Assembly: GCF_020567375.1 (NCBI RefSeq)
Contig: NZ_JAJBZM010000001.1
Location: 789,935-853,934 of the forward strand
Direction of reading: 5' to 3'
DNA length: 64,000 bases
Source: Janibacter melonis
GTDB lineage: Bacteria; Actinomycetota; Actinomycetes; Actinomycetales; Dermatophilaceae
Shown here: positions 1 through 64,000 of the stretch, in pieces
How the letters are laid out: every line of letters starts with the position of its first letter
Numbering within the stretch: position 1 is the stretch's first letter
Notes under the pieces: model-generated
Databases searched by the model: none
What the model was told of the DNA's origin: nothing
The model's input: only the letters and a program-made list of their open reading frames with translations
Program-made: the position numbers and the translations under genes

Positions 1-1005
1 CCCGACGACGAGCAGGCAGGCGGGCCGGCCGTCGACGCGGCTCGCGGCGAGCCCGCGGTCCATGGTCGGGTCGACGAGCTGGAGCAGGTCGGCGTAGAGC
101 CAGTCCTTGGCCACCTCGGGGTCGGTCGTGCCGTCGATGGCGACGTGGGCGCGCAGCGAGTCGACGAGCTCGGTCGTCGGCTCGATGCCGAGGTCGGCGC
201 GCAGCAGGACGTCCTCGACGTCCTCCCAGTCCTCCTCCGACAGCGAGCCGCTGCTGAGCAGGGCGAGCAGGGTCTTGCCGATCGCGCTGTTCGACGTGGC
301 CAGACGGGTGCGCAGGGTGCGCATGCGGTCACGGGTGGGGGCCGGGGTGTCGACCGGGGTCACCGGCTCGGCCTCGACTGCGTCGAGCGGGTGGACCTCG
401 GGCTCGGCGGCCGACGCCGGGGCGGGCTCGGCCGCGGGGGCCTCCGGCTCGGCGGCAGGCGCCTGGGCCGGCTCAGCGGGCGGCGCCTGAGGGGCCTGGG
501 CAGCCGGGGCCTCGGGCTCGGCTGCCGGGGCCGGCGACTCCGGGGCCTGCGGCGCGTCGGTGATCGGCGCGACGTCGGCGTCGCGCTCGTAGACGTCCGG
601 CTCGTCCTGGCCGGTGGTCGGCGCGCTCGTCGCCTCCGAGGGGGCGGGGTCCGCCGGTGTGGTGCTCTGCGGGGCCTCCGGCGCGGGCGCGCTCGGCGCC
701 GCCGGGGTGACCTCGGTCGCCTCGGCGGGCTCCGCGGGGGCGGTCGCACTGGAGGGGGTGTCGCGCTCGGTCGGGCGCTGCGGTGCCTCGGGGGCCCCTG
801 TCGCCTTGCCGCTCGGCCGGTCGAGGACGATCGTGCCGCTGCGGTGGTCGGTGGTGCCCTTCGGCCGCTCCGGCGGCCGGTGCTGCTCGGGCAGGTCGCC
901 GTCGGACCCACCGCGCCCGCGCAGCAGGCCGACGAGCAGCCCACCGAGCAGGACGAGCAGACCGACGGCGACGAGGACGTACTCAAGGACAGTGTCGATA
1001 CCCAT
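1..1005 (-). CDS. ftsY: Signal recognition particle receptor FtsY, 5' part (cut by window edge)
   Basis: The open frame runs 335 codons from an ATG off the left edge, so only the N-terminal part is present. Residues about 6-28 form one hydrophobic segment. A long Ala/Pro/Glu-rich acidic linker follows to about residue 225, and then a helical region typical of the SRP54 N domain. The visible protein ends at LLVVG, the beginning of the first GTPase motif. FtsY is the membrane receptor that docks SRP-ribosome complexes at the Sec translocon. An N-terminal membrane segment plus acidic A domain is typical of actinobacterial FtsY. The start follows the stop of the upstream ABC gene by 29 nt, so the two may be co-transcribed. 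The GTPase domain itself is not visible. Confidence 0.9.
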   Translation of the reverse strand, partial: MGIDTVLEYVLVAVGLLVLLGGLLVGLLRGRGGSDGDLPEQHRPPERPKGTTDHRSGTIVLDRPSGKATGAPEAPQRPTERDTPSSATAPAEPAEATEVTPAAPSAPAPEAPQSTTPADPAPSEATSAPTTGQDEPDVYERDADVAPITDAPQAPESPAPAAEPEAPAAQAPQAPPAEPAQAPAAEPEAPAAEPAPASAAEPEVHPLDAVEAEPVTPVDTPAPTRDRMRTLRTRLATSNSAIGKTLLALLSSGSLSEEDWEDVEDVLLRADLGIEPTTELVDSLRAHVAIDGTTDPEVAKDWLYADLLQLVDPTMDRGLAASRVDGRPACLLVVG

Positions 1006-1034
1006 CACGCCGCCCATCCTCGCAGCCCGCGGCG

Positions 1035-4000
1035 TCAGCCAGCGAGGTGACCGAAGTCGGCCTCGAGCTGCGCCCACGGACCGCTGGCCTCGACCCGCCC
1101 GTCGGCGAGCACGACGACCCGGTCGGCCTGAGCGAGCGCCGCCCGCTTCGAGGTCGCGCCGACGACGGTGACCGAGCGCTCACGCAGCGAGCGCCACAGC
1201 TCGACCTCGGTCGTCGCGTCGAGCGCGCTCGAGACGTCGTCGGCGAGCAGCAGCTCGGTGTCGGCCGCGAGCGCGCGGGCCAGCGCGAGGCGCTGGACCT
1301 GCCCGCCGGACAGCCGGACCCCTCGGTGCCCGACGGCGGCGTGGGGCCCGCCGGCGGTCGCGACGTCCGGGCCGAGACGCGCCGCCTGCACCGGCGCCTC
1401 GAAGAGCCGCTCGTAGCCCAGCTGGACGTTGTCGGCGAAGGTGCCCGACACCACCCGGGGCACCTGCGCGACATAGGCCACCTGGCCCGGTCGCAGGAAG
1501 ACCTCGGGGTCGTCGACCTCGTGGCCGTTCCAGTGCAGGCCGCCGCGGTGGTCGACGAGACCCGCGAGCGCGCGCAGCAGACTCGACTTGCCGGAGCCGA
1601 CCTGGCCGAGGAGGAGCACGAGCTCGCCGGCCCCCACCGAGAGGTCGACGTCCTCGACGCCGACGGTGCCGTCTTCGTGCACCGCCGTCATCCCGACGAG
1701 CGAGAGCCGGCGCAGCGGCACCCGGTCGACCTCCGGCGGCGCGGGCGCCGCACCGGTGACGAGGTCGACCCCCGGCGCCGTGTCCATGAGATCGGCCCCG
1801 CCGGCCAGGCGGCTGGTCACCTGCTGCCAGGCGCGGGTGCCCGGGGCCTCGGTGACGACCGCGCCCGCGACCCGGCCGAACCAGTCGAAGCCGCCGACCG
1901 CGCCGACGAGGAGCAGGGCGGTGGCCAGCCCCCACCAGCCCCAGAGCACGCCCGCCCAGGTGACGACGAGACCGGCCTGGACCATGAGCATCGGGACGCC
2001 GTCGAGCACCGCGCGGACCCTGTGCTCGCGGATCGCCGCGTCGACGCGACCGCCGTCGACCGAGCGCAGGTGGCGCCGCAGGTCGGGCACCTGCCCGGCG
2101 AGCTTGACCGTGCGCGCGGACTCGAGCGTCGAGACGAGCACCCGCCCGAACTGCGCCCGGGTCGTCGAGGCGTAGGCCGCCGAGCGCCCCGCGATCGGAC
2201 GGCCGAGGGCCGAGGCCCCGGCGGCGGCGACGAGCACGACGAGGAGCACGAGGCCGGCGAGCGGGCTGCGGGCCGAGACCGCGGTGATGACGACGATCGC
2301 CATGCCGTTGACGAGGTCGACCCAGCGGTCGGCGTAGCGCGCGTACCGGTCGGCGTCCATCGCGCGGGCCACGATCTCGCCGGCGGGCACGCGGTCGAGC
2401 CGCCGGTCGGCGGTCTGCCCCACGAGCACCGACATGCGCACGCGCAGCAGCACCTCGACCCACCAGCGGGGGTAGCGCCCGATGGCGACGGCGAAGAGGA
2501 CCGGGCCGACGAGGATCGCGACGACGCACGCGACGAGCCACGGCGTGACCTGCTCGCCGTCGCGCAGCGCCTGGACGGTGTGCCCCCACGTGAAGCCGGT
2601 GAGCGCACCCAGCGACCCGGTGAGGGAGAAGCCGAGGAAGAGCCCGGCGGCGAGCAGCCCCCATGCGGGGCGGATGCGCAGGGCGTGCCAGATCCCCTTC
2701 GTCAGCGACGGCCCGTCGCCCGGGTCGCGGCTCGGCGGCGGGTCGACCCGCCGCCGTGACCCCTCGAGGGTCGGCGCCACCACGAGAGGCGCGTCGGCCG
2801 GGCCGACCGGCTCTCCGGAGACGGGCTCGGGGGCGCCCGGTGAGGCCGTGCTCGCCGCGCGGAGCAGCTCGCGGAAGGGCCCCTCCTGGGTCGCCAGCGC
2901 GACCCGCGGGCCGTGCTGGACGAGCCGTCCGTGGTCGAGCACGGCGACGAGGTCGGCCCGCGAGATCGTCGACAGTCGGTGGGCCACGAGGATGCCGGTG
3001 CGCCGGCGCAGCAGCCGGTCGGCGGCGGCGACGACCCGCTGCTCGGTCACGGGGTCCATCCGTGCCGTGGCCTCGTCGAGCACGACGACGCGCACCTCGC
3101 GCAGCAGCAGGCGGGCGAAGGCGACGAGCTGCTCCTCCCCGGCCGACAGCGTCGCTCCCCCGGGCCCGAGGACGGTGTCGAGGCCGTCGTCGAGCCCGTC
3201 GACCCACTCGGCGAGCCCGAGCTCGGCGACGACCTGCTCGACGCGCTCGCGCTCGACGTCGGCGAAGAGCGCGACGTTCTGCGCGAGGGTCCCGGCGAGG
3301 ATCTCGGTGCGCTGGGTGACGACGCCGACGGCTCGGCGCAGCTCCTGCAGGTCGATGTCGAGCACGTCGACGCCGCCGAGCAGCACGGTGCCGGGCTCGG
3401 GGTCGACCGCCCGTGACACGAGCGAGGCGAGCGTCGACTTGCCCGAGCCGGTGCGCCCGACGAGGGCGATGGTCTGACCGGCCGGCACGTGCAGGTCGAC
3501 ACCGGCGAGCGCGAAGGTCCCCTCGCGATAGCTGAAGTGCAGGTCGGCGAAGTCGAGGTCGACCTGCTCGGTCGGCACCGGCAGACCACCGCGCGGCTCG
3601 GGCTCGACGGCGAGCATCTGGCGCAGCCGGATGACCGCGCCGAGACCGGCCTGGAGGTCGGGCAGCTGCTCGGCGACCCGGCCGACGATGCTCACGAAGC
3701 TCGTCGTCACGAGGAAGAGCGTGACGAGCTGCGCGACGGACAGCCCGCCGCGCGAGGCGACGGCGATGCCGACGACGGCGATCGCCGCGAGCAGCCCGTG
3801 GAGCAGGAGCATGGCGCGCAGGGTCATCGAGCGCTCGACCCGGATGACCTCGTGGAAGCGGGCGTGGACGTCCGCCGACAGCCGGGCCAGACGCTGGACG
3901 GCGAAGGGGGACCCCAGGCTCGTGCGCAGGTCGTCGCGCCCGGCGATGCCCTCCTCGAGCGCGGCCGCGTGGTCGGTCCAGGCCATCTCCTCGACGACCT

Positions 4001-4577
4001 TGCGCGAGGCGACCTCGGCCATGAGCGGGCGCATGACGACGTAGGCACCCACGGCGAAGACCGGGAAGAGGACCCACGCCGGCCACCACGTGAGGGCCGC
4101 GACGACCCACATGGGGATCGCGGTGAAGACCGCGCGCAGGGCGGTCCACACCTGCTCGCGCACGAGCGTGCCGACGTCGTGCGTGTCGTCGTCGACCCGG
4201 TCGAGCACCTCGCCGACCGCCTGGTCGGACAGCGCCGACAGCGGCTGGTCGAGCGCGGCGTCGAGCAGGTCCTCGCGCAGCCGGCCCTCGGCCCGGTCGA
4301 CGACGTAGGCCCACACGAGCCGGCCGACGGTGTCGAGCACCGCCCCGCCGACGAGGCACAGCGCGAGCCAGGAGACGAGCACCGCGCTCGGGTCCTCGGC
4401 GAGCCGTCCGGCGAGGACGGACCCGGCCGCCTGACCGGCGGCGTAGCCCGCGAGGGCGAGCCAGGAGATCGTGACGAGCGGGTGCCGCAGACGCGTCCAC
4501 GTCACCTGCCGTCGCGGGGGCGGGGTGGTCGTGGGCGGTGCGGTGGTCCCTTGGGGGACGAGGTCGAGCGTCGTCAT
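1035..4577 (-). CDS. Fused ABC exporter, TMD-NBD-TMD-NBD, with asymmetric ATP sites
   Basis: A single chain of 1180 residues carries two complete ABC-exporter halves. The first transmembrane domain covers about 30-315 and the first nucleotide-binding domain about 340-570, with Walker A GRTGSGKST, Walker B VVVLDEAT and H-loop AHRLST. The second transmembrane domain covers about 625-900 and the second NBD about 950-1175, with Walker A GQVGSGKSS and signature LSGGQ. The second NBD has ADD instead of DE after Walker B and no H-loop histidine (GATSKRA), and the first NBD has the signature LSAGE. One ATP site should therefore be consensus and the other degenerate, as in heterodimeric exporters. The ATG at 4577 follows AGGGAC at SD distance; an in-frame GTG at 4604 is the alternative. 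The substrate cannot be told from sequence. It lies between ftsY and an M13 peptidase gene. Confidence 0.88.
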   Translation of the reverse strand: MTTLDLVPQGTTAPPTTTPPPRRQVTWTRLRHPLVTISWLALAGYAAGQAAGSVLAGRLAEDPSAVLVSWLALCLVGGAVLDTVGRLVWAYVVDRAEGRLREDLLDAALDQPLSALSDQAVGEVLDRVDDDTHDVGTLVREQVWTALRAVFTAIPMWVVAALTWWPAWVLFPVFAVGAYVVMRPLMAEVASRKVVEEMAWTDHAAALEEGIAGRDDLRTSLGSPFAVQRLARLSADVHARFHEVIRVERSMTLRAMLLLHGLLAAIAVVGIAVASRGGLSVAQLVTLFLVTTSFVSIVGRVAEQLPDLQAGLGAVIRLRQMLAVEPEPRGGLPVPTEQVDLDFADLHFSYREGTFALAGVDLHVPAGQTIALVGRTGSGKSTLASLVSRAVDPEPGTVLLGGVDVLDIDLQELRRAVGVVTQRTEILAGTLAQNVALFADVERERVEQVVAELGLAEWVDGLDDGLDTVLGPGGATLSAGEEQLVAFARLLLREVRVVVLDEATARMDPVTEQRVVAAADRLLRRRTGILVAHRLSTISRADLVAVLDHGRLVQHGPRVALATQEGPFRELLRAASTASPGAPEPVSGEPVGPADAPLVVAPTLEGSRRRVDPPPSRDPGDGPSLTKGIWHALRIRPAWGLLAAGLFLGFSLTGSLGALTGFTWGHTVQALRDGEQVTPWLVACVVAILVGPVLFAVAIGRYPRWWVEVLLRVRMSVLVGQTADRRLDRVPAGEIVARAMDADRYARYADRWVDLVNGMAIVVITAVSARSPLAGLVLLVVLVAAAGASALGRPIAGRSAAYASTTRAQFGRVLVSTLESARTVKLAGQVPDLRRHLRSVDGGRVDAAIREHRVRAVLDGVPMLMVQAGLVVTWAGVLWGWWGLATALLLVGAVGGFDWFGRVAGAVVTEAPGTRAWQQVTSRLAGGADLMDTAPGVDLVTGAAPAPPEVDRVPLRRLSLVGMTAVHEDGTVGVEDVDLSVGAGELVLLLGQVGSGKSSLLRALAGLVDHRGGLHWNGHEVDDPEVFLRPGQVAYVAQVPRVVSGTFADNVQLGYERLFEAPVQAARLGPDVATAGGPHAAVGHRGVRLSGGQVQRLALARALAADTELLLADDVSSALDATTEVELWRSLRERSVTVVGATSKRAALAQADRVVVLADGRVEASGPWAQLEADFGHLAG

Positions 4578-4649
4578 GGCGTCCCTGAGCGTACGACCGC
4601 CCACCGACGACGCGACACCGAGTTTTCGGCCGGGAGGCCGCCCCCTTCG

Positions 4650-4683
4650 CCCTCCCGCGGACCTCGTCGGGCCCGCGGGAGGG
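4650..4683 (-). terminator. Hairpin downstream of the M13 peptidase gene
   Basis: An 11-bp perfect stem, CCCTCCCGCGG paired with CCGCGGGAGGG, has a 12-nt loop. It lies just past the peptidase stop codon and before the ABC exporter gene. There is no clear U-tract. Confidence 0.5.
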
Positions 4684-4691
4684 AGGAGGCC

Positions 4692-6647
4692 TCAGAAGAT
4701 GAGGACCCGGTCCGCCGGGTCGAGCCACATGCCGTCGCCCTCGGCGACCTCGAAGGCCTCGTGGAAGGCGTCGATGTTGCGGCAGGCGTTGCCGCGCAGG
4801 TCCTGCGGGGCGTGCGGGTCGATGGCGAGCAGGCGCTCGGCCTCCTCGCGGCGGGCGTCGCCGCACCACACCCGCGCCCAGCTGACGAAGAAGCGCTGGT
4901 CACCGGTGAGGCCGTCGTCGCCCACGCTCGTCGCGGCCTCCTCGCCGACCGCGATGCGGTAGGCGGCGTGACCGATGGCCAGGCCGCCGATGTCGCCGAT
5001 GTTCTCGCCGACGGTGAGCGCGCCGTTGACCGCCCGGTCCGGCGCGGTGCGGCTGCGCTGCCCGTCGAACTGCGCGCGCAGACGGTCGGCCAGCGCGGTG
5101 AAGGCCTCCTTGTCCTGCGGGGTCCACCAGTCGCGCAGAGCGCCGGTGCCGTCGAAGCTCGCGCCCGAGTCGTCGAAGCCGTGCCCGATCTCGTGCCCGA
5201 TGACCGCCCCGATGCCGCCGTAGTTGACCGCCGGGTCGGCGTCGGCGTCGAAGAAGGGCGACTGGAGGATCGCCGCGGGGAAGACGATCTCGTTCATCCC
5301 CGGGTTGTAGTACGCGTTGACCGTCTGCGGGGTCATGAACCACTCGTCGCGGTCCACCGGGCCGCCGAGCTTGCCGATCTCGCGGTCCGCGGCCAGGGCG
5401 TTGGCCCGGCCGACGTCGGTGAGCAGGTCACCGGTCAGCTCCAGCGCGGAGTAGTCCTTCCAGCGCACGGGGGCGCCGACCTTCGGGGTGAAGGACTCGA
5501 GCTTGGCCAGGGCCTCCGCCTTCGTCTCCTCGCTCATCCACGACAGCGAGGCGAAGGAGCGCCGGAAGGCCTCGACGAGGTGCTCGACGAGCTCGTCCAT
5601 CGCCGCCTGGCTCTCCGGCGGGTAGTGCCGCTCGACGTAGAGCTTGCCGACGGCGTCGCCGAGCGCCCCCTCGAGCAGGCTGACGCCGCGCTTCCAGCGG
5701 GCCCGCTGCTCGGGGATGCCCGACAGCGTGCGCCCGGCCAGGTCGAAGTGGGCCGCGACGAGGTCGCGGCCGAGGTGCGGCGCGGAGGCGAGGACGACGT
5801 GCCAGCGCAGCCAGGCGCGCCAGTCGGCGACGTCGACCTCGTCGAGCGCGGCCGACAGCGAGCGCAGGTAGTCGGGCTGCCGGGCGATCGCCCGGTCCAG
5901 CACGCCCTCGGGCATGCCCCACGCCTGCGACCATGCGGCCCAGTCGAAGGACGGGGCGGCCTGCGCCAGCTCGTCGGCGGTCATCGGGTTGTACGTCGCG
6001 ACGGCGTCGCGGTTGCTCACGCGGTCGAGGTGGCCCGTCGCCAGACGGTGCTCGACACGCAGCACGGCGTCGGCGACCGACCCGGCGTCGGCCGTGCCGG
6101 CGAGCGACAGGAGGGTCTCGACGTGGCCGCGGTAGGCCCGCAGCACGGCGGCGTGCTGCTCGTCGCGGTAGTAGCTCTCGTCGGGCAGCCCGAGACCGGA
6201 CTGCTCGAGGTAGACGACGTACTCGTCGGGGTTGCCGTCGTCGGTCGCGACGATCGGGGCGAGCAGCCCGCCGACGCCGAGCCGCCCGAGGCGCCCGGTC
6301 GCGACGAGCAGGGAGCGTGCGTCGTCGACCGCGTCGACCTCGTCGAGACGGGGGCGAAGGGGGGCCAGCCCGGCGGCCTCGACCGCCTCCTCGTCCATGA
6401 AGGAGGAGAAGAGCCCGCCGATGAGCCGGGCGTCGGGGTCGGAGCCGGGGTCGGCCGCCGCCTCCTCGACGATGGCCCGCACGTCCTCCTCGCTGCGCTC
6501 GCGCAGCACGTCGAAGACGCCGTAGCGGCCCTTGTCGGCGGGGATCTCGACCGAGCTCAGCCAGCTGTTGTTGACGTGACCGTAGAGGTCGTCCTGCGGG
6601 CGGGTCGTCGGGTCGAGCGGGTGGTCGAAGGTCGGCGTCTGCGTCAC
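4692..6647 (-). CDS. M13 (neprilysin/PepO) family zinc metallopeptidase
   Basis: A protein of about 651 residues with the full M13 layout. The N-terminal domain begins with DLYGHVNNSWL, typical of family starts. The zinc motif HEIGH lies at about 485 and the third zinc ligand in ENIGD at about 548. The substrate-binding His/Arg pair is in DPHAPQDLR near the C terminus. M13 enzymes cleave peptides of limited size. No signal peptide or membrane anchor is visible, so it is probably cytoplasmic, as for PepO-type members. Starts are ambiguous: a TTG at 6659 is in frame. I prefer GTG 6647 because TTGACT lies 6 nt upstream, the leaderless spacing used by other genes here. Confidence 0.9.
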   Translation of the reverse strand: MTQTPTFDHPLDPTTRPQDDLYGHVNNSWLSSVEIPADKGRYGVFDVLRERSEEDVRAIVEEAAADPGSDPDARLIGGLFSSFMDEEAVEAAGLAPLRPRLDEVDAVDDARSLLVATGRLGRLGVGGLLAPIVATDDGNPDEYVVYLEQSGLGLPDESYYRDEQHAAVLRAYRGHVETLLSLAGTADAGSVADAVLRVEHRLATGHLDRVSNRDAVATYNPMTADELAQAAPSFDWAAWSQAWGMPEGVLDRAIARQPDYLRSLSAALDEVDVADWRAWLRWHVVLASAPHLGRDLVAAHFDLAGRTLSGIPEQRARWKRGVSLLEGALGDAVGKLYVERHYPPESQAAMDELVEHLVEAFRRSFASLSWMSEETKAEALAKLESFTPKVGAPVRWKDYSALELTGDLLTDVGRANALAADREIGKLGGPVDRDEWFMTPQTVNAYYNPGMNEIVFPAAILQSPFFDADADPAVNYGGIGAVIGHEIGHGFDDSGASFDGTGALRDWWTPQDKEAFTALADRLRAQFDGQRSRTAPDRAVNGALTVGENIGDIGGLAIGHAAYRIAVGEEAATSVGDDGLTGDQRFFVSWARVWCGDARREEAERLLAIDPHAPQDLRGNACRNIDAFHEAFEVAEGDGMWLDPADRVLIF

Positions 6648-6719
6648 GCCGTCAGTCAAGCACGCAGCGCCGACGCCGGCGCGTGCGCCGGGGGTGGGCG
6701 CACGCCGCGAGGACGGTCG

Positions 6720-6932
6720 TCAGTCGCGCTTGCGACCGGCCGTCGCGCCGCTGATCGCGGCGGAGGTCCGGCTCGCGGCGGCGTCGGCGCCGCCGCGCAC
6801 GCGCACGACGACGCGCTCCCCGCGGGGGGTGAGGAGGTCACGGCCCTCACGGCGGGCCGGCACGAGGACGACGCCGAGCACCGCCAACGAGAGGGCGACG
6901 CACAGGAGGAGGCCGACGACGATCGCAGTCAT
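6720..6932 (-). CDS. Small single-pass membrane protein, unknown function
   Basis: A 70-residue protein. Residues 3-25 are a strongly hydrophobic segment (IVVGLLLCVALSLAVLGVV), followed by a basic, Arg-rich tail with an Ala/Ser stretch. It is predicted to be anchored in the membrane with the positively charged part in the cytoplasm. I do not recognise a family. It sits alone between smc and the M13 peptidase gene with its own spacing on both sides. GACGAT lies 6 nt upstream of the ATG, so the mRNA may be leaderless. Coding status is supported by this organisation and by the clear membrane segment, but it is short. Confidence 0.55.
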   Translation of the reverse strand: MTAIVVGLLLCVALSLAVLGVVLVPARREGRDLLTPRGERVVVRVRGGADAAASRTSAAISGATAGRKRD

Positions 6933-7020
6933 GGTCGTATCGTCGCCGACCGCTGCCCCGGGGCACGAATCGACACGCCCCGCAGGGGTGCTCGTGTCCA
7001 GGGTCGAGGTCGCGGCGGGC

Positions 7021-10000
7021 CTAGGACGCGACGTCGCGGATGCGCTGGCTGACGACGGTGGTGATGCCGTCGCCGCGCATCGAGACGCCGTAGAGGGCGT
7101 CCGCGACCTCCATCGTCTTCTTCTGGTGGGTGATGACGATGAGCTGGCTGGAGTCGCGCAGCTCCTCGAAGAGGGTGATGAGACGCCCGAGGTTGGTGTC
7201 GTCGAGCGCGGCCTCGACCTCGTCCATGATGTAGAAGGGGCTCGGCCGCGCCTTGAAGATCGAGACGAGCAGCGCGACGGCCACGAGCGAGCGCTCCCCG
7301 CCGGAGAGCAGCGACAGGCGCTTGACCTTCTTGCCCGGGGGGCGCGCCTCGACCTCGATGCCCGTCGTCAGCATGTCCGAGGGGTCGGTGAGGGTCAGGC
7401 GGCCCTCTCCCCCGGGGAAGAGGCGGCCGAAGACCCCTTCGAACTGCTCGGCGGTGTCGCGGAAGGCCTCCGCGAAGACCTGCTCGACCCGCTGGTCGAC
7501 CTCGGCGACGATGTCGAGGAGGTCCTTCTTGCTCTGGCGCAGGTCCTCGAGCTGGGTCGTGAGGAAGGTGTGCCGCTCCTCGAGCGCGGCGAACTCCTCG
7601 AGCGCGAGGGGGTTGACCCGCCCGAGGGCCTTGAGGCCGCGCTCGGCGGCGCGCAGGCGCTTCTCCTGCTCCTCGCGCACGTAGGGGCGCGGTGCCGGCG
7701 GCTCGGCGTCCGGGTCGTCGTCGGGCGAGGGCACGTGCGGCACGCCCTGGTGGGGGCCGTACTCCTCCATGAGCACGTCGGGGTCGATGCCGAGCTCCTC
7801 GATGGCGCGCTGCTGCAGCTGCTCGATCCGCGCGGTCTGCTGGGCGCGCGCGACCTCGTCGCGGTGGACCGTGTCGGTGAGCTCGCGCAGCTCGTCCTGC
7901 TGGGCGGCCAGAGCCGTGCGCATCTGCGCCAGCCGGGTGTCGCGCTCGGCGCGGGCGGCCTCGGCCTGCTGCTGGGCGGCGGCGGCCCGCTCGACGGCGG
8001 CGGCGACGAGGGTCGCCGCGTGACGGGCCGCGTCCTGGACGGCGGCGGCCACGCTCGCCTCACGACGGCGGCGCTCCTGGCGGGCCCGCAGCCGCTCGCG
8101 GGCGGCGATCTCGTTGCGCGCCGCGCCCTCGAGGCTCTCGGCGCGGCCGTGCAGGGAGCGCGCCCGCTCCTCCGTCGTGCGCAGGGTGAGGCGGATCTCG
8201 GTCTCGGCGGTGCGGGCCCGGCTCGCCTCGAGCTCGAGGCGGTCGCGGTCGTCGGTCGTCGGCTCGGCCTCGTCGGCAGCGGGCTCGGCGCTCGCCTGCT
8301 CGAGCCGGGAGCGAAGGGCGGCGAGCTCGGCCCGGTCGGACTCGAGGCCCGTCGTCAGCGCGGCGATCGCGGTCCGGGTGCGCTCGGCCTCGGCCCGGGC
8401 GACCCGGGCGGTCTGGCCGTGGCTGCCGAGCTGCTCGGCGACGGCCGACATCTGCGCGTCGCTGTCGTGCAGGGCGTCGAGCGCGGCGTCGCTCGCCTCG
8501 CGCGCCTGCTCGAGGGTGGCGCGGGCACGCGCGAGCTCGAAGGCTGCGCGCTCCCCCGCCGACGTCGCGTCGGCGACGGTCGTGCGGGCCTCGTCGAGGG
8601 CGGACTGCACCTCGATGAGGCTCGGCGCCGAGGCGGAGCCGCCCCGCACGAAGCCGGGCCCGAAGACGTCGCCGGCGCGGGTGACGGCGGTGACGCCCTG
8701 CTCGGACAGCGCGATGGCGTCCTCGTCCTCGCCGACGAGGGCGACCCGGTCGAGCACCTGGGCGACGGCCGGGGCGACCTCGTCGGGGGCGGCGACGACG
8801 TCGATGGCCCAGGTCGCCGAGGCGGGCAGGTCCGGCCAGGTCGAGCGGTCGACGACGCCGGCGGTGGCGCCGACGACGAGGTAGACCTGTCCGGCGTCCT
8901 CCTCGCGCAGCCGGCGCACGGCGGCGGCCGCGTCGGTGGCCGACCCGACGGCGAGGGCCTCCGAGGCCGACCCGAGGGCGGCGGCGATCGAGGCCTCGTG
9001 CCCGCCGGAGACGGTGATGAGCTCGGCGATCGAGCCGAGGATGGTCGGGGCGCCCTGACCCGCGGCGTCGCGCAGGGTCTGGGCACCGTCCTTGCGGCGC
9101 AGCGACAGCTCGAGCGCCTCGACCCGGGCCTGGGCCGCCCCGCGGTCGCGCTCGGCCGCCCGCTCGGCCTCCTGCCAGCGGGTGACCTCGGCCTCGGCCG
9201 CGTCCTGGGCGGCGCTGGCCCGCTCGAAGGCCTCGTCGAGACCGGCCTCGCTGCCCTCGGCATCGGCGATCGAGGACTCGAGCTGGCGGAAGGCCTGCTC
9301 GGCCTCGGCGGCACGCTCCTCGGCGCGGGTGATCACCCCTTCGAGCCGGCCGACCTCGGCCTCGGCGGCCTCGACCTTGCTCTGCCGGGCACCGACCTGG
9401 CCGGTGAGCCGGGCCAGCCCCTCGCGGCGGTCGGCGGCGGCGCGCACGAGCCGCTGGACCCGGTCCTGCTCGGCGCTGTGGGCGGCCTCCGCCGCCTCGC
9501 GGGCGGCGGTGGCGTCGGCGAGCCGCTGGGTGATCTGGTCGATCTCGGCGCGCAGGGCGTCCTCGTCGGCCCGGGCCTGGGCGGCCTGGCGGCGCAGCTG
9601 CTCGGGGTCGCGCCCGCTCGTGCTCTCGTGCTCGTCGTCCTGGCCGAGCAGGCGCACCCGCTCGGCGGCGACGGAGGCGGTGGACTCGAGCCGGTCGCCG
9701 ACCGAGCGCAGCCCGACGAAGCGGCGCGAGGCGTCGGCGAGCAGCGGGGCGGCCTGGGCGGCGAGCGCCTCCTGCTCCCCGATCTCGGCCCGTGCGGTCG
9801 CGAGGGCCTCCTCGAGCGCGGCCCGTCGGCGCAGCATGGCCGTCTCGTCGGCGACCTCCTGCTCCAGGGCCGAGGTCATCTGCACGAGGTCGTCGGCGAC
9901 GAGGCGCAGCCGGGCGTCGCGGGCGTCGGTCTGGATGACGGCGGCCTTGCGGGCGGCCTCGGCCTGCCGGCCGAGCGGTCCGAGCTGACGGCGGATCTCG

Positions 10001-10587
10001 GTCGTGAGGTCGGCCACCCGGGCGAGGTTGACCTCCATCGTCTCGAGCTTGCGCAGCGCCCGCTCCTTGCGCTTGCGGTGCTTGAGGACCCCCGCGGCCT
10101 CCTCGATGAAGCCACGGCGCTCCTCCGGGGTCGCGCGCAGCACCGCGTCGAGCTGGCCCTGACCGACGATGACGTGCATCTCGCGCCCGATGCCGGAGTC
10201 GGAGAGCAGCTCTTGGATGTCGAGGAGCCGGCACGAGGTGCCGTTGATGGCGTACTCCGAGCTGCCGCCGCGGAACATCGTGCGGCGGATCGTCACCTCG
10301 GTGTAGTCGATCGGGAGCGCGCCGTCGGTGTTGTCGATGGTCATCGAGACCTCGGCGCGGCCGAGCGGCGCGCGGCCGGCCGTGCCGGCGAAGATGACGT
10401 CCTCCATCTTGCCACCGCGCAGGCTCTTCGCGCCCTGCTCGCCCATGACCCAGGCGAGGGCGTCGACGACGTTGGACTTGCCCGAGCCGTTCGGCCCGAC
10501 GATGCACGTGATGCCCGGCTCGAGACCGAGGTGGGTGGCGGAGGCGAACGACTTGAAGCCCTTGAGGGTCAGGCTCTTGACGTACAC
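7021..10587 (-). CDS. smc: Chromosome segregation ATPase SMC
   Basis: A protein of 1188 residues, usual for bacterial SMC. It starts VYVKSLTLKGFKSFAS, the conserved N-terminal strand. Walker A GPNGSGKSN is at about 31-39. Long Ala/Glu/Arg-rich coiled coils flank a glycine-rich hinge around 510-650. The C-terminal head carries the signature LSGGERS at about 1094 and Walker B with DEVEAALDD at about 1122. SMC dimers with ScpA/ScpB condense and segregate the chromosome. The gene lies in the actinobacterial smc-ftsY neighbourhood. I chose GTG 10587 because it gives the conserved N terminus; an in-frame GTG at 10620 would add eleven residues. A TAGGGT promoter-like hexamer lies about 50 nt upstream of the chosen start. 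Confidence 0.96.
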   Translation of the reverse strand: MYVKSLTLKGFKSFASATHLGLEPGITCIVGPNGSGKSNVVDALAWVMGEQGAKSLRGGKMEDVIFAGTAGRAPLGRAEVSMTIDNTDGALPIDYTEVTIRRTMFRGGSSEYAINGTSCRLLDIQELLSDSGIGREMHVIVGQGQLDAVLRATPEERRGFIEEAAGVLKHRKRKERALRKLETMEVNLARVADLTTEIRRQLGPLGRQAEAARKAAVIQTDARDARLRLVADDLVQMTSALEQEVADETAMLRRRAALEEALATARAEIGEQEALAAQAAPLLADASRRFVGLRSVGDRLESTASVAAERVRLLGQDDEHESTSGRDPEQLRRQAAQARADEDALRAEIDQITQRLADATAAREAAEAAHSAEQDRVQRLVRAAADRREGLARLTGQVGARQSKVEAAEAEVGRLEGVITRAEERAAEAEQAFRQLESSIADAEGSEAGLDEAFERASAAQDAAEAEVTRWQEAERAAERDRGAAQARVEALELSLRRKDGAQTLRDAAGQGAPTILGSIAELITVSGGHEASIAAALGSASEALAVGSATDAAAAVRRLREEDAGQVYLVVGATAGVVDRSTWPDLPASATWAIDVVAAPDEVAPAVAQVLDRVALVGEDEDAIALSEQGVTAVTRAGDVFGPGFVRGGSASAPSLIEVQSALDEARTTVADATSAGERAAFELARARATLEQAREASDAALDALHDSDAQMSAVAEQLGSHGQTARVARAEAERTRTAIAALTTGLESDRAELAALRSRLEQASAEPAADEAEPTTDDRDRLELEASRARTAETEIRLTLRTTEERARSLHGRAESLEGAARNEIAARERLRARQERRRREASVAAAVQDAARHAATLVAAAVERAAAAQQQAEAARAERDTRLAQMRTALAAQQDELRELTDTVHRDEVARAQQTARIEQLQQRAIEELGIDPDVLMEEYGPHQGVPHVPSPDDDPDAEPPAPRPYVREEQEKRLRAAERGLKALGRVNPLALEEFAALEERHTFLTTQLEDLRQSKKDLLDIVAEVDQRVEQVFAEAFRDTAEQFEGVFGRLFPGGEGRLTLTDPSDMLTTGIEVEARPPGKKVKRLSLLSGGERSLVAVALLVSIFKARPSPFYIMDEVEAALDDTNLGRLITLFEELRDSSQLIVITHQKKTMEVADALYGVSMRGDGITTVVSQRIRDVAS

Positions 10588-10689
10588 GTCACGCTCGCAA
10601 TCGGATGGGCAGGCGGTCACGGCCGCGGCGGCCGACGGCCGTCACCCTACCGGGGCGAAGGGGGGACCCCCGGGTCCTTCGTGCGCGGC

Positions 10690-11013
10690 TCAGCGCGCGT
10701 CGGGCTCCTGCGGCGGGGCGACCGGGGCACCCTCGGCGATCGCCTCGTGGTGGCGGATGACCTCGGCGATGATGAAGTTGAGGAACTTCTCGGCGAAGTG
10801 GGGGTCGAGCCCGGCGTCGTCGGCCAGGGCGCGCAGCCGCTCGATCTGGCGCTCCTCGCGCCCCGGGTCGGCGGCGGGCAGACCGAGCTCGGCCTTGAGC
10901 ACCCCGACCCGCTGCGTGGCCTTGAAGCGCTCCGCGAGCAGGTGGACCAGCGCCGCGTCGACGTTGTCGATGCTCTGGCGCAGGCGGTGCAGCTCGGGCG
11001 GGGTCTGGCTCAC
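10690..11013 (-). CDS. AroQ-type chorismate mutase
   Basis: A protein of about 107 residues, all helical. It matches the AroQ fold with RQSIDNVDAALVHLLAERF, then KATQRVGVLKAE, and a third helix ending IIAEVIRHHEAI. Conserved Arg, Lys and Glu residues suited to binding chorismate are visible. The enzyme converts chorismate to prephenate on the way to Phe and Tyr. GTG 11013 is chosen because TACGGT lies exactly 7 nt upstream, as for a leaderless mRNA. Upstream in-frame GTGs at 11022 and 11061 would extend it without conserved sequence. It stands alone, upstream of smc on the same strand. No regulatory or DAHP synthase domain is fused. Confidence 0.85.
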   Translation of the reverse strand: MSQTPPELHRLRQSIDNVDAALVHLLAERFKATQRVGVLKAELGLPAADPGREERQIERLRALADDAGLDPHFAEKFLNFIIAEVIRHHEAIAEGAPVAPPQEPDAR

Positions 11014-11076
11014 GCCCAGCACCGTAGGCGCTCCCGCCGCTCGCCCGCGAACCCGTCTCACTCCCCCAGATCCGGG

Positions 11077-11361
11077 CTACCGCTCGACGAAGCCGGTGCG
11101 GTCCCCCTTCGCCGGGGCGTCGTGGCGCACGACGGTCTCGACCCGGCCCGGGCGGCGGGTCGTGCTCGGCGCCTCGCGCAGCAGGGCCTCGAGCCGATCG
11201 AGCTGCTCGGGCTCTCCCTCGGCGACGACCTCGACCCGCCCGTCGTCCATGTTGCGGGCGTGACCGACGAGGCCGAGCTCGAGGGCGCGCGCCCGGGTCC
11301 ACCACCGGAAGCCCACCCCCTGGACCCGGCCGCGGACGAAGAAGGTCGCTCTGGCGCTCAT
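11077..11361 (-). CDS. acyP: Acylphosphatase
   Basis: A 94-residue protein with both family signatures: VRGRVQGVGFRWW near the N terminus, holding the catalytic arginine, and GHARNMDDGRVEV, holding the catalytic asparagine. It hydrolyses carboxyl-phosphate bonds of acyl phosphates such as acetyl phosphate. The size is normal for the family. The ATG is preceded at 7 nt by TAGCGT, suggesting leaderless transcription. It is divergent from the neighbouring acyltransferase gene, with 88 nt between the starts. In other actinobacteria acylphosphatase also sits between mutM and smc, which supports the call. Confidence 0.93.
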   Translation of the reverse strand: MSARATFFVRGRVQGVGFRWWTRARALELGLVGHARNMDDGRVEVVAEGEPEQLDRLEALLREAPSTTRRPGRVETVVRHDAPAKGDRTGFVER

Positions 11362-11449
11362 GCCGAGGACGCTAGCGCCGCAGGCGGTCTCGGCGCGCCC
11401 ACGGTGCGCCTCCCCAGGGTTGTCCCAGGCAGCCCATAGCGTGCCCCTC

Positions 11450-13360
11450 GTGGGTGCAGCCATCCCGACGACGACCCCGGCGCAGGACACCTCCCGTCCC
11501 CTGCCCGACGGCGTGCTGCCCGCTCGCACCCCGAGAGGGCATCTCGCCGGGCTCGACGGGCTGCGGGCCCTGGCCATCGTCGCCGTCGTCCTCTTCCACC
11601 TCGACCCCGCGTGGCTGCCCGGCGGCTTCCTCGGCGTCGACGTCTTCTTCGTCATCTCCGGGTTCCTCATCACCACCCTGCTCGTGCGCGAGCGCGAGCA
11701 GAGCGGCACCGTGGACCTCCGCGGCTTCTGGACCCGACGGGCCCGCCGGCTGCTGCCCGCCCTGCTCGTGTGCGTGCCGGCGTGCATCCTCATCGCCCGC
11801 ACCGTCGAGGCCGACCTGCTCGTCGGCATCCGGCGCCAGGCGCTCGGGGCGCTCACCTTCTCGACGAACTGGCTCGAGATCGCCGGTGGCAGCGACTACT
11901 TCCACTCGACGAGCCCGCAGCTCTTCATGAACTTCTGGTCGCTCGCGGTCGAGGAGCAGTTCTACCTCGTGTGGCCGCTGGCGACGATCGCGCTGCTCGC
12001 GGTGCGCCGCCACCTCGGCCTGAGCTGGGGGGCGATCGCCACCGCGGTCCTGGGCATCGGGGTCGTCTCCGCCGTGCTCATGGCGGCGCGCTACGACCCC
12101 GACTTCGTCACCCGCGTCTACTACGGCACCGACACCCACCTCGTCGGGCTCATGCTCGGCGCCGCGATGGCGATGTCGTGGGCCGGGCCCACCCGCGCCG
12201 GCACGACCAGCCCGACGTGGCACCGCTACCGCCGCCACCTCCTCGTCGCCGCCGGCCTGGTCCTGCTCGCCCTGCTCGCGCTCGCCGACGAGGGCTCGGC
12301 GTGGACCTTCCGCCTGGGCATCCCGCTCGCCTCGCTGGCGACCGCGGTCCTGCTGCTCGGCGCCGTCGACCGGCCCGGCCGGCTGCGCTCCACCCTCGAG
12401 CTCGCGCCGCTGCGCTGGATCGGCACCCGCAGCTACGGCATCTACCTGTGGCACTGGCCGGTCATCCTCGTCATCGGCCAGGACCTGCCGAGCGCCGCCG
12501 GCACGGGCGAGTTCGTGTGGACCCGGGCATGGGCGGTCCTCGTGACGATCGCCATCGCCGACCTGTCCTTCCGCCTCGTCGAGACGCCGGTGCGCCGGCT
12601 CGGCTTCGGCGGCGCGCTGCGGGCCCTCGGCCGCAGCCTGCACTGGGCGACGCCCCGGGCGCGCCAGGTCGGCGCCGGCGTCATCGTCGTCAGCGGGCTC
12701 GTCCTCGCCGTCGTCCTGCTCACCGCGCCCGACAAGACGAGCACCCAGGCCACCCTCGAGGAGAACGCCGCGCAGGCCGCCGCGCCGCGGGCGAGCACCG
12801 AGGACCAGGTCGACGAGGGCAACCCCGACTTCACCATGCCCAAGGGCTCGCAGATCGACGTCTTCGGCGACTCGATGGCCGTCGGCAGCGTCCACGCCCT
12901 GCGCTACTACTTCCCCGGCGTCCAGATCGACGCGAAGTCCAACCGGCAGTGGTCGGACGGGCAGCGCGCGGTCGAGCAGGCCGGTGACTCCCTGCGCCGG
13001 GCCGTCGTCCTCGCCTTCGGCACCAACGCCGGCACCGACGAGCGCACCGTGCGCGCGCTGCTCGACGAGATCGGGCCGGACCGCATGGTCGTCCTCGTCA
13101 ACCTCCACGCCGACCGGCTCTCGCGCATCGAGGGCGACAACGACACGCTCGAGGCCATCGCGAAGGACTACCCCAACGTCGCGATCGCCGACTGGGACGC
13201 CGCGGTGGCGAAGGACCCCTCCCAGCTCCAGGCCGACGGCATCCACCCGTCCCTGTCCGGGGCGCACGTCTACAGCAAGGTCATCCGGCAGGCCTTCGCC
13301 GACCTGTCCGAGAAGCACACGGGCAAGCCGGTGCGGCTCAAGGAGCTGCCGATGCCCTGA
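11450..13360 (+). CDS. OatA-like membrane acyltransferase with C-terminal SGNH domain
   Basis: A 636-residue protein. The N-terminal acyltransferase-3 domain (about 25-420) starts HLAGLDGLRALAIVAVV with the family's early HLD motif and has about ten to eleven hydrophobic segments. The C-terminal part is an extracellular SGNH domain with GDSMAVGS at the nucleophile block and DGIHPSLSG carrying the Asp/His pair. This architecture is that of peptidoglycan or polysaccharide O-acetyltransferases, in which the membrane domain passes an acyl group across and the SGNH domain transfers it. The GTG at 11450 has TAGCGT 7 nt upstream, so a leaderless start is likely; GTG 11441 is an alternative. It is the only plus-strand gene in the first 21 kb, flanked by minus-strand housekeeping genes. 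Confidence 0.85.
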   Translation: MGAAIPTTTPAQDTSRPLPDGVLPARTPRGHLAGLDGLRALAIVAVVLFHLDPAWLPGGFLGVDVFFVISGFLITTLLVREREQSGTVDLRGFWTRRARRLLPALLVCVPACILIARTVEADLLVGIRRQALGALTFSTNWLEIAGGSDYFHSTSPQLFMNFWSLAVEEQFYLVWPLATIALLAVRRHLGLSWGAIATAVLGIGVVSAVLMAARYDPDFVTRVYYGTDTHLVGLMLGAAMAMSWAGPTRAGTTSPTWHRYRRHLLVAAGLVLLALLALADEGSAWTFRLGIPLASLATAVLLLGAVDRPGRLRSTLELAPLRWIGTRSYGIYLWHWPVILVIGQDLPSAAGTGEFVWTRAWAVLVTIAIADLSFRLVETPVRRLGFGGALRALGRSLHWATPRARQVGAGVIVVSGLVLAVVLLTAPDKTSTQATLEENAAQAAAPRASTEDQVDEGNPDFTMPKGSQIDVFGDSMAVGSVHALRYYFPGVQIDAKSNRQWSDGQRAVEQAGDSLRRAVVLAFGTNAGTDERTVRALLDEIGPDRMVVLVNLHADRLSRIEGDNDTLEAIAKDYPNVAIADWDAAVAKDPSQLQADGIHPSLSGAHVYSKVIRQAFADLSEKHTGKPVRLKELPMP

Positions 13361-13394
13361 CGGGCGTCGCACCCCGTGGTCGGGCACACCGCGG

Positions 13395-14270
13395 TCAGGC
13401 TCGCGGCAGCCGGGGCCTGGGCTGGCAGCGCGGGCACGAGGTCGAGCTGCGGTTCATGAACTGCTCGCGCCGCATGAGCGTGCCGCACCTCGGGCACGGC
13501 CGGCCCTCCTGGCCGTACGCCGCCAGGCTGCGGTCGAAGTACCCGGACGCGCCGTTGACGTTGACGTAGAGGGCGTCGAAGCTCGTCCCCCCTTCGCCCA
13601 GGGCCTGGGTCATGACGTCTCGCGCATGGCCGAGCAGACGCTCGATGGCGGGCTTGGTGAGCGAGGACGCCGGGCGCTCGCCGTGGATCCGGGCCCGCCA
13701 CAGCGCCTCGTCGGCGTAGATGTTGCCGATGCCGGAGACGACCCGCTGGTCGAGGAGCACGCGCTTGATCCCGCTGGTGCGGCGCTTGATCTCGCGGGCG
13801 ACGGCCCGGTCGTCGAAGGCGGGGTCGAAGGGGTCGAGCGCGACGTGGCCGACCGCCTCGGGCACCCCGTCGGGGCGAAGGGGTGACCACGCGAGCCCGC
13901 CGAAGGTGCGCTGGTCGACGAAGCGCAGCTCCGGTCCGTCGTCGGCGAAGCCCAGCCGGGCGTGGAGGTGGCGCGGGTCGGGCGTGCCGGGGGTGCTCAC
14001 GAGCATCTGGCCGCTCATGCCGAGGTGGACGACGAGCCCGTGGTCCGGTGGCTCGAGGGGCCCCGGGGCGCTCGCGAGCCACAGGTACTTGCCGCGGCGG
14101 TGCGCGCCCGTGACCCGGCTGCCGGTGAGCTGACGCACGAGGTCCTCGGGCCCGGGCAGGTGGCGCCGGGCCACCCGGGTGCCGCGCAGCTCGACCTGCG
14201 CGACCGTGCGGTCGACGACGTGGTCGGCCAGCCCGCGGCGGACGACCTCGACCTCGGGGAGCTCAGGCAC
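13395..14270 (-). CDS. mutM: Formamidopyrimidine-DNA glycosylase (MutM/Fpg)
   Basis: A 291-residue protein starting [14 protein letters not shown], with the catalytic N-terminal proline after Met removal and the Glu of the PELPE motif. The H2TH region includes [16 protein letters not shown]. The C terminus carries the zinc finger CPRCG...CPRCQ with the conserved finger arginine (NRSSTSC). The enzyme excises 8-oxoguanine and formamidopyrimidines and nicks the abasic site. The start overlaps the end of rnc by 8 nt, so the two are translationally coupled in the rpmF-rnc-mutM arrangement. Confidence 0.96.
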
Positions 14271-15054
14271 CCCGGTCGGCCGGTGCGGTGGCGGGGTCGG
14301 GCGCGCTCGAGCCGGCGGCGGCCATCGACTCGGTGATCGCGGTCCACGCGGCGCGCGCGGCCTCCTGCTCGGCGACCTTCTTCGCCCGGCCGGTGCCGCT
14401 GCCCCGGGGGACGTCGTCGACGAGGACCTCGGCGGTGAAGACCTTCTCGTGGTCGGGACCGGTCGCGCTCACCCGGTAGTGGACCGACCCGGCGCCGGCG
14501 GCCGAGGCGGCCTCCTGCAGCGAGGTCTTCCAGTCCAGGGCGACGCCGAGCGTCGCGCTGCGGCGCATCACCGGTCCGAGCAGACTGTGCACGAGCCGGC
14601 CGGCGGCGTCGAGACCGCGCGGCTGGGGCGCGGAGAGGTAGATCGCGCCGATGACGGCCTCGAGCGTGTCGGCGAGGATCGAGTCCTTGTCACGCCCGCC
14701 GGTCGCCTCCTCGCCACGCCCGAGCGCGACGTAGTCGCCGAGCCCGATGGTGCGCGCGACGTCGGCGAGCGCACGCATGTTGACCACCGCGGAGCGCAGC
14801 TTGGCGAGGTCGCCCTCGGCCATCTCGGTGTGCGTGTTGTGCAGGTGGTCGGTGACGACGAGCCCGAGGACGGAGTCCCCGAGGAACTCGAGCCGCTCGT
14901 TGTGCGGGATCGAGCCGTTCTCGTAGGAGTAGGAGCGGTGCGTCAGGGCACGCGAGAGCAGCGGCTCGTCGACGACCTCCTCGGTGGTCTCCTGGAGGAG
15001 AGCGAGGAGGTCCTCGACGGGCCGCTGCGCGGTCTCGCCTCGCTGTGCGCTCAC
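14263..15054 (-). CDS. rnc: Ribonuclease III
   Basis: A 263-residue protein. The RNase III signature [15 protein letters not shown] is at about 40-55, and the second acidic cluster is in [13 protein letters not shown] double-stranded RNA-binding domain follows, from [15 protein letters not shown] to the conserved [13 protein letters not shown]. It processes rRNA precursors and structured mRNAs. GTG 15054 is chosen because it begins 11 nt after the rpmF stop and gives a normal N terminus; the frame is open further upstream only through rpmF. A short low-complexity Ala/Pro tail follows the RNA-binding domain. Organised as rpmF-rnc-mutM. Confidence 0.95.
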
Positions 15055-15065
15055 AGCGAGCGGGC

Positions 15066-15260
15066 TCAGCCCTGGTGCTCGGTGCGGTCCGCCGTCGCGT
15101 AGTAGCGACCCTTGTAGGTGCCGCAGGCCGGGCAGGCCTGGTGCGCCGGGGCGGGCGACTTGCACTGGGGGCAGGTCGACAGCGCGACCGGCGTCGCCTT
15201 CCAGTTCGCGCGGCGCGAGCGGGTGTTGGAGCGCGAGAGCTTCCGCTTCGGGACAGCCAC
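15066..15260 (-). CDS. rpmF: 50S ribosomal protein L32
   Basis: A 64-residue protein starting [20 protein letters not shown], the canonical L32 N terminus. It keeps the zinc-ribbon cysteines CPQC...CPAC, so it is a zinc-binding paralogue type. The GTG start has AGAGGA at good spacing. The stop of the upstream DUF177 gene is 1 nt before the start, so translation is coupled. The DUF177-rpmF-rnc order is widely conserved in bacteria. Confidence 0.97.
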
Positions 15261-15261
15261 G

Positions 15262-15855
15262 TCAGGTCCTCTTCTCTTCGTCGTCTCCCCCGGCACCTTC
15301 TGCCAGGGGACGGAGTGCCTCGAGGGAGGCCCACCGGGGGTCGATCAGCTCGTGCTGGTGGTCCGGGTCGTCCTCGAGCCGTGCTCCGCACTGCGGGCAC
15401 AACCCGGGGCAGTCCTCCCGGCACACTGGCTGGAACGGCAGCGACGGCAGCACTGCGTCCCGGAGCACGGGGTCGAGGTCGATGACGTCGTCCTCGATCG
15501 CGTGCTCCTCGTCGGCGTCCAGCTCAGCAGCCACCTGCCGGTGGTGCTGAGCCCGGTCGGGCCACACGAAGAGCTCCTGGAAGCGGACGTCGACCGGGAG
15601 GTCGATGTCGTCCAGGCACCGTACGCATGCCCCGGTCGCGGTGGCGTCGACCGTCCCGGTGACGAGGATCCCCTCGTGCACCGACTCCAGACGGACGTCG
15701 AGGTCCATCGGGGATCCGGGCGCGACGGCCAGGACGTCGGTGCCGAAGTCGTCCGGCGCCGCGACCGTGCGGCGCACTTCGCTCATCGATCCTGGCCTGC
15801 GGCCGACGTCCTTGGCGTCAAGGGCGAACGGCGAGGCAGCGTCGAGGTGCTTCAT
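15262..15855 (-). CDS. DUF177 (YceD) family protein
   Basis: A protein of about 197 residues with an early PGSM motif, a CVRCL pair of cysteines near residue 75 and a second CxxC set (CREDCPGLCPQCG) towards the C terminus. This is the YceD/DUF177 pattern, always found beside rpmF. YceD has been linked to 23S rRNA accumulation in bacteria and plants, so a role in large-subunit biogenesis is likely but inferred. ATG 15855 gives the usual start of KHLDAASPFALD; ATG 15867 is an alternative four codons upstream. It forms an operon with rpmF and rnc. Confidence 0.85.
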   Translation of the reverse strand: MKHLDAASPFALDAKDVGRRPGSMSEVRRTVAAPDDFGTDVLAVAPGSPMDLDVRLESVHEGILVTGTVDATATGACVRCLDDIDLPVDVRFQELFVWPDRAQHHRQVAAELDADEEHAIEDDVIDLDPVLRDAVLPSLPFQPVCREDCPGLCPQCGARLEDDPDHQHELIDPRWASLEALRPLAEGAGGDDEEKRT

Positions 15856-15956
15856 GACTCCACACATGTCTTCGGGACGGTCCACGACGTCGTGACGCGG
15901 ACCGACGCCCAACGGTACCGGAGCACTCGCGCGCGCCCAAACCCGCTGTCGCGGGT

Positions 15957-15981
15957 CCCCCTTCGCACCGGTGGCGAAGGG
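15957..15981 (-). terminator. Hairpin downstream of coaD made of the CCCTTCGC word
   Basis: CCCTTCGC and GCGAAGGG form an 8-bp perfect stem with loop ACCGGTG, 4 nt past the coaD stop. The arms are the over-represented word discussed in the findings. Confidence 0.55.
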
Positions 15982-15985
15982 AGGG

Positions 15986-16483
15986 TCACCGCCCGCCCTG
16001 ACGCTCCAGGAGCGCGTCGCGCACCTCGTCGCTCACGAGACCGGTGATGTCGCCGCCGAAGCGGGCGACCTCCTTGACGAGCGAGCTCGAGACGTGCGCG
16101 AGCGCGGGGTCCCCGGGCAGGAAGACCGTCTCGATGCCGGTGAGGTGCGCGTTCATCCGCGCCATCGGCAGCTCGTAGTCGTAGTCGGTGCCGCCGCGCA
16201 GCCCCTTGAGGATCGCGGTCGCGCCGACCTCGGTGCACACGTCGACGAGCAGGCGGTTGGCGAAGGCCTCGACGCGGACGCCCGGCAGGTCGCCCACCTG
16301 GGCCTCGATGAAGCCGATGCGCTCCTCGACGGCGAAGGTGCCCTGCTTCGCGGGGTTGTGCAGGACGGCGACGACGACCTCGTCGAAGAGCCCGGCCGCC
16401 CGGCGCACGACGTCGACGTGGCCGACGGTCACGGGGTCGTAGGAGCCGGGGCACAGGGCGCGACGGGGTGCGGCTGAGGTCAT
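15986..16483 (-). CDS. coaD: Phosphopantetheine adenylyltransferase
   Basis: A 165-residue protein, normal for CoaD. The nucleotidyltransferase motif PGSYDPVTVGHVD lies at about 12-24, and the C-terminal VSSSLVKEVA corresponds to the family's ISSTxxR region. It transfers AMP from ATP to 4'-phosphopantetheine, the penultimate step of coenzyme A synthesis. The ATG is preceded at 6 nt by CACAGT, compatible with leaderless transcription. In most actinobacteria coaD lies next to rsmD; here a hemerythrin-domain gene is placed between them. Confidence 0.96.
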   Translation of the reverse strand: MTSAAPRRALCPGSYDPVTVGHVDVVRRAAGLFDEVVVAVLHNPAKQGTFAVEERIGFIEAQVGDLPGVRVEAFANRLLVDVCTEVGATAILKGLRGGTDYDYELPMARMNAHLTGIETVFLPGDPALAHVSSSLVKEVARFGGDITGLVSDEVRDALLERQGGR

Positions 16484-16537
16484 GGCGTCACTGTGCCAGA
16501 GGCCGTGCCGCCCGCCCCCGCCGCACCCCGCGGCAGG

Positions 16538-17098
16538 TCACTCGTCCTCGGGCTGCTCGTCGTTGGGCAGCAGGCCCTGCTCGTAGTCGCGCTTGACGAG
16601 GGCCTCGACCTGCTCGAGCGAGCCGCAGCCCTCCTCGAGGAGGCGGTTGCGGTGGGTGCACCAGTCGACGCCGAGCTGCTGGCGCAGCTCCTCGCTCGCC
16701 TCGGTGGCGGCGGGGTTGAGGATGCTCAGCTCCTCCTCGCCGATGTGGTGCATGAGGGCGGTCGCGACCTTCTCGACGGCGTCCTCGTACTTCTGGGTGT
16801 CGGTGCCCTTGGCCTGGAGGAGGTGGAGGAGCTCCTCGTTGCACGCGGCGTGCTCCTCCTCGCCGTGCTCCTCCTCCTCGCCGTCGATGACCTTCTTGGA
16901 CTTCAGGCGGGGGTAGACCTGCTCCTCCTCGGCCTCCGAGTGGGCGATGAGCAGCTCGGAGAAGGCGGCACGGGCCGAGTCGCGGTCGGCGGTGGTGTCG
17001 CGCAGCTCGCGCAGCAGCTCCTCGAAGCGGCGGTGGTCGTCCTTGATGAGCTCGACGATGTCTCCGGACGTGGGTCGTGCGATGTCGTGATCAGCCAT
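16538..17098 (-). CDS. Hemerythrin HHE-domain protein
   Basis: A 186-residue helical protein. Histidines and glutamates sit at the positions expected for a di-iron hemerythrin site: KDDHRRFEELL near the N terminus, AHSEAEEEQVYPRL near residue 55, then EEEHAACNEELL and HHIGEEELSILNP. A strongly acidic C-terminal tail follows. Such proteins bind O2 or NO or sense iron and redox state; the specific role is not clear. TACGTT lies 6 nt before the ATG, suggesting a leaderless mRNA. It is inserted between coaD and rsmD, which are usually adjacent. Confidence 0.85.
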   Translation of the reverse strand: MADHDIARPTSGDIVELIKDDHRRFEELLRELRDTTADRDSARAAFSELLIAHSEAEEEQVYPRLKSKKVIDGEEEEHGEEEHAACNEELLHLLQAKGTDTQKYEDAVEKVATALMHHIGEEELSILNPAATEASEELRQQLGVDWCTHRNRLLEEGCGSLEQVEALVKRDYEQGLLPNDEQPEDE

Positions 17099-17203
17099 GC
17101 CGTCAACGTAGGCCGGACGACCTCTGATCGGGGACTTCGCGCCGGGGCCTGTCCACGCAAGGGGGACCTAAGTGGCGCGGCCGCGGGGCCGCGACCGTGG
17201 TGC

Positions 17204-17779
17204 TCAGATCTGGTAGTCGGCGGCCCAGGTGCGGGCGTACCAGAGGACGGTCTCGCCGTAGTCCTTGCGCGCCTCGACGGTGAGCCCGGCGGGCCATGAC
17301 GGCTCCGGGCTGCGGCTCGAGCGCTCGACGACGACGAGCGCGTCGGGGCTGAGCCACTCGCGGGTGAGCAAGAGGTCGAGGACCGCGGCGAGGGAGTCCT
17401 CGTCGACGTCGTAGGGCGGGTCGGCGAGGACGAGGTCGTAGGCGAGGGTCGGGGTGCGGTCGAGAGCCGCCTCGACGGTGCCGGCCTGGACGCGCGCGCC
17501 GGCGGCGCCGACGTCGGCGATGTTGGCGCGGATGACCCCGATGGCCCCGCGGTCGGACTCGACGAGGAGCACGCTCGCGGCGCCGCGGCTGGCCGCCTCG
17601 AGCCCGAGGGCGCCGGAGCCGGCGTAGAGGTCCATGACGTGGGCGCCCTGGACGGCGTCGCGGGACTCGAGCGCGGAGAAGAGCGCCTCGCGCACGCGGT
17701 CGCTCGTCGGGCGGGTCCCGCCACCCGCAGGGGTGCGCAGGCGTCGCCCGCCGGCCTGGCCGCTGATGATGCGCGTCAC
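17204..17779 (-). CDS. rsmD: 16S rRNA (guanine966-N2)-methyltransferase RsmD
   Basis: A 191-residue protein with the SAM-binding motif MDLYAGSGALGLEAASRG at about 48-65 and the N6/N2-amine methylase motif ADPPYDV. It methylates G966 of 16S rRNA in the assembled small subunit. I chose the GTG at 17779 because it gives the typical start TRIISGQAGGRRL and CATGAT lies 6 nt upstream. An in-frame ATG at 17797 is an alternative. It lies between recG and coaD on the same strand, as in many actinobacteria. Confidence 0.93.
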   Translation of the reverse strand: MTRIISGQAGGRRLRTPAGGGTRPTSDRVREALFSALESRDAVQGAHVMDLYAGSGALGLEAASRGAASVLLVESDRGAIGVIRANIADVGAAGARVQAGTVEAALDRTPTLAYDLVLADPPYDVDEDSLAAVLDLLLTREWLSPDALVVVERSSRSPEPSWPAGLTVEARKDYGETVLWYARTWAADYQI

Positions 17780-17887
17780 GCCTCCATCATGGGTCATCGC
17801 GGCGCGCGCTCCCACCTCGGTCCGCGCCCCGGGCGTCTCCCCCGGCGACGACGGGGCCCGCTCGAGGGCCTTCGGGCGAAGGGGAGG

Positions 17888-20089
17888 TCAGGACTTCTCG
17901 AGGTAGGCGGCGCGCTCCTCGTCGGCCCAGCGGGCGACGGCGGCGGCGAGCTCGGGGTGCGCGGAGAGGTCGGGGTCGGCGGCGAGGACGACCTCGACGT
18001 CCTCGCGGGCGGCCTCGATGAGGTCCTCGTCGCGCAGCAGCGACAGGTGGCGCAGCTGCGAGCGGACCCCGGACTGGGCGGTGCCGAGCACGTCGCCCTC
18101 GCGCCGCTGGGCGAGGTCGACCCGGGCGAGCTCGAAGCCGTCGGAGGTCGAGGCGAGGGCCTGCAGACGCTCCTGCGCGCTCTCGGCGTCGGAGCCGGTG
18201 ACGAGCAGGCAGACCCCGGGGTGCCCGCCACGCCCGATCCGGCCGCGCAGCTGGTGCAGCTGGGAGATGCCGAAGCGGTCGGCGTCGAGGACGACCATCG
18301 TGCTCGCGTTCGGCACGTCGACGCCCACCTCGATGACCGTCGTCGCGACGAGCACGTCGATCTCGCCGGCGGCGTAGGCCGACATCACCGCGTCCTTCTC
18401 CTCCGGGCGCATCCGGCCGTGGAGGGCCGCCGTGCTCACCCCGGCGAGGGCGGGCACCTGGGCGAGCAGCTCGAGGGTGCCGGAGACGTCGGCGAGCGGG
18501 CGGGGCGCGTCGTCGTCCGGCACGCGCTCGCCGTCGGCCTCGTCGTCCCCGACCGACCCCTCGCTCAGCAGGTCCACGCCCTCCTCGACGTCGTCGTCGC
18601 CGCCGATGCGCGGGCACACGACGAAGGCCTGACGGCCGGCGGCGACCTCCTCGGCGATGCGCTCCCACACCCGCTGCACCCAGCGGGTGTTGTCGGCGGG
18701 CACGACGTGGGTCGTCACCGCCTGGCGCCCGCGGGGCAGCTCGCGCAGCGTCGAGGTGGCCATGTCGCCGAAGACGGTCATCGCGACGGTGCGCGGGATG
18801 GGGGTCGCGGTCATGACGAGGAGGTGCGGCGGGTGCTCCCCCTTCGCCCGCAGCGCGTCGCGCTGCTCGACCCCGAAGCGGTGCTGCTCGTCGACGACGA
18901 CGAGCGCGAGGTCGTCGAAGGTCACGACGTCCTCGAGCAGGGCGTGGGTGCCGACGACGATGCCCGCGGCGCCCGTCGCGATGTGGATGAGCGCCTCGCG
19001 GCGGGCCTGGGTGCTCATCGACCCGGTGAGCAGCTGCACGCGGGTCGCGTCCTCGGCGCCGCCGAGCATCCCCGCCTCGGCGAGATCGCCGAGCATGCCG
19101 CGGATCGTGCGCTCGTGCTGCACCGCGAGCACCTCGGTGGGGGCGAGGAGCGCGGCCTGGCCGCCGCTGTCGACGGCGGCGAGCATCGCGCGCAGCGCGA
19201 CGACGGTCTTGCCCGAGCCGACCTCGCCCTGGAGGAGGCGGTGCATCGGGGTGTCGGCAGCGAGATCGGCGAGGACGGCCTCGCCCACCTCGCGCTGGCC
19301 CGCCGTGAGCTCGAAGGGGAGCCGCTCGTCGAAGGTGGCGAGGAGCTGCCCGTCGGGTCGCCGGGCACGGGTGACCTCTGCCGCCCGCTCCGCCCGGCGC
19401 ATGCCGAGCAGGCACTGCAGGACGAAGGCCTCCTCGAAGCGCAGCCGGTGGCGGGCCCGCTCGACGTCGTCGAGGGTGTGCGGGGCGTGCAGCGCGGTGA
19501 GGGCCTCGAGCCGGCCGAGCAGGTCGCGGCGCTCACGGACCTCGTCGGGCACCGCGTCGACGACCTCGTCGAGGTGCTGCAGGACGACACGCACCGCGGC
19601 GGACACGCCCCACGACTGCACCCCGGGCACGTGCCGGTAGATGGGGATGAGCCCACCCTCGTCGACGGCGAGGTCGCCGAGCGCGTGGAGCGCCTCGATG
19701 CTCGAGTACGCGGGGTGGGCCAGCTGACGCCGCCCGCGGTACTCGCCGACCCGCCCGGCGAAGAGGAGCGTACGGCCGACCTGGAGCTCCTTCTCGTGGC
19801 CGTAGGCCGAGAAGAAGGTGACGTCCATGCGGCTGCGCCCGTCGGTGATGACCGCCTCGAGCATCTTGCCGCGGCGCGACTTCATCGTGCGTGTGGTCGC
19901 CGACTCCACGGTCGCGACGGCGACGAGGTAGTCGCCGACGGCAGGCGCGCCGAGGTCGGCGACGGTCGTGCGGTAGCGACGGGGCGCGAAGTCGAGCAGG
20001 TCGCCGACGGTGACGATGCCGCGGTGCTTCTCGAGCTTGCTCGCGGCGGAGCCGACGAGCCCCTTGAGGCGGGTGTCCTCGGTGGTCAC
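17888..20089 (-). CDS. recG: ATP-dependent DNA helicase RecG
   Basis: A 733-residue protein. The N-terminal wedge/OB domain covers about 1-170. Walker A GEVGSGKT is at about 288-295, and motif II reads DEQH at about 400, the variant typical of RecG. The C-terminal QRREGDVLGTAQSG is the RecG TRG/wedge-contact region. There is an acidic insertion rich in Asp/Glu in the second helicase domain. RecG remodels stalled forks and Holliday junctions. The GTG start lies 4 nt after the stop of the DAK-domain gene, so the two are co-transcribed. Confidence 0.96.
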   Translation of the reverse strand: MTTEDTRLKGLVGSAASKLEKHRGIVTVGDLLDFAPRRYRTTVADLGAPAVGDYLVAVATVESATTRTMKSRRGKMLEAVITDGRSRMDVTFFSAYGHEKELQVGRTLLFAGRVGEYRGRRQLAHPAYSSIEALHALGDLAVDEGGLIPIYRHVPGVQSWGVSAAVRVVLQHLDEVVDAVPDEVRERRDLLGRLEALTALHAPHTLDDVERARHRLRFEEAFVLQCLLGMRRAERAAEVTRARRPDGQLLATFDERLPFELTAGQREVGEAVLADLAADTPMHRLLQGEVGSGKTVVALRAMLAAVDSGGQAALLAPTEVLAVQHERTIRGMLGDLAEAGMLGGAEDATRVQLLTGSMSTQARREALIHIATGAAGIVVGTHALLEDVVTFDDLALVVVDEQHRFGVEQRDALRAKGEHPPHLLVMTATPIPRTVAMTVFGDMATSTLRELPRGRQAVTTHVVPADNTRWVQRVWERIAEEVAAGRQAFVVCPRIGGDDDVEEGVDLLSEGSVGDDEADGERVPDDDAPRPLADVSGTLELLAQVPALAGVSTAALHGRMRPEEKDAVMSAYAAGEIDVLVATTVIEVGVDVPNASTMVVLDADRFGISQLHQLRGRIGRGGHPGVCLLVTGSDAESAQERLQALASTSDGFELARVDLAQRREGDVLGTAQSGVRSQLRHLSLLRDEDLIEAAREDVEVVLAADPDLSAHPELAAAVARWADEERAAYLEKS

Positions 20090-20093
20090 CGGC

Positions 20094-21776
20094 TCACTCG
20101 ACCCCGACGAGCAGCGGGTAGGCCGGCTGGCCGCCGTCGACGACCTCGACCTCGACGCCGTGACCGAGCGCCTCGGCAGCCGCGCGGGCCGCGGCGACGA
20201 GCTCGTCGTCGGCGTCCTCGCCGACGACGAGGGTGACGAGGTCGGCCCCCGAGCCGGCGAGCCGCGAGACCACCTCGGCGGCGACGGCGCACAGGTCCTG
20301 GCCGACGATGGCGATGTCACCGGCGACGACCCCGAGGGCGTCGCCGACCTCGCACGGCCCGCCGCTCGTCAGACCGGCCTTGACGGCGGTCGTCACCGCG
20401 CCGTGGCGCGTCGCCGCGGCGGCCCGGGTCATCGTCATCTCGTTGTGGCGGGCGTCGGCGCCGGGGTCGTAGACCGCGAGGGCGGCGAGCCCCTGGACGG
20501 CGGTGCCCGACTCGACGACGTGCACGTGCTGCCCCTCCTGGCCGGCGGCCTGGGCGCACGCCCTCGCGGCGAGCACGGTGTCGCGGTCGTTGGGCAGGAG
20601 GATGACGTCGCCGGCACGGGTCTCGCGGACCGCGTCGAGCAGCTCACCGGCCGAGGCCCGGCGACCGGGCCCGGAGCTCACGACCGAGGCACCCACCTCG
20701 CGCACGAGCGCGGCGATGCCCGGCCCGGCGGCGCACGCGACGACGGCCAGGCCGACCCGGGGGTGGGGGCGCATCGCGTGGACGAGCGGGGTCACCTGGA
20801 CCTCGCGGGGCGGGGCGACGGCCAGCCCGGCCTGCAGGGCCGCGCCGATGTCGTCGGTGTGCACGTGGACCTTCGTCGTCGTGCCGTCGCCGCTGAGCAC
20901 GACGCTGTCGCCGAGCGCGTCGAGGTCGCACCGCAGGTCGTGCAGCGCCTGCTCGTCCTCGCTGTCGAGCAGGTACATCACCTCGAAGGCCGGCCCCTCG
21001 GCCGCCGCGGGGCCACCGGCCTCGGCGGGCGCGGGACGGGTGACGGCTCCCCCTTCGCCCGTGGACCACTCGGGCCGGCGGCGCAGGTCGAGGTTCATCG
21101 TGAAGTCGTCGACCTCGTACCGGTCGAGCGGGGTGTGGTCGCGCACGACGCGGTCGAGGGCCTCGAGGAAGAGCAGGTAGCCCGCACCCCCGGCGTCGAC
21201 GACCCCGGCGGCGGCGAGGACGGGCAGCTGCGACGGGGTCGCGGCGAGCGCGTCGCGGGTGGCCTGGACCGTGCGCTCGGTGAGGGTCGGCAGGTCGGCG
21301 CCGTCGGCGGCGGCTGCTGCGGCCGCCTCGGCGGCCCGGTCGGCGACGGTGAGGATCGTGCCCTCCTGGGGGCGCACGACGCTCTCGCGGGCGCGCCGGG
21401 CGGCGGCGCCGAGCGCGCGGGCGAGCAGGGGCGCGTCGGCGCTCGCGGTGCCGGCGCCGGAGAGCTCGTCGCTGATGCCGCGGATGAGCTGGCTGAGGAT
21501 CACCCCGGAGTTGCCCCGGGCGGAGAGCATCGCGGCCCGCGACATCGCCGCGGCCTCGCCCGGCAGGTCGACCTCGCCGAGCACCCCGCGGGCCTCGTGG
21601 TCGACGCGCACGGCGTCGAGCGCCTGGTCGAGGGTGAGGTACATGTTCGTGCCCGTGTCGCCGTCGGGCACCGGGAAGACGTTGAGCGCGTCGATCTCGG
21701 CCCGCCGCGCGGCGAGCGCGGCACGGGTGACGACCGCCCAGCGGCGCATGGCGGCGGCGTCGATCGCGGTCAGCAC
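20094..21776 (-). CDS. DAK2/DhaL-domain kinase, FakA (YloV)-like
   Basis: A 560-residue protein. The N-terminal DhaL-type nucleotide-binding domain has NVFPVPDGDTGTNMY at about 32-46, with the Asp residues that bind Mg-ATP. A middle domain and a C-terminal DegV-like domain follow, the layout of the FakA/YloV family. FakA phosphorylates fatty acids bound to a FakB carrier for phospholipid synthesis in Firmicutes. Substrate use in actinobacteria is inferred. It lies divergently from rpmB and upstream of recG, a conserved setting. TAGCGT lies 6 nt before the GTG start, so a leaderless mRNA is likely. Confidence 0.88.
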   Translation of the reverse strand: MLTAIDAAAMRRWAVVTRAALAARRAEIDALNVFPVPDGDTGTNMYLTLDQALDAVRVDHEARGVLGEVDLPGEAAAMSRAAMLSARGNSGVILSQLIRGISDELSGAGTASADAPLLARALGAAARRARESVVRPQEGTILTVADRAAEAAAAAAADGADLPTLTERTVQATRDALAATPSQLPVLAAAGVVDAGGAGYLLFLEALDRVVRDHTPLDRYEVDDFTMNLDLRRRPEWSTGEGGAVTRPAPAEAGGPAAAEGPAFEVMYLLDSEDEQALHDLRCDLDALGDSVVLSGDGTTTKVHVHTDDIGAALQAGLAVAPPREVQVTPLVHAMRPHPRVGLAVVACAAGPGIAALVREVGASVVSSGPGRRASAGELLDAVRETRAGDVILLPNDRDTVLAARACAQAAGQEGQHVHVVESGTAVQGLAALAVYDPGADARHNEMTMTRAAAATRHGAVTTAVKAGLTSGGPCEVGDALGVVAGDIAIVGQDLCAVAAEVVSRLAGSGADLVTLVVGEDADDELVAAARAAAEALGHGVEVEVVDGGQPAYPLLVGVE

Positions 21777-21851
21777 TCTCGTACGCTAACGGAGAGGACC
21801 GTCACCGCGACCCCATCCGGAGCGGTCCGCGTGCCGTGCGCCGGAGCCGTT

Positions 21852-21881
21852 TTGGTCGCGCACGCACTGCTCGGCTACGCT
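21852..21881 (+). promoter_or_regulatory. Likely rpmB promoter
   Basis: TTGGTC (21852-21857) and TACGCT (21876-21881) are separated by 18 nt, about 90 nt upstream of rpmB in the divergent gap with the DAK gene. Assigned by eye. Confidence 0.5.
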
Positions 21882-21972
21882 GGACCGGTTGCCTGGAGCC
21901 CGATCACCTCGTGATCACGCGGCCCCGGCAGCACCACCGACACGTACGCATCATCGATCGAGGAGAACACCC

Positions 21973-22167
21973 GTGGCTGCCAACTGCGACGTCTGCGGCA
22001 AGGGCCCGAGCTTCGGGCACTCCATCTCGCACTCCCACCGCCGCACCAAGCGACGCTGGAACCCGAACATCCAGCGCGTCAAGGCTCTCGTCGGTGACGC
22101 CGGCAAGACCCCCAAGCGTCTCAACGTCTGCACCTCCTGCCTCAAGGCCGGCAAGGTCAAGCGCTGA
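21973..22167 (+). CDS. rpmB: 50S ribosomal protein L28
   Basis: A 64-residue protein starting [20 protein letters not shown], the canonical L28 N terminus, with WNPNIQ and a C-terminal [12 protein letters not shown]. Both CxxC pairs are kept, so this is the zinc-binding form. The GTG start has AGGAGA at good SD distance. It is a single-gene unit with a promoter upstream and a strong hairpin terminator downstream. The frame is open further upstream but without conserved sequence. Confidence 0.97.
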
Positions 22168-22185
22168 CCCGCTGAGCACCTGACG

Positions 22186-22214
22186 GGCCGATCACCTCTT
22201 CGAGGTGGTCGGCC
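22186..22214 (+). terminator. rpmB terminator
   Basis: A 13-bp stem with a single G-U pair and a TTC loop begins 18 nt after the rpmB stop. It is followed by TTCGTCGTC rather than a pure T-run. Confidence 0.8.
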
Positions 22215-22441
22215 TTCGTCGTCCCCACCACCTCGTCGCCTGGTCGCCCCACCCGCCCCTTCGCCCCTTCGCCCCACGTGCCCCAGGTTTCTCGGGTCAC
22301 CCGATAAACCCCCGCTCTGCACGAGTAAGAAACTCCTGCGAACCAGGGGTAAGTCGTGCTGAGCACCGGCGAAGGGGGACCCAGCCCGGTCCCGCGGCCC
22401 CGGCCGCGGGCAGCGGCGTCCCTACCGGCGCGAAGGGGGGA
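22215..22441 (+). other. Convergent spacer rpmB/thiL, no gene seen
   Basis: This 227-nt gap between two convergent genes holds four copies of the CCCCTTCGC word (22256, 22264, 22369, 22430). It also has a noticeably AT-richer stretch at about 22298-22350 with sequences such as GATAAAC and GTAAGAAACTC. I see no gene or clear RNA in it. Confidence 0.4.
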
Positions 22442-23452
22442 TCAGTCGGCGAAGTGGTCCCAGCCGGCGACCTCGTGGGGCACCCCGTCGAGCAGGACCG
22501 GCGCCCTCGATCGCTCGACGACGCGGCCGACCACGCGCCACGGGGCGCCCGTCGTCGGCAGCCGGGACGCGTCGGCGAAGCACGCGAGCAGCGCGTGCTC
22601 CTCTCCCCCGCCGAGCACCTCGCGCAGCGCCGCCTCGGCCCCGAGGACGTCGAGCAGGTCGCCGTGCGTCTCCGCCCGGAGCGCGGCGCCGTCGAGGTCG
22701 ACGCTCACGCCGCTCGCCCGGGCCAGGCGACCGGCGTCGCGCACGAGCCCGTCGGAGACGTCGAGCATGGCGCTCGCGCCCGCCCGCGCCGCCTCCGCCC
22801 CGGACTGCCACGGGCAGTGCGGCCGGCGGTGCGAGGAGCGCAGCCGGTGGGCCGCCTCCGGGGCCTGCCTGTCGGCCGCCGCGGCCAGCTCGGCGTCGAG
22901 GTAGAGCCGCAGCCCCGCCCCCGACCGGCCGAGCGTGCCGCACACGGCGACGACGTCGCCGACGCGGGCACCGCTGCGCCGCACGGGAGCCCGACCGCCG
23001 AGGTCCCCGAGGACGGTCATCGCGAGGACCACGCTGCCGGCGGCCGCTCCCGACAGGTCACCGCCGAGCACCGGGGTGGCGCTCTCGCGGGCCGCGGCGG
23101 CCACCCCTTCGGCCAGCCCGAGCACCCACTCCACCGGGGTGGCGGGGTCCGCGCTCAGCGCGAGGAGCAGACCCGTCGGGCGCGCCCCCATCGCGGCGAC
23201 GTCGGCGACGTTCTGCACGACGAGCTTGTGCCCGACGTCCTGCGGACTCGACCAGTCGTCGCGCCAGTCGACACCGAGGACCATCGAGTCGGTCGTCGCG
23301 ACGACCGACCCGGACGGCGCCTCGACGACCGCGGCGTCGTCGCCGGGCCCGACGGGCACGCCCGGCGCCTCGTCGTGGAGGAGCACCGGCAGCAGCCGGG
23401 CGAGCACGGCCTCCTCGTCGAGGTCGGCCAGGCGCAGCGTCGGGTGGTCCAC
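22442..23452 (-). CDS. thiL: Thiamine-monophosphate kinase
   Basis: A 336-residue protein with the ThiL/PurM-like pattern: GPGDDAAVVEAP near residue 36, TTDSMVLGVDWR, a metal-binding NVADVAAMGA, GGDLSGAA, and MLDVSDGLVRDAGRL at the C-terminal half. It phosphorylates thiamine monophosphate to thiamine diphosphate. The conserved acidic residues for Mg-ATP are all present. The start is a GTG at 23452, and the gene ends toward rpmB. No thiamine riboswitch is visible upstream. In actinobacteria thiL is often near ddl and rpmB, which fits. Confidence 0.95.
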   Translation of the reverse strand: MDHPTLRLADLDEEAVLARLLPVLLHDEAPGVPVGPGDDAAVVEAPSGSVVATTDSMVLGVDWRDDWSSPQDVGHKLVVQNVADVAAMGARPTGLLLALSADPATPVEWVLGLAEGVAAAARESATPVLGGDLSGAAAGSVVLAMTVLGDLGGRAPVRRSGARVGDVVAVCGTLGRSGAGLRLYLDAELAAAADRQAPEAAHRLRSSHRRPHCPWQSGAEAARAGASAMLDVSDGLVRDAGRLARASGVSVDLDGAALRAETHGDLLDVLGAEAALREVLGGGEEHALLACFADASRLPTTGAPWRVVGRVVERSRAPVLLDGVPHEVAGWDHFAD

Positions 23453-23560
23453 CCCGCCACCATCTCACCGACCCGACCGGCGCGAGAGCGCTGCCGTCGG
23501 CTACCGTCGGCGCAGGTGCCCGGAGCGGCCGCGCGCACCGCACGGGCACCAGGGAGGGAC

Positions 23561-23794
23561 ATGGTCCAGGCGTACGTCCTCATCCAGACCGAGGTGGGGG
23601 TCTCCACCCGCGTGTGCACCGACATCGCCGAGCTGACCGGCGTCGTCGAGGCGCACGACGTCACCGGCCCCTACGACGTCGTCGCCCGCGTCGAGGCCGA
23701 GACGATGGCCGACCTCGGCCGGCTCGTCCTCGCGCAGCTCCAGCAGGTCCCGGGCATCACCCGGACGCTCACCTGCCCCATCGTCCACGTGTGA
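23561..23794 (+). CDS. Lrp/AsnC ligand-binding domain protein (no DNA-binding domain)
   Basis: A 77-residue protein consisting only of the RAM/Lrp-AsnC C-terminal fold: AYVLIQTEVGVSTRV, a central HDVTGPYDVVARVEAE and a closing PGITRTLTCPIV. No helix-turn-helix is present. Stand-alone RAM-domain proteins form ring oligomers and bind amino acids, but the partner is unknown. A strong AGGGAGGGA lies before the ATG. The stop overlaps the start of the DUF3515 gene (GTGA), so the two are co-translated. The pair sits between thiL and ddl, a neighbourhood kept in many actinobacteria. Confidence 0.88.
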   Translation: MVQAYVLIQTEVGVSTRVCTDIAELTGVVEAHDVTGPYDVVARVEAETMADLGRLVLAQLQQVPGITRTLTCPIVHV

Positions 23795-24279
23795 GCGGCC
23801 CCGACCGCACGGGTCGCGACCGGCGACCTCTGCTCGCCGGGCTCGTCGTCCTCGTGACCGCGGGCCTGGCCCTCGGCGTCCTCCTCACCCGGACCGGGCC
23901 CGTCGACGTCGCGATCCCCGACGGCGGCGACGACCCGGCCTGCCTCGACGCCGGCACCCGCTGGCCCCTCGAGGTCGCCGGGGAGGACGAGCGCGACACC
24001 GACCCCGCCGGCACCGCGGTGCACGCGTGGGGCGACCCCGCCGTCATCGCCCGCTGCGGCCTGCCGGCCCTCGGGCCGACCACCGAGCAGTGCATCAGCG
24101 TCGACGGCGTCGACTGGGTGGCCCGTGAGCTGAGCGACGGGACCGCGCTCACGACCTTCGGGCGCTCGCCCGCGATCGAGGTGCTCGTGCCCGACGAGGT
24201 CGGTCAGGCCCCGCTCGTCCTGCCGGCCTTCGCCGACGCGGCGAAGGCGCTGCCCACCAACGGGCGGCAGTGCGATTGA
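23791..24279 (+). CDS. DUF3515 family membrane-anchored protein
   Basis: A 162-residue protein. A basic N terminus and one hydrophobic segment (about 13-32) are followed by an extracytoplasmic domain. It contains CLDAG, VIARCGLP and TEQCISVDGVDWV, the pattern of the DUF3515 family next to ddl in actinobacteria. The function is unknown; cell-envelope location is inferred from the anchor. Three conserved-looking cysteines and a C-terminal cysteine may form disulphides. It begins inside the stop codon of the RAM-domain gene (GTGA overlap), so it is translationally coupled. Confidence 0.8.
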   Translation: MSGPDRTGRDRRPLLAGLVVLVTAGLALGVLLTRTGPVDVAIPDGGDDPACLDAGTRWPLEVAGEDERDTDPAGTAVHAWGDPAVIARCGLPALGPTTEQCISVDGVDWVARELSDGTALTTFGRSPAIEVLVPDEVGQAPLVLPAFADAAKALPTNGRQCD

Positions 24280-24283
24280 GCGC

Positions 24284-25411
24284 TCAGCGCAGCCCGACGG
24301 GCCGCTCGAGGGCCAGCTGGACGAGCTCGTCGATGAGGTCGGGGTAGGCCAGGCCGCTCGCCTGCCACATCCGCGGGTACATCGAGTGGGGGGTGAAGCC
24401 CGGCATCGTGTTGATCTCGTTGATGACGACCTCGCCGCGGTCGGTGACGAAGCAGTCGACCCGCGCGAGCCCCTCGCACGCCAGCGCGTCGAAGGCCTCG
24501 GCCGCGAGCCGGCGCACCTCGTCGCTCACCTGCTCGCTCAGCTCCGCCGGGCAGGACAGCCGCACCGCGGACTCGTCGAGGTACTTGGCCTCGAAGTCGT
24601 AGAAGTCGTGCCCGTGCCCGGACTCGACGACGATCTCGCCGGGCAGCGAGGTCCGCGGGGCGTCGAGCCCGTGCCCCTCGAGGACCGCGCACTCGATCTC
24701 TCGGCCGACGATGCCGGCCTCGACGATGACCTTGAGGTCGTGCTCGCGGGCGGCCTCGATCGCCGCCTCGAGGTCCTCGGGGCGCTCGACCCGGCTCACG
24801 CCCATCGAGGACCCGGCGCGACACGGCTTGACGAAGACCGGCCACGACAGCGCGCCGACCGCGTCCATCGCGGCGGCGGGGTCGGCACGCCACTGCCGGT
24901 CGGTGATCACCGTGTACGGGCCGACGGGCAGCCCGGCGCCGGCGAAGACGACCTTCATGTAGTGCTTGTCCATGCCCGCCGCGGAGGCGAGGACGCCCGA
25001 CCCGACGTAGCGCACGTCGGCGAGCTCGAGCATCCCCTGGAGGGTGCCGTCCTCGCCGTACGGGCCGTGGAGCAGGGGGAAGACGACGTCGACCTCGCCG
25101 AAGGCCTGGGGCGGCTGCCCCGGCGCGTGCACGGAGAGGGTGCGGTCGCCGACCGAGGTCGACAGCGCGACCTCCGTGCCGGCGTGGACGACCTCGGGGG
25201 TGTGCCCGGGCACGAGGCGCAGGGGCTCGGGGTCGTCGTCGACGAGCACCCAGGACCCGTCGCGGGAGACCCCGATCGGGACGACGTCGTAGCGCTCGCG
25301 GTCGATGGCCGAGAGCACCCCCGCCGCCGTCGCGCACGACACGGCGTGCTCGGACGATCGGCCGCCGAAGACGACGGCGACGCGGGGCTTGCGGGGCTCG
25401 TGAGTGGTCAT
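24284..25411 (-). CDS. ddl: D-alanine--D-alanine ligase
   Basis: A 375-residue protein with the ATP-grasp Ddl motifs: VVFGGRSSEHAVSC at the N terminus, HGPYGEDGTLQG, MDKHYMK, FVKPCRAGSSMGVSRV, and the metal site EINTMPGFTPHSMYP. It makes the D-Ala-D-Ala dipeptide of peptidoglycan precursors. ATG 25411 gives the family-like start; the upstream open frame lacks conservation. TACAGT lies 8 nt upstream, suggesting a leaderless mRNA. It is divergent from the PLP enzyme gene with 58 nt between starts. In relatives gpsA, ddl and thiL are close together, as here. Confidence 0.95.
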   Translation of the reverse strand: MTTHEPRKPRVAVVFGGRSSEHAVSCATAAGVLSAIDRERYDVVPIGVSRDGSWVLVDDDPEPLRLVPGHTPEVVHAGTEVALSTSVGDRTLSVHAPGQPPQAFGEVDVVFPLLHGPYGEDGTLQGMLELADVRYVGSGVLASAAGMDKHYMKVVFAGAGLPVGPYTVITDRQWRADPAAAMDAVGALSWPVFVKPCRAGSSMGVSRVERPEDLEAAIEAAREHDLKVIVEAGIVGREIECAVLEGHGLDAPRTSLPGEIVVESGHGHDFYDFEAKYLDESAVRLSCPAELSEQVSDEVRRLAAEAFDALACEGLARVDCFVTDRGEVVINEINTMPGFTPHSMYPRMWQASGLAYPDLIDELVQLALERPVGLR

Positions 25412-25469
25412 CGTCCACGACTGTAGTGCGCCCGGCTCGCCCTCCCGCGCTGCGGATACCGTGTCGCCC

Positions 25470-26588
25470 ATGACGAGCGAGCAGCCCACCGGAGCCGACG
25501 GTCACGCGACCCACGCCGGCTCCCCCTTCGCCCCGGCGACCCAGGTCGTCGCCCTCGGCCGGCCCGACCGCGCACCGGGCGCCCCCCTCGCCGTCCCGCC
25601 GGTCTTCACCTCGACGTACGCGGCCGACGGCCCCGTCAACTACGCCCGCGCGGGCAACCCGACGTGGAGCGCGCTCGAGGACTCGGTCGGACCGCTCGAA
25701 GGGGGCGACGCCCTCGCCTTCGCGTCCGGGATGGCCGCGGTGGCCGCCGTCCTCTCGCTCGTGCCGACGGGCGGCACCGTCGTGGCCCCCTTCGCCGCGT
25801 ACAACGGTGTCGTCGTCAGCCTCACCGAGGCGCAGGAGGCCGGGCGACTCGCCGTGCGCTGGGTCGACGTCACCGACGCCGAGGCCGTCGAGGCGGCCCT
25901 GCCCGGCGCCGACCTGCTGTGGCTCGAGTCGCCGACCAACCCGCTGCTCGACCTCGCCGACGTCGAGCGGCTCGCGCACGCAGGCCGGGCGGCCGGGGCG
26001 GTCGTCGCGGTCGACAACACCTTCGCCACCCCGCTGCTCCAGCAGCCGCTCGCCCTCGGCGCCGACGTCAGCGTGCACTCGGCGACGAAGTACCTCTCCG
26101 GGCACTCCGACGTCATCCTCGGCATGACGATCACCGGCACCGACGAGCGCGGCCGTGCGCTGCGCGACCGGTTGGCCCGCCACCGCCTGCTCGGCGGCGC
26201 GATCCCCGGCCCGATGGAGGCCTGGCTCGTCCTGCGCGGCCTGCGCACCCTCGCCGTGCGCCTCGAGCGCGCCTGCGAGAACGCCGTCGAGCTCGCGGCC
26301 CGCCTGCGCGAGCACCCGTCCGTCACCCGTGTGCGCTACCCCGGTCTCGGCGCGATCGTCTCGGTCGAGACCGTCGGCGGGGCCGAGGGCGCGGAGCGGG
26401 TCTGCGCGGGCACCCACCTGTGGTCGCACTCGACGAGCCTCGGCGGGGTCGAGAGCCAGCTCGAGCGGCGCCGCCGCCAGCCCGGCGAGCCCGAGTCCAC
26501 CCCCGTCGACCTCGTGCGCCTGTCCGTGGGCATCGAGGACGTCGAGGACCTCTGGCGCGACCTCGACGCCGCGCTCCGACTCGCCTGA
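25470..26588 (+). CDS. Cys/Met metabolism PLP-dependent enzyme (cystathionine gamma-synthase/lyase type)
   Basis: A 372-residue fold-type I PLP enzyme. Key sites are YARAGNPTWSALED, FASGMAAVAAVL, DNTFATPLLQQPL, and HSATKYLSGHSD with the PLP lysine. It ends with the family's VRLSVGIEDVEDLW. The protein is slightly shorter than usual owing to small deletions around PGLGAIVSVE and LERRRRQPG. It acts on the gamma carbon of homocysteine or homoserine derivatives; sequence alone does not tell synthase from lyase. TACCGT lies 7 nt before the ATG, so leaderless transcription is likely. It is inserted between ddl and gpsA, which are often adjacent. Confidence 0.85.
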   Translation: MTSEQPTGADGHATHAGSPFAPATQVVALGRPDRAPGAPLAVPPVFTSTYAADGPVNYARAGNPTWSALEDSVGPLEGGDALAFASGMAAVAAVLSLVPTGGTVVAPFAAYNGVVVSLTEAQEAGRLAVRWVDVTDAEAVEAALPGADLLWLESPTNPLLDLADVERLAHAGRAAGAVVAVDNTFATPLLQQPLALGADVSVHSATKYLSGHSDVILGMTITGTDERGRALRDRLARHRLLGGAIPGPMEAWLVLRGLRTLAVRLERACENAVELAARLREHPSVTRVRYPGLGAIVSVETVGGAEGAERVCAGTHLWSHSTSLGGVESQLERRRRQPGEPESTPVDLVRLSVGIEDVEDLWRDLDAALRLA

Positions 26589-26595
26589 GCGCCCC

Positions 26596-26680
26596 AGCTT
26601 TCCCGCCCAGGGCGGGAAAGCTCGACCTCGGGCAAGAACATTTCTTTCCCGAGGTCGCATGTTCCCGCCCTGGGCGGGAA
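26596..26680. repeat. Three consecutive hairpins between convergent genes
   Basis: Hairpin 1 (26596-26622) has 13-bp perfect arms AGCTTTCCCGCCC around one A. Hairpin 2 (26623-26657) has 10-bp arms CGACCTCGGG and a 15-nt AT-richer loop. Hairpin 3 (26662-26680) repeats the TTCCCGCCC/GGGCGGGAA stem of hairpin 1 around one T. They lie between the PLP enzyme and gpsA and probably end both transcripts. Confidence 0.75.
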
Positions 26681-26703
26681 AGCTGTGACAGGGCGAGGGG
26701 GGG

Positions 26704-27699
26704 TCAGTCGGTCTCGGGCTTGCGGGCCCGGGAGAGCAGGGCGTGGACGACGTCGGGCACCGAGGTCCCCTCGTGCACGCACGCGCTCACCTGCTCGATG
26801 ATCGGCACGTCGACGCCGTGGGCGCGGGCGAGGTCGAGGATCGAGGAGCACGACTTCACCCCTTCGGCCGTCTGGCGCGTGTGCTCCTGCACCTCGGCGA
26901 CGCTCATGCCGCGGCCCAGCCCCACCCCGAAGGAGTGGTTGCGCGACAGCGGCGACATGCACGTCGCGATGAGGTCGCCGACGCCGGCGAGCCCGGCGAA
27001 GGTCCGCGCGTCGGCCCCGAGCGCGACGCCGAGCCGCGTCATCTCGGCCAGCCCGCGGGTGATGATCGAGGACTTCGTGTTGTCGCCCAGGCCCATGCCC
27101 TCGGCCATGCCGACGGCGAGCGCGATGACGTTCTTCACCGCTCCGCCGACCTCCGCGCCGACGAGGTCGGTCGAGGTGTACGGGCGGAAGTAGCTCGTCG
27201 CGCAGGCCGCGGCGACGAGGTCCGCCGCGCCCTGGTCGGGGCAGGCGACGACGGTCGCGGCCGGCTGGCGCTGGACGATCTCGCGGGCGAGGTTCGGTCC
27301 GGACACGACGGCGATGCGCTCGGTGGGCACCCCCCCGACCTCGCTGATGACCTCGCTCATCCGCTTCGTCGTGCCGAGCTCGACGCCCTTCATCAGCGAG
27401 ACGACGACGCCCTGGCTCAGCACGTCGCCCCACGCCCCGAGGTTCTCCCGCAGCGACTGGCTCGGCACGGACAGCACGACGACCTGCGCGCCGTCGGCCG
27501 CCTCGGCCGGGTCGGTCGTCGCCGAGATCGACTGCGGCAGCTCGTGGTCGGGCAGGTAGTCCTCGTTGCGCCCGCGGTTGATCTGCGCGACGAGCTCGGG
27601 GCGACGGGCCCAGATGCTCACGTCGTTGCCGCCGTCGGCGAGCACCGTGGCGAAGGCGGTGCCCCAGCTGCCGCCCCCGAAGACCGCGACCTTGCTCAT
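26704..27699 (-). CDS. gpsA: NAD(P)-dependent glycerol-3-phosphate dehydrogenase
   Basis: A 331-residue protein. The Rossmann motif FGGGSWGTAFATVLAD is at the N terminus. SLMKGVE, VSGPNLAREI, and GGAVKNVIALAVGMAEGMGLGDN with the catalytic lysine follow, then GVGDLIATC. It reduces dihydroxyacetone phosphate to sn-glycerol-3-phosphate for phospholipids. The start is inside the stop of plsC (ATGA overlap) with AGGAGGAGC upstream, so plsC-gpsA is a translationally coupled phospholipid operon. Confidence 0.96.
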   Translation of the reverse strand: MSKVAVFGGGSWGTAFATVLADGGNDVSIWARRPELVAQINRGRNEDYLPDHELPQSISATTDPAEAADGAQVVVLSVPSQSLRENLGAWGDVLSQGVVVSLMKGVELGTTKRMSEVISEVGGVPTERIAVVSGPNLAREIVQRQPAATVVACPDQGAADLVAAACATSYFRPYTSTDLVGAEVGGAVKNVIALAVGMAEGMGLGDNTKSSIITRGLAEMTRLGVALGADARTFAGLAGVGDLIATCMSPLSRNHSFGVGLGRGMSVAEVQEHTRQTAEGVKSCSSILDLARAHGVDVPIIEQVSACVHEGTSVPDVVHALLSRARKPETD

Positions 27700-28469
27700 G
27701 CTGCTCCTCCTGAGTCGAGCCGTCCGCGCGCGTGGCGGTAGTCGCCGGTCGTCGCGATGCCGTGGGCCTGGGGGTCGAAGCGCACCGCGGGCGCCCGCTC
27801 CCCGCGCAGCTGCTCCACCTCGTGGGTGATCGCCGCCATGATCCGGTCGGTCGCCTCCATGACGACGACCGTCGTGAGGTCGCGCTCGTAGAGGTCGCTG
27901 AGGTCGACCGGCGGGCCGAAGCGGATGTGGGTCGTGCGGCGCGGCAGCAGGCGCGGGACCTTCGCGTACTGCGGCAGGATCGCCTGCGGCCCCCACTGGG
28001 CGATGGGGATGACGGGGCAGCGGGCCTCGAGCGCGAGCCGCGCCGCGCCGGTCTTGCCGCGCATCGGCCACTCGTCGGGGTCACGGGTCAGGGTGCCCTC
28101 GGGGTAGATCGCGACGCACCGGCCCTGCTCGAGCGCGGCGACGGCGTCGCGCAGCGCGGACGCGGCGTCGTGCCGCTCGCGGTAGACCGGCACCTGACGG
28201 GCCTGGCGCATGATCGGCCCGAGCCACCACGACTCGAAGAGCTCGCTCTTGGCCATGAAGGTCGGCGCGATCCCCTCGTCGTAGAGCGTGTGCGCCCACG
28301 GGAAGGGGTCGAGGTAGGAGATGTGGTTCGGCGTCACGAGGAAGCCGCCCGACCTCGGCACGTGCTCCAGCCCGGTCACCGAGTACGGCGTGAGCGCGCG
28401 CAGCAGCGGGCGCAGCACGGTGGCGACGAGGCGGTACATCCACGGCACCTGCGTCCGGTGCTCGGCCAC
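27696..28469 (-). CDS. plsC: 1-acyl-sn-glycerol-3-phosphate acyltransferase (PlsC family)
   Basis: A 257-residue protein with the acyltransferase motifs TPNHISYLDPF (HX4D), PVYRERHD, and AIYPEGTLTRD. It acylates lysophosphatidate in phospholipid synthesis; exact acceptor use is inferred from family and from coupling to gpsA. GTG 28469 is chosen because AGGAGG lies 5 nt before it; the upstream frame is only open by chance. It ends in an ATGA overlap with gpsA. No transmembrane segment is obvious, so it is probably a peripheral membrane protein. Confidence 0.92.
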   Translation of the reverse strand: MAEHRTQVPWMYRLVATVLRPLLRALTPYSVTGLEHVPRSGGFLVTPNHISYLDPFPWAHTLYDEGIAPTFMAKSELFESWWLGPIMRQARQVPVYRERHDAASALRDAVAALEQGRCVAIYPEGTLTRDPDEWPMRGKTGAARLALEARCPVIPIAQWGPQAILPQYAKVPRLLPRRTTHIRFGPPVDLSDLYERDLTTVVVMEATDRIMAAITHEVEQLRGERAPAVRFDPQAHGIATTGDYRHARGRLDSGGAA

Positions 28470-28553
28470 GGCGCCTCCTGCTCGACCTCGTCGTCCCGCC
28501 CGCCGACGTCCGGTCGGGCTGCGGTCACCATAGCCAGGATTAGGGTTGCGGCC

Positions 28554-28763
28554 ATGCAGGCCACGGTTTTCTCGAACGACACGGACGGCGTCGTCCTCGT
28601 CACCGACACCGGGCGCCGGCTGCGCGCGCCGTTCTCGGCCTTCGCGGGCAGCGGCCTCATCCACGTGCGACCCGGCCAGCGGCTGTCGGTCGAGCTCGGT
28701 GCAGACGACCAGGTCAGCCGCGCGTGGGTCGTCGGGATCGGCGAGGGCGAGCGGATCGACTGA
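28554..28763 (+). CDS. Small OB-fold-like (cold-shock-type) protein
   Basis: A 69-residue protein: MQATVFSNDTDGVVLVTDTG, a central FSAFAGSGLIHVRPGQRLSV and an acidic end. The strand-rich pattern resembles small actinobacterial proteins related to the cold-shock OB fold, but the RNP motifs of true CspA proteins are not clear. The function is unknown. TAGGGT lies 7 nt before the ATG, suggesting a leaderless mRNA. It is convergent with hup, with a strong hairpin between them, and divergent from plsC. Confidence 0.65.
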   Translation: MQATVFSNDTDGVVLVTDTGRRLRAPFSAFAGSGLIHVRPGQRLSVELGADDQVSRAWVVGIGEGERID

Positions 28764-28770
28764 CGACGCC

Positions 28771-28801
28771 GCACGCCCACGACCGGGGGTCGTGGGCGTG
28801 C
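28771..28801. terminator. Bidirectional terminator between the small OB-fold-like gene and hup
   Basis: A 14-bp perfect stem, GCACGCCCACGACC with its complement, has a GGG loop. It sits in the 59-nt convergent gap. Confidence 0.75.
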
Positions 28802-28822
28802 GCGGGTCGGGGCGAAGGGGGA

Positions 28823-29515
28823 TCAGCTCGCGCTCTTCTTCGCCGGCGTCGACTTCTTCGTCGTGCTCGACGAGGTCTTCTTCGCCGGGGTCTTCTTCGC
28901 CGGTGTGGTCTTCGTCGTGGTCGACGTGGTCTTCTTCGCCGTGCTCGTGGACGCCGTCTTCTTCGCCGGCGCGCTCTTCGACGCCGTGCTCTTGGCGGCC
29001 GTCTTCTTCGCGGGCGCGCTCTTGGCCGCCGTGCTCTTCGACGCCGTCTTCTTCGACGCCGTCTTCTTCGGCGCCGTGCTCTTCGACGCCGTGCTCTTCG
29101 ACGCCGAGCCCGCGGCGGCGGACGAGCGCCGCGCCGCGGCCCCTCCCCCGAGGCCGGCGACCTTCGCCGCGGTGTCGACCGCCGAGGCGACCGTCCCGGC
29201 CGCGGCCCGCGCGACGGCCGGAGCCGCCTTGGGCAACGAGGTCGGGTTGGCGACGTAGCCCTTGAAGCTCGTGGCCGCCTTGAAGCGCGGGACCGACGTC
29301 TTCGGGATCTTCACCGGCTCGCCGGTCTGCGGGTTGCGCCCCGTCCGCGCGGCCCGCGCCGCCTTCTCGAAGGTCCCGAATCCCGTGATCGCGACCTTGC
29401 CCCCCTTGCTCACCTCGCGCACGATGGCGTCCAGCACCGCGTCCAGCGCGTCGGTGGCGGCCTTGCGGCTGCCGAGGCTGGCCTCGATCGACTTGATGAG
29501 TTCTGCCTTGTTCAC
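28823..29515 (-). CDS. hup: HU-family nucleoid protein with long basic tail (HupB type)
   Basis: A 230-residue protein. Residues 1-90 are a standard HU domain: [32 protein letters not shown], then PKTSVPRFKAA. From about 91 an Ala-rich linker leads to a tail of some 110 residues built of KSTA, KKTA, KKTS and APAKK blocks, like the histone-H1-like tail of actinobacterial HupB. It compacts DNA. The gene is GTG-started with GGAG 5 nt upstream. The tail DNA is a run of degenerate repeats, so length variation between strains is likely. Its position next to leuD-leuC is conserved in actinobacteria. Confidence 0.95.
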   Translation of the reverse strand: MNKAELIKSIEASLGSRKAATDALDAVLDAIVREVSKGGKVAITGFGTFEKAARAARTGRNPQTGEPVKIPKTSVPRFKAATSFKGYVANPTSLPKAAPAVARAAAGTVASAVDTAAKVAGLGGGAAARRSSAAAGSASKSTASKSTAPKKTASKKTASKSTAAKSAPAKKTAAKSTASKSAPAKKTASTSTAKKTTSTTTKTTPAKKTPAKKTSSSTTKKSTPAKKSAS

Positions 29516-29561
29516 GTTCGCTCCACAGGTACGTCTGCGCCGGGGTCCCCGGCAGGTGGAC

Positions 29562-29583
29562 GACCGGGCGACGTTGCCCGGTC
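29562..29583 (-). other. Hairpin in the hup 5' region
   Basis: GACCGGGC and GCCCGGTC are separated by 6 nt in the 139-nt space between the leuD terminator and hup. It would lie in the hup leader RNA or be an operator. No clear promoter is seen. Confidence 0.3.
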
Positions 29584-29654
29584 ACCCCCGACGGTAGAAC
29601 GCGTGGCGGCCCGCCGAGGCGGCAACGAGCAGACTGGGTGGGCGAATTCGTCAC

Positions 29655-29682
29655 CGGGCGAAGGGGGTTCCCCCTTCGCCCG
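29655..29682 (-). terminator. leuCD operon terminator
   Basis: A 13-bp perfect stem, CGGGCGAAGGGGG with its complement, has a 2-nt loop and sits 4 nt past the leuD stop. Both arms are copies of the over-represented GCGAAGGGG word. Confidence 0.75.
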
Positions 29683-29686
29683 GGTC

Positions 29687-30280
29687 TCAGACCGGCTGGG
29701 TCGTGGGCTTGAAGGCGGGCCGGCCGGCCTCGAAGGCGTCGATGTCCTCGGCGTGCGAGAGGGTGAGGCCGATGTCGTCGAGGCCCTCGAGCAGACGCCA
29801 CCGCGTGTAGTCGTCGACCTCGAAGGGGTAGACGCCTTCGCCGGCCGTCACGGTACGGGCGGTGAGGTCGACGGTGATCTGCGCACCGGGCTCGTTCTCG
29901 AGGTACTTCCACAGCAGCTCGACGTCGTCCTGGCTGACGATCGCGGTGAGCAGGCCCTGCTTGCCGGAGTTGCCACGGAAGATGTCGGCGAAGCGGCTGG
30001 AGATGACGACGCGGAAGCCGTAGTCCATGAGCGCCCACACGGCGTGCTCGCGCGAGGACCCCGTGCCGAAGTCCGCGCCCGCGACGAGGACCGAGCCCTG
30101 CGCGAAGGCCGGCTGGTTGAGCACGAAGGTCTCGTCACCGCGCCAGGCGGCGAAGAGCCCGTCCTCGAAGCCCGTGCGGGACACGCGCTTGAGGTAGACG
30201 GCGGGGATGATCTGGTCGGTGTCGACGTTGCTGCGGCGCAGCGGGACGCCGACCCCGGTGTGGGTGGTGAACTTCTCCAT
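29687..30280 (-). CDS. leuD: 3-isopropylmalate dehydratase small subunit
   Basis: A 197-residue protein, typical for LeuD. It has the start [20 protein letters not shown], the swivel motif [17 protein letters not shown], and [11 protein letters not shown]. With LeuC it isomerises 2-isopropylmalate to 3-isopropylmalate in leucine synthesis. AGGAG precedes the ATG, and the leuC stop lies 3 nt upstream, so the two are one operon. Confidence 0.97.
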
Positions 30281-30283
30281 TGC

Positions 30284-31720
30284 TCAGCTCCTCGCGCTGC
30301 TGGCGCCGCCGGCGCCGACGGGGGTGGGGTCGAGGTCGGCCGGGCTGGCCAGCGTGCCGCGCACGGCGGTGGCGGCCGCGACGAGCGGGCTCACGAGGTG
30401 AGTGCGCCCGCCCTTGCCCTGACGGCCCTCGAAGTTGCGGTTCGACGTCGACGCGCTGCGTTCGCCGGGGGCGAGGATGTCGGGGTTCATGCCCAGGCAC
30501 ATCGAGCAGCCGGGCAGGCGCCACTCGGCGCCGGCCGCCGTGAAGACCTCGTCGAGGCCCTCGGCCTCGGCCTGGAGGCGCACGCGCGCCGAGCCGGGCA
30601 CGACGAGCATCCGCACGCCGTCGGCGACGCTGCGCCCGCGCACCACCTCGGCGGCGGCACGCAGGTCCTCGATGCGGCCGTTCGTGCACGACCCGACGAA
30701 GACGGTGTCGACGGCGATGTCGCGCAGCGGCGTGCCGGCGGTCAGGCCCATGTACTCGAGGGCGCGAGCGGCGGCGACCCGGTCGGACTCGTCGCCGAAG
30801 GACTCGGGGTCGGGCACGGCGTCGCCGAGCGGCGCGCCCTGGCCGGGGTTGGTGCCCCAGGTGACGAAGGGGGTCAGGCTCGCCGCGTCGATCTCGACGA
30901 CGGCGTCGAAGGTCGCGTCGTCGTCGGTGCGCAGCTCGCGCCAGGCGGCGACGGCGTCGTCCCAGTCCTGGCCCTTCGGCGCGTGCTCGCGCTCGCGCAG
31001 GTACTCGAAGGTCGTCTCGTCGGGCGCGATGAGCCCGGCGCGGGCACCGGCCTCGATCGACATGTTGCACACGGTCATCCGCGACTCCATCGACATGGCC
31101 TCGATGGCCGGGCCGCGGTACTCGAGGACGTAGCCCTGGCCGCCGCCGGTGCCGATCTTGGCGATGACGGCGAGGATGATGTCCTTCGCGGTGACGCCGG
31201 GGGCCGGCTCGCCGACGACCTCGATCGCCATGGTGCGGAAGGGCTTGAGCGAGAGGGTCTGCGTGGCGAGGACGTGCTCGACCTCGCTCGTGCCGATGCC
31301 GAGCGCGATCGCGCCGAAGGCCCCGTGCGTCGAGGTGTGGCTGTCGCCGCAGACCACCGTCATGCCGGGCTGGGTGAGACCCAGCTGCGGGCCGACGACG
31401 TGGACGATGCCCTGCTCCGCGTCACCCATGGGGAAGAGGCGGACGCCGAACTCCTCGCAGTTGCTGCGCAGGGTCTCGACCTGGGTGCGGCTCACCGGGT
31501 CGGTGATCGGCCCCGGGGTCGTCGGCACGTTGTGGTCCTCGGTGGCGAGGGTGAGATCGGGGCGGCGCACGCCGCGACCGGCCAGACGCAGCCCCTCGAA
31601 GGCCTGCGGGCTCGTCACCTCGTGGAGCAGGTGGAGGTCGATGTAGAGCAGGTCCGGCTCGCCCTCGGCACGTCGCACGACGTGTGCGTCCCACACCTTC
31701 TCGGCCAGGGTCTTGCCCAT
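30284..31720 (-). CDS. leuC: 3-isopropylmalate dehydratase large subunit
   Basis: A 478-residue aconitase-family protein. It starts [14 protein letters not shown] and has [29 protein letters not shown], and the [4Fe-4S] cysteines in FVGSCTNGR and CSMCLGMN. It works with LeuD. A GGAG lies 6 nt before the ATG. The divergent ndgR-like gene shares the 130-nt upstream region, which holds a palindrome likely bound by that regulator. No leader peptide was found upstream of leuC, in contrast to ilvB and cimA. Confidence 0.97.
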
Positions 31721-31820
31721 CGCTTGCTCCTGCTCTGCGTGTCGTGACGGTCGCCGACGACGCCGGCGGCCGTGTCCGTCCTGTCGAGGTTCGCACGGCT
31801 CCGGGGGGCCAGAGGTTGCG

Positions 31821-31835
31821 TCTCATGAGGTGAGA
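31821..31835. promoter_or_regulatory. Palindrome in the leuC/ndgR divergent promoter region
   Basis: TCTCATGAGGTGAGA contains the inverted arms TCTCA and TGAGA. It lies 16 nt before the regulator's start, between candidate -35 (TTGCGT, 31816) and -10 (CAGTAT, 31839) elements. It is probably the binding site of the IclR protein. Confidence 0.5.
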
Positions 31836-31850
31836 TGCCAGTATCAGCAC

Positions 31851-32600
31851 ATGGACAACGGAAGTGGCGTCGGCGTACTCGACAAGGCCGCCGTCGTGCT
31901 GAGCGCCCTCGAGGCCGGCCCTTCGACACTCGCCCAGCTCGTCACGGCGACCGGTCTGGCGCGCCCGACCGCGCACCGCCTCGCGGTCGCGCTCGAGCAC
32001 CACCGGCTCGTCGGGCGTGACATGCAGGGGCGCTTCATCCTCGGCCCGCGCCTGGGCGAGCTCGCCGCCTCGGCGGGCGAGGACAAGCTCCTCGTCGCGG
32101 CCGCCCCGGTGCTCGGCGCCCTGCGCGACCACACGAACGAGTCGGCCCAGCTCTTCCGCCGCCAGGGCGAGCACCGCGTGTGCGTCTCGGCCGCCGAGCG
32201 ACCGGTCGGCCTGCGCGACTCGATCCCCGTCGGCGCGACCCTGAGCATGCTCGCCGGCTCCGCCGCGCAGGTGCTCCTCGCGTGGGAGGAGCCGGACCGG
32301 CTGCACCGCGGCCTCCACGGCGCCGCCTTCAGCGCGACGATGCTCTCGCAGGTGCGTCGTCGCGGGTGGGCGCAGAGCGTCGGCGAGCGCGAGGCGGGCG
32401 TCGCGTCGGTCTCCGCCCCCGTGCGCTCCCCCTCCGGCCGCGTCATCGCCGCCGTGTCGATCTCCGGACCCATCGAGCGCCTGTCGCGCCAGCCCGGTCG
32501 GCTGCACGCCGCGACGGTCATCGCCGGCGCCAACAAGCTCACCGAGGTCCTCGAGCGCCACGCGAAGGCCGCCGAGGTGGCCGACCGCGACACCGAGTAG
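31851..32600 (+). CDS. ndgR: IclR-family regulator, NdgR/LtbR-like
   Basis: A 249-residue protein with an N-terminal winged helix (VLSALEAGPSTLAQLVTATG, recognition helix PTAHRLAVALEHH) and a C-terminal IclR effector domain. Divergent placement from leuCD is the hallmark of NdgR (Streptomyces) and LtbR (Corynebacterium), which control leucine and other amino-acid genes. The gene name is assigned from this context. The ATG lies 6 nt after CAGTAT, so it may be leaderless. The downstream side ends in a long inverted repeat. Confidence 0.85.
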   Translation: MDNGSGVGVLDKAAVVLSALEAGPSTLAQLVTATGLARPTAHRLAVALEHHRLVGRDMQGRFILGPRLGELAASAGEDKLLVAAAPVLGALRDHTNESAQLFRRQGEHRVCVSAAERPVGLRDSIPVGATLSMLAGSAAQVLLAWEEPDRLHRGLHGAAFSATMLSQVRRRGWAQSVGEREAGVASVSAPVRSPSGRVIAAVSISGPIERLSRQPGRLHAATVIAGANKLTEVLERHAKAAEVADRDTE

Positions 32601-32624
32601 CCCGCCCCTCCGCCTTCGCGAGGT

Positions 32625-32670
32625 ATGGCGATCCGCCGCAGATCCCCCCGATCTGGCGGCGGATCGCCAT
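32625..32670. terminator. Long inverted repeat downstream of ndgR
   Basis: A stem of about 20 bp, starting ATGGCGATCCGCCGC and with one bulged base, surrounds a CCCCC loop. It begins 24 nt after the ndgR stop. The rest of the spacer up to 32744 is G-rich with two copies of the GCGAAGGGG word. Confidence 0.65.
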
Positions 32671-32744
32671 ATCTGGGCGAAGGGGTGGGTCGAGGGGCGC
32701 GAAGGGGGGGGTGCCGCGGGGAGCGCCGACCGCCCCGGAGACGA

Positions 32745-32778
32745 CGAAGACCCCCGCTCTGACGAGCGGGGGTCTTCG
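32745..32778 (-). terminator. Terminator after tRNA-Glu
   Basis: A 15-bp perfect stem, CGAAGACCCCCGCTC with its complement, has a TGAC loop and lies 7 nt beyond the tRNA 3' end. Confidence 0.75.
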
Positions 32779-32785
32779 ACCGATG

Positions 32786-32858
32786 TAGCCCCGACGGGAT
32801 TCGAACCCGCGCTACCGCCTTGAGAGGGCGGCGTGCTAGGCCACTACACAACGGGGCC
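32786..32858 (-). tRNA. tRNA-Glu (anticodon CUC)
   Basis: The 73-nt cloverleaf begins GGCCCCG, has anticodon loop CTCTCAA in a GCCGCC/GGCGGT stem, T arm GGGTTCGAATCCC, and ends CGGGGCTA. The 3' CCA is not encoded. It is the second tRNA of a two-gene unit behind tRNA-Gln. Confidence 0.95.
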
Positions 32859-32903
32859 ATTGCTGCTCTGCGACTGCGTGAGCCGCTCGGACAACGAAGG
32901 AGA

Positions 32904-32937
32904 CCTTACCCGTAAGGGCTCGGATTCTCCGAATCCG
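32904..32937 (-). other. Two small hairpins between the tRNAs
   Basis: CCTTAC/GTAAGG (32904-32917) and CGGATTC/GAATCCG (32921-32937) are adjacent perfect stems in the 109-nt spacer. They are likely processing or partial termination structures. Confidence 0.45.
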
Positions 32938-32967
32938 TCTGTCTCGCCAGAAGGCGGGACGACCAGC

Positions 32968-33040
32968 GCTGGGGTACCAGGACTCGAACCTAGAACGACT
33001 GAACCAGAATCAGCTGTGTTGCCAATTACACCATACCCCA
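32968..33040 (-). tRNA. tRNA-Gln (anticodon CUG)
   Basis: The 73-nt cloverleaf begins TGGGGTA, has anticodon loop TTCTGGT, T arm AGGTTCGAGTCCT, and ends TACCCCAG. No CCA is encoded. With nondiscriminating GluRS and GatCAB this tRNA would be charged indirectly. Confidence 0.95.
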
Positions 33041-33097
33041 AGGGGGTACCACCGCTCCTTCGTGACGAGTCACGCGCGAGCAGCGCACCGAGGGATG

Positions 33098-33126
33098 ATG
33101 CTAGCCAAGAAGGCCGCTCGTCCCAA
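33098..33126 (-). promoter_or_regulatory. Promoter of the tRNA-Gln/tRNA-Glu unit
   Basis: On the minus strand TTGGGA (33121-33126) and TAGCAT (33098-33103) are spaced 17 nt apart, some 58 nt upstream of tRNA-Gln and directly after the gltX stop. Confidence 0.65.
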
Positions 33127-33133
33127 ATCGCGC

Positions 33134-34675
33134 TCAGCCGAGCTCAGCCCGCAGCCGACGCAGACGCGCCAGGGTCGAGTGCTGGCCGAGGATCTCCATC
33201 GACTCGAAGAGCGGCGGGCTGATCCGCTGGCCCGACACGGCGGTGCGCAGCGGGCCGAAGGCCAGACGCGGCTTGAGCCCCATCCCCTCGACGATCGCCG
33301 CGCGCAGCGCCGCCTCGATCTGCTCCGCGTGCCACTGGTTGCCCTCGCGCGCCTCGGCCGAGAGCACCCCGTCCGGCACGTGCAGGCCCTTGAGCGCGGT
33401 GATCGCCGCGTCGAGCACCGCGGGCGCGTCGTCCTTGAGCCCGTCCCGGGCGTCCTGGGCGATCTCGAGCTCGTCGTCGGCGACGTAGAAGGGCGCGACG
33501 AGCGCGGGCGCCTCGGACAGCAGCGCCATCCGCGTCGAGATGAGCTCGGTGATGCTGCGCAGGCGCGCCAGCTCGCCGAGCGAGGGGTTCTCGCCGAGGA
33601 CGCCGGCGGTCTGCAGGTAGGGCAGCAGGCGTCCGGCGAGGTCGTCGACGTCGAGGTCGCGGATGTACTGGCCGTTGAGCCAGTCGAGCTTCTTGAGGTC
33701 GAAGATCGGCCCGACCGTGTTGACCTTGCTCCACGCGAAGTCGCGGCTGAAGTCGGCGAAGGTGAACTTCTCGACGTCGGCGCCGTCCTCCCCCTTCGCC
33801 GGCGGGTAGGCCAGCAGGCCGAGGAAGTTGACGACCGCCTCCGGCAGGTAGCCCTGCTCGCGGAACCACGTGAGGCGCGCCCACGGGTTCTTGCGCTTGG
33901 AGATCTTGCTCTTGTTCTCGTTGCGCAGCAGCGGCATGTGGGCGAACTTCGGCGGGGTGAGGCCGAGCCACCGGTAGAGCAGGACGTGCTTGGGGGTCGA
34001 GGAGATCCACTCCTCGCCGCGCACGACGTGCGTGATGCCCATCTCGTGGTCGTCGACGACGACGGCGAGGTGGTAGGTCGGGAAGCCGTCGGCCTTGAGG
34101 ATGACCTGGTCGTCGGGGCGCGGCGCCGACACGGTGCCGCGGATGACGTCCTCGAAGGTCGTCGGCGCGTCCTCGGGCACGAGCATGCGCACGACGGGGG
34201 TCTCGGTGAAGCCCTCGAGCTCGGCGCGCTCCTCGCGCGTCTTGCCCACGCACATGCGGTCGTAGCCGGTCGGCTGCTTGAGCTTCTGCTGGCCCTCGCG
34301 CATCGCCGACAGGCGCTCCGTGGAGCACCAGCAGTGGTAGGCGTGGCCGTCGGCGATGAGCCGCTCGACGTACGGGCGGTAGGTGTCGAGGCGCTCGCTC
34401 TGGCGGTAGGGCGCGTACGGGCCGCCGACGTCCGGGCCCTCGTCCCACGTCAGGCCCAGCCAGCTCAGGGTGTCGTAGAGCTGGGCCTCGCTCGTCGCGT
34501 CGAAGCGCGCTCGGTCGGTGTCCTCGACCCGCAGGACGAAGGAGCCCTCCTGCTGGCGGACGAAGGCGAGGTTGAAGAGGGCCATGTAGGCCGTGCCGAC
34601 GTGCGGGTCGCCGGTGGGCGACGGGGCGACGCGGAGGCGGGGACGGCTGGGCGCGGAGGGGGTCTGCTCGGTCAT
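33134..34675 (-). CDS. gltX: Glutamyl-tRNA synthetase
   Basis: A 513-residue class I synthetase. The HIGH-type motif is PSPTGDPHVGTA at about 18-29 and the KMSKS-type motif is KSKISKRKN. VRVEDTDRAR-like sequence (LRVEDTDRARF) and the anticodon-binding C-terminal helices are present. It charges tRNA-Glu and, since gatCAB is in the same window, probably also mischarges tRNA-Gln. TAGACT lies 9 nt upstream of the ATG together with a GGGGGA that could serve as SD. It sits just upstream of the two cognate tRNA genes. Between it and its usual neighbour, the FAH-family gene, lies the WXG-like/lipase gene. Confidence 0.97.
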   Translation of the reverse strand: MTEQTPSAPSRPRLRVAPSPTGDPHVGTAYMALFNLAFVRQQEGSFVLRVEDTDRARFDATSEAQLYDTLSWLGLTWDEGPDVGGPYAPYRQSERLDTYRPYVERLIADGHAYHCWCSTERLSAMREGQQKLKQPTGYDRMCVGKTREERAELEGFTETPVVRMLVPEDAPTTFEDVIRGTVSAPRPDDQVILKADGFPTYHLAVVVDDHEMGITHVVRGEEWISSTPKHVLLYRWLGLTPPKFAHMPLLRNENKSKISKRKNPWARLTWFREQGYLPEAVVNFLGLLAYPPAKGEDGADVEKFTFADFSRDFAWSKVNTVGPIFDLKKLDWLNGQYIRDLDVDDLAGRLLPYLQTAGVLGENPSLGELARLRSITELISTRMALLSEAPALVAPFYVADDELEIAQDARDGLKDDAPAVLDAAITALKGLHVPDGVLSAEAREGNQWHAEQIEAALRAAIVEGMGLKPRLAFGPLRTAVSGQRISPPLFESMEILGQHSTLARLRRLRAELG

Positions 34676-34703
34676 GATCCCCCGAGTCTAGGGAGTCCGC
34701 CGA

Positions 34704-35957
34704 TCAGTCGGGGTAGCGCTCCGCGAGGGCGTCGGTCATCGGGTCCCACGTGTGGCCCCACACCCCCTCGCCGAGCCCGGCGCCGACCGCCGCGCCCTCG
34801 CCGACGTCCTCCTGCCAGTCGGTGAGGTCGCCGTCGCCGAGCCCGACGAGACCGCCGACGAGACCGCCGATGCCGGCGCTCGTGCCGACGACGACGTCGC
34901 GCTCCGGGCTCGGCGGGGTGTCGAGGACGATCTGGGTGCCCGGGGCGTCGGGCAGACCGGTCGCCTGCTGCAACCCGGTGAGCCCGTCGGTGGAGACGCT
35001 GTACGCCCGCATCTGCCCGGCGCCGGCCTCGGCGAGCACGCTCGCGCCGGTCGAGCCGTCGGCGCGCATCGCTGCGGCCTCGGCGGCGGTGGTCGGGTGG
35101 ATCCCTGCGGCGTCGAAGGTCACCGCGGGCTGGCCGGTGGCGAGCCCGGCGGCGGCGGCGAGCCCGCCGCCGAGGCTGTGCCCGGTGAAGGTGACCTCTC
35201 CCCCGGTCGCCGCCTGCACGTCGAGCCCGAGCTGCATCGCGGCCGTGTACTGCGGGTCGCCGGCGCCGAGGGCCTGCCGGCCGTTGGTCACCCAGTCCTC
35301 GCCCTCGACGCTGCCCTGGAAGGCGACGACGTAGCCGCCGTCCTCGGTGCGGAAGACGTAGGCCTGCGGGGTCGAGTCCGGGCCGAAGCGCGCGGGGTCG
35401 AGCCCGAGCTCGGTGAGCTCAGCGGCGCTGACCTCGGTGTACCCCTCGGGCAGCGCCGGCTGCTGGTAGCCGATGACGGGCACGCCGTGCAGCGGGTGCC
35501 TCGTGCCCTGGGCGTAGAAGGCCAGGCCCCACAGGTCCCGGTCGACGGGCTGGCCCTCGGTGCCGCGCACGTCGTCGTCGAAGGTGGACCCACCGGGCGG
35601 TGACTGGGGCGTGGGCCCCTGGGGCAGTCGTCCACCGCCGAAGGGGGCGACGGAGCCGCCTGCAGACCCGCTGGCTCTCCCGCCGACCTGCCCGCTCGCG
35701 TCCTGCTGCTCCTGGGCCTGGCGCTGCAGCTCTGCCGCCAGCGCGTCGAGCATCTGCGAGCACCGCTCGAGATCTCCTCGGGCACGCGCCCACCGGTGCG
35801 CGAAGCGCTCGAGGTCGTCTCCCTCCCAGGCGCCCTGGAGGGTGACGAGCTGGGCGCGACCGCTGTCACCGACCTGTGTCGTCTGCCGTGCCGTCGCCGT
35901 CAGCCGCGCGCTGATCTCGCGCAGGACGGCGGCGTCGGCGCCGTGCGTCAGCGTCAT
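34704..35957 (-). CDS. WXG100-like domain fused to an alpha/beta-hydrolase lipase domain
   Basis: A 417-residue protein. Residues 1-85 form two helices with a WEG turn at 44-46, as in WXG100/ESX-type proteins. A Gly/Ser/Pro linker covers about 88-125. Residues 140-350 look like a class 3 lipase/DUF2974 domain: VAFQGSVEGEDW, nucleophile GHSLGGG with Ser at 261, FDAAG with a candidate acid at 282, and a possible His at 402. A glycine-rich hydrophobic stretch spans 356-376. It may be a type VII-secreted lipase; this is inference. No EssC/EccC ATPase or obvious immunity gene is adjacent. It interrupts the commonly adjacent gltX and FAH-family genes. Confidence 0.7.
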   Translation of the reverse strand: MTLTHGADAAVLREISARLTATARQTTQVGDSGRAQLVTLQGAWEGDDLERFAHRWARARGDLERCSQMLDALAAELQRQAQEQQDASGQVGGRASGSAGGSVAPFGGGRLPQGPTPQSPPGGSTFDDDVRGTEGQPVDRDLWGLAFYAQGTRHPLHGVPVIGYQQPALPEGYTEVSAAELTELGLDPARFGPDSTPQAYVFRTEDGGYVVAFQGSVEGEDWVTNGRQALGAGDPQYTAAMQLGLDVQAATGGEVTFTGHSLGGGLAAAAGLATGQPAVTFDAAGIHPTTAAEAAAMRADGSTGASVLAEAGAGQMRAYSVSTDGLTGLQQATGLPDAPGTQIVLDTPPSPERDVVVGTSAGIGGLVGGLVGLGDGDLTDWQEDVGEGAAVGAGLGEGVWGHTWDPMTDALAERYPD

Positions 35958-36016
35958 CGCCGCTCCTCACCCCGGGGTCGCGTGCACCGTAACCAGGGGG
36001 TGAGGGCGGGCGCGAT

Positions 36017-36030
36017 GGGGAGGACTCCCC
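36017..36030 (-). terminator. Short hairpin after the FAH-family gene
   Basis: GGGGAG and CTCCCC form a 6-bp stem with a 2-nt loop just past the stop codon. The same core recurs after the SixA gene. Confidence 0.4.
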
Positions 36031-36037
36031 TGTCGTG

Positions 36038-36814
36038 TCAGTCCTCGGCGGCGACGAAGGGGTTGGACAGGGTCCCGATCTGGGCGATCTCGACCTCGAC
36101 CCGCTGCCCGGCGACCACCCGGCCGACACCCGCGGGGGTGCCGGTGAGGATGACGTCGCCGGGCAGGAGGGTGAAGGCCTTGCTCGCGTAGGAGACGAGC
36201 TCGGCGACGCCGTGCACCATGTCCGAGCTGTGCCCGTCCTGGGCCACCTCGCCGTCGAGCGTGGTGACGATGTCGACGGACTGCGGGTCGAGGTCGGTCT
36301 CGATCCACGGCCCGAGCGGGCAGAAGGTGTCCAGGCCCTTGGCCCGGGCCCACTGCCCGTCACCGCGCTGGAGGTCGCGCGCGGTGACGTCGTTGGCGAT
36401 CGTGTAGCCGAAGATCACCTTCCGCACCTCCTCGGGCTCGATGTCCTTGCACATCCGCCCGATGATCACCGCAAGCTCTCCCTCGAAGGAGACCTCTTTC
36501 GTGATCGGCGGGATGACGACGGGGTCGCCCGGGCCGACGACCGCGGTGTTCGGCACGAGGAACATCATCGGCTCGGCCGGGACCTCGTTGCCCATCTCCG
36601 CGGCGTGGTCGGCGTAGTTGCGCCCGATCCCGATGATCTTGCTGCGCGGGATCACGGGCGCGAGCAGCCGCACCTCCTCGACCGTCGTCGTCCGTCCGGT
36701 CAGCTCGATCCGCTGGTAGAGCGGGTCGCCGCTGACCTCGGCGATCTTCGTCCCGTCGCCGTCGACCAGGCCGTAGACCGGGTCATCTCCTGTGGTGTAC
36801 CTCGCGATGCGCAC
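36038..36814 (-). CDS. Fumarylacetoacetase (FAH)-family hydrolase
   Basis: A 258-residue protein with the FAH fold. IIGIGRNYADHAAEMG precedes the metal triad: Glu residues in FEGELAVIIG and Asp in NDVTARDLQ. It ends with LLPGDVILTGTPAGVG. Family members hydrolyse or decarboxylate 2-oxo acid derivatives, and the substrate here is unknown. A gene of this family lies directly upstream of gltX in many actinobacteria. TAGGGT lies 6 nt before the GTG start, so the mRNA is probably leaderless. Confidence 0.88.
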   Translation of the reverse strand: MRIARYTTGDDPVYGLVDGDGTKIAEVSGDPLYQRIELTGRTTTVEEVRLLAPVIPRSKIIGIGRNYADHAAEMGNEVPAEPMMFLVPNTAVVGPGDPVVIPPITKEVSFEGELAVIIGRMCKDIEPEEVRKVIFGYTIANDVTARDLQRGDGQWARAKGLDTFCPLGPWIETDLDPQSVDIVTTLDGEVAQDGHSSDMVHGVAELVSYASKAFTLLPGDVILTGTPAGVGRVVAGQRVEVEIAQIGTLSNPFVAAED

Positions 36815-36837
36815 GGGGTCACCCTAGTTCGAGGCCC

Positions 36838-37743
36838 TCACAGCTCGGCGACGACGGCCGTGGCCATCCGTGCGTAGCCCTCGTCCGTGGGGTGGATGTC
36901 GCCCTGGCTGCAGTAGTACGTCCAGTCGCAGATGAGCGAGACGTTGCGCGGGAGGGTGCCGAAGGACGCGCTCTTGCGCGGACGCCAGCTGTCCGTGTGG
37001 AAGTACGTCGAGACCTTCGCGACGTCGGCGCGGCCCTCGAAGGCGGCGAAGGAGACGACGCCGGTGAGCAGGTGCGAGAAGATGAGCGACTGCTTGGCGG
37101 TCTCCTGGCCGGCGGCACCCTTGACCCACTCGCCGAGGAAGACGTCGTAGTTGTCGAGCACGACGATCTGGGCGTTCGGGGCGGCGGCGCGCAGCCGGCG
37201 CACGATCTCGGCGAGGTTGGTCGTCAGCGTCGTCGTCGCCTTCTGGATGCACTCGGCGTCGACCGAGCCCGAGCGGGCGCAGGGGACGACGTCGTTGCCC
37301 CCGAGGCTGAGGGTGATGGTGCGGACGTTCGTGCGGCCCTTCATGAAGGCCTCGGCGCGCGCCATCTGGCTGCCCTCGCCGTAGTCGCAGCGCCCGCCCT
37401 TGAGGAAGGTCGTGCTCGTCTCGCCGCTGCAGCCGAAGGTGCGGATGTCGGTGTTGCGGTTCGTCGCGCGGACCGCCTTGAGGACGGCGCCGTTGTACCC
37501 GGCGCGCGGCTGGTCCTTCGTCTGCGGCTGGTAGCCCATCGAGAGGGAGTCGCCGAGGCTCATGTAGTAGCCGTAGGGGCCGGGCGGGTTGATCGGGGCC
37601 GCCGGGGCGGCCGCGCCGGTCACGCGCTCGGAGTGGGTCGGCAGCGCCTGGACGGCCCCGGCTCCGAGACCGAGGGCTGCGGCCGCCGCGACGAGCGCGG
37701 CGGTGGTCCGGGAGCGGGCGAAGGGGTGAGCACGACGCGGCAT
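36838..37743 (-). CDS. Secreted SGNH/GDSL hydrolase
   Basis: A 301-residue protein with a signal peptide: a basic start, then TAALVAAAAALGLGAGAVQA. The catalytic blocks are MSLGDSLSMGYQ (Ser), LGGND (oxyanion Asn) and DIHPTDEGY (Asp/His). Six cysteines in the mature part suggest disulphides, as in secreted actinobacterial GDSL lipases. It probably hydrolyses ester bonds of lipids or polysaccharide acyl groups outside the cell. ATG 37743 is chosen over 37755 because GGAGG is 5 nt upstream of it. Confidence 0.85.
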   Translation of the reverse strand: MPRRAHPFARSRTTAALVAAAAALGLGAGAVQALPTHSERVTGAAAPAAPINPPGPYGYYMSLGDSLSMGYQPQTKDQPRAGYNGAVLKAVRATNRNTDIRTFGCSGETSTTFLKGGRCDYGEGSQMARAEAFMKGRTNVRTITLSLGGNDVVPCARSGSVDAECIQKATTTLTTNLAEIVRRLRAAAPNAQIVVLDNYDVFLGEWVKGAAGQETAKQSLIFSHLLTGVVSFAAFEGRADVAKVSTYFHTDSWRPRKSASFGTLPRNVSLICDWTYYCSQGDIHPTDEGYARMATAVVAEL

Positions 37744-37866
37744 GGCGTCCTCCATCTGACAGGGGGTGGCGGCCGCGTCCTCGCAGGTCGGCGGCGGTGG
37801 CGGTGCCTCACCCTAAGCCGCGGCAGGGCGGTCCGCAGGCCGTTCCGACGGAACTACCCTGGAGGG

Positions 37867-38730
37867 GTGACGGCTCCCCCTTCGACCCTCGTGCCGCGGG
37901 AGCAGTGGCTCCCGCTGGCCCGGGCCCACGAGGAGGCCGTCGACGCCCTCACGGCGGGGCACCGCGAGCGCCGGGCGCGTGGCGAGAAGCACCCCGTCGA
38001 GGACTTCCTCTTCGACTACTACCGCCATCGCGTGGGTCACCTGCGCCGCTGGCACCCGGGCCACGGGGTCGTGCTCGGGGACGCACCGGAGTACCAGGGG
38101 CGCACGGGCTACGTCGTGCAGGACGGGGCCGCCGAGGTGGACCTCGACGAGGTGCTCGAGCGCCGGGGCGCGTCCGTCGAGCGCGTGCGCACCCTGCTCA
38201 CGGCGACCCTCGGACGACCCGCCCACCTCGGCTGCTTCGGGATGCACGAGTGGGCGATGGTCTACCGGCTCGCGCCCGGCGAGCAGCGGCACGAGCAGCT
38301 GCCGCTGCGCCTGGGTCAGGCCGCGACCGACGAGGTCGTCGAGCGCTCCACGGTGCGGTGCAGCCACTTCGACGCGTACCGCTTCTTCACCGAGCCGGCC
38401 CGACCGCTCAACGCGCTGCGCCCGACCCGCGAGGCGCAGGTCGCGATGGAGCAGCCGGGCTGCCTCCATGCGGGGATGGACCTCTACAAGTGGTGCTTCA
38501 CGCTCGCGCCGCTCGTGCCCTCCGCGCTGACGCTCGACGCCTTCCTCCTCGCCCGCGAGATCCGCGTGCTCGACATGCAGGCCAGCCCCTACGACGTCAG
38601 CGCGTTCGGCCTCGACGCCGTGGCGGTCGAGACGCCCGCGGGGCGGGCGGAGTACGCGCGGCGCCAGCGCGACTTCGCCGTGCGCTCGGACGCCCTGCGA
38701 CGACGGCTGCTCGAGGCGCTGCCGGCCTGA
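37867..38730 (+). CDS. Conserved actinobacterial protein, often labelled 3-methyladenine DNA glycosylase
   Basis: A 287-residue protein rich in conserved blocks: KHPVEDFLFDYYRHR, RRWHPGHG, LGCFGMHEWAMVYR, CSHFDAYRFFT, QPGCLHAGMDLYKW and ASPYDVSAFG. I recall this family from actinobacterial genomes, where automatic annotation often calls it 3-methyladenine DNA glycosylase. I see no helix-hairpin-helix or AAG-type signature to support that. Many His, Cys and Glu residues in the motifs suggest metal binding. The GTG lies 6 nt after TACCCT, suggesting leaderless transcription. It is convergent with pucR. Confidence 0.6.
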   Translation: MTAPPSTLVPREQWLPLARAHEEAVDALTAGHRERRARGEKHPVEDFLFDYYRHRVGHLRRWHPGHGVVLGDAPEYQGRTGYVVQDGAAEVDLDEVLERRGASVERVRTLLTATLGRPAHLGCFGMHEWAMVYRLAPGEQRHEQLPLRLGQAATDEVVERSTVRCSHFDAYRFFTEPARPLNALRPTREAQVAMEQPGCLHAGMDLYKWCFTLAPLVPSALTLDAFLLAREIRVLDMQASPYDVSAFGLDAVAVETPAGRAEYARRQRDFAVRSDALRRRLLEALPA

Positions 38731-38734
38731 CGCC

Positions 38735-39907
38735 TCAACCGGCGAGGGTGAGCCCGAGGTGCAGCTCGAGGCGGTCGCGGCCGTCGGCGAGGGAGAGCCC
38801 GGTGACGCGCTCGACCCGTGAGAGCCGGGCGTAGACGCTCTGCCGGTGCAGCCCGAGGGTGCGCGCCGTCACCGCGACCGACCCGGCGGCGTCGAGGTAG
38901 GTGCGCGCCGTGCGCACGAGGTCGGGGTCGCCGGCGTCGAGCAGGGCGCGCACGCCGGGGGTGAGGGCGGCCGAGACGACCTCCGCCGCGGCCGGCCCGC
39001 CGAGCAGACGGCGCACGCCGAGGTCGGACCACCACGCGCTGACCGGACCGGTCGAGCCCTGGCCGACGGCCGCCACCGCGGCACGGGCCTGCTCCCACGA
39101 CCGAGTGGCCTCGGCGAGCGGCGCCGGGTCGCCCACGCCGACGACGAGCTCGTCGGCGGGCAGGTGGCGCGAGACCGCGCGCACGGCCTGCTCGACGACG
39201 GCCTGCGCCTCGGCGCGGGCCCGCTCCTGCGGCACGGGGACGACGAGCACGCTGCGGCTGTCGCGGTCGGCGACGCCCACCCGTCGGGGCAGCCCGCCCC
39301 AGCCCTGGAGGTGCTCGGGCACGACGGACCCCCCGCGTCGCCCGACGACCGCGACGACGGCCCGCGTCGCCGGGTCGACGCCGAGGTCGTGCGCGAGGGC
39401 CCGGGCCGCGGCGTCCTCGGTGGAGCGGGTCGCGTCGAGCAGCTCGTGGACGAGACGCCCGGTCTCGCGACGGGTGACGACGAGCCGGGCGATGATCTCG
39501 CCGGCCTGCTCGGCGAGCACCTCGGCCTCGTGCACCCGCTCGGCGTTGATCTGGACCCCGTCGGGCTCGATGGCCCACAGGTAGCCCTGCACGACCCCAC
39601 GCCCCCAGGCGGGCAGGCAGAGCCGGGGGTGCGTCCCGCGCTCGGGGTTGGCGGGGATGCGCACCGGCCCGCGGGCGTGGGCGATGCCGAAGCCCTCGAA
39701 CCACTCGCGGGTCTGCGCGCTCGCGCCCCGCCCGAGGATCGTCTCGGTGCGCACCGGGTCGGCCGCGTCGGGCTGAGCGGCGAAGGCGAGCAGGCGGAAG
39801 CGCCTGTCCTCCAGCGTGACCGGCGCCTCGAGCAGGCCGGAGACCTCGTCGACGACGTCCTGCACGTCGGCCACGGGCGGGTCCCCCTTCGCTCTCGGCT
39901 CGGTCAT
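38735..39907 (-). CDS. PucR-family transcriptional regulator, likely of putA
   Basis: A 390-residue protein. An N-terminal sensing region is followed by a GGDEF-like middle region and the C-terminal PucR helix-turn-helix: RTARTYLDAAGSVAVTARTL, then LHRQSVYARLSRVERVTGL. Divergent from putA, it is probably the proline-responsive regulator of proline use; this role is from context. A perfect 28-nt palindrome overlaps its start codon, so autoregulation is likely. It ends 4 nt from the convergent neighbour. Confidence 0.85.
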   Translation of the reverse strand: MTEPRAKGDPPVADVQDVVDEVSGLLEAPVTLEDRRFRLLAFAAQPDAADPVRTETILGRGASAQTREWFEGFGIAHARGPVRIPANPERGTHPRLCLPAWGRGVVQGYLWAIEPDGVQINAERVHEAEVLAEQAGEIIARLVVTRRETGRLVHELLDATRSTEDAAARALAHDLGVDPATRAVVAVVGRRGGSVVPEHLQGWGGLPRRVGVADRDSRSVLVVPVPQERARAEAQAVVEQAVRAVSRHLPADELVVGVGDPAPLAEATRSWEQARAAVAAVGQGSTGPVSAWWSDLGVRRLLGGPAAAEVVSAALTPGVRALLDAGDPDLVRTARTYLDAAGSVAVTARTLGLHRQSVYARLSRVERVTGLSLADGRDRLELHLGLTLAG

Positions 39908-39950
39908 CTCGTCAGACAGATGTCTGACGAGATGGACGCATCGTCAGACA
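39906..39950. promoter_or_regulatory. Operator region between pucR and putA
   Basis: 39906-39933 is a perfect palindrome with 13-nt arms ATCTCGTCAGACA and TGTCTGACGAGAT around GA. The half-site CGTCAGACA occurs again at 39942-39950. The palindrome covers the pucR ATG, and the extra half-site lies about 32 nt before the putA -10 hexamer. Confidence 0.75.
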
Positions 39951-39994
39951 CGTGATGATGGCACGCCGTCCTGGACAGGCCTACCGTCGAGAGC

Positions 39995-42900
39995 ATGACG
40001 ACTCCTCCCACGACCCGGACCGCCACCGACGCCGGCTCCGAGCACGGCTCGGACCGCGCCGTCGCCGAGCTGCTCGCCCTGGCCGACGACGCCGTCGCCC
40101 TCGCCGACCGCTGGGCCGCCGCCACCGAGGCGGGGCAGACGAAGAAGGAGGCCGCGACCACCGGTCAGCTGGCCTCCCTCCTCTCCGACCAGGCCGGCCT
40201 CGACCTCGCCGTGCGCTTCGTCGACAAGGTCGTGCGCCCCGAGGACCGCGCGGTCGCCGCGAAGGAGCTCGCCTCCCTCTCCGCCTCCGACGCCGCCTTC
40301 CTCGGCACCGTCGACAAGACCCTGCTGCGCGCCGGCGCCCTCGCGGCCCGCGTCGCCCCCGGTGTCGTCGTGCCCGTCGCCCGGGCCCGCATGCGTCAGA
40401 TGGTCGGCCACCTCCTCGTCGACTCGCGCGACCCCGCGCTCGGCAAGCACCTCGCGGCCGCCCGCGAGGAGGGCTTCCGGCTCAACATCAACCTCCTCGG
40501 CGAGGCCGTCCTCGGCGAGGACGAGGCGGCGACCCGCACCGAGCGCACCCGCCAGCTGCTCGAGCGCGCCGACGTCGACTACGTCTCGATCAAGGTCTCC
40601 TCGCTCGTGAGCCAGATCGTCACGTGGGACACCGAGGGCACCGTCGCGCGCTGCCTCGAGCGGCTGCGCCCGCTCTACCGCGTCGCCGCGCAGTCGAGCC
40701 CGCGCAAGTTCGTCAACCTCGACATGGAGGAGTACCGCGACCTCGACCTCACCCTCGAGGTCTTCGAGCAGATGCTCTCCGAGCCCGAGTTCGCCGACCT
40801 CGAGGCGGGCATCGTCCTGCAGGCCTACCTGCCCGACGCCCTGCCCGCGATGGAGCGGCTGATCGACTTCGCCCGTCGGCGTCGCGCAGCCGGCGGCGCC
40901 GGGATCAAGATCCGGCTCGTCAAGGGCGCGAACCTCGCCATGGAGCAGGTCGAGGCCCAGCTGCACGACTGGGAGCAGGCGCCCTACGGCAGCAAGCCCG
41001 AGGTCGACGCCAACTACCTGCGCTGCGTGGAGCGCGCCCTGCGCGAGGACGCCGTCGAGGCGGGCGTGCGCATCGGCGTCGCGAGCCACAACCTCTACGA
41101 CGTCGCGAGCGCCCACCTGCTCGCCGTGCGCCGGGGCGTGAGCGCGGCCCTCGACGTCGAGATGCTCCAGGGCATGTCGCCGAGCCAGGCCCGCGCGGTG
41201 CGCGACACCGTGGGCACGGTCATCCTCTACACCCCGGTCGTCGACCCCCGTGACTTCGACGCCGCGGTCTCCTACCTCGTGCGCCGCCTCGAGGAGAACG
41301 CCTCGCCGGAGAACTTCCTCCACGCCTTCTTCGCCGAGGGCGACCCGGCCGCGATGCCCGACCAGGAGATGCGCTACCGCCGCAGCATCACCGACATCCC
41401 GGCGACCTCCGTCGGCCCGCGCCGGGTGGCGCGCCGCGCGGAGATCGGCGAGACCTTCCACGGCACCCCCGACTCCGACCCGGCCCTGCCGGTGAACCGC
41501 GAGTGGGCGGCGCGCGCCGTCGCCGCGGGCGCCCCGACCCTCACCGCGCCGCACCTCGCCTCCGTCGAGGCCGTCGACGAGGTCGTCGAGCGGGCGAAGG
41601 GGGCGCACGCCGGCTGGGCGGGGCGTCCCGCCGCCGAGCGGGCCGCAGTGCTGCGCCAGGCAGCCCGTGAGCTCGACGGCCGCCGCGAGCAGCTGCTCGC
41701 GGTCATGGCCGCCGAGGCGGGCAAGACCGCCGCCGAGGGCGACCCGGAGATCTCCGAGGCCGCGGACTTCGCCGCGTACTACGCCGACCGGGCCCTCGAG
41801 CTCGAGGACGGGCCGATGACGGACGGGGCGCGGTTCACCCCGTCGCCCGTCACGCTCGTCACCCCGCCGTGGAACTTCCCCGTCGCCATCCCGATCGGCG
41901 GCGTGCTCGCGGCGCTCGCCGCCGGGTCGGCCGTCGTCATCAAGCCGGCGCCACAGACGCCCGGGTGCGTCGAGGTCGCCGCCGAGGCGCTCCACGCCGC
42001 CGGTGTGCCCGCCGACGTGCTGCAGGTCGTGCGCACCGACGAGGACGAGGTCGGGCAGCACCTCATCGCCCACCGCGACGTCCACACCGTCGTGCTCACG
42101 GGCGCGTCCGAGACCGCCGAGCTCTTCGCGGGCTGGCGCTCGGGCCGCGAGGGCGGCGCACGCGTCTACGGCGAGACCTCGGGCAAGAACGCGCTCGTCG
42201 TCACCCCGTCGGCCGACCTCGACCTCGCGGTCGCCGACCTCGTCTCCTCCGCCTTCGGGCACGCCGGGCAGAAGTGCTCCGCTGCCTCGCTCGGCATCCT
42301 CGTCGGGTCGGTCGCGAGCTCGGAGCGCTTCCGCCGCCAGCTCGTCGACGCGGTCCGCTCGATCAAGGTCGGCTACCCCGTCGACCTGTCGACGCGCATG
42401 GGCCCGGTCATCGAGGCGCCCCAGGGCAAGCTGCTGCGGGCGCTCACCACGCTCGAGCCGGGCGAGACCTGGCTCGTCGAGCCGACGCAGCTCGACGAGT
42501 CCGGTCGGCTGTGGTCGCCGGGCCTGAAGGACGGCGTCGCGCCGGGCTCCTTCTTCCACCTCACCGAGGTCTTCGGTCCCGTGCTCGGCCTCATGCGGGC
42601 GGACTCGCTCGACGAGGCCCTGGAGCTGCAGAACGCGACGGCCTACGGCCTGACCGGCGGCATCCACAGCCTCGACGCCCAGGAGGTCCAGGAGTGGACC
42701 GAGCGGGTGGAGGTCGGCAACGCCTACGTCAACCGGCACATCACCGGCGCGATCGTCGAGCGCCAGAGCTTCGGCGGCTGGAAGTCCAGCTCGGTCGGAC
42801 CGGGCGCCAAGGCCGGCGGCCCCAGCTACGTCGCCCAGCTCGGCACGTGGGCGCCGGAGGGTCTGCCGACGAAGGGGGCGAAGGTCTCCCCCGCCGTGCA

Positions 42901-43456
42901 GCGCACGGTGGACGGCCTCGTCCACGTCCTCGGCGATCGGGTCGACGCCGACGGTCGCGCGATGCTCGACGCCGCCCTGGCCAGCGACGCGCTCGCGTGG
43001 GAGCAGGAGATCGGGGTCGAGCACGACCGCACCGGGCTCACGGTGGAGAGCAACGTCTTCCGCTACCGCCCTGTGCCGCGCGTCGTCGTGCGCGCCGGTG
43101 CCGACGCGTCGGTCGCCGAGGTCGTGCGCCTCGTCGCCGCCGCCACCCTCACCGGCACGCCGGCCCTCGTGTCGGCGGACCCAGACCTGCGTCTGCCGGG
43201 CTCGCTCGGTCACGTGCAGGTCGTCACGGCGAGCGACGAGGACTTCGTCGCCGGGGCGGTCCAGCAGGCCGGTCCCGCCGGCCGGGTGCGCGTCGTCGGC
43301 ACGACGCCCGCAGCGCTCGCCGGGCTCGCGCCGACCGCTCTCACGGTGATCGACGGCCCGGTCCTCGCCAACGGCCGCCGCGAGCTGCTCACCTTCGTGC
43401 GCGAGCAGGCGATCAGCCGCACCCGCCACCGCTTCGGTCACGTCGAGCGCCACTGA
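39995..43456 (+). CDS. putA: Bifunctional proline dehydrogenase / delta-1-pyrroline-5-carboxylate dehydrogenase
   Basis: A 1153-residue protein. The proline dehydrogenase barrel spans about 60-470, with GFRLNINLLGEAVLG, IKVSSLVSQI, and a closing YRRSITDIPATSVGPRR-type flavin region. The aldehyde dehydrogenase spans about 500-1000, with TPPWNFPVAIPIGG, YGETSGKNALVV and catalytic Cys at about 761 in GQKCSAASLGI. A C-terminal ALDH-like domain of about 150 residues follows. It oxidises proline to glutamate. There is no N-terminal DNA-binding domain, so regulation falls to the PucR protein. TACCGT is 7 nt before the ATG. Confidence 0.96.
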   Translation: MTTPPTTRTATDAGSEHGSDRAVAELLALADDAVALADRWAAATEAGQTKKEAATTGQLASLLSDQAGLDLAVRFVDKVVRPEDRAVAAKELASLSASDAAFLGTVDKTLLRAGALAARVAPGVVVPVARARMRQMVGHLLVDSRDPALGKHLAAAREEGFRLNINLLGEAVLGEDEAATRTERTRQLLERADVDYVSIKVSSLVSQIVTWDTEGTVARCLERLRPLYRVAAQSSPRKFVNLDMEEYRDLDLTLEVFEQMLSEPEFADLEAGIVLQAYLPDALPAMERLIDFARRRRAAGGAGIKIRLVKGANLAMEQVEAQLHDWEQAPYGSKPEVDANYLRCVERALREDAVEAGVRIGVASHNLYDVASAHLLAVRRGVSAALDVEMLQGMSPSQARAVRDTVGTVILYTPVVDPRDFDAAVSYLVRRLEENASPENFLHAFFAEGDPAAMPDQEMRYRRSITDIPATSVGPRRVARRAEIGETFHGTPDSDPALPVNREWAARAVAAGAPTLTAPHLASVEAVDEVVERAKGAHAGWAGRPAAERAAVLRQAARELDGRREQLLAVMAAEAGKTAAEGDPEISEAADFAAYYADRALELEDGPMTDGARFTPSPVTLVTPPWNFPVAIPIGGVLAALAAGSAVVIKPAPQTPGCVEVAAEALHAAGVPADVLQVVRTDEDEVGQHLIAHRDVHTVVLTGASETAELFAGWRSGREGGARVYGETSGKNALVVTPSADLDLAVADLVSSAFGHAGQKCSAASLGILVGSVASSERFRRQLVDAVRSIKVGYPVDLSTRMGPVIEAPQGKLLRALTTLEPGETWLVEPTQLDESGRLWSPGLKDGVAPGSFFHLTEVFGPVLGLMRADSLDEALELQNATAYGLTGGIHSLDAQEVQEWTERVEVGNAYVNRHITGAIVERQSFGGWKSSSVGPGAKAGGPSYVAQLGTWAPEGLPTKGAKVSPAVQRTVDGLVHVLGDRVDADGRAMLDAALASDALAWEQEIGVEHDRTGLTVESNVFRYRPVPRVVVRAGADASVAEVVRLVAAATLTGTPALVSADPDLRLPGSLGHVQVVTASDEDFVAGAVQQAGPAGRVRVVGTTPAALAGLAPTALTVIDGPVLANGRRELLTFVREQAISRTRHRFGHVERH

Positions 43457-43466
43457 CCGGCGCTCG

Positions 43467-43517
43467 GTGAGCACGAATCGCCGCTACCCACCCGGCGTAG
43501 CGGCGATTCGCGCTCAC
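43467..43517 (+). terminator. putA terminator, long inverted repeat
   Basis: The arms are 21 nt long with one mismatch, around CGAATCGCCGCTAC and its complement, with a 9-nt loop. The repeat starts 10 nt after the putA stop. It has no T-run. Confidence 0.7.
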
Positions 43518-43537
43518 CCAAGCGGACAGAGCTCTTC

Positions 43538-43607
43538 GCTGGTCGAGGTGCGAGGGCCCTTTGCTGGTCGAGGTGCGAGGGCCCGCCAGGGCCTGAGCCT
43601 CGAGACC
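43538..43607. repeat. Dispersed intergenic repeat, copy A
   Basis: GCTGGTCGAGGTGCGAGGGC occurs twice in tandem and is followed by GCCTCGAGACC. This is the reverse complement of copies at 48753 and 56195. Confidence 0.7.
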
Positions 43608-43629
43608 ACTGACCCTCGCGACCCCTGCC

Positions 43630-45216
43630 TCAGCGGACGGGGACTTCCCCGCGCATGAGCCCGAAGGTGATGCCGTCGAGCAGCGCCTGCCAGGACGCCT
43701 CGACGATGTTCGCGGCGACGCCGATGGTCGTCCACGACGTCGTGCCGTCGCTCGTCTCGATGAGCACACGGGTGACCGCGTCGGTGCCGTGAGCGGCGTC
43801 GAGGATGCGCACCCGGTAGTCGATGAGCTCGAGCTGCTCGATCTCGGGGTACACGACGACGAGCGCCTGGCGCAGCGCCTCGTCGAGCGCGTTGACGGGC
43901 CCGTTGCCCTCGCCGGTCGCGACGATCCGCCGCCCCCCGGCGTGCACCTTGACCGTCGCCTCGGACAGCGCCTCGACGTCGGCACCACGCACGTCGGTGA
44001 TCGCGCGCCACGACTCGACCTGCGCGTACTGCGTCGGCCCGGCCCCCACCTCGCGGCGCAGCAGCAGCTCGAAGCTCGCGTCCGCCGCGTCGAAGGTGTA
44101 CCCGCGCTGCTCCAGCGTCTTGACCCGCGCCAGCACGCGCGCGAGCGTCTCGTCCTCCCCGTCGAGGTCGACGCCGATCTCCCGGCTCTTCAGCTCGACG
44201 GTCGCCCGTCCGGCCATGTCGGAGACGAGCATCCTCATGTCGTTGCCGACGGCCTTGGGCTCGATGTGCTGGTAGAGGTCGGGGTCGACCTTGATCGCGC
44301 TCGCGTGCAGCCCCGCCTTGTGCGCGAAGGCTCCCGCCCCGACGTAGGGCTGCCGCGAGAAGGGCGGGTGGTTCGTCACCTCGCTGATGGCGTGCGCGAT
44401 GCGCGTGGCGTCCTGGAGCCGGTAGGGCTCGACGAGGTCCATGCCGAGCTTGAGCTGGAGGTTCGCGACGACGGTGACGAGGTCGGCGTTGCCGGTGCGC
44501 TCGCCGTAGCCGTTGACGGTGCCCTGCACGTGCGTCGCGCCGGCCTCGACCGCCGCCATCGTGTTCGCGACCGCGCACCCGGTGTCGTTGTGGCAGTGGA
44601 TGCCCAGACGTGCCCCCGTGCTGGCGATGACGTCGGCGACGGCGTCGTGCACCTGGCCCGGCAGCATCCCGCCGTTCGTGTCGCACAGCGCGACGACCTC
44701 GGCCCCGGCGTCGGACGCGGCGCGCACGCAGGCGAGCGCGTACTCGCGGTCGAGCAGGTACCCGTCGAAGAAGTGCTCGGTGTCGACCATGACCGTGCGG
44801 CCCTGCGCGACGAGGTGGCTCACCGTGTCGGTGATCATCGCGAGGTTCTCCTCGCGCGTCGTGCGCAGCGCCCGCTCGACATGGCCGACGTGCGATTTCG
44901 CGACGAGGGTGATGACGGGGGCGCCGGAGTCGAGCAGGCCCTGCACCTGCGGGTCGCTCGCGGCGGACCCCCCGGCCTTGCGGGTCGACCCGAAGGCGGC
45001 GAGCGTCGCGGTGCGCAGGTCGAGCTCGGTCGCGGCCCGGGCGAAGAACTCGGTGTCGGTCGGGTTGGCCCCGGGCCATCCCCCTTCGACATGGGTGACG
45101 CCGAGGTCGTCGAGGTGCCGCGCGATGACGAGCTTGTCCGCGACCGAGAGGTTGATCCCCTCCTGCTGGGCGCCGTCGCGCATCGTCGTGTCGTAGACGT
45201 GGAAGTCGGTGCTCAT
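43630..45216 (-). CDS. cimA: (R)-citramalate synthase
   Basis: A 528-residue DRE-TIM protein. It begins VYDTTMRDGAQQEGINLSV and has GGWPGANPTDTEFF, CDTNGGMLP, HCHNDTGCAVANT and a LeuA-dimer regulatory domain at the C terminus. The N-terminal pattern is the citramalate synthase subfamily rather than 2-isopropylmalate synthase. It condenses pyruvate and acetyl-CoA, giving 2-oxobutyrate for isoleucine through LeuCD and LeuB. A leader peptide with attenuator lies upstream (45349-45439). ilvE, leuB and ilvD lie upstream on the same strand. The ATG follows GAGGACAG. Confidence 0.93.
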   Translation of the reverse strand: MSTDFHVYDTTMRDGAQQEGINLSVADKLVIARHLDDLGVTHVEGGWPGANPTDTEFFARAATELDLRTATLAAFGSTRKAGGSAASDPQVQGLLDSGAPVITLVAKSHVGHVERALRTTREENLAMITDTVSHLVAQGRTVMVDTEHFFDGYLLDREYALACVRAASDAGAEVVALCDTNGGMLPGQVHDAVADVIASTGARLGIHCHNDTGCAVANTMAAVEAGATHVQGTVNGYGERTGNADLVTVVANLQLKLGMDLVEPYRLQDATRIAHAISEVTNHPPFSRQPYVGAGAFAHKAGLHASAIKVDPDLYQHIEPKAVGNDMRMLVSDMAGRATVELKSREIGVDLDGEDETLARVLARVKTLEQRGYTFDAADASFELLLRREVGAGPTQYAQVESWRAITDVRGADVEALSEATVKVHAGGRRIVATGEGNGPVNALDEALRQALVVVYPEIEQLELIDYRVRILDAAHGTDAVTRVLIETSDGTTSWTTIGVAANIVEASWQALLDGITFGLMRGEVPVR

Positions 45217-45348
45217 CTGTCCTCGGTCCGTCGGCGCCCGGGGATGGGCGAAGGGGGTGATCCCGCTCGTCGCGCCGGGTCCTGGCCGGGGGTGTGGCCT
45301 GGTCCTGGTCGCCGTCTCGGGGACTCCCCTGCTCCGCCCGAGACACGC

Positions 45349-45400
45349 AAAAGACCCCCCGGGTGCGGGAGGTCTGCGCGACGAGCGGGGCTCGTCGCGC
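45349..45400 (-). promoter_or_regulatory. Attenuator of cimA: hairpin plus intrinsic terminator
   Basis: In transcript order, a perfect 11-bp hairpin GCGCGACGAGC (45400-45376, 3-nt loop) begins right after the leader stop codon. Next is a 10-bp hairpin AGACCTCCCG with CGGGGGGTCT (45375-45352), one G-U pair and a CACC loop. It ends in TTTT (45352-45349). Confidence 0.75.
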
Positions 45401-45439
45401 CTAGGTAATAAGTCGGACCGCGGTGGCGGTCGTCGTCAT
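45401..45439 (-). CDS. cimA leader peptide
   Basis: The 12-residue peptide MTTTATAVRLIT ends with TAG. The codons before the stop are GTC CGA CTT ATT ACC. CTT and ATT are rare in this GC-rich genome, so ribosomes should slow when Leu-, Ile- or Val-tRNA is uncharged. The stop codon abuts the first attenuator hairpin. An in-frame ATG at 45448 would add MPE. The region is isolated from the HAD gene by a terminator at 45528, so the cimA transcript starts between. I found no convincing promoter. Confidence 0.7.
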   Translation of the reverse strand: MTTTATAVRLIT

Positions 45440-45527
45440 CTCGGGCATCACCCCAACACCATGGCACCACCACGCCGACGGCGCGCGCCGGGGTCCGCAT
45501 CGTGGGCACGTGTTGGCAGGCTAGGAC

Positions 45528-45551
45528 GCTGCCCCGTGCGTACGGGGCAGC
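45528..45551 (-). terminator. Terminator of the HAD gene
   Basis: A 10-bp perfect stem, GCTGCCCCGT with its complement, has a GCGT loop and lies 33 nt past the HAD stop. It separates ilvE-HAD transcription from cimA. Confidence 0.65.
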
Positions 45552-45584
45552 ACCGGAGTCGCCGGACCAAGGGGTCTCGTGCGC

Positions 45585-46382
45585 TCAGCGCAGAAGCCGC
45601 TCGAGGGTGGCGGCCACGCCGTCGTCGTCGTTGCTCGCGACGCTCTCGTCGGCGAGCGCGGCGACCGCGGGGTGCGCGTTCGCCACGGCGAAGGCCCGTC
45701 CGGCGAAGCGCAGCATCGGCAGGTCGTTCGGCATGTCGCCGAAGGCCCACACGTCATGGGCGTCGATCTCGAGCTCGGCGCACCACGCCTTGAGCGCGCT
45801 CGCCTTCGTCACCCCGGGGGCGGACATCTCGGCGAGCCCGCCCGCTCCCGAGTAGCTGAGGACGAGCCGGTCGGCGACGACCTCACCGGCCGCGACGAGG
45901 AACTCGTCGTCGGTGAGGTGCGGGTTGCGGGCGAGCAGCTTGCCCGCGCGCTCGTCGCCGAGCTCCTCGATGCGGTGGGTGCACACGAGGTCCTCGGGGT
46001 GGTCGTGGATCGCGGCGAACATCCGCTCGGCCGCCAGACCCCCGGCCCGCTCCGCCGCGAAGCCCGTGCCCGGCAGCTCGCGCCGCAGGTCGGCGACGAC
46101 CTCGGCGAGCAGCTCGGGCTCGATCGTGCGCTCGGCGAAGACCCGCTGCTCGGCGACGTCGTAGCGGAAGGCGCCGTTGCCGCACACCGCGATCCCCCGC
46201 ACGCCGACGACGTGGGCGAGCTCGTCGAGCCACCGGGGCGGACGGGCGGTGACGAGCACGGTCTCGACTCCCGCCGCGGCCACCGCCCGCAGCGCCCGGA
46301 CGGAGCGGTCGGAGACCGTCCCGTCCGAGCGCAGCAGGGTCCCGTCGAGGTCGGTGGCGACGAGGCGGGGTCGGTGGGTCAC
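45585..46382 (-). CDS. Cof-type HAD-superfamily phosphatase
   Basis: A 265-residue protein with HAD motif I VATDLDGTLLRSD, motif II VTARPP, a lysine in TKASALKAW, and motifs III/IV in AFGDMPNDLPML. The cap domain is of the Cof (C2B) type. Such enzymes dephosphorylate sugar phosphates, nucleotides or cofactors, and the substrate is unknown. It follows ilvE by 25 nt on the same strand and is likely co-transcribed. The GTG start 46382 gives the usual short lead before motif I. Confidence 0.88.
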   Translation of the reverse strand: MTHRPRLVATDLDGTLLRSDGTVSDRSVRALRAVAAAGVETVLVTARPPRWLDELAHVVGVRGIAVCGNGAFRYDVAEQRVFAERTIEPELLAEVVADLRRELPGTGFAAERAGGLAAERMFAAIHDHPEDLVCTHRIEELGDERAGKLLARNPHLTDDEFLVAAGEVVADRLVLSYSGAGGLAEMSAPGVTKASALKAWCAELEIDAHDVWAFGDMPNDLPMLRFAGRAFAVANAHPAVAALADESVASNDDDGVAATLERLLR

Positions 46383-46407
46383 GTCAGCGGCGGGGTCGGG
46401 CCGAGGC

Positions 46408-47502
46408 TCAGGCCAGCCGGGTGAGCCAGCCGCGGGTGTCCTCGGCGCGGCCGTACTGGATGTCGAGCAGTCGTGAGCGGATCGACCGGGTGACCTCGCC
46501 GCCCCCTTCGCCCGCGGTCGAGGCGGCCGAGCCGCCGTCCCACCGCAGCTCGCCGACGGGCGTGATGACTGCGGCTGTGCCGCACGCGAAGATCTCGGTG
46601 ATCTCGCCGGAGGCGACGCCGTCCTTCCACTCGTCGATGGTGATCCGGTCCTCCTCGGGCTGGAGGTCGAGGTCCTTGGCGAGGGTGAGGATCGAGTCGC
46701 GGGTGATGCCCTCGAGGATCGAGCCCGTGAGCGCCGGGGTGCGCAGGCGCCCGTCCGAGGTGACGAAGAAGAGGTTCATCCCCCCGAGCTCCTCGATGTA
46801 CGTGTGGGTCGCGGAGTCGAGGAAGACCGCCTGGTCGCAGCCGTGGTCGATGCCCTCGAGCTGACCGGCGAGCGAGGAGGCGTAGTTGCCGCCGCACTTC
46901 GCCGAGCCGGTGCCGCCCTCGCCAGCGCGGGCGTAGTGCTCGCTGACCCAGAGCTTGACCGGCGTGAGGCCACCGGTGAAGTACGCGCCGGCCGGGGAGG
47001 CGATGACCGAGTAGGTGACCTCGTGGGCGGGGCGCACGCCGAGGAAGGCCTCGGAGGCGTACATGAAGGGGCGCAGGTACAGGCTCGTCTCGCCGGTGCC
47101 GTAGGCGGGGACCCACGCCTCGTCGGTCTCGACGAGGGCGCGCAGCGAGCCGACGAAGTCCTCCTCGGACAGCGTCGGCAGCGCCAGGCGCTGGGCCGAG
47201 CGCGCCATGCGCGCGGCGTTGGCCTCGGGGCGGAAGGTCCACACGGACCCGTCCTCGTGGCGGTAGGCCTTCATCCCCTCGAAGACCTCCTGCGCGTAGT
47301 GCAGGACCGCGGCGGCCGGGCTCATCGCGATCGGGCCGAAGGGGTGGACGCGACCGTCGTGCCAGCCCTCGTCACGAGTCCACGTCGCCGTGACCATGTG
47401 GTCGGTGAAGTGGTTGCCGAAGCCGGGGTCGGCGAGGATCGCCTCGCGCTCGGCGTCGCTGCGGGGGGACGGGTGCTGCTCGTGGGTGTAGGACAGCGTC
47501 AT
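46408..47502 (-). CDS. ilvE: Branched-chain amino acid aminotransferase
   Basis: A 364-residue fold-type IV PLP enzyme. It has FGPIAMSPAAAVLHYAQEVF, the PLP lysine in GTGSAKCGGNYA, and EEDRITIDEW, plus FACGTAAVITPVG near the C terminus. It transaminates the 2-oxo acids of Ile, Val and Leu. The ATG has AGGAG at good distance. A small palindrome lies at 47526-47542 upstream. Confidence 0.96.
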   Translation of the reverse strand: MTLSYTHEQHPSPRSDAEREAILADPGFGNHFTDHMVTATWTRDEGWHDGRVHPFGPIAMSPAAAVLHYAQEVFEGMKAYRHEDGSVWTFRPEANAARMARSAQRLALPTLSEEDFVGSLRALVETDEAWVPAYGTGETSLYLRPFMYASEAFLGVRPAHEVTYSVIASPAGAYFTGGLTPVKLWVSEHYARAGEGGTGSAKCGGNYASSLAGQLEGIDHGCDQAVFLDSATHTYIEELGGMNLFFVTSDGRLRTPALTGSILEGITRDSILTLAKDLDLQPEEDRITIDEWKDGVASGEITEIFACGTAAVITPVGELRWDGGSAASTAGEGGGEVTRSIRSRLLDIQYGRAEDTRGWLTRLA

Positions 47503-47525
47503 CGGTGCTCCTGACGTGGGTGTGC

Positions 47526-47542
47526 GTCTGCTCTGGGCAGAC
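47526..47542. promoter_or_regulatory. Palindrome upstream of ilvE
   Basis: GTCTGC and GCAGAC are separated by 5 nt and lie 24-40 nt before the ilvE start. A regulator site is possible. No second copy was seen elsewhere in the window. Confidence 0.35.
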
Positions 47543-47616
47543 TAGCGGCGGGGGGTGAGGGCGCCGCACCGACGTCGGGCGGAGCCCGGTCGACGAAGGG
47601 GGTGACGGGGCGCGGG

Positions 47617-48687
47617 CTAGAGACGAGCGGCGACGGCGTCGCCGATCTCGCTCGTGCTGCGTACTCGGTCGCCACGCTCGGCGAGGTCGGCCGCGACGGC
47701 CGCCTCGACCCGCGCGGCCTCGTCGGCGCGGCCGACGTGGGCGAGCAGGAGGGAAGCGGAGAGGATCGCGGCGGTGGGGTCGGCCATGCCCTGGCCGGCG
47801 ATGTCGGGCGCCGACCCGTGGACCGGCTCGAACATGCTCGGAGCGGCCCCGGTGGGGTTGATGTTGCCGCTCGCGGCGAGGCCGATGCCGCCGGCGACGG
47901 CCGCGGCGATGTCGGTGATGATGTCGCCGAAGAGGTTGTCGGTGACGATGACGTCGAAGCGGGCCGGGTCGGTCGCGAGGAAGATCGTCGCGGCGTCGAC
48001 GTGCTGGTAGGCGGTCTCGACGTCGGGGAACTCGGCGCCGACCTCCTCGACCGTGCGACGCCAGAGGTGACCGGCGTGGGTGAGCACGTTGTGCTTGTGC
48101 ACGAGGGTGAGGTGCTGGCGCGGGCGCGCCTGCGCGCGGGCGAAGGCGTCACGCACGACCCGCTCGACGCCGAAGCGCGTGTTGACGCTCGTCTCGGTGG
48201 CGATCTCGTGGGGCGTGCCGACGCGCAGCGCACCGCCGTTGCCGACGTACGGGCCCTCGGTACCCTCACGGACGACGACGAAGTCGAGGCCCTTGCTCGT
48301 CACGTGGTCGGCGAGGGGGCTCGTCACTCCGGGGTAGAGCTTGGCCGGGCGCAGGTTGACGTAGTGGTCGAGCGCGAAGCGCAGCGGCAGCAGCACGCCG
48401 CGCTCGAGGACGCCGGAGGGGATGCTCGGGTCGCCGATGGCGCCGAGCAGGATCGCGTCGTGCCCGCGGATTTCCTCGACGACCGAGTCGGGGAGGGTCT
48501 CGCCGGTGGCGTGCCAGCGCCTCGCGCCGAGGTCGTAGTCGGTGGTGCTGGCGCCGACGCCGGTCGCCGAGAGCACCTTGAGCGCCTCCGCCACGACCTC
48601 CGGACCGATCCCGTCGCCCCCGATGACCGCGAGGTCGAGGGTGCCCGAGGAGGCCTGCGAAGGGGTGTCCACCTGCGTCTGCGTCAT
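47617..48687 (-). CDS. leuB: 3-isopropylmalate dehydrogenase
   Basis: A 356-residue protein of the isocitrate/isopropylmalate dehydrogenase family. It has [41 protein letters not shown] and the metal/NAD region [14 protein letters not shown], ending [15 protein letters not shown]. It oxidatively decarboxylates 3-isopropylmalate. ATG 48687 is chosen; TAGCCT lies 7 nt upstream, so leaderless. A 13-nt palindrome overlaps the expected -35 position. Confidence 0.96.
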
Positions 48688-48719
48688 GCCCCCGAGGCTA
48701 CGACGCAGTCCCGTGATGT

Positions 48720-48732
48720 GGACACCGTGTCC
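48720..48732. promoter_or_regulatory. Palindrome upstream of leuB
   Basis: GGACACCGTGTCC is a perfect palindrome around one C. It lies about 33-45 nt before the leuB start, at the -35 position of the inferred promoter. Confidence 0.45.
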
Positions 48733-48752
48733 CACATAGCGGTCCAGCACGT

Positions 48753-48796
48753 GGCGGCCTCGAGGCTCGCTGGCGCTCGCACCTCGACCAGCGAGG
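48753..48796. repeat. Dispersed intergenic repeat, copy B
   Basis: CCTCGAGGCTCGCTGGCGCT is followed by CGCACCTCGACCAGCGAGG, downstream of ilvD. It matches copies A and C with internal variation. Confidence 0.65.
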
Positions 48797-48802
48797 CGGG
48801 GG

Positions 48803-50644
48803 TCAGTCGACGAGGCGGGCGGCGCCCTTGTCGGCGGACTGGGCGAACTTCGCGAAGATCTTCAGCGCCGGGGAGACGGGGCGGTCGCGGTCGACCGGGG
48901 TCCACCCCTTCGTGTCCTGCTCCTCGCGCCGGGCGGCGAGCTCCTCGTCGTCGACGAGCAGCTGGACCCGGCGGTTCGGGATGTCGAACTCGATGACGTC
49001 GCCGTCGCGGACCAGCCCGATGGCGCCGCCGGCAGCGGCCTCCGGCGAGACGTGGCCGACGGAGAGCCCCGAGGAGCCGCCGGAGAAGCGGCCGTCGGTG
49101 ATGAGCGCGCACTTCGGGCCCAGGCCCACGCCCTTGAGGTACGAGGTCGGGTAGAGCATCTCCTGCATGCCCGGACCCCCCTTCGGGCCCTCGTAGCGCA
49201 CGACGACGACGTCGCCGGCCTGCACGCCGCCGGAGAGGATCATCGACACCGCGTCCTCCTGGCTCTCGGCGACGCGCGCCGGCCCGGAGAAGCTCCACTG
49301 GTGCTCGGGCACACCGGCGGTCTTGACGATGCAGCCGTCGGGGGCGAGGTTGCCGTGGAGGACGGCCAGGCCCCCTTCGCTGGTGAAGGCGTGCTCGACG
49401 GAGCGGATGCACCCGCCCTCGCCGTCGGTGTCCAGGCTCGTCCACCGGTTCGTCGAGCTGAAGGCCTCGGTCGTGCGCACACCACCCGGAGCGGCGTGGA
49501 AGAGCTCGGTCGCCTTCGCCGTCGCGGCCCCGCTGCGGATGTCCCAGTCGGAGAGCCACTGCTCGAGCGAGGGCGAGTGGACCGCGCGGACCTCGGTCTC
49601 GAGCATGCCGCCGCGGTGCAGCTCGCCGAGGATGGCGCTCACGCCGCCGGCGCGGTGCACGTCCTCCATGTAGTAGTCGGTGCTGTTCGGGGCGACCTTG
49701 ACCAGGCACGGCGTGACCCGCGACAGCGCGTCGATGTCGTGCTGGTCGAAGTCGACGCCGGCCTCCTGCGCCGCGGCGAGCAGGTGCAGGATCGTGTTCG
49801 TCGAGCCGCCCATGGCGATGTCGAGCCGCATCGCGTTGGCGAAGGCGGGCTTGCCGGCGATCGAGCGCGGCAGGACCGACTCGTCGTCGCCGTCGTAGTA
49901 GTCGCGGCACAGGTCGACGACGAGGCGACCGGCGTCCAGGAAGAGCTCGCGGCGGGCCGCGGAGGTCGCCAGCGTCGAGCCGTTGCCGGGCAGCGAGAGC
50001 CCGAGCGCCTCGGTGAGGCAGTTCATCGAGTTCGCCGTGAACATCCCCGAGCACGACCCGCACGTCGGGCAGGCGGACTGCTCGATCTGGGTGATCTCCT
50101 CGTCGGAGACGGTGTCGTCGACCGACTTGATCATCGCGTCGATGAGGTCGAGACGCGTCGCGACCTCGCCGTCCTCGCCGATGACGGCCTTGCCGGCCTC
50201 CATCGGGCCGCCGGAGACGAAGACCGTCGGGATGTTGAGCCGCAGGGCGGCGAGCAGCATGCCGGGCGTGATCTTGTCGCAGTTGCTGATGCACACGAGG
50301 GCGTCGGCGCAGTGCGCGTTGACCATGTACTCGACGGAGTCGGCGATCACCTCACGGCTGGGCAGGCTGTAGAGCATGCCGGCGTGACCCATGGCGATGC
50401 CGTCGTCGACGGCGATGGTGTTGAACTCCTTGCCCACTCCCCCGGCCTCGGTGATGGCGCCGGCGACGAGCTGGCCCATGTCCTTGAGGTGCACGTGCCC
50501 GGGCACGAACTGGGTGAAGGAGTTGGCGATCGCGACGATCGGCTTGCCGAAGTCGCCCTCGCCCATGCCGGTCGCGCGCCACAGCGCGCGGGCTCCCGCC
50601 ATGTTGCGGCCGTGGGTCGTGGTGCGGGATCGCAGCTGGGGCAT
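48803..50644 (-). CDS. ilvD: Dihydroxy-acid dehydratase
   Basis: A 613-residue protein. Fe-S cysteines are in [11 protein letters not shown] and [37 protein letters not shown] is near the C terminus. It dehydrates the dihydroxy acids of the Ile and Val pathways. ATG 50644 gives the normal start [20 protein letters not shown]; the upstream frame is filler that includes tandem repeats. TAGGTT lies 7 nt upstream, so the mRNA is probably leaderless. Confidence 0.97.
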
Positions 50645-50651
50645 GTCGTCA

Positions 50652-50657
50652 AACCTA
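50652..50657 (-). promoter_or_regulatory. -10 element of ilvD (leaderless)
   Basis: TAGGTT on the minus strand ends 7 nt before the ATG. The -35 region is weak and falls in the tandem repeat. Confidence 0.45.
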
Positions 50658-50673
50658 GTTCTCGTCGTGCGGT

Positions 50674-50721
50674 GGGCGAAGGGGTGTCCCGTCGAGCGGG
50701 CGAAGGGGTGACCCGTCGAGC
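50674..50721. repeat. Two tandem 24-nt units upstream of ilvD
   Basis: GGGCGAAGGGGTG(T/A)CCCGTCGAGC is repeated twice head to tail and followed by a partial third unit. Each unit contains the over-represented GCGAAGGGG word. Confidence 0.75.
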
Positions 50722-50735
50722 GGGCGGAGACGGGA

Positions 50736-50764
50736 GCAGCCGCCACGGGATCCGTGGCGGCTGC
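50736..50764 (-). terminator. Terminator of the 25-residue gene
   Basis: A 13-bp perfect stem, GCAGCCGCCACGG with its complement, has a GAT loop and lies 21 nt past the small gene's stop. Confidence 0.75.
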
Positions 50765-50785
50765 GTCGTCGCGAGGGGGGCAGGC

Positions 50786-50863
50786 TCAGTCGTCGCTGCC
50801 CTGGTCGCGGCGGTCCATGCTCTCCTGCAGCGCGCGGCGCGCCTGCGTGGCCTCGTCACTCAT
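50786..50863 (-). CDS. Small 25-residue protein, unknown
   Basis: An ATG frame of 25 codons encodes a charged, helix-compatible peptide beginning MSDEATQARRALQESMDRRD and ending in acidic residues. AGGAG lies 6 nt before the ATG, and a strong hairpin terminator follows the stop. These three elements together make a real gene likely. No family is recognised. It lies in the 410-nt space between the ilvD and DedA-like genes. The rest of that space holds a palindrome at 50994 and no other gene that I can see. Confidence 0.5.
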   Translation of the reverse strand: MSDEATQARRALQESMDRRDQGSDD

Positions 50864-50993
50864 GACGTGCTCCTGACGGTGGTGCGTACGTGGGCGGCGA
50901 CGGCGCGGTCCCCGGTGGGGGTGCGCGGACGTGGGATGTGCGGGGTCTCCGCCGGCCCGGTCACGTCGCCTGCGTCGAGGCTACGCCTGCGAT

Positions 50994-51008
50994 GTCCACG
51001 TCGTGGAC
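50994..51008. promoter_or_regulatory. Palindrome between the DedA-like gene and the small gene
   Basis: GTCCACGTCGTGGAC is a perfect palindrome around one T. CGTGTCCAGCAGGTGGAC follows at 51010-51027. The region resembles the palindrome upstream of leuB in its GGAC/GTCC half-sites. Confidence 0.4.
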
Positions 51009-51054
51009 CCCGTGTCCAGCAGGTGGACGTGACGGTCGTCTCGTCGTGACGCGG

Positions 51055-51495
51055 TCAGCGAGCGCGGCGGCGCAGCGCACGGCCGGCGAGCACGACGGCC
51101 ACCGCGACGACGACGGCCCCGAGGAGCCACCACGAGCCCCGACCGAGCGCTGCCTCGATGACCGCGAAGCCGATCGTCGTGTAGACCGTCGCCCACAGGG
51201 TCGCACCGACGACGAGCGCCGGCGCGAAGCGGGACAGCGGCATCCGCATCGCCCCCGCGCTGAGGTTGATCGCGCTCTGCAGCCCGACGGTGAGGAAGCC
51301 CAGGCTCACGGCCGGCGGGCCGACCCGGCGCACGAGACGCTCGGCCCGCGCCATCGTCGGGCCCGGCCGGTCGGCGCCGGAGCGGCGCGCAGCCGCCGAG
51401 CGGGCACCCCGACCGATGGCGTAGGTGGCCGACCCGCGCACCAGGGCCGCGACGAGGAGGACGACGAAGGCCAGGCCCACGGGCCAGTCGCGCAT
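51055..51495 (-). CDS. DedA/VTT-like membrane protein
   Basis: A protein of about 146 residues with several hydrophobic segments and the DedA-type region ARAERLVRRVGPPAVSLGFL, then INLSAGAMRMPLSRF and LWATVYTTIGF. It is shorter than typical DedA proteins of about 200 residues. DedA proteins move undecaprenyl phosphate or other lipids across the membrane; assignment is by pattern only. ATG 51495 is chosen because GGAGG lies 5 nt upstream; ATG 51498 and GTG 51507 are alternatives. It is divergent from the SDR gene. Confidence 0.7.
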   Translation of the reverse strand: MRDWPVGLAFVVLLVAALVRGSATYAIGRGARSAAARRSGADRPGPTMARAERLVRRVGPPAVSLGFLTVGLQSAINLSAGAMRMPLSRFAPALVVGATLWATVYTTIGFAVIEAALGRGSWWLLGAVVVAVAVVLAGRALRRRAR

Positions 51496-51547
51496 CATCT
51501 CCTCCACCCGGCCACGGTACGTCGTGGGCTCGGGCATGCTGACGGGC

Positions 51548-52306
51548 ATGCGCGTCGTCGTCACCGGAGGGCTCGGCGCCCTCGGCAGCCAGGTCGTCCA
51601 CCACCTCGAGCAGGACGGCCACGAGACCGTCGTCGCCAGCCGGCGCACCGGCGTCGACCTCGAGGCCGGCACCGGTCTCGACCCCCTCCTCTCGGGCGCG
51701 GAGGCGGTGGTCCACACCGCCGACACGACGAGCCCGCGGCGGTGGCGCTCGATGACGGTCGGCGGGACGCGGGCGGTGCTCGACGCGGCCCGCCGGGCGG
51801 GCACCCCGCACGTCGTGACGATCTCGATCGTCGGCTGCGAGCGGGTGCCCTACCCGTACTACCGGGCCAAGCGCACGGCCGACGAGCTCGTCCTCGCCTC
51901 CGGCCTGCCCGCGACGGTCGTGCGGGCGACGCAGTTCCACCCCTTCGCCGCTCAGATCGGGCGCGCGCTGCGCCTCGGGCCGCTCGCGCTCGGCGTGCGC
52001 GGGATGCGGGTGCAGCCCGTGGAGCTGTCGTGGGTCGGGCGGCGGATGGCGCAGCTGGCGACCGGGGAGGTCCCGGACGGCCCGCGGCCGGGCCCCGACC
52101 TCGCCGGTCCCGACGTGCTCGACCTCGGCGAGATCGAGCGGCTGCTCGCCGCGCACGACGGGCGACGTCCGCCCCGGCTCCTCGCGCTGCCGCCCCTCGG
52201 GGCGACGATGCGCGCCTTCGGGCCGCAGGGCGGCATCCTCGCCGGCCCGGGCGCCGAGGTGGGCGGCACCCCCTTCGCGACCTGGCTCGCCGCGCAGCCC
52301 CGCTGA
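51548..52306 (+). CDS. NAD(P)-binding SDR/NmrA-like protein
   Basis: A 252-residue protein with a Rossmann start VVVTGGLGALGSQVVHHL, then VVHTADTTSPRRWRSM and PYYRAKRTADELVL with the Tyr-x-x-x-Lys-type spacing shifted, typical of atypical SDR proteins. It ends with conserved-looking PPLGATMRAFGPQG. Such proteins act as quinone- or flavin-linked reductases or redox sensors, and the role is unknown. CATGCT lies 7 nt before ATG 51548; ATG 51536 is an alternative. Confidence 0.8.
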   Translation: MRVVVTGGLGALGSQVVHHLEQDGHETVVASRRTGVDLEAGTGLDPLLSGAEAVVHTADTTSPRRWRSMTVGGTRAVLDAARRAGTPHVVTISIVGCERVPYPYYRAKRTADELVLASGLPATVVRATQFHPFAAQIGRALRLGPLALGVRGMRVQPVELSWVGRRMAQLATGEVPDGPRPGPDLAGPDVLDLGEIERLLAAHDGRRPPRLLALPPLGATMRAFGPQGGILAGPGAEVGGTPFATWLAAQPR

Positions 52307-52320
52307 CTCCCCCGTGACGC

Positions 52321-52368
52321 GCTACCGCCCCGTACCGGTCGTCATCACGACCAGTACGGGGCGGTAGC
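52321..52368. terminator. Bidirectional terminator between the SDR gene and ilvC
   Basis: The arms are 22 nt long with one mismatch, around GCTACCGCCCCGTAC, and have a 4-nt loop. They sit in the 89-nt convergent gap and would end the ilvBNC operon. Confidence 0.75.
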
Positions 52369-52395
52369 CGGCGTCGTCGGCGGCGCCGAAGGGGG

Positions 52396-53436
<1,041 letters not shown>

Positions 53437-53514
53437 TCAGCTTCGGTGTGGTTCGGTCTGGGATGCCGGTGACGGGCTGGGCCCGTCACCCGATGGGTCA
53501 GTGACGCCTGGTGA

Positions 53515-54027
53515 TCAGTGACGCCCGCCGCGGTCGGTGATCGAGCGTCCACCACGGCCGATGGCGACCATGCCGGACTTGACGATCTCCTTGACGCCGT
53601 ACGGGTCGAGGATCTCGAGCATCGCGCGGTGCTTCTCGGCGTTGCCCGTCGACTCGATGGTCAGGGCGTCGGCGGTGACGTCGAGGATGCGCGCCTTGAA
53701 GAGCTGGGTGGTCTCGAGGATCGCGCTGCGACTGCTCGCGTCCGCGCGGACCTTGACGAGGAGCAGCTCGCGGTCGACGGAGGCGAGCGGGTCGAGCTCG
53801 ACGACCTTGAGCACCTCGACGAGCTTGTTGAGCTGCTTGGTCACCTGCTCCAGCGGCAGCTGCTCGACCTCGACGACGACGGTCATCCGCGACACGTCGG
53901 GCTGCTCGGTCGGGCCGACGGCGAGGCTGTCGATGTTGAAGCCGCGCCGCGAGAAGAGCGCGGAGATGCGGGCGAGGACGCCGGGCTTGTCCTGGACGAG
54001 GACCGACAGGGTGTGCTTGCTGCTCAT
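53515..54027 (-). CDS. ilvN: Acetolactate synthase small (regulatory) subunit
   Basis: A 170-residue protein with an N-terminal ACT domain: HTLSVLVQDKPGVLARISAL, FSRRGFNIDSLAVG, and TVVVEVEQLPLEQVTKQL. The C-terminal half has the usual IlvN domain ending DPYGVKEIVKSGMVAIGRG. It confers valine feedback inhibition on IlvB. It follows ilvB by 10 nt in the operon. Confidence 0.97.
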   Translation of the reverse strand: MSSKHTLSVLVQDKPGVLARISALFSRRGFNIDSLAVGPTEQPDVSRMTVVVEVEQLPLEQVTKQLNKLVEVLKVVELDPLASVDRELLLVKVRADASSRSAILETTQLFKARILDVTADALTIESTGNAEKHRAMLEILDPYGVKEIVKSGMVAIGRGGRSITDRGGRH

Positions 54028-54037
54028 GCTCGGCTCC

Positions 54038-55942
54038 TCACGCGTCCTGGTCGGCGGCGGCGGTCTGGCTGCTGTGGTCGGCGTCGGTCGACTGCTCGAC
54101 GGCGTCGGAGTCCTCGCGGTCCCACTGGGGCGCGGCGTCGCGGGCGATCTGGATCGCGTCGTTGCTCACCCCGGCGGGCACCATCGGCCACACCATCGCG
54201 TCGCGCTCGACGACGAAGTCGACGACGACCGGGCGGTCGTTGATCGCCATCGCCTGGCGGATCGTCTCCTCGACGTCCTCCGGGCGCTCGCAGCGCAGCC
54301 CGACGCAGCCGTAGGCGTCGGCGAGCTTGACGAAGTCGGGCACCCGGCTGCCGACCGAGGTGTGCAGGTCGGTGTTGGAGTAGCGCTTGTCGTAGAAGAG
54401 CGACTGCCACTGCCGGACCATGCCCAGACTCGAGTTGTTGATGATCGCGACCTTGATCGGGATGTCGTTGATGACGCAGGTCGCGAGCTCCTGGTTGGTC
54501 ATCTGGAAGCAGCCGTCGCCGTCGATCGCCCACACGACGCGGTCGGGCTGGCCGACCTTCGCGCCCATGGCCGCCGGCACGGAGTAGCCCATCGTCCCGG
54601 CGCCGCCGGAGTTGAGCCAGCTGCCGGGGCGCTCGTAGTCGATGAACTGAGCGGCCCACATCTGGTGCTGGCCCACGCCCGCGGCGTAGACGGCCTCGGG
54701 GCCGGCGATGCGCCCGATCGTCTCGATGACGAGCTGGGGGGCGAGGGCGCCCGGGTCCTCGCTCGGGGTGTAGCCGACCGGGTAGCTGCGCGCCCAGCCC
54801 TGGGTGCGGCGCACCCAGCCCGACAGGTCGGGGCGGGGGGCCTCGGAGGCGGCGACGGCGGCGGTGAGCTCGGCGATGATCGCCTTCGCGTCACCGACGA
54901 TCGGCACGTCGGCGATCCGGTTCTTGCCGATCTCGGCCGGGTCGATGTCGGCGTGGATGACCTTCGCGTCCGGGGCGAAGGAGCTCAGCTGGCCGGTGAC
55001 CCGGTCGTCGAAGCGGGCGCCGAGGGTGATGAGCAGGTCGGCGCGCTGGAGCGCGGTCACCGCGGCGACCGACCCGTGCATGCCCGGCATGCCGAGGTGC
55101 AGCGGGTGCTGGTCGGGGAAGGCGCCGCGCGCCATGAGGGTCGTGACGACGGGGATGCCGGTCGCCTCGACGAGCGCGGCGAGCTCCTCGTGGGCCCCGG
55201 CGCGGATGACGCCGCCGCCGACGTAGAGCACGGGCTGGCGGCTGGCCGCGATGAGCTTGGCCGCCTCGCGGATCTGCTTCGCGTGCGGCTTGGTCACCGG
55301 GTGGTAGCCGGGCAGGTCGACCTGCGGGGGCCAGGCGAAGGTGGTGCGGGCCTGCAGGGCGTCCTTGGCGATGTCGACGAGGACCGGGCCGGGTCGGCCG
55401 GTGCTCGCGACGTGGAAGGCCTCGGCGATGACGCGCGGGATCTCCGCGGCGTCGGTCACGAGGTAGTTGTGCTTGGTGATCGGCATGGTGATGCCGCGGA
55501 TGTCGGCCTCCTGGAAGGCGTCCGTCCCGATCGCGGCCGAGGCCACCTGACCGGTGATGGCGACCATCGGCACGGAGTCCATGTAGGCGTCGGCGATGGC
55601 CGTGACGAGGTTCGTCGCGCCCGGGCCGGAGGTGGCCATGCACACGCCGACCTTGCCGGTCGCGGTGGCGTAGCCCTCGGCGGCGTGGCCGGCGCCCTGC
55701 TCGTGGCGCACGAGGATGTGGCGGACCTTCACCGAGTCCATGAGCGGGTCGTAGGCCGGGAGGATCGCACCGCCGGGGATGCCGAAGACGACCTCCGCAC
55801 CGACCGACTCGAGCGAGAGCACGAGGCTCTGGGCGCCCGTCACCGGGACGGGGGCAGGGGGGTGCGCGGCCTGCGCCTGACGAGCGATGCTCGCCGGGCT
55901 GGGTGCAGGCGGCGTCGACGACTGGGTCGCGCTGTCGCTCAC
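54038..55942 (-). CDS. ilvB: Acetolactate synthase large (catalytic) subunit
   Basis: A 634-residue ThDP enzyme. [16 protein letters not shown] leads to the catalytic Glu in [15 protein letters not shown]. The ThDP motif is [14 protein letters not shown]...INN. It makes acetolactate and acetohydroxybutyrate, the first common step of Val, Leu and Ile synthesis. GTG 55942 is chosen, with GGAG 7 nt upstream. A leader peptide, a hairpin and an intrinsic terminator occupy 55991-56091 upstream, so attenuation by charged branched-chain tRNAs is likely. Confidence 0.97.
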
Positions 55943-55990
55943 GGCTTGGCTCCACTTCTCGTGTCGGTCCGGACCATCATCCGCCCCATG

Positions 55991-56027
55991 AAAAAACCCT
56001 CCAGTCCTGGGGCGAGGACATGAAGGG
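55991..56027 (-). promoter_or_regulatory. ilvB attenuator terminator
   Basis: CCCTTCATGTCCT pairs with AGGACTGGAGGG, with a small internal loop and a CGCCCC-type apical loop (56027-55997). It is followed by TTTTTT (55996-55991). It lies 49 nt before ilvB. Confidence 0.8.
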
Positions 56028-56028
56028 C

Positions 56029-56065
56029 GCGCGCTGCGGTCGAGCGAGTCGCTCAGGCAGCGCGC
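56029..56065 (-). promoter_or_regulatory. ilvB leader hairpin overlapping the leader stop
   Basis: GCGCGCTG and CAGCGCGC enclose a nested GAGCG/CGCTC hairpin. The 5' arm is inside the last codons of the leader peptide, so a ribosome at the stop codon would block it. Confidence 0.65.
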
Positions 56066-56091
56066 CGGTGAAGTACGAGGGTGATGGCCAC
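56053..56091 (-). CDS. ilvB leader peptide
   Basis: The 12-residue peptide [12 protein letters not shown] has GTG start and TGA stop. Codons 3-7 are ATC ACC CTC GTA CTT, that is Ile, Thr, Leu, Val, Leu, including the rare GTA and CTT. This resembles the Ile/Val/Leu-rich leader described for the ilvBNC operon of Corynebacterium. The GTG lies 6 nt after the inferred -10, so the leader peptide itself is probably translated from a leaderless start. Confidence 0.75.
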
Positions 56092-56097
56092 GGGAGC

Positions 56098-56127
56098 ACT
56101 GTCCTCCCGGCCTCGCCGCGGTGTCAA
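56098..56127 (-). promoter_or_regulatory. Promoter of ilvB-ilvN-ilvC
   Basis: On the minus strand TTGACA (56122-56127) is followed after 18 nt by GACAGT (56098-56103), placing the transcript start at about the leader GTG. Confidence 0.6.
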
Positions 56128-56194
56128 ACTTCGAGACAGCGGGGACCACATCGTGGACAGTTGCCGGAGCGAAGGGAGACCCGTCGCGGGTCAA

Positions 56195-56238
56195 GAGGTC
56201 TCGAGGCTCCTCGCTGCGCTCGTCGCGCCTCGACCAGC
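56195..56238. repeat. Dispersed intergenic repeat, copy C
   Basis: GGTCTCGAGGCTCCTCGCTG leads into CGTCGCGCCTCGACCAGC. GGTCTCGAGGC and GCCTCGACC are inverted relative to each other. It lies between ilvB and the GNAT gene. A further small palindrome (ACCCG-ATAAC-CGGGT, 56250-56264) follows. No other gene is seen in 56092-56297. Confidence 0.7.
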
Positions 56239-56297
56239 ACGAGCGCTCGACCCGATAACCGGGTGACAGGGGCGGGCGGGTGCGCGAGCCTTCGGGG

Positions 56298-57218
56298 ATG
56301 GACGCCTCACCCACCCTCGACATCGCCCTGCCCGAGGGCCTCGCCGCCCGCCCCTTCACCGCGGCGGACGTCTCCCCCTTCGTCACGCTCGTCCGGGCGA
56401 CCGAGGCGCTCGACGCCGGCGAGGCGCTCATCGAGGACGCGGACGTCTCGGCCGAGTGGCGCGGGCCGAGCCTCGACCTCGCGCGCCGCTCGATCGGGGT
56501 CTACCGCGGCGAGACGCTCGTCGCCGGGGGCTTCCTGCGGCCGAGCGACACCGGCCTGCTCGCCGTGCACCCCGACCACCGCGGTCAGGGCATCGGGACC
56601 GCCCTGCTCGCCTGGGCCCGTCGCACGGTGGCGCGCGACGGCGGCACCACCCACGGGCAGAGCGTGCCCGTGGGCAGCACCGCCGAGGAGCTCCTCGTCG
56701 ACGCGGGCGGGCGGGCGACCTACGACGCGTGGATCCTCGAGCTGCCCGCCGACAGCCCGGTACCCACGGGGGTGCCGAGCGGCTACGAGCTCGGGCTGGC
56801 CCGGGCCGAGGAGCTGCCCGACGTGCACCGGGTCGTCGAGACCGCCTTCGGCGAGTGGGAGGGGCGCCGGCCGGTCGGCTACGAGGACTGGCGCGCCTCC
56901 TTCGTCGAGCGCGACGACGCCGCGCCGTGGCACCTGCAGGTGGCGCGCGACGGGTCCGGCCAGGTGGTCGGCGTCGCGATCGTCACGGGGGCCGAGGGCG
57001 ACGTCGCCTTCGTCCACGAGCTCGCCGTCGACCGCGAGCACCGCGGGCGCGGTCTCGGCGCGGCGCTGCTCGGGGTGGCCTACGCCACCGGCCGTGAGCG
57101 CGGGCTCCCCGTCGGGCAGCTGTCGACCGACTCGCGCACCGGGGCGCTCGGCCTCTACGAGCACATCGGGATGCACGTCACCTCGACGTGGCGTCACCTC
57201 GAGCTCGACGCCGGCTGA
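56298..57218 (+). CDS. Tandem-GNAT N-acetyltransferase (mycothiol-synthase-like)
   Basis: A 306-residue protein with two GNAT domains. The acetyl-CoA loops read [16 protein letters not shown] at about 90-105 and [16 protein letters not shown] near 245. Two-domain GNAT proteins of this length include MshD, the mycothiol synthase of actinobacteria. The overall similarity suggests this group but does not prove it. GAGCCT lies 6 nt before ATG 56298. It ends at a hairpin shared with the convergent DUF4189 gene. Confidence 0.75.
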
Positions 57219-57230
57219 CCCGCCACGCGC

Positions 57231-57268
57231 AGCAGCGGCGGCCGACCGTGAGGTCGACCGCCGCTGCT
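57231..57268. terminator. Bidirectional terminator between the GNAT and DUF4189 genes
   Basis: An 11-bp stem AGCAGCGGCGG and a further 5 bp beyond one mismatch surround a GTGA loop in the convergent gap. Confidence 0.7.
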
Positions 57269-57304
57269 CGTCAGGTCACGCAGACCGTCGCGTCGATGCG
57301 TTGC

Positions 57305-57760
57305 TCAGTAGTAGCGCGTCGTGCACAGGTAGATGCGGGTCTTGACCGTGCCGGCCGAGGAGCTGCCCTGGGCCTGGCGCTGGGCCTCGCGGACGGCAGG
57401 CCACTTCGCGAAGTCCGTGCCGTAGCCGTAGCGGACCGGACGGTTCTTGCTGTCGTACTTCACCGCGACGGCGGCGCAGCCGTTGCGGACGGCGACGATG
57501 TTCTTGCAGTAGCCGTCGTTGCTCGAGTACTGCGTGTTCTTCTTGCAACGGTTGAGCGCGTACTGCTTCGCCAGGGTCGAGCTGCCGTAGTCGTTGATGT
57601 AGCCGACGTCGAGCGTGCGGGTGTTCATCGCGATCGCGCCGTAGTAGACGCGGCGGCTCTCGTCGCTCGGCGCCGAGGTGGAGGGCAGGGCGGTCGCGGC
57701 GGTCAGGCCCACGGCGGCGAGGGCGACAGCAGCGCCCCGGATCATCGTCTTCATGTTCAC
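57305..57760 (-). CDS. Small secreted DUF4189-like protein
   Basis: A 151-residue protein with a signal peptide (MIRGAAVALAAVGLTAATAL, then SAP). The mature part has YYGAIAMN, a Cys-rich centre (NRCKKNTQYSSNDGYCKNIV, NGCAAVAV), and ends LCTTRYY. The pattern of the first block and of the cysteines fits DUF4189. The function is unknown, and export is predicted. The GTG has AGGGGA 5 nt upstream. Confidence 0.75.
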   Translation of the reverse strand: MNMKTMIRGAAVALAAVGLTAATALPSTSAPSDESRRVYYGAIAMNTRTLDVGYINDYGSSTLAKQYALNRCKKNTQYSSNDGYCKNIVAVRNGCAAVAVKYDSKNRPVRYGYGTDFAKWPAVREAQRQAQGSSSAGTVKTRIYLCTTRYY

Positions 57761-57831
57761 TTTCTTCCCCTGTGACGTGGTGCGGCCGGTCGCCGCACAC
57801 GGAGGCTATCGGCTGGGGGGCCTGGCGACGA

Positions 57832-57847
57832 CGGGGAGCACTCCCCG
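57832..57847 (-). terminator. Hairpin after the SixA-like gene
   Basis: CGGGGAG and CTCCCCG have a 2-nt loop, extended by further pairing outside, just past the stop codon. Confidence 0.5.
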
Positions 57848-57851
57848 CTCG

Positions 57852-58373
57852 TCACGGGGTGCGGAAGTCCTCGAGGGAGGCGGCGCCGAAGCTGAGGTCG
57901 CTCCACTGCCCCTGGTAGCGCAGCACCGCCGCAGCACCGGGCGGGAAGCCGAGCGAGAGCGCCTCGTGCGCCGCGTCGGCACCCTCGCCGTCGGCGAGCA
58001 GGCTCACCGCGGCCGGCACGGTCGGCGCGTGACCGACGACGAGGACGAGCTCGGCGTCGGGTGTCGACTCACGCAGCACCTGCAGGACGTCGTCGACCTC
58101 GCCCTCGTAGAGCCGCCGCTCGACCTGCACCTCGGCCTCGGCGCAGCCGCCGCAGGCGATCGCCTCGACGGTCTGCCGGGCGCGGGCGGCCGGCGAGGTG
58201 ATGACCTCGTCGCACCCCATGCCGTGCGCCCGCAGCCAGCGCCCGAAGTCCTCGGCGCGCTCCTGCCCCTGCTCGGTGAGGGCCCGCTCGGCGTCCTGGC
58301 CTCCTGGCGGGGCAGCGGCCGCCTCGGCGTGACGCACCAGCACGATCGTCTTGGACTCCGCTGCCCGTGTCAT
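57852..58373 (-). CDS. SixA-type histidine phosphatase
   Basis: A 173-residue protein. The phosphohistidine motif VLVRHAEA is at about 12-19 and the second catalytic His is in VVGHAPTVP. ITSPAARARQTVEAI carries the phosphate-binding Arg. It is short, as in the SixA branch that removes phosphate from phosphohistidine. ATG 58373 is chosen; TTGACT lies 6 nt upstream. The target is unknown. Confidence 0.88.
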   Translation of the reverse strand: MTRAAESKTIVLVRHAEAAAAPPGGQDAERALTEQGQERAEDFGRWLRAHGMGCDEVITSPAARARQTVEAIACGGCAEAEVQVERRLYEGEVDDVLQVLRESTPDAELVLVVGHAPTVPAAVSLLADGEGADAAHEALSLGFPPGAAAVLRYQGQWSDLSFGAASLEDFRTP

Positions 58374-58411
58374 GGCGCTAGTCAACTCTCATCGGGGCCT
58401 GCTCGCCAGGG

Positions 58412-59332
58412 TCAGCCGTGCCCCACGACGTTGATCGGGTCCTCACCGGCGCCGAGAGCGCGCAGCTGCTCGCGCAGCAGACGCACCCCGCGGGGCCGGA
58501 AGGCGGTGCTCATCCCACCGACGTGCGGCGTGACGAGCACGCCCGGCGCGGACCACAGCGGGTGGTCGGCGGGCAGCGGCTCGGGGTCGGTGACGTCGAG
58601 CGCGAAGGAGATCCTCCCTGCGTGGCGCAGCACCGCGTCGGTGTCGAGGACGGGTCCGCGGGCGACGTTGACGACGAGCGCGCCGTCCGGCAGCGCGCCG
58701 AGCAGCTCGTCACCGAGCAGCCCCGCCGTGGCGTCGGTCAGCGGCACGATGACGACGACGACGTCGTGCTGCGGCAGCAGCTCGGGCAGCTCGTCGACGC
58801 CGTGGACGCTGTCGACGAGGTCGTCGCCGGCGCGGGCCCGGGAGGCCACCGCGGTGACCGAGACCTCGAAGGGGGCGAGCCGCCGGGTGATCGCGCGGCC
58901 GATCGAGCCGTAGCCGAGGAGCAGGACCCGGCTGTCGGCGAGCGAGCGGCGCTCGCGGCGGTGGGCGGTCCAGCTGCCGCTCGTCATGTCGCGGGCCGCG
59001 TCGTCGATGCCGCGCAGGGAGGCCAGGGCCAGACCCACGGCCAGCTCCGCGGTCGAGTCGTCGTGGACCCCCGCGCCGTTGGCCAGCGCCACCCCCTTCG
59101 GCAGGACGGGAAGGACGTCCTCGTACCCGGCGGAGAAGAGCTGGACGAGGCGGACCGACGGCTTCTGCGCGACCGGCTCGACGCTGCGCGCGCCGCCCAT
59201 GTACGGCGCGACGAAGACCTCGACGTCCTCGTCGGGCACCGGGCCCTCCGGGTCCCAGACGACGGGCGTGATCCCGTCGACCGGGCCGACGTCGTCGAGC
59301 CAGGACTGGTCGGGGAAGGAGACGGTCACCAT
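58412..59332 (-). CDS. D-isomer-specific 2-hydroxyacid dehydrogenase
   Basis: A 306-residue protein with an NAD motif VLLLGYGSIGRAITRRL at about 135-151, VNVARGPVLDTDAVLRH with the substrate Arg region, a Glu in DVTDPEPLP, and the catalytic His in VTPHVGGMS. It probably reduces a 2-oxo acid or oxidises its hydroxy acid, and the substrate is unknown. ATG 59332 has TAGACT 7 nt upstream, so leaderless. It is divergent from the secreted protein gene. Confidence 0.88.
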   Translation of the reverse strand: MVTVSFPDQSWLDDVGPVDGITPVVWDPEGPVPDEDVEVFVAPYMGGARSVEPVAQKPSVRLVQLFSAGYEDVLPVLPKGVALANGAGVHDDSTAELAVGLALASLRGIDDAARDMTSGSWTAHRRERRSLADSRVLLLGYGSIGRAITRRLAPFEVSVTAVASRARAGDDLVDSVHGVDELPELLPQHDVVVVIVPLTDATAGLLGDELLGALPDGALVVNVARGPVLDTDAVLRHAGRISFALDVTDPEPLPADHPLWSAPGVLVTPHVGGMSTAFRPRGVRLLREQLRALGAGEDPINVVGHG

Positions 59333-59448
59333 GGCGGCGAGTCTAGGTTGAGTACTTCTGCTCATGGACAGCGCGGGCCTGTGGTGGGTCCCTATGAGGA
59401 CGGCGCTGGAGCCGTCGGCGCCGACGAGCACGAGAGCAGGGACCCATC

Positions 59449-60066
59449 ATGCACCGACAGCGTCATCTCGCCCGCTCCGCGGCCGTCCTCGCAGGGGCGG
59501 CCCTCCTCGCCGCGGCGAGCGCCGTGCCGAGCAGCGCCGCCCCGGACCCGCGGGGCGCCGGGCGCGACATCACCCCGACGACCGACCACCGCTACGCGAC
59601 GAGCTGGGTCGTGCTCGGCGGGGGCTTCCAGAACGAGTTCGGCCCGCCGATCCGGGGCAACCGCCACCAGGTCAGGCTGACGACGGACAACGGCGTCGTC
59701 AGCGGGTCGATGCGCTCCTACTACTGCCCGGCCGGCGCGAGCGTCAGCCCGACGTGGGCGTCGTCGCGGTGCGTGCACCGTCAGACGATGACCTTCGAGA
59801 ACTTCGAGCGGCAGAAGGTCGGCCGGGTCAGCTCGACCGGCCTCTCTGCGAAGCAAGAGGGCCTCATCGTCGGGCGCCGCGGCACCGATCGCTGGCCGAT
59901 CGAGCCGGACTTCACCCTCTACGCCAGCGGACCGGTGACCGACGACGGCGACGGGACCTTCTACTCCTTCTGGCGCGAGGCGACCGTCTCCGGCTCGTTG
60001 TCCGGGCGCCCGATCCTCACCGGCGCGAAGCAGGAGGGCTACATCGGCGGCTACGGACCGGCCTGA
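59449..60066 (+). CDS. Secreted protein of unknown function
   Basis: A 205-residue protein with a signal peptide (HRQRHLARSAAVLAGAALLA, cleavage near SSAA). The mature part has two cysteines (YYCPAG, SRCVH), several Gly/Trp/Tyr-rich strands and TGAKQEGYIGGYGPA at the end. I do not recognise the family. The short repeats SAKQEGLIVG and GAKQEGYIGG suggest an internal duplication. AGGGA precedes the ATG. Confidence 0.7.
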   Translation: MHRQRHLARSAAVLAGAALLAAASAVPSSAAPDPRGAGRDITPTTDHRYATSWVVLGGGFQNEFGPPIRGNRHQVRLTTDNGVVSGSMRSYYCPAGASVSPTWASSRCVHRQTMTFENFERQKVGRVSSTGLSAKQEGLIVGRRGTDRWPIEPDFTLYASGPVTDDGDGTFYSFWREATVSGSLSGRPILTGAKQEGYIGGYGPA

Positions 60067-60080
60067 CCGCGAGGACGCGC

Positions 60081-60116
60081 GAAGGGGGCCGCCCGGGTGA
60101 TCCCGGGCGGCCCCCT
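60081..60116. terminator. Bidirectional terminator between the secreted gene and gatB
   Basis: A 16-bp perfect stem, AAGGGGGCCGCCCGGG with its complement, has a TGAT loop. The arm includes the GCGAAGGGG word at 60078. Confidence 0.8.
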
Positions 60117-60132
60117 TCGGGCGCTGCGTCGC

Positions 60133-61686
60133 TCAGGCGCCGAGGCGGGCGAGGATGATCTCGCGGGCCCGGCCGGCGTCGGCCTGACCCCGCATCTCCT
60201 TCATCACCTGGCCGATGAGCGCGCCGGCGGCCTGCACCTTGCCGGCGCGGATCTTGTCGGCGATGTCGGGGTTGGCGGCGATGACGGTGTCGACGGCCGC
60301 CTCGAGCGCACCGTCGTCCTGGACGAGCTCGAGGCCCCGGGCGTCGGCGACCTGGGTCGGTCCCCCTTCGCCGTCGAGGACGCCCTCGAGGACCTGTCGG
60401 GCCATCTTGTCGTTGAGGCGACCGGAGGCGACGAGCGACTCGAGCTCGGCGACGTGCGCCGGGAGCAGACCGACCTGACCGGCGTAGGTCACGAGGTCGA
60501 CCCCCTCGCCGTTGGCCCGGCGGGACGGCTCGCCGAGCCACCACTTGCGGGCCGCCTGCGGGGTCGCACCCGCCGCGACGGTCGCCTCGACGATCTCGAG
60601 CGCGCCGGCGTTGAGGACGTCGCGCATCTCGAGGTCGGAGTAGCCCCACTGCTCCTGCAGGCGCTTCCGGCGCTGGGCCGGCGGCTCGGGCAGGGTGCCG
60701 CGCAGCTGCTCGACCCACGCGTCGTCGGGGGCGACGGGCACGAGGTCGGGCTCGGGGAAGTAGCGGTAGTCCTCGGCGTCGGACTTCTCGCGGCCCGAGG
60801 TCGTCATGCCGGTGTCCTCGTGCCAGTGACGCGTCTCCTGCACGATCGAGCCGCCGGACTCGAGCACCGCCGCGTGGCGGCAGATCTCGTACCGCACGGC
60901 GCGCTCGACGGAGCGCAGAGAGTTGACGTTCTTGGTCTCCGAGCGGGTGCCCAGCGGCACGGCGAGCTGCTCGGGCGAGCGGGCGTCGTCGCCGGCCTTC
61001 GCGCGCAGCGAGAGGTTGACGTCGCAGCGCATCGAGCCCTGCTCCATCTTCACGTCCGAGACGTCGAGGGCGCGCAGGAGGTCGCGCAGCGCGGCGACGT
61101 AGGCGCGGGCCACCTCGGGCGCGCGCTCCCCCGCACCGACGAGCGGCTTGGTGACGATCTCGATGAGGGGGATGCCGGCGCGGTTGTAGTCGACGAGCGA
61201 GTACTCGGCGCCGTGGATGCGGCCGGTGGAGCCGCCGACGTGCCAGCTCTTGCCGGTGTCCTCCTCCATGTGCGCGCGCTCGATCTCGACGCGGTAGACC
61301 TCGCCCCCGTCGAGCTCGACGTCGAGGTAGCCGTCGAAGCAGATCGGCTCGTCGTACTGCGAGGTCTGGAAGTTCTTCGGCATGTCCGGGTAGAAGTAGT
61401 TCTTCCGGGCGAAACGGCTCCACGGCGCGATGGAGCAGTGCAGCGCCAGACCGATCCGGATCGCCGACTCGACGGCCGTGGCGTTGACGACCGGCAGGGC
61501 GCCGGGCAGGCCGAGGCAGACCGGGCAGACCTGGGTGTTGGGCTCGGCGCCGAAGGTCGTCGCGCAGCCGCAGAACATCTTCGTCGCGGTGCCGAGCTCG
61601 ACGTGGACCTCGAGGCCCATGACCGGGTCGTAGACGCCGAGGGCCTCGTCGTAGCCGAGGACGGCGTCGGCGCGGGTGGTGCTCAT
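60133..61686 (-). CDS. gatB: Aspartyl/glutamyl-tRNA amidotransferase subunit B
   Basis: A 517-residue protein with [20 protein letters not shown] at the N terminus, the cysteines [11 protein letters not shown]-like ([13 protein letters not shown]), and [18 protein letters not shown]. The C-terminal YqeY-like helical domain ends [13 protein letters not shown] and [14 protein letters not shown]. It activates Glu-tRNA-Gln or Asp-tRNA-Asn for amidation. It starts 1 nt after the gatA stop. Confidence 0.97.
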
Positions 61687-61687
61687 C

Positions 61688-63214
61688 TCAGGCTCCCTGG
61701 GTGGTGGTCGTGCCGGTCAGGGCCGGGGCGCGGTCGAGGAGGTGGCCGCCCCACTGCGCGACGAGACGCTGCTCGAGCGCGGCCCCGACGGAGTAGAGGC
61801 GGTCGTCGGCCATGGCGGGCGCGAGCACCTGGAGACCGGCGGGCAGGCCGTCCTCGTCGGCCAGGCCGCTCGGCAGGGACATGCCCGGCAGACCGGCGAG
61901 GTTGGCCGGGATCGTCGCGATGTCGCCGCGGTACATCGCCATCGGGTCGTCGGTCTTCTCGCCGAAGCGGAAGGCCGTCGTCGGGGCGGTGGGGCTGACG
62001 AGGACGTCGGCGCTCTCGAAGGCCTTTGCGAAGTCGTCGGCGATGAGGCGGCGCACCTTCTGGGCGCTGCCGTAGTACGCGTCGTAGTAGCCCGAGGACA
62101 GGGCGTAGGTGCCCAGGATGATGCGGCGCTTGACCTCGTCGCCGAAGCCCGCGTCCCGGCTGGCGGCCATGACCTGCTCGGCGGAGGGGGCCTCGACGCC
62201 CTTCGGGCCGACGCGCAGGCCGTAGCGCATGGCGTCGAACTTCGCGAGGTTGCTGCTCGCCTCGCTCGGGAGGATGAGGTAGTAGGCGGCGAGCGCGTAG
62301 GTGAAGCTCGGGCACGAGACCTCGACGACCTCGGCGCCGGCGTCGACGAGGTGCTGGACGGCCTCGTCGAAGCGGGCCTGCACACCGGGCTGGAAGCCCT
62401 CGCCGGTGAGCTCGCGGATGATGCCGATGCGCATGCCGGAGACGTCGGCGCGCTCGGCGGCGGCGACGACCGCGGGCACCGGGGCGTCGATCGACGTCGA
62501 GTCCATCGGGTCGTGGCCGGCCATGACCTCGTGGAGCAGCGCGGTGTCGAGGACGGTGCGGGCGCACGGACCGGCCTGGTCGAGCGAGGAGGCGAGCGCG
62601 ACGAGGCCGTAGCGCGAGACCCCGCCGTACGTCGGCTTGACCCCCACGCTGCCGGTGACGGCGGCCGGCTGGCGGATCGAGCCACCGGTGTCGGTGCCCG
62701 TCGCGAGCGGCGCCTGGAAGGAGGCGACGACGGCGCTCGAGCCACCGCCGGACCCGCCGGGCACGCGCTCGAGGTCCCAGGGGTTGCGGGTGACGCCGTA
62801 CGCGGAGTGCTCCGTCGACGAGCCCATCGCGAACTCGTCCATGTTCGTCTTGCCGAGGATCGGCAGGCCCGCGTCCTTGAGGCGGCGCACGACGGTCGCG
62901 TCGTACGGCGGCTCCCAGCCCTCGAGCATCCGGCTGCCGCACGTCGTCGGCATGCCGATGGTCGTCATGACGTCCTTGACCGCGATCGGGACGCCGGCGA
63001 GACGGTGGAGGGTCTCCCCCTTCGCCCGGCGGTCGTCGACCTGCTGGGCCTGCTCCATCGCCACCGCGCCGGCGACGTGGAGGTAGGCGTGCACCGACTC
63101 GTCGACGGCGTCGATGCGGTCGAGGTGGGCACGGGTCGCCTCGACGGAGGAGATCTCTCCGGAGGCGAGGGAGTCGGCCAGGGCGGCGGCGGTCAGCCGG
63201 GTGATGTCGCTCAA
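61688..63214 (-). CDS. gatA: Aspartyl/glutamyl-tRNA amidotransferase subunit A
   Basis: A 508-residue amidase-signature protein: [10 protein letters not shown] with the catalytic Lys, [14 protein letters not shown], and [13 protein letters not shown] holding the cis-Ser and nucleophile Ser. It releases ammonia from glutamine. The start is TTG with AAGGA 6 nt upstream; no later start preserves the conserved N terminus. It is the middle gene of gatC-gatA-gatB. Confidence 0.97.
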
Positions 63215-63288
63215 GTTCGGTCCTTCGGGGCGGGTGTCGCGGCGGGCTCGGGGTGCGAAGGGGGCGTGGCCGCCCCCGTCGGCGGCGC

Positions 63289-63585
63289 TCAGTCCTCGGT
63301 GAGGATGCGCGGGACGGAGAAGCGCTGCTCCTCGGCCAGCGGGGCGGCGGCGAGCGCCTGCTCCGGCGTGAGGGAGGGGCGGACCTCGTCGGGGCGGGTG
63401 ACGTTGACGAGCGGCATGGGGTGGCTCATCGGCTCGACGCCCTCGGTGGGCGCCTGCTGCACCTGCGCGACGTGGCTGAGCACGGTGTCGAGGTCGCTGA
63501 CGAGCCGGTCCAGCTCCTGCGGCTCGAGCTCGATCCGGGCCAGGGAGGCGAGGTGGGCGACGTCGTCGCGGGTGAGGTCGGACAT
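63289..63585 (-). CDS. gatC: Aspartyl/glutamyl-tRNA amidotransferase subunit C
   Basis: A 98-residue protein with the family pattern: [28 protein letters not shown], and a C-terminal FSVPRIL. It links GatA and GatB. TAGACT is 7 nt before the ATG, so the gatCAB mRNA is probably leaderless. A 74-nt spacer with one GCGAAGGGG word separates it from gatA. Confidence 0.95.
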
Positions 63586-63703
63586 GGCCGCCAGTCTACG
63601 GACCGCTGCGGCTGGCCCGTCCACCTCCCGGCCGCCCCCGACCCGGGGCCGGGACGACGTGGCCGTGGCCCCCTTCGCCGTGCCGCGACCGGGCAGCCCG
63701 GTC

Positions 63704-63765
63704 GTGACCGGGCAACCCCGGGCCGACCGAGACATACCTCGGCCCACGAAGGGTTGCCCGGTCAC
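63704..63765 (-). terminator. Long inverted repeat after the nitrilase-family gene
   Basis: The outer arms GTGACCGGGCAACCC and GGGTTGCCCGGTCAC are perfect over 15 bp. Inside them GGGCCGA and TCGGCCC can pair too. It lies 28 nt after the stop codon. The sequence GACCGGGCAAC also appears in the hup 5' region. Confidence 0.65.
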
Positions 63766-63793
63766 CGCTGGGCTTCCCGGTGGACGCAGGCGG

Positions 63794-64000
63794 TCAGAGG
63801 ATGGGGACGCGACGGCGGGTGGCGGCGACCGGGGCGGGGTCGAGATCGGCGACGAGCATCCCCGGGGCGGCGTCGAGCCGGGAGCGGACCGCGCCGGTCG
63901 GGTCGGCGAGGACCGAGCGCCCGATGCCGAAGGGGCCGTCGCCGGACTGCGGGGTCCAGGCCTGGCCGACGCCGAGGAGCCAGGCCTGCGCGTCGTGGGC
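63794..64000 (-). CDS. Nitrilase/carbon-nitrogen hydrolase family, C-terminal part (cut by window edge)
   Basis: The open frame enters at the right edge and gives 68 residues. These include AWLLGVGQAWTPQSGDGPFG, GIGRSVLADPTGAV, and PGMLVADLDPAPVAATRRRV, which match the end of the nitrilase superfamily (the serine/glycine-DPxG block and the closing Asp-Leu-Asp). The catalytic Glu-Lys-Cys region is outside the window, so activity and substrate cannot be judged. It precedes gatC on the same strand, separated by a strong hairpin. Confidence 0.75.
   Translation of the reverse strand, partial: AHDAQAWLLGVGQAWTPQSGDGPFGIGRSVLADPTGAVRSRLDAAPGMLVADLDPAPVAATRRRVPIL

Follow-up and report, generated by a model that had tools for sequence, protein, structure and literature searches.

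A probable isoleucine-responsive leader-peptide attenuator of the citramalate synthase gene cimA in Janibacter melonis and other Actinobacteria

In the 64,000-nucleotide stretch of Janibacter melonis DNA analysed here (the window), cimA is separated from an upstream HAD-type phosphatase gene on the minus strand by a region that includes a leader of about 100 nt (Table 1). The short open reading frame in this leader ends in CTT ATT ACC TAG (45412-45401), and directly 3′ of the TAG lies the first base of a perfect hairpin, P1, GCGCGACGAGC-CCC-GCTCGTCGCGC (45400-45376). P1 is abutted by an intrinsic terminator, T, AGACCTCCCG-CACC-CGGGGGGTCT (45375-45352), which has 10 pairs including one G-U and is followed by TTT. 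The original prediction for this DNA had described a short frame with this ending, an 11-bp hairpin beginning at the next base and then a 10-bp terminator, and all of these are present. Its 12-codon frame from an ATG at 45439 is in the correct phase, but the start itself probably lies further upstream, at GTG 45451 or ATG 45448. It had also placed an independent terminator at 45528. A 10-bp hairpin does exist at 45551-45528 on the minus strand, 3′ of the phosphatase gene, but it has no U-tract, and perhaps it is a U-less terminator.

Table 1. Features of the cimA leader region and of the ilvB leader in the window
Feature	Coordinates	Strand	Remarks
HAD-type phosphatase gene, upstream neighbour, same direction	45585-46382	-	ends at 45585
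NdgR/LtbR-like palindrome GCCCACGATGCGGAC, putative second control layer at the promoter	45493..45507	-	NdgR motif with two departures
-10-like hexamer CATGGT, with TGC in front (extended -10 form)	45458..45463	-	family's TGnCAnnnT form
Leader ORF, probably 16 codons from GTG 45451 (MMPEMTTTATAVRLIT)	45401..45451	-	ending conserved in relatives
Control codons: Leu CTT at 45412-45410, Ile ATT at 45409-45407	45407..45412	-	Ile-Ile in relatives
Leader stop codon TAG	45403-45401	-	
Hairpin P1 (11 perfect pairs around a loop of 3 nt), putative antiterminator	45376..45400	-	covariation; fixed distance to Ile codons
Intrinsic terminator T (stem at 45375-45352, U-tract at 45351-45349), abuts P1	45349..45375	-	covariation
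P1 5′ arm copied (GCGCGACGAGCGGG) beyond the terminator, potential pairing partner of the P1 3′ arm in read-through RNA	45262..45275	-	
cimA, citramalate synthase, regulated gene	43630..45216	-	TIGR00977, 632.5 bits against a cut-off of 450
Attenuator layout of the window's own ilvB, upstream of ilvB (match 54209-55840)	56091-55997	-	

Folding of the RNA from 45451 to 45349 gave -51.8 kcal/mol, versus -34.03 kcal/mol (sd 3.26) in 200 dinucleotide shuffles (z -5.45), none of which folded as well as the native RNA. When the whole genome of the same organism was searched with a model of the family, the cimA leader was the single strong match (E 3e-22), and two more matches appeared at E 3.35 and 8.38. 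Identity with a known Rfam RNA was rejected, as only two tRNAs exceeded their thresholds in the window. The best sub-threshold Rfam match overlapping the element was 6C, at 20.2 bits of 47, and six relatives gave only sX13, at 29.4 of 50 over an ilvB element, and Glutamine-II, at 25.8 of 33 and unrelated.

We sought cimA in 38 whole genomes of relatives and found the element upstream of 22 of 25 full-length orthologues (L001-L025); in L018, L023 and L025, which lack it, cimA lies directly 3′ of ilvE. Among named cimA loci, 77 of the best 80 of 576 carry the element upstream on the coding strand, the exceptions being L190, which follows ilvE by eye, L230 and L234. In 24 genomes of the window's family, all 17 with cimA match the covariance model at E 8.1e-16 or better, and none of the seven without cimA has a strong match: G004 gives E 2.2e-6 (an ilvB leader, L066), G010 gives 0.014, four have no match, and G007 has none among the matches listed. 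At wider scales the covariance model R1 finds matches in 137 of 186 genomes and 47 of 53 genera of the family (E 0.1), in 129 of 297 order-level and 228 of 394 class-level genomes (both at E 0.001), and in 56 of 396 genomes sampled from the phylum (E 1e-5), with filters that are stricter at the wider ranks and counts that pool cimA, ilvB and leuS elements. Even at E 10, R1 misses the ilvB element of the window itself, so the ilvB counts are lower bounds.

Both hairpins covary. RNAalifold recovered P1 and T from an alignment of 22 relatives that had not been fitted to the model (A1), with double changes in 10 of 19 pairs. Alignment A2, which was fitted to the model, comprises 86 matches (85 cimA, 1 ilvB; 82 distinct rows). 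Standard pairs fill 98.7% of its cells, compared with at most 64.4% when the partners are slid as a control; double changes occur in 12 of 19 pairs (195 cells), and 0 of 500 shuffles reach any of five measures. The four outermost P1 pairs, GCGC with GCGC, are invariant in A2, and the P1 loop is not conserved among the loci that we dissected. These were 123 loci (86 plus a further 37), a non-random set made up of the best-scoring and of picked remote examples among several hundred matches. By tblastn, the DNA behind them encodes cimA at 107 loci, ilvB at 11, leuS at 4 and none of these at one (L077). The leader counts below refer to 105 of the 107 cimA leaders, representing 92 distinct 33-mers; L131 and L137 were omitted, and both match the model.

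The leaders end in isoleucine codons. In the 105 cimA leaders the terminal Ile run has two codons in 77, three in 24, four in 1 and one in 3, and is thus at least two codons long in 102; the typical ending is Ile-Ile(-x)-stop. ATT accounts for 118 of the 233 Ile-run codons, versus 0 of 112 Ile codons in six long genes of the window, where CTT is likewise used for 1 of 306 Leu codons, in keeping with the original claim that both codons are rare. Valine is unfixed across relatives, and leucine, where found, precedes the Ile run. That prediction had named leucine, isoleucine and valine codons as the controlling ones; isoleucine holds up, since Ile-Ile is conserved, but the Leu CTT and the Val GTC are not conserved. 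As judged from the leaders compared, the conserved signal is isoleucine, with leucine and valine not required, and the citramalate route leads to isoleucine, which fits Ile as the general signal.

The window's own leader, with a lone Ile codon, belongs to the group of three. Its counterpart in G002, from the same genus, ends in CTG ATC ATT ACC TAG, and the window's copy, CGA CTT ATT ACC TAG, is a degenerate Leu-Ile version in which the rare Leu codon CTT occupies the position of the first Ile. Since the first Ile codon has become CTT in this species, leucine shortage may count too, and leucine may also be sensed here. The stronger form of this idea, in which charging of tRNAs for Leu, Ile and Val is sensed jointly through CTT, ATT and GTC, draws on the window's GTC CGA CTT ATT ACC TAG and on the rarity and placement of CTT; we consider it improbable as a general account, given that Ile-Ile is the fixed feature and that the pathway is that of isoleucine.

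The distance between the Ile codons and P1 is also fixed. In 87 of 105 leaders the last Ile codon starts 8 nt before P1, and the first codon of the run commonly starts 11 nt (64 leaders) or 14 nt (24 leaders) before it. The stop codon usually begins at -2 (81/105), so that its G is base 1 of P1. In seven distinct leaders the stop has shifted 7-13 nt into P1, yet the last Ile codon of each of them keeps its distance of exactly 8 nt to P1, which argues that selection keeps the Ile-to-P1 distance and not the Ile-to-stop distance. The usual footprint of a ribosome reaches 11-13 nt past the first base of the A-site codon. With this footprint, a ribosome on the first Ile codon of a pair would end at about the foot of P1, and a ribosome at the stop would cover the P1 5′ arm. 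With a centred 26-nt footprint (PMC13236596), simple arithmetic has a ribosome on an Ile codon 11 nt before P1 covering about 3 nt of P1.

Comparison across genomes shows, before cimA, a short leader ORF whose Ile codons keep a constant spacing to P1, a covarying P1 and an abutting, covarying T; on this basis the putative attenuator is conserved across many Actinobacteria. The original prediction had proposed that relatives be compared for hairpin covariation and codon conservation. Both hairpins covary and the Ile codons are kept, the opposite of the lack of conservation that it had named as a refutation, and its central claim, leader-peptide attenuation of cimA, is strongly supported by the covarying hairpins and conserved control codons.

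The 5′ end of the leader has a characteristic form of its own. Two in-frame starts follow the hexamer CATGGT, GTG 45451 at 6 nt and ATG 45448 at 9 nt, giving 16 or 15 codons, and a Shine-Dalgarno sequence is apparently absent. In 103 of 105 cimA leaders an in-frame start codon, GTG in 69 and ATG in 34, is preceded at 4-9 nt by a hexamer of the form xAxxxT, and in 96 of 105 the spacing is 6 or 7 nt, with surroundings TGnCAnnnTG; start codon and -10 box were picked jointly, which favours a match. The TG ahead of the hexamer was outside the selection criteria, and its T is found in 89 and its G in 91 of the 103. We infer that the leader peptide is probably leaderless, with transcription beginning at its start codon. 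Leaderless leader peptides have been reported in Streptomyces (PMC8079986) and in Corynebacterium (PMC11857589).

Could the hairpins serve only to terminate the phosphatase transcript, or make up a riboswitch or small RNA, with the ORF present by chance? The upstream gene does run in the same direction and ends at 45585. Set against this are the conserved Ile codons, a -10-like box belonging to the leader start itself, the association with cimA, the lack of any Rfam family at threshold and an unconserved P1 loop, and we regard such an explanation as far-fetched.

A second layer of control may operate at the promoter. The NdgR motif derived from S. coelicolor ChIP-seq is [GT]T[CT]CAC[CA][CTA][TC][GC][TC]GGAC (PMC4340878). 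GTCC-N7-GGAC, with no more than one mismatch allowed, is present upstream of 51 of 107 cimA loci, versus 13 of 107 coding controls and 279 of 2140 mononucleotide shuffles. In the window's family the site mostly lies about 100 nt before P1; elsewhere its position scatters. This NdgR/LtbR-like candidate site may add control of initiation.

P1 and T share no base. The linker between them is 0 nt in 89 of 105 loci, 1 nt in 13, 2 nt in 2 and -3 nt in one; the last is an artefact of L022, where P1 was extended by weak pairs, giving linker -3, stop +2 and last Ile 4, and inspection by eye gives 0, -2 and 8. When the leaders, each taken from a start codon to T, were folded without a ribosome, P1 and T both formed in 105/105, and the same was found when the RNA was masked up to P1, as for a ribosome at Ile. 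When 10 nt of P1 were masked too, as for a ribosome at the stop, P1 formed in 0/105 and T in 105/105. Since P1 and T co-fold with or without a ribosome on the Ile codons, folding energies alone provide no switch.

A base-paired antiterminator was therefore rejected, as P1 and T have no base in common and fold together in all 105 leaders. Extension of P1 into T by flanking bases is impossible in 99 of 105 cimA elements (A is opposite A in 70), and extension of T into P1 is impossible in 104 of 105; nor is there a boundary triplet common to antiterminator and terminator, the linker being 0-1 nt in 102/105. A pseudoknot between the P1 loop, which is C-rich in some loci, and T was rejected by eye, as the loops vary and that of the window has 3 nt. 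These results weigh against the idea of a classical attenuator with an overlooked base-paired antiterminator, for example a transient exchange of a few bases by the two hairpins, like that of C. glutamicum ilvBNC. The nearest studied case does have a GCC triplet in both hairpins (PMC11857589), and a one-pair extension of P1 into T is possible in 6 of 105 cimA and 4 of 11 ilvB elements. Nonetheless, the extensions fail in nearly all cimA elements, and in leaders of possibly only about 24 nt (L011, L024) the ribosome leaves no other RNA to pair, so we give this idea little credence.

In keeping with the original statement that no clear antiterminator pairing could be identified, we found no competition for bases; what that statement missed is that P1 itself is the most likely antiterminator. 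We consider this assignment probable because of the fixed distance between P1 and the Ile codons. In the mechanism that we propose, the RNA would begin at the leader start codon and a ribosome would load on the leaderless RNA. With ample Ile-tRNA, the ribosome would clear the Ile codons, reach the stop and cover or melt the P1 5′ arm; with that arm covered, T would close and the transcript would end near 45349. With scarce Ile-tRNA, the ribosome would stall on the Ile codons, reaching just to the foot of P1; P1 would then form, T would fail, and RNA polymerase would continue into cimA.

How would P1 block a terminator with which it shares no base? A steric block is proposed because the two have no common base. 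The foot of T must sit at the upstream edge of the RNA-DNA hybrid, and since the linker measures only 0-1 nt, the foot of P1 would need the same spot at that edge. Steric exclusion is our tentative choice of means, held with some doubt. In another reading, P1 would be a pause or timing hairpin that holds RNA polymerase for the ribosome, and ribosome-polymerase contact would decide the fate of T. The co-folding of P1 and T, their lack of a common base and the start of P1 at or beside the stop codon would all suit a pause hairpin, and hairpin H1 of C. glutamicum ilvBNC has been proposed to be one (PMC11857589). Pausing would leave unexplained, however, why the Ile-P1 distance is kept when the stop moves and why the linker is 0-1 nt, and we think it unlikely.

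The same layout of P1 and T is found at other genes of branched-chain amino acid metabolism and charging. Leaders at ilvB end in branched-chain codons, most commonly as ...RILVLx-stop, and those at leuS end in ...LLLx-stop. A like layout was seen by eye at 14 more loci, 12 from outside the class and 2 from within it, where tblastn assigned the gene behind as ilvB in 7, cimA in 5 and leuS in 1, at 38% identity, and gave no assignment for L236; L243, counted as cimA, has only 27% identity and is perhaps leuA. In the window itself, the ilvB leader starts at GTG 56091 and continues GCC ATC ACC CTC GTA CTT CAC CGG CGC GCT GCC TGA, with its stop within P1. P1 (56065-56029) and T (56027-55997) are separated by one base, the start codon is 6 nt after GACAGT, with TTTGACA farther upstream, and an NdgR-like sequence, GTCCACGATGTGGTC, lies at 56158-56144. 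Attenuation of leuS in the window's own genome (L152) was considered and rejected, as no Leu run, P1 or T could be seen by eye.

These observations support an attenuator of cimA along several lines: the element before cimA, its covariation, the Ile runs, the ruler-like spacing between Ile codons and P1, the 0-1 nt linker, the masking result, and the like layout at ilvB with Leu/Ile/Val codons and at leuS with Leu codons. Two features of the broad class are present as well, namely a short ORF carrying control codons for the amino acid that the pathway makes and a conserved intrinsic terminator before the gene. Counting against are the co-folding of P1 and T, the roughly 3 nt of P1 that the centred 26-nt footprint would already cover, the single Ile codon of the window's leader and the cimA loci without the element (3/25 and 3/80). 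Two published results also count against. Changing the leader start codon of C. glutamicum ilvBNC lowered expression by 80% (PMC11857589), where a bare two-hairpin device predicts a rise, and changing the candidate control codons of S. coelicolor ilvB had no effect (PMC1262725). On balance, we hold with high confidence that an attenuator of the ribosome-mediated leader-peptide kind precedes cimA, and an isoleucyl-tRNA-responsive, ribosome-mediated transcription attenuator is, as the full explanation, strongly favoured. The leader and its two hairpins very probably switch cimA on at isoleucine shortage. A more general proposal, that cimA, ilvB and leuS share a phylum-wide spatial design in which a no-overlap P1 before the waiting ribosome bars T in the RNA exit channel, is a conjecture that we view with rather more doubt than belief. 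If it is true, the switch is spatial and not an exchange of base-pairing partners.

In classical trp and his attenuators, base-pairing partners are exchanged. The cimA element resembles them in its control codons and in the proposed stalling and choice made at a terminator, and differs in that no partner exchange was found. A closer relative is the ilvBNC attenuator of Corynebacterium, also named the ilvB-II motif, which has a leader start beside the transcription start, branched-chain codons and an antiterminator before a U-tract terminator (PMC11857589, PMC10272879); the ilvBNC terminator has been proved by mutation (PMC11857589). In C. glutamicum ilvBNC, however, a GCC triplet is all that antiterminator and terminator have in common, in what is called a 'fast' attenuator, and there is a third hairpin, H1 (PMC11857589), whereas cimA has zero overlap, two hairpins and Ile-Ile. 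As described for the ilvB-II motif, P2a bases pair with the P1 loop (PMC10272879). In the published model of M. tuberculosis ilvB1NC, as proposed here, a ribosome at the stop prevents the antiterminator and one at the control codons allows it; in contrast to cimA, its structures are described as mutually exclusive, its codons are LVVI and its gene is ilvB1 (PMC13236596). Streptomyces leuS and ilvB have leaderless peptides whose Leu or Ile/Val/Leu codons precede hairpins and a U stretch (PMC8079986, PMC1262725), and the layout seen at cimA recurs at ilvB and leuS in the window's family. The leuA LEU element and the ileS T-boxes (PMC1262725) are, like the cimA element, cases of RNA-level branched-chain control in the same phylum, but LEU has a pseudoknot reaching the Shine-Dalgarno box and no terminator (PMC1262725), and T-boxes bind tRNA; there is no Rfam T-box match in the window.

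Of the eight attenuators described in S. lividans none is that of cimA, and neither cimA nor citramalate appears in the main text of that article (PMC8079986). A 2005 survey of RNA regulation in actinobacteria covers trp, cys, ilvB, leuS, leuA and ileS (PMC1262725, as excerpted), and a term search for citramalate and cimA in PMC2965389 and PMC10272879 found neither. In the open-licence PMC papers searched, we found nothing linking cimA or citramalate synthase to leader-peptide attenuation in Actinobacteria. We rate as new the gene, cimA, the Ile pair and the zero-overlap layout, and as already known leader-peptide attenuation itself. The element would place citramalate synthase among the isoleucine-controlled enzymes of many Actinobacteria. 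With its strict spacing the device is very compact, about 100 nt long, apparently with no Shine-Dalgarno sequence and with no antiterminator pairing found. As cimA and ilvB are of interest for branched-chain products, a native isoleucine-fed switch could be useful.

Several further observations concern individual loci. At L152, the leuS locus of the window's genome, there is still a -10-like TACCCT as well as a short ORF with an ATG start, as if a Leu-Leu-Leu attenuator like that of relatives had been lost. L077 (G020:C80:29889-29970) is a second good copy of the element, with leader end AAAIID and E 3.3e-18, in a genome that also has the element before cimA; no cimA, ilvB or leuS lies in about 2.9 kb behind it. 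In L137, L247 and L248, from class-level genomes of 7-9 Mb in genus g153, the cimA leader is a long variant, with an enlarged P1 into which the reading frame runs, as ATT ATG or ATT ATT followed by GGC AGC.

Downstream of the terminator, the copy of the P1 5′ arm listed in Table 1 has counterparts in L002, L003, L013, L004, L088 and L093, and in L003 the copy covaries with P1, the same A-to-T change being present in both. A full 10-of-10 partner to the P1 arm is found at 10 of 99 cimA loci, versus 1.15 expected from dinucleotide shuffles, and the loci with such a downstream partner are mostly from the window's own family.
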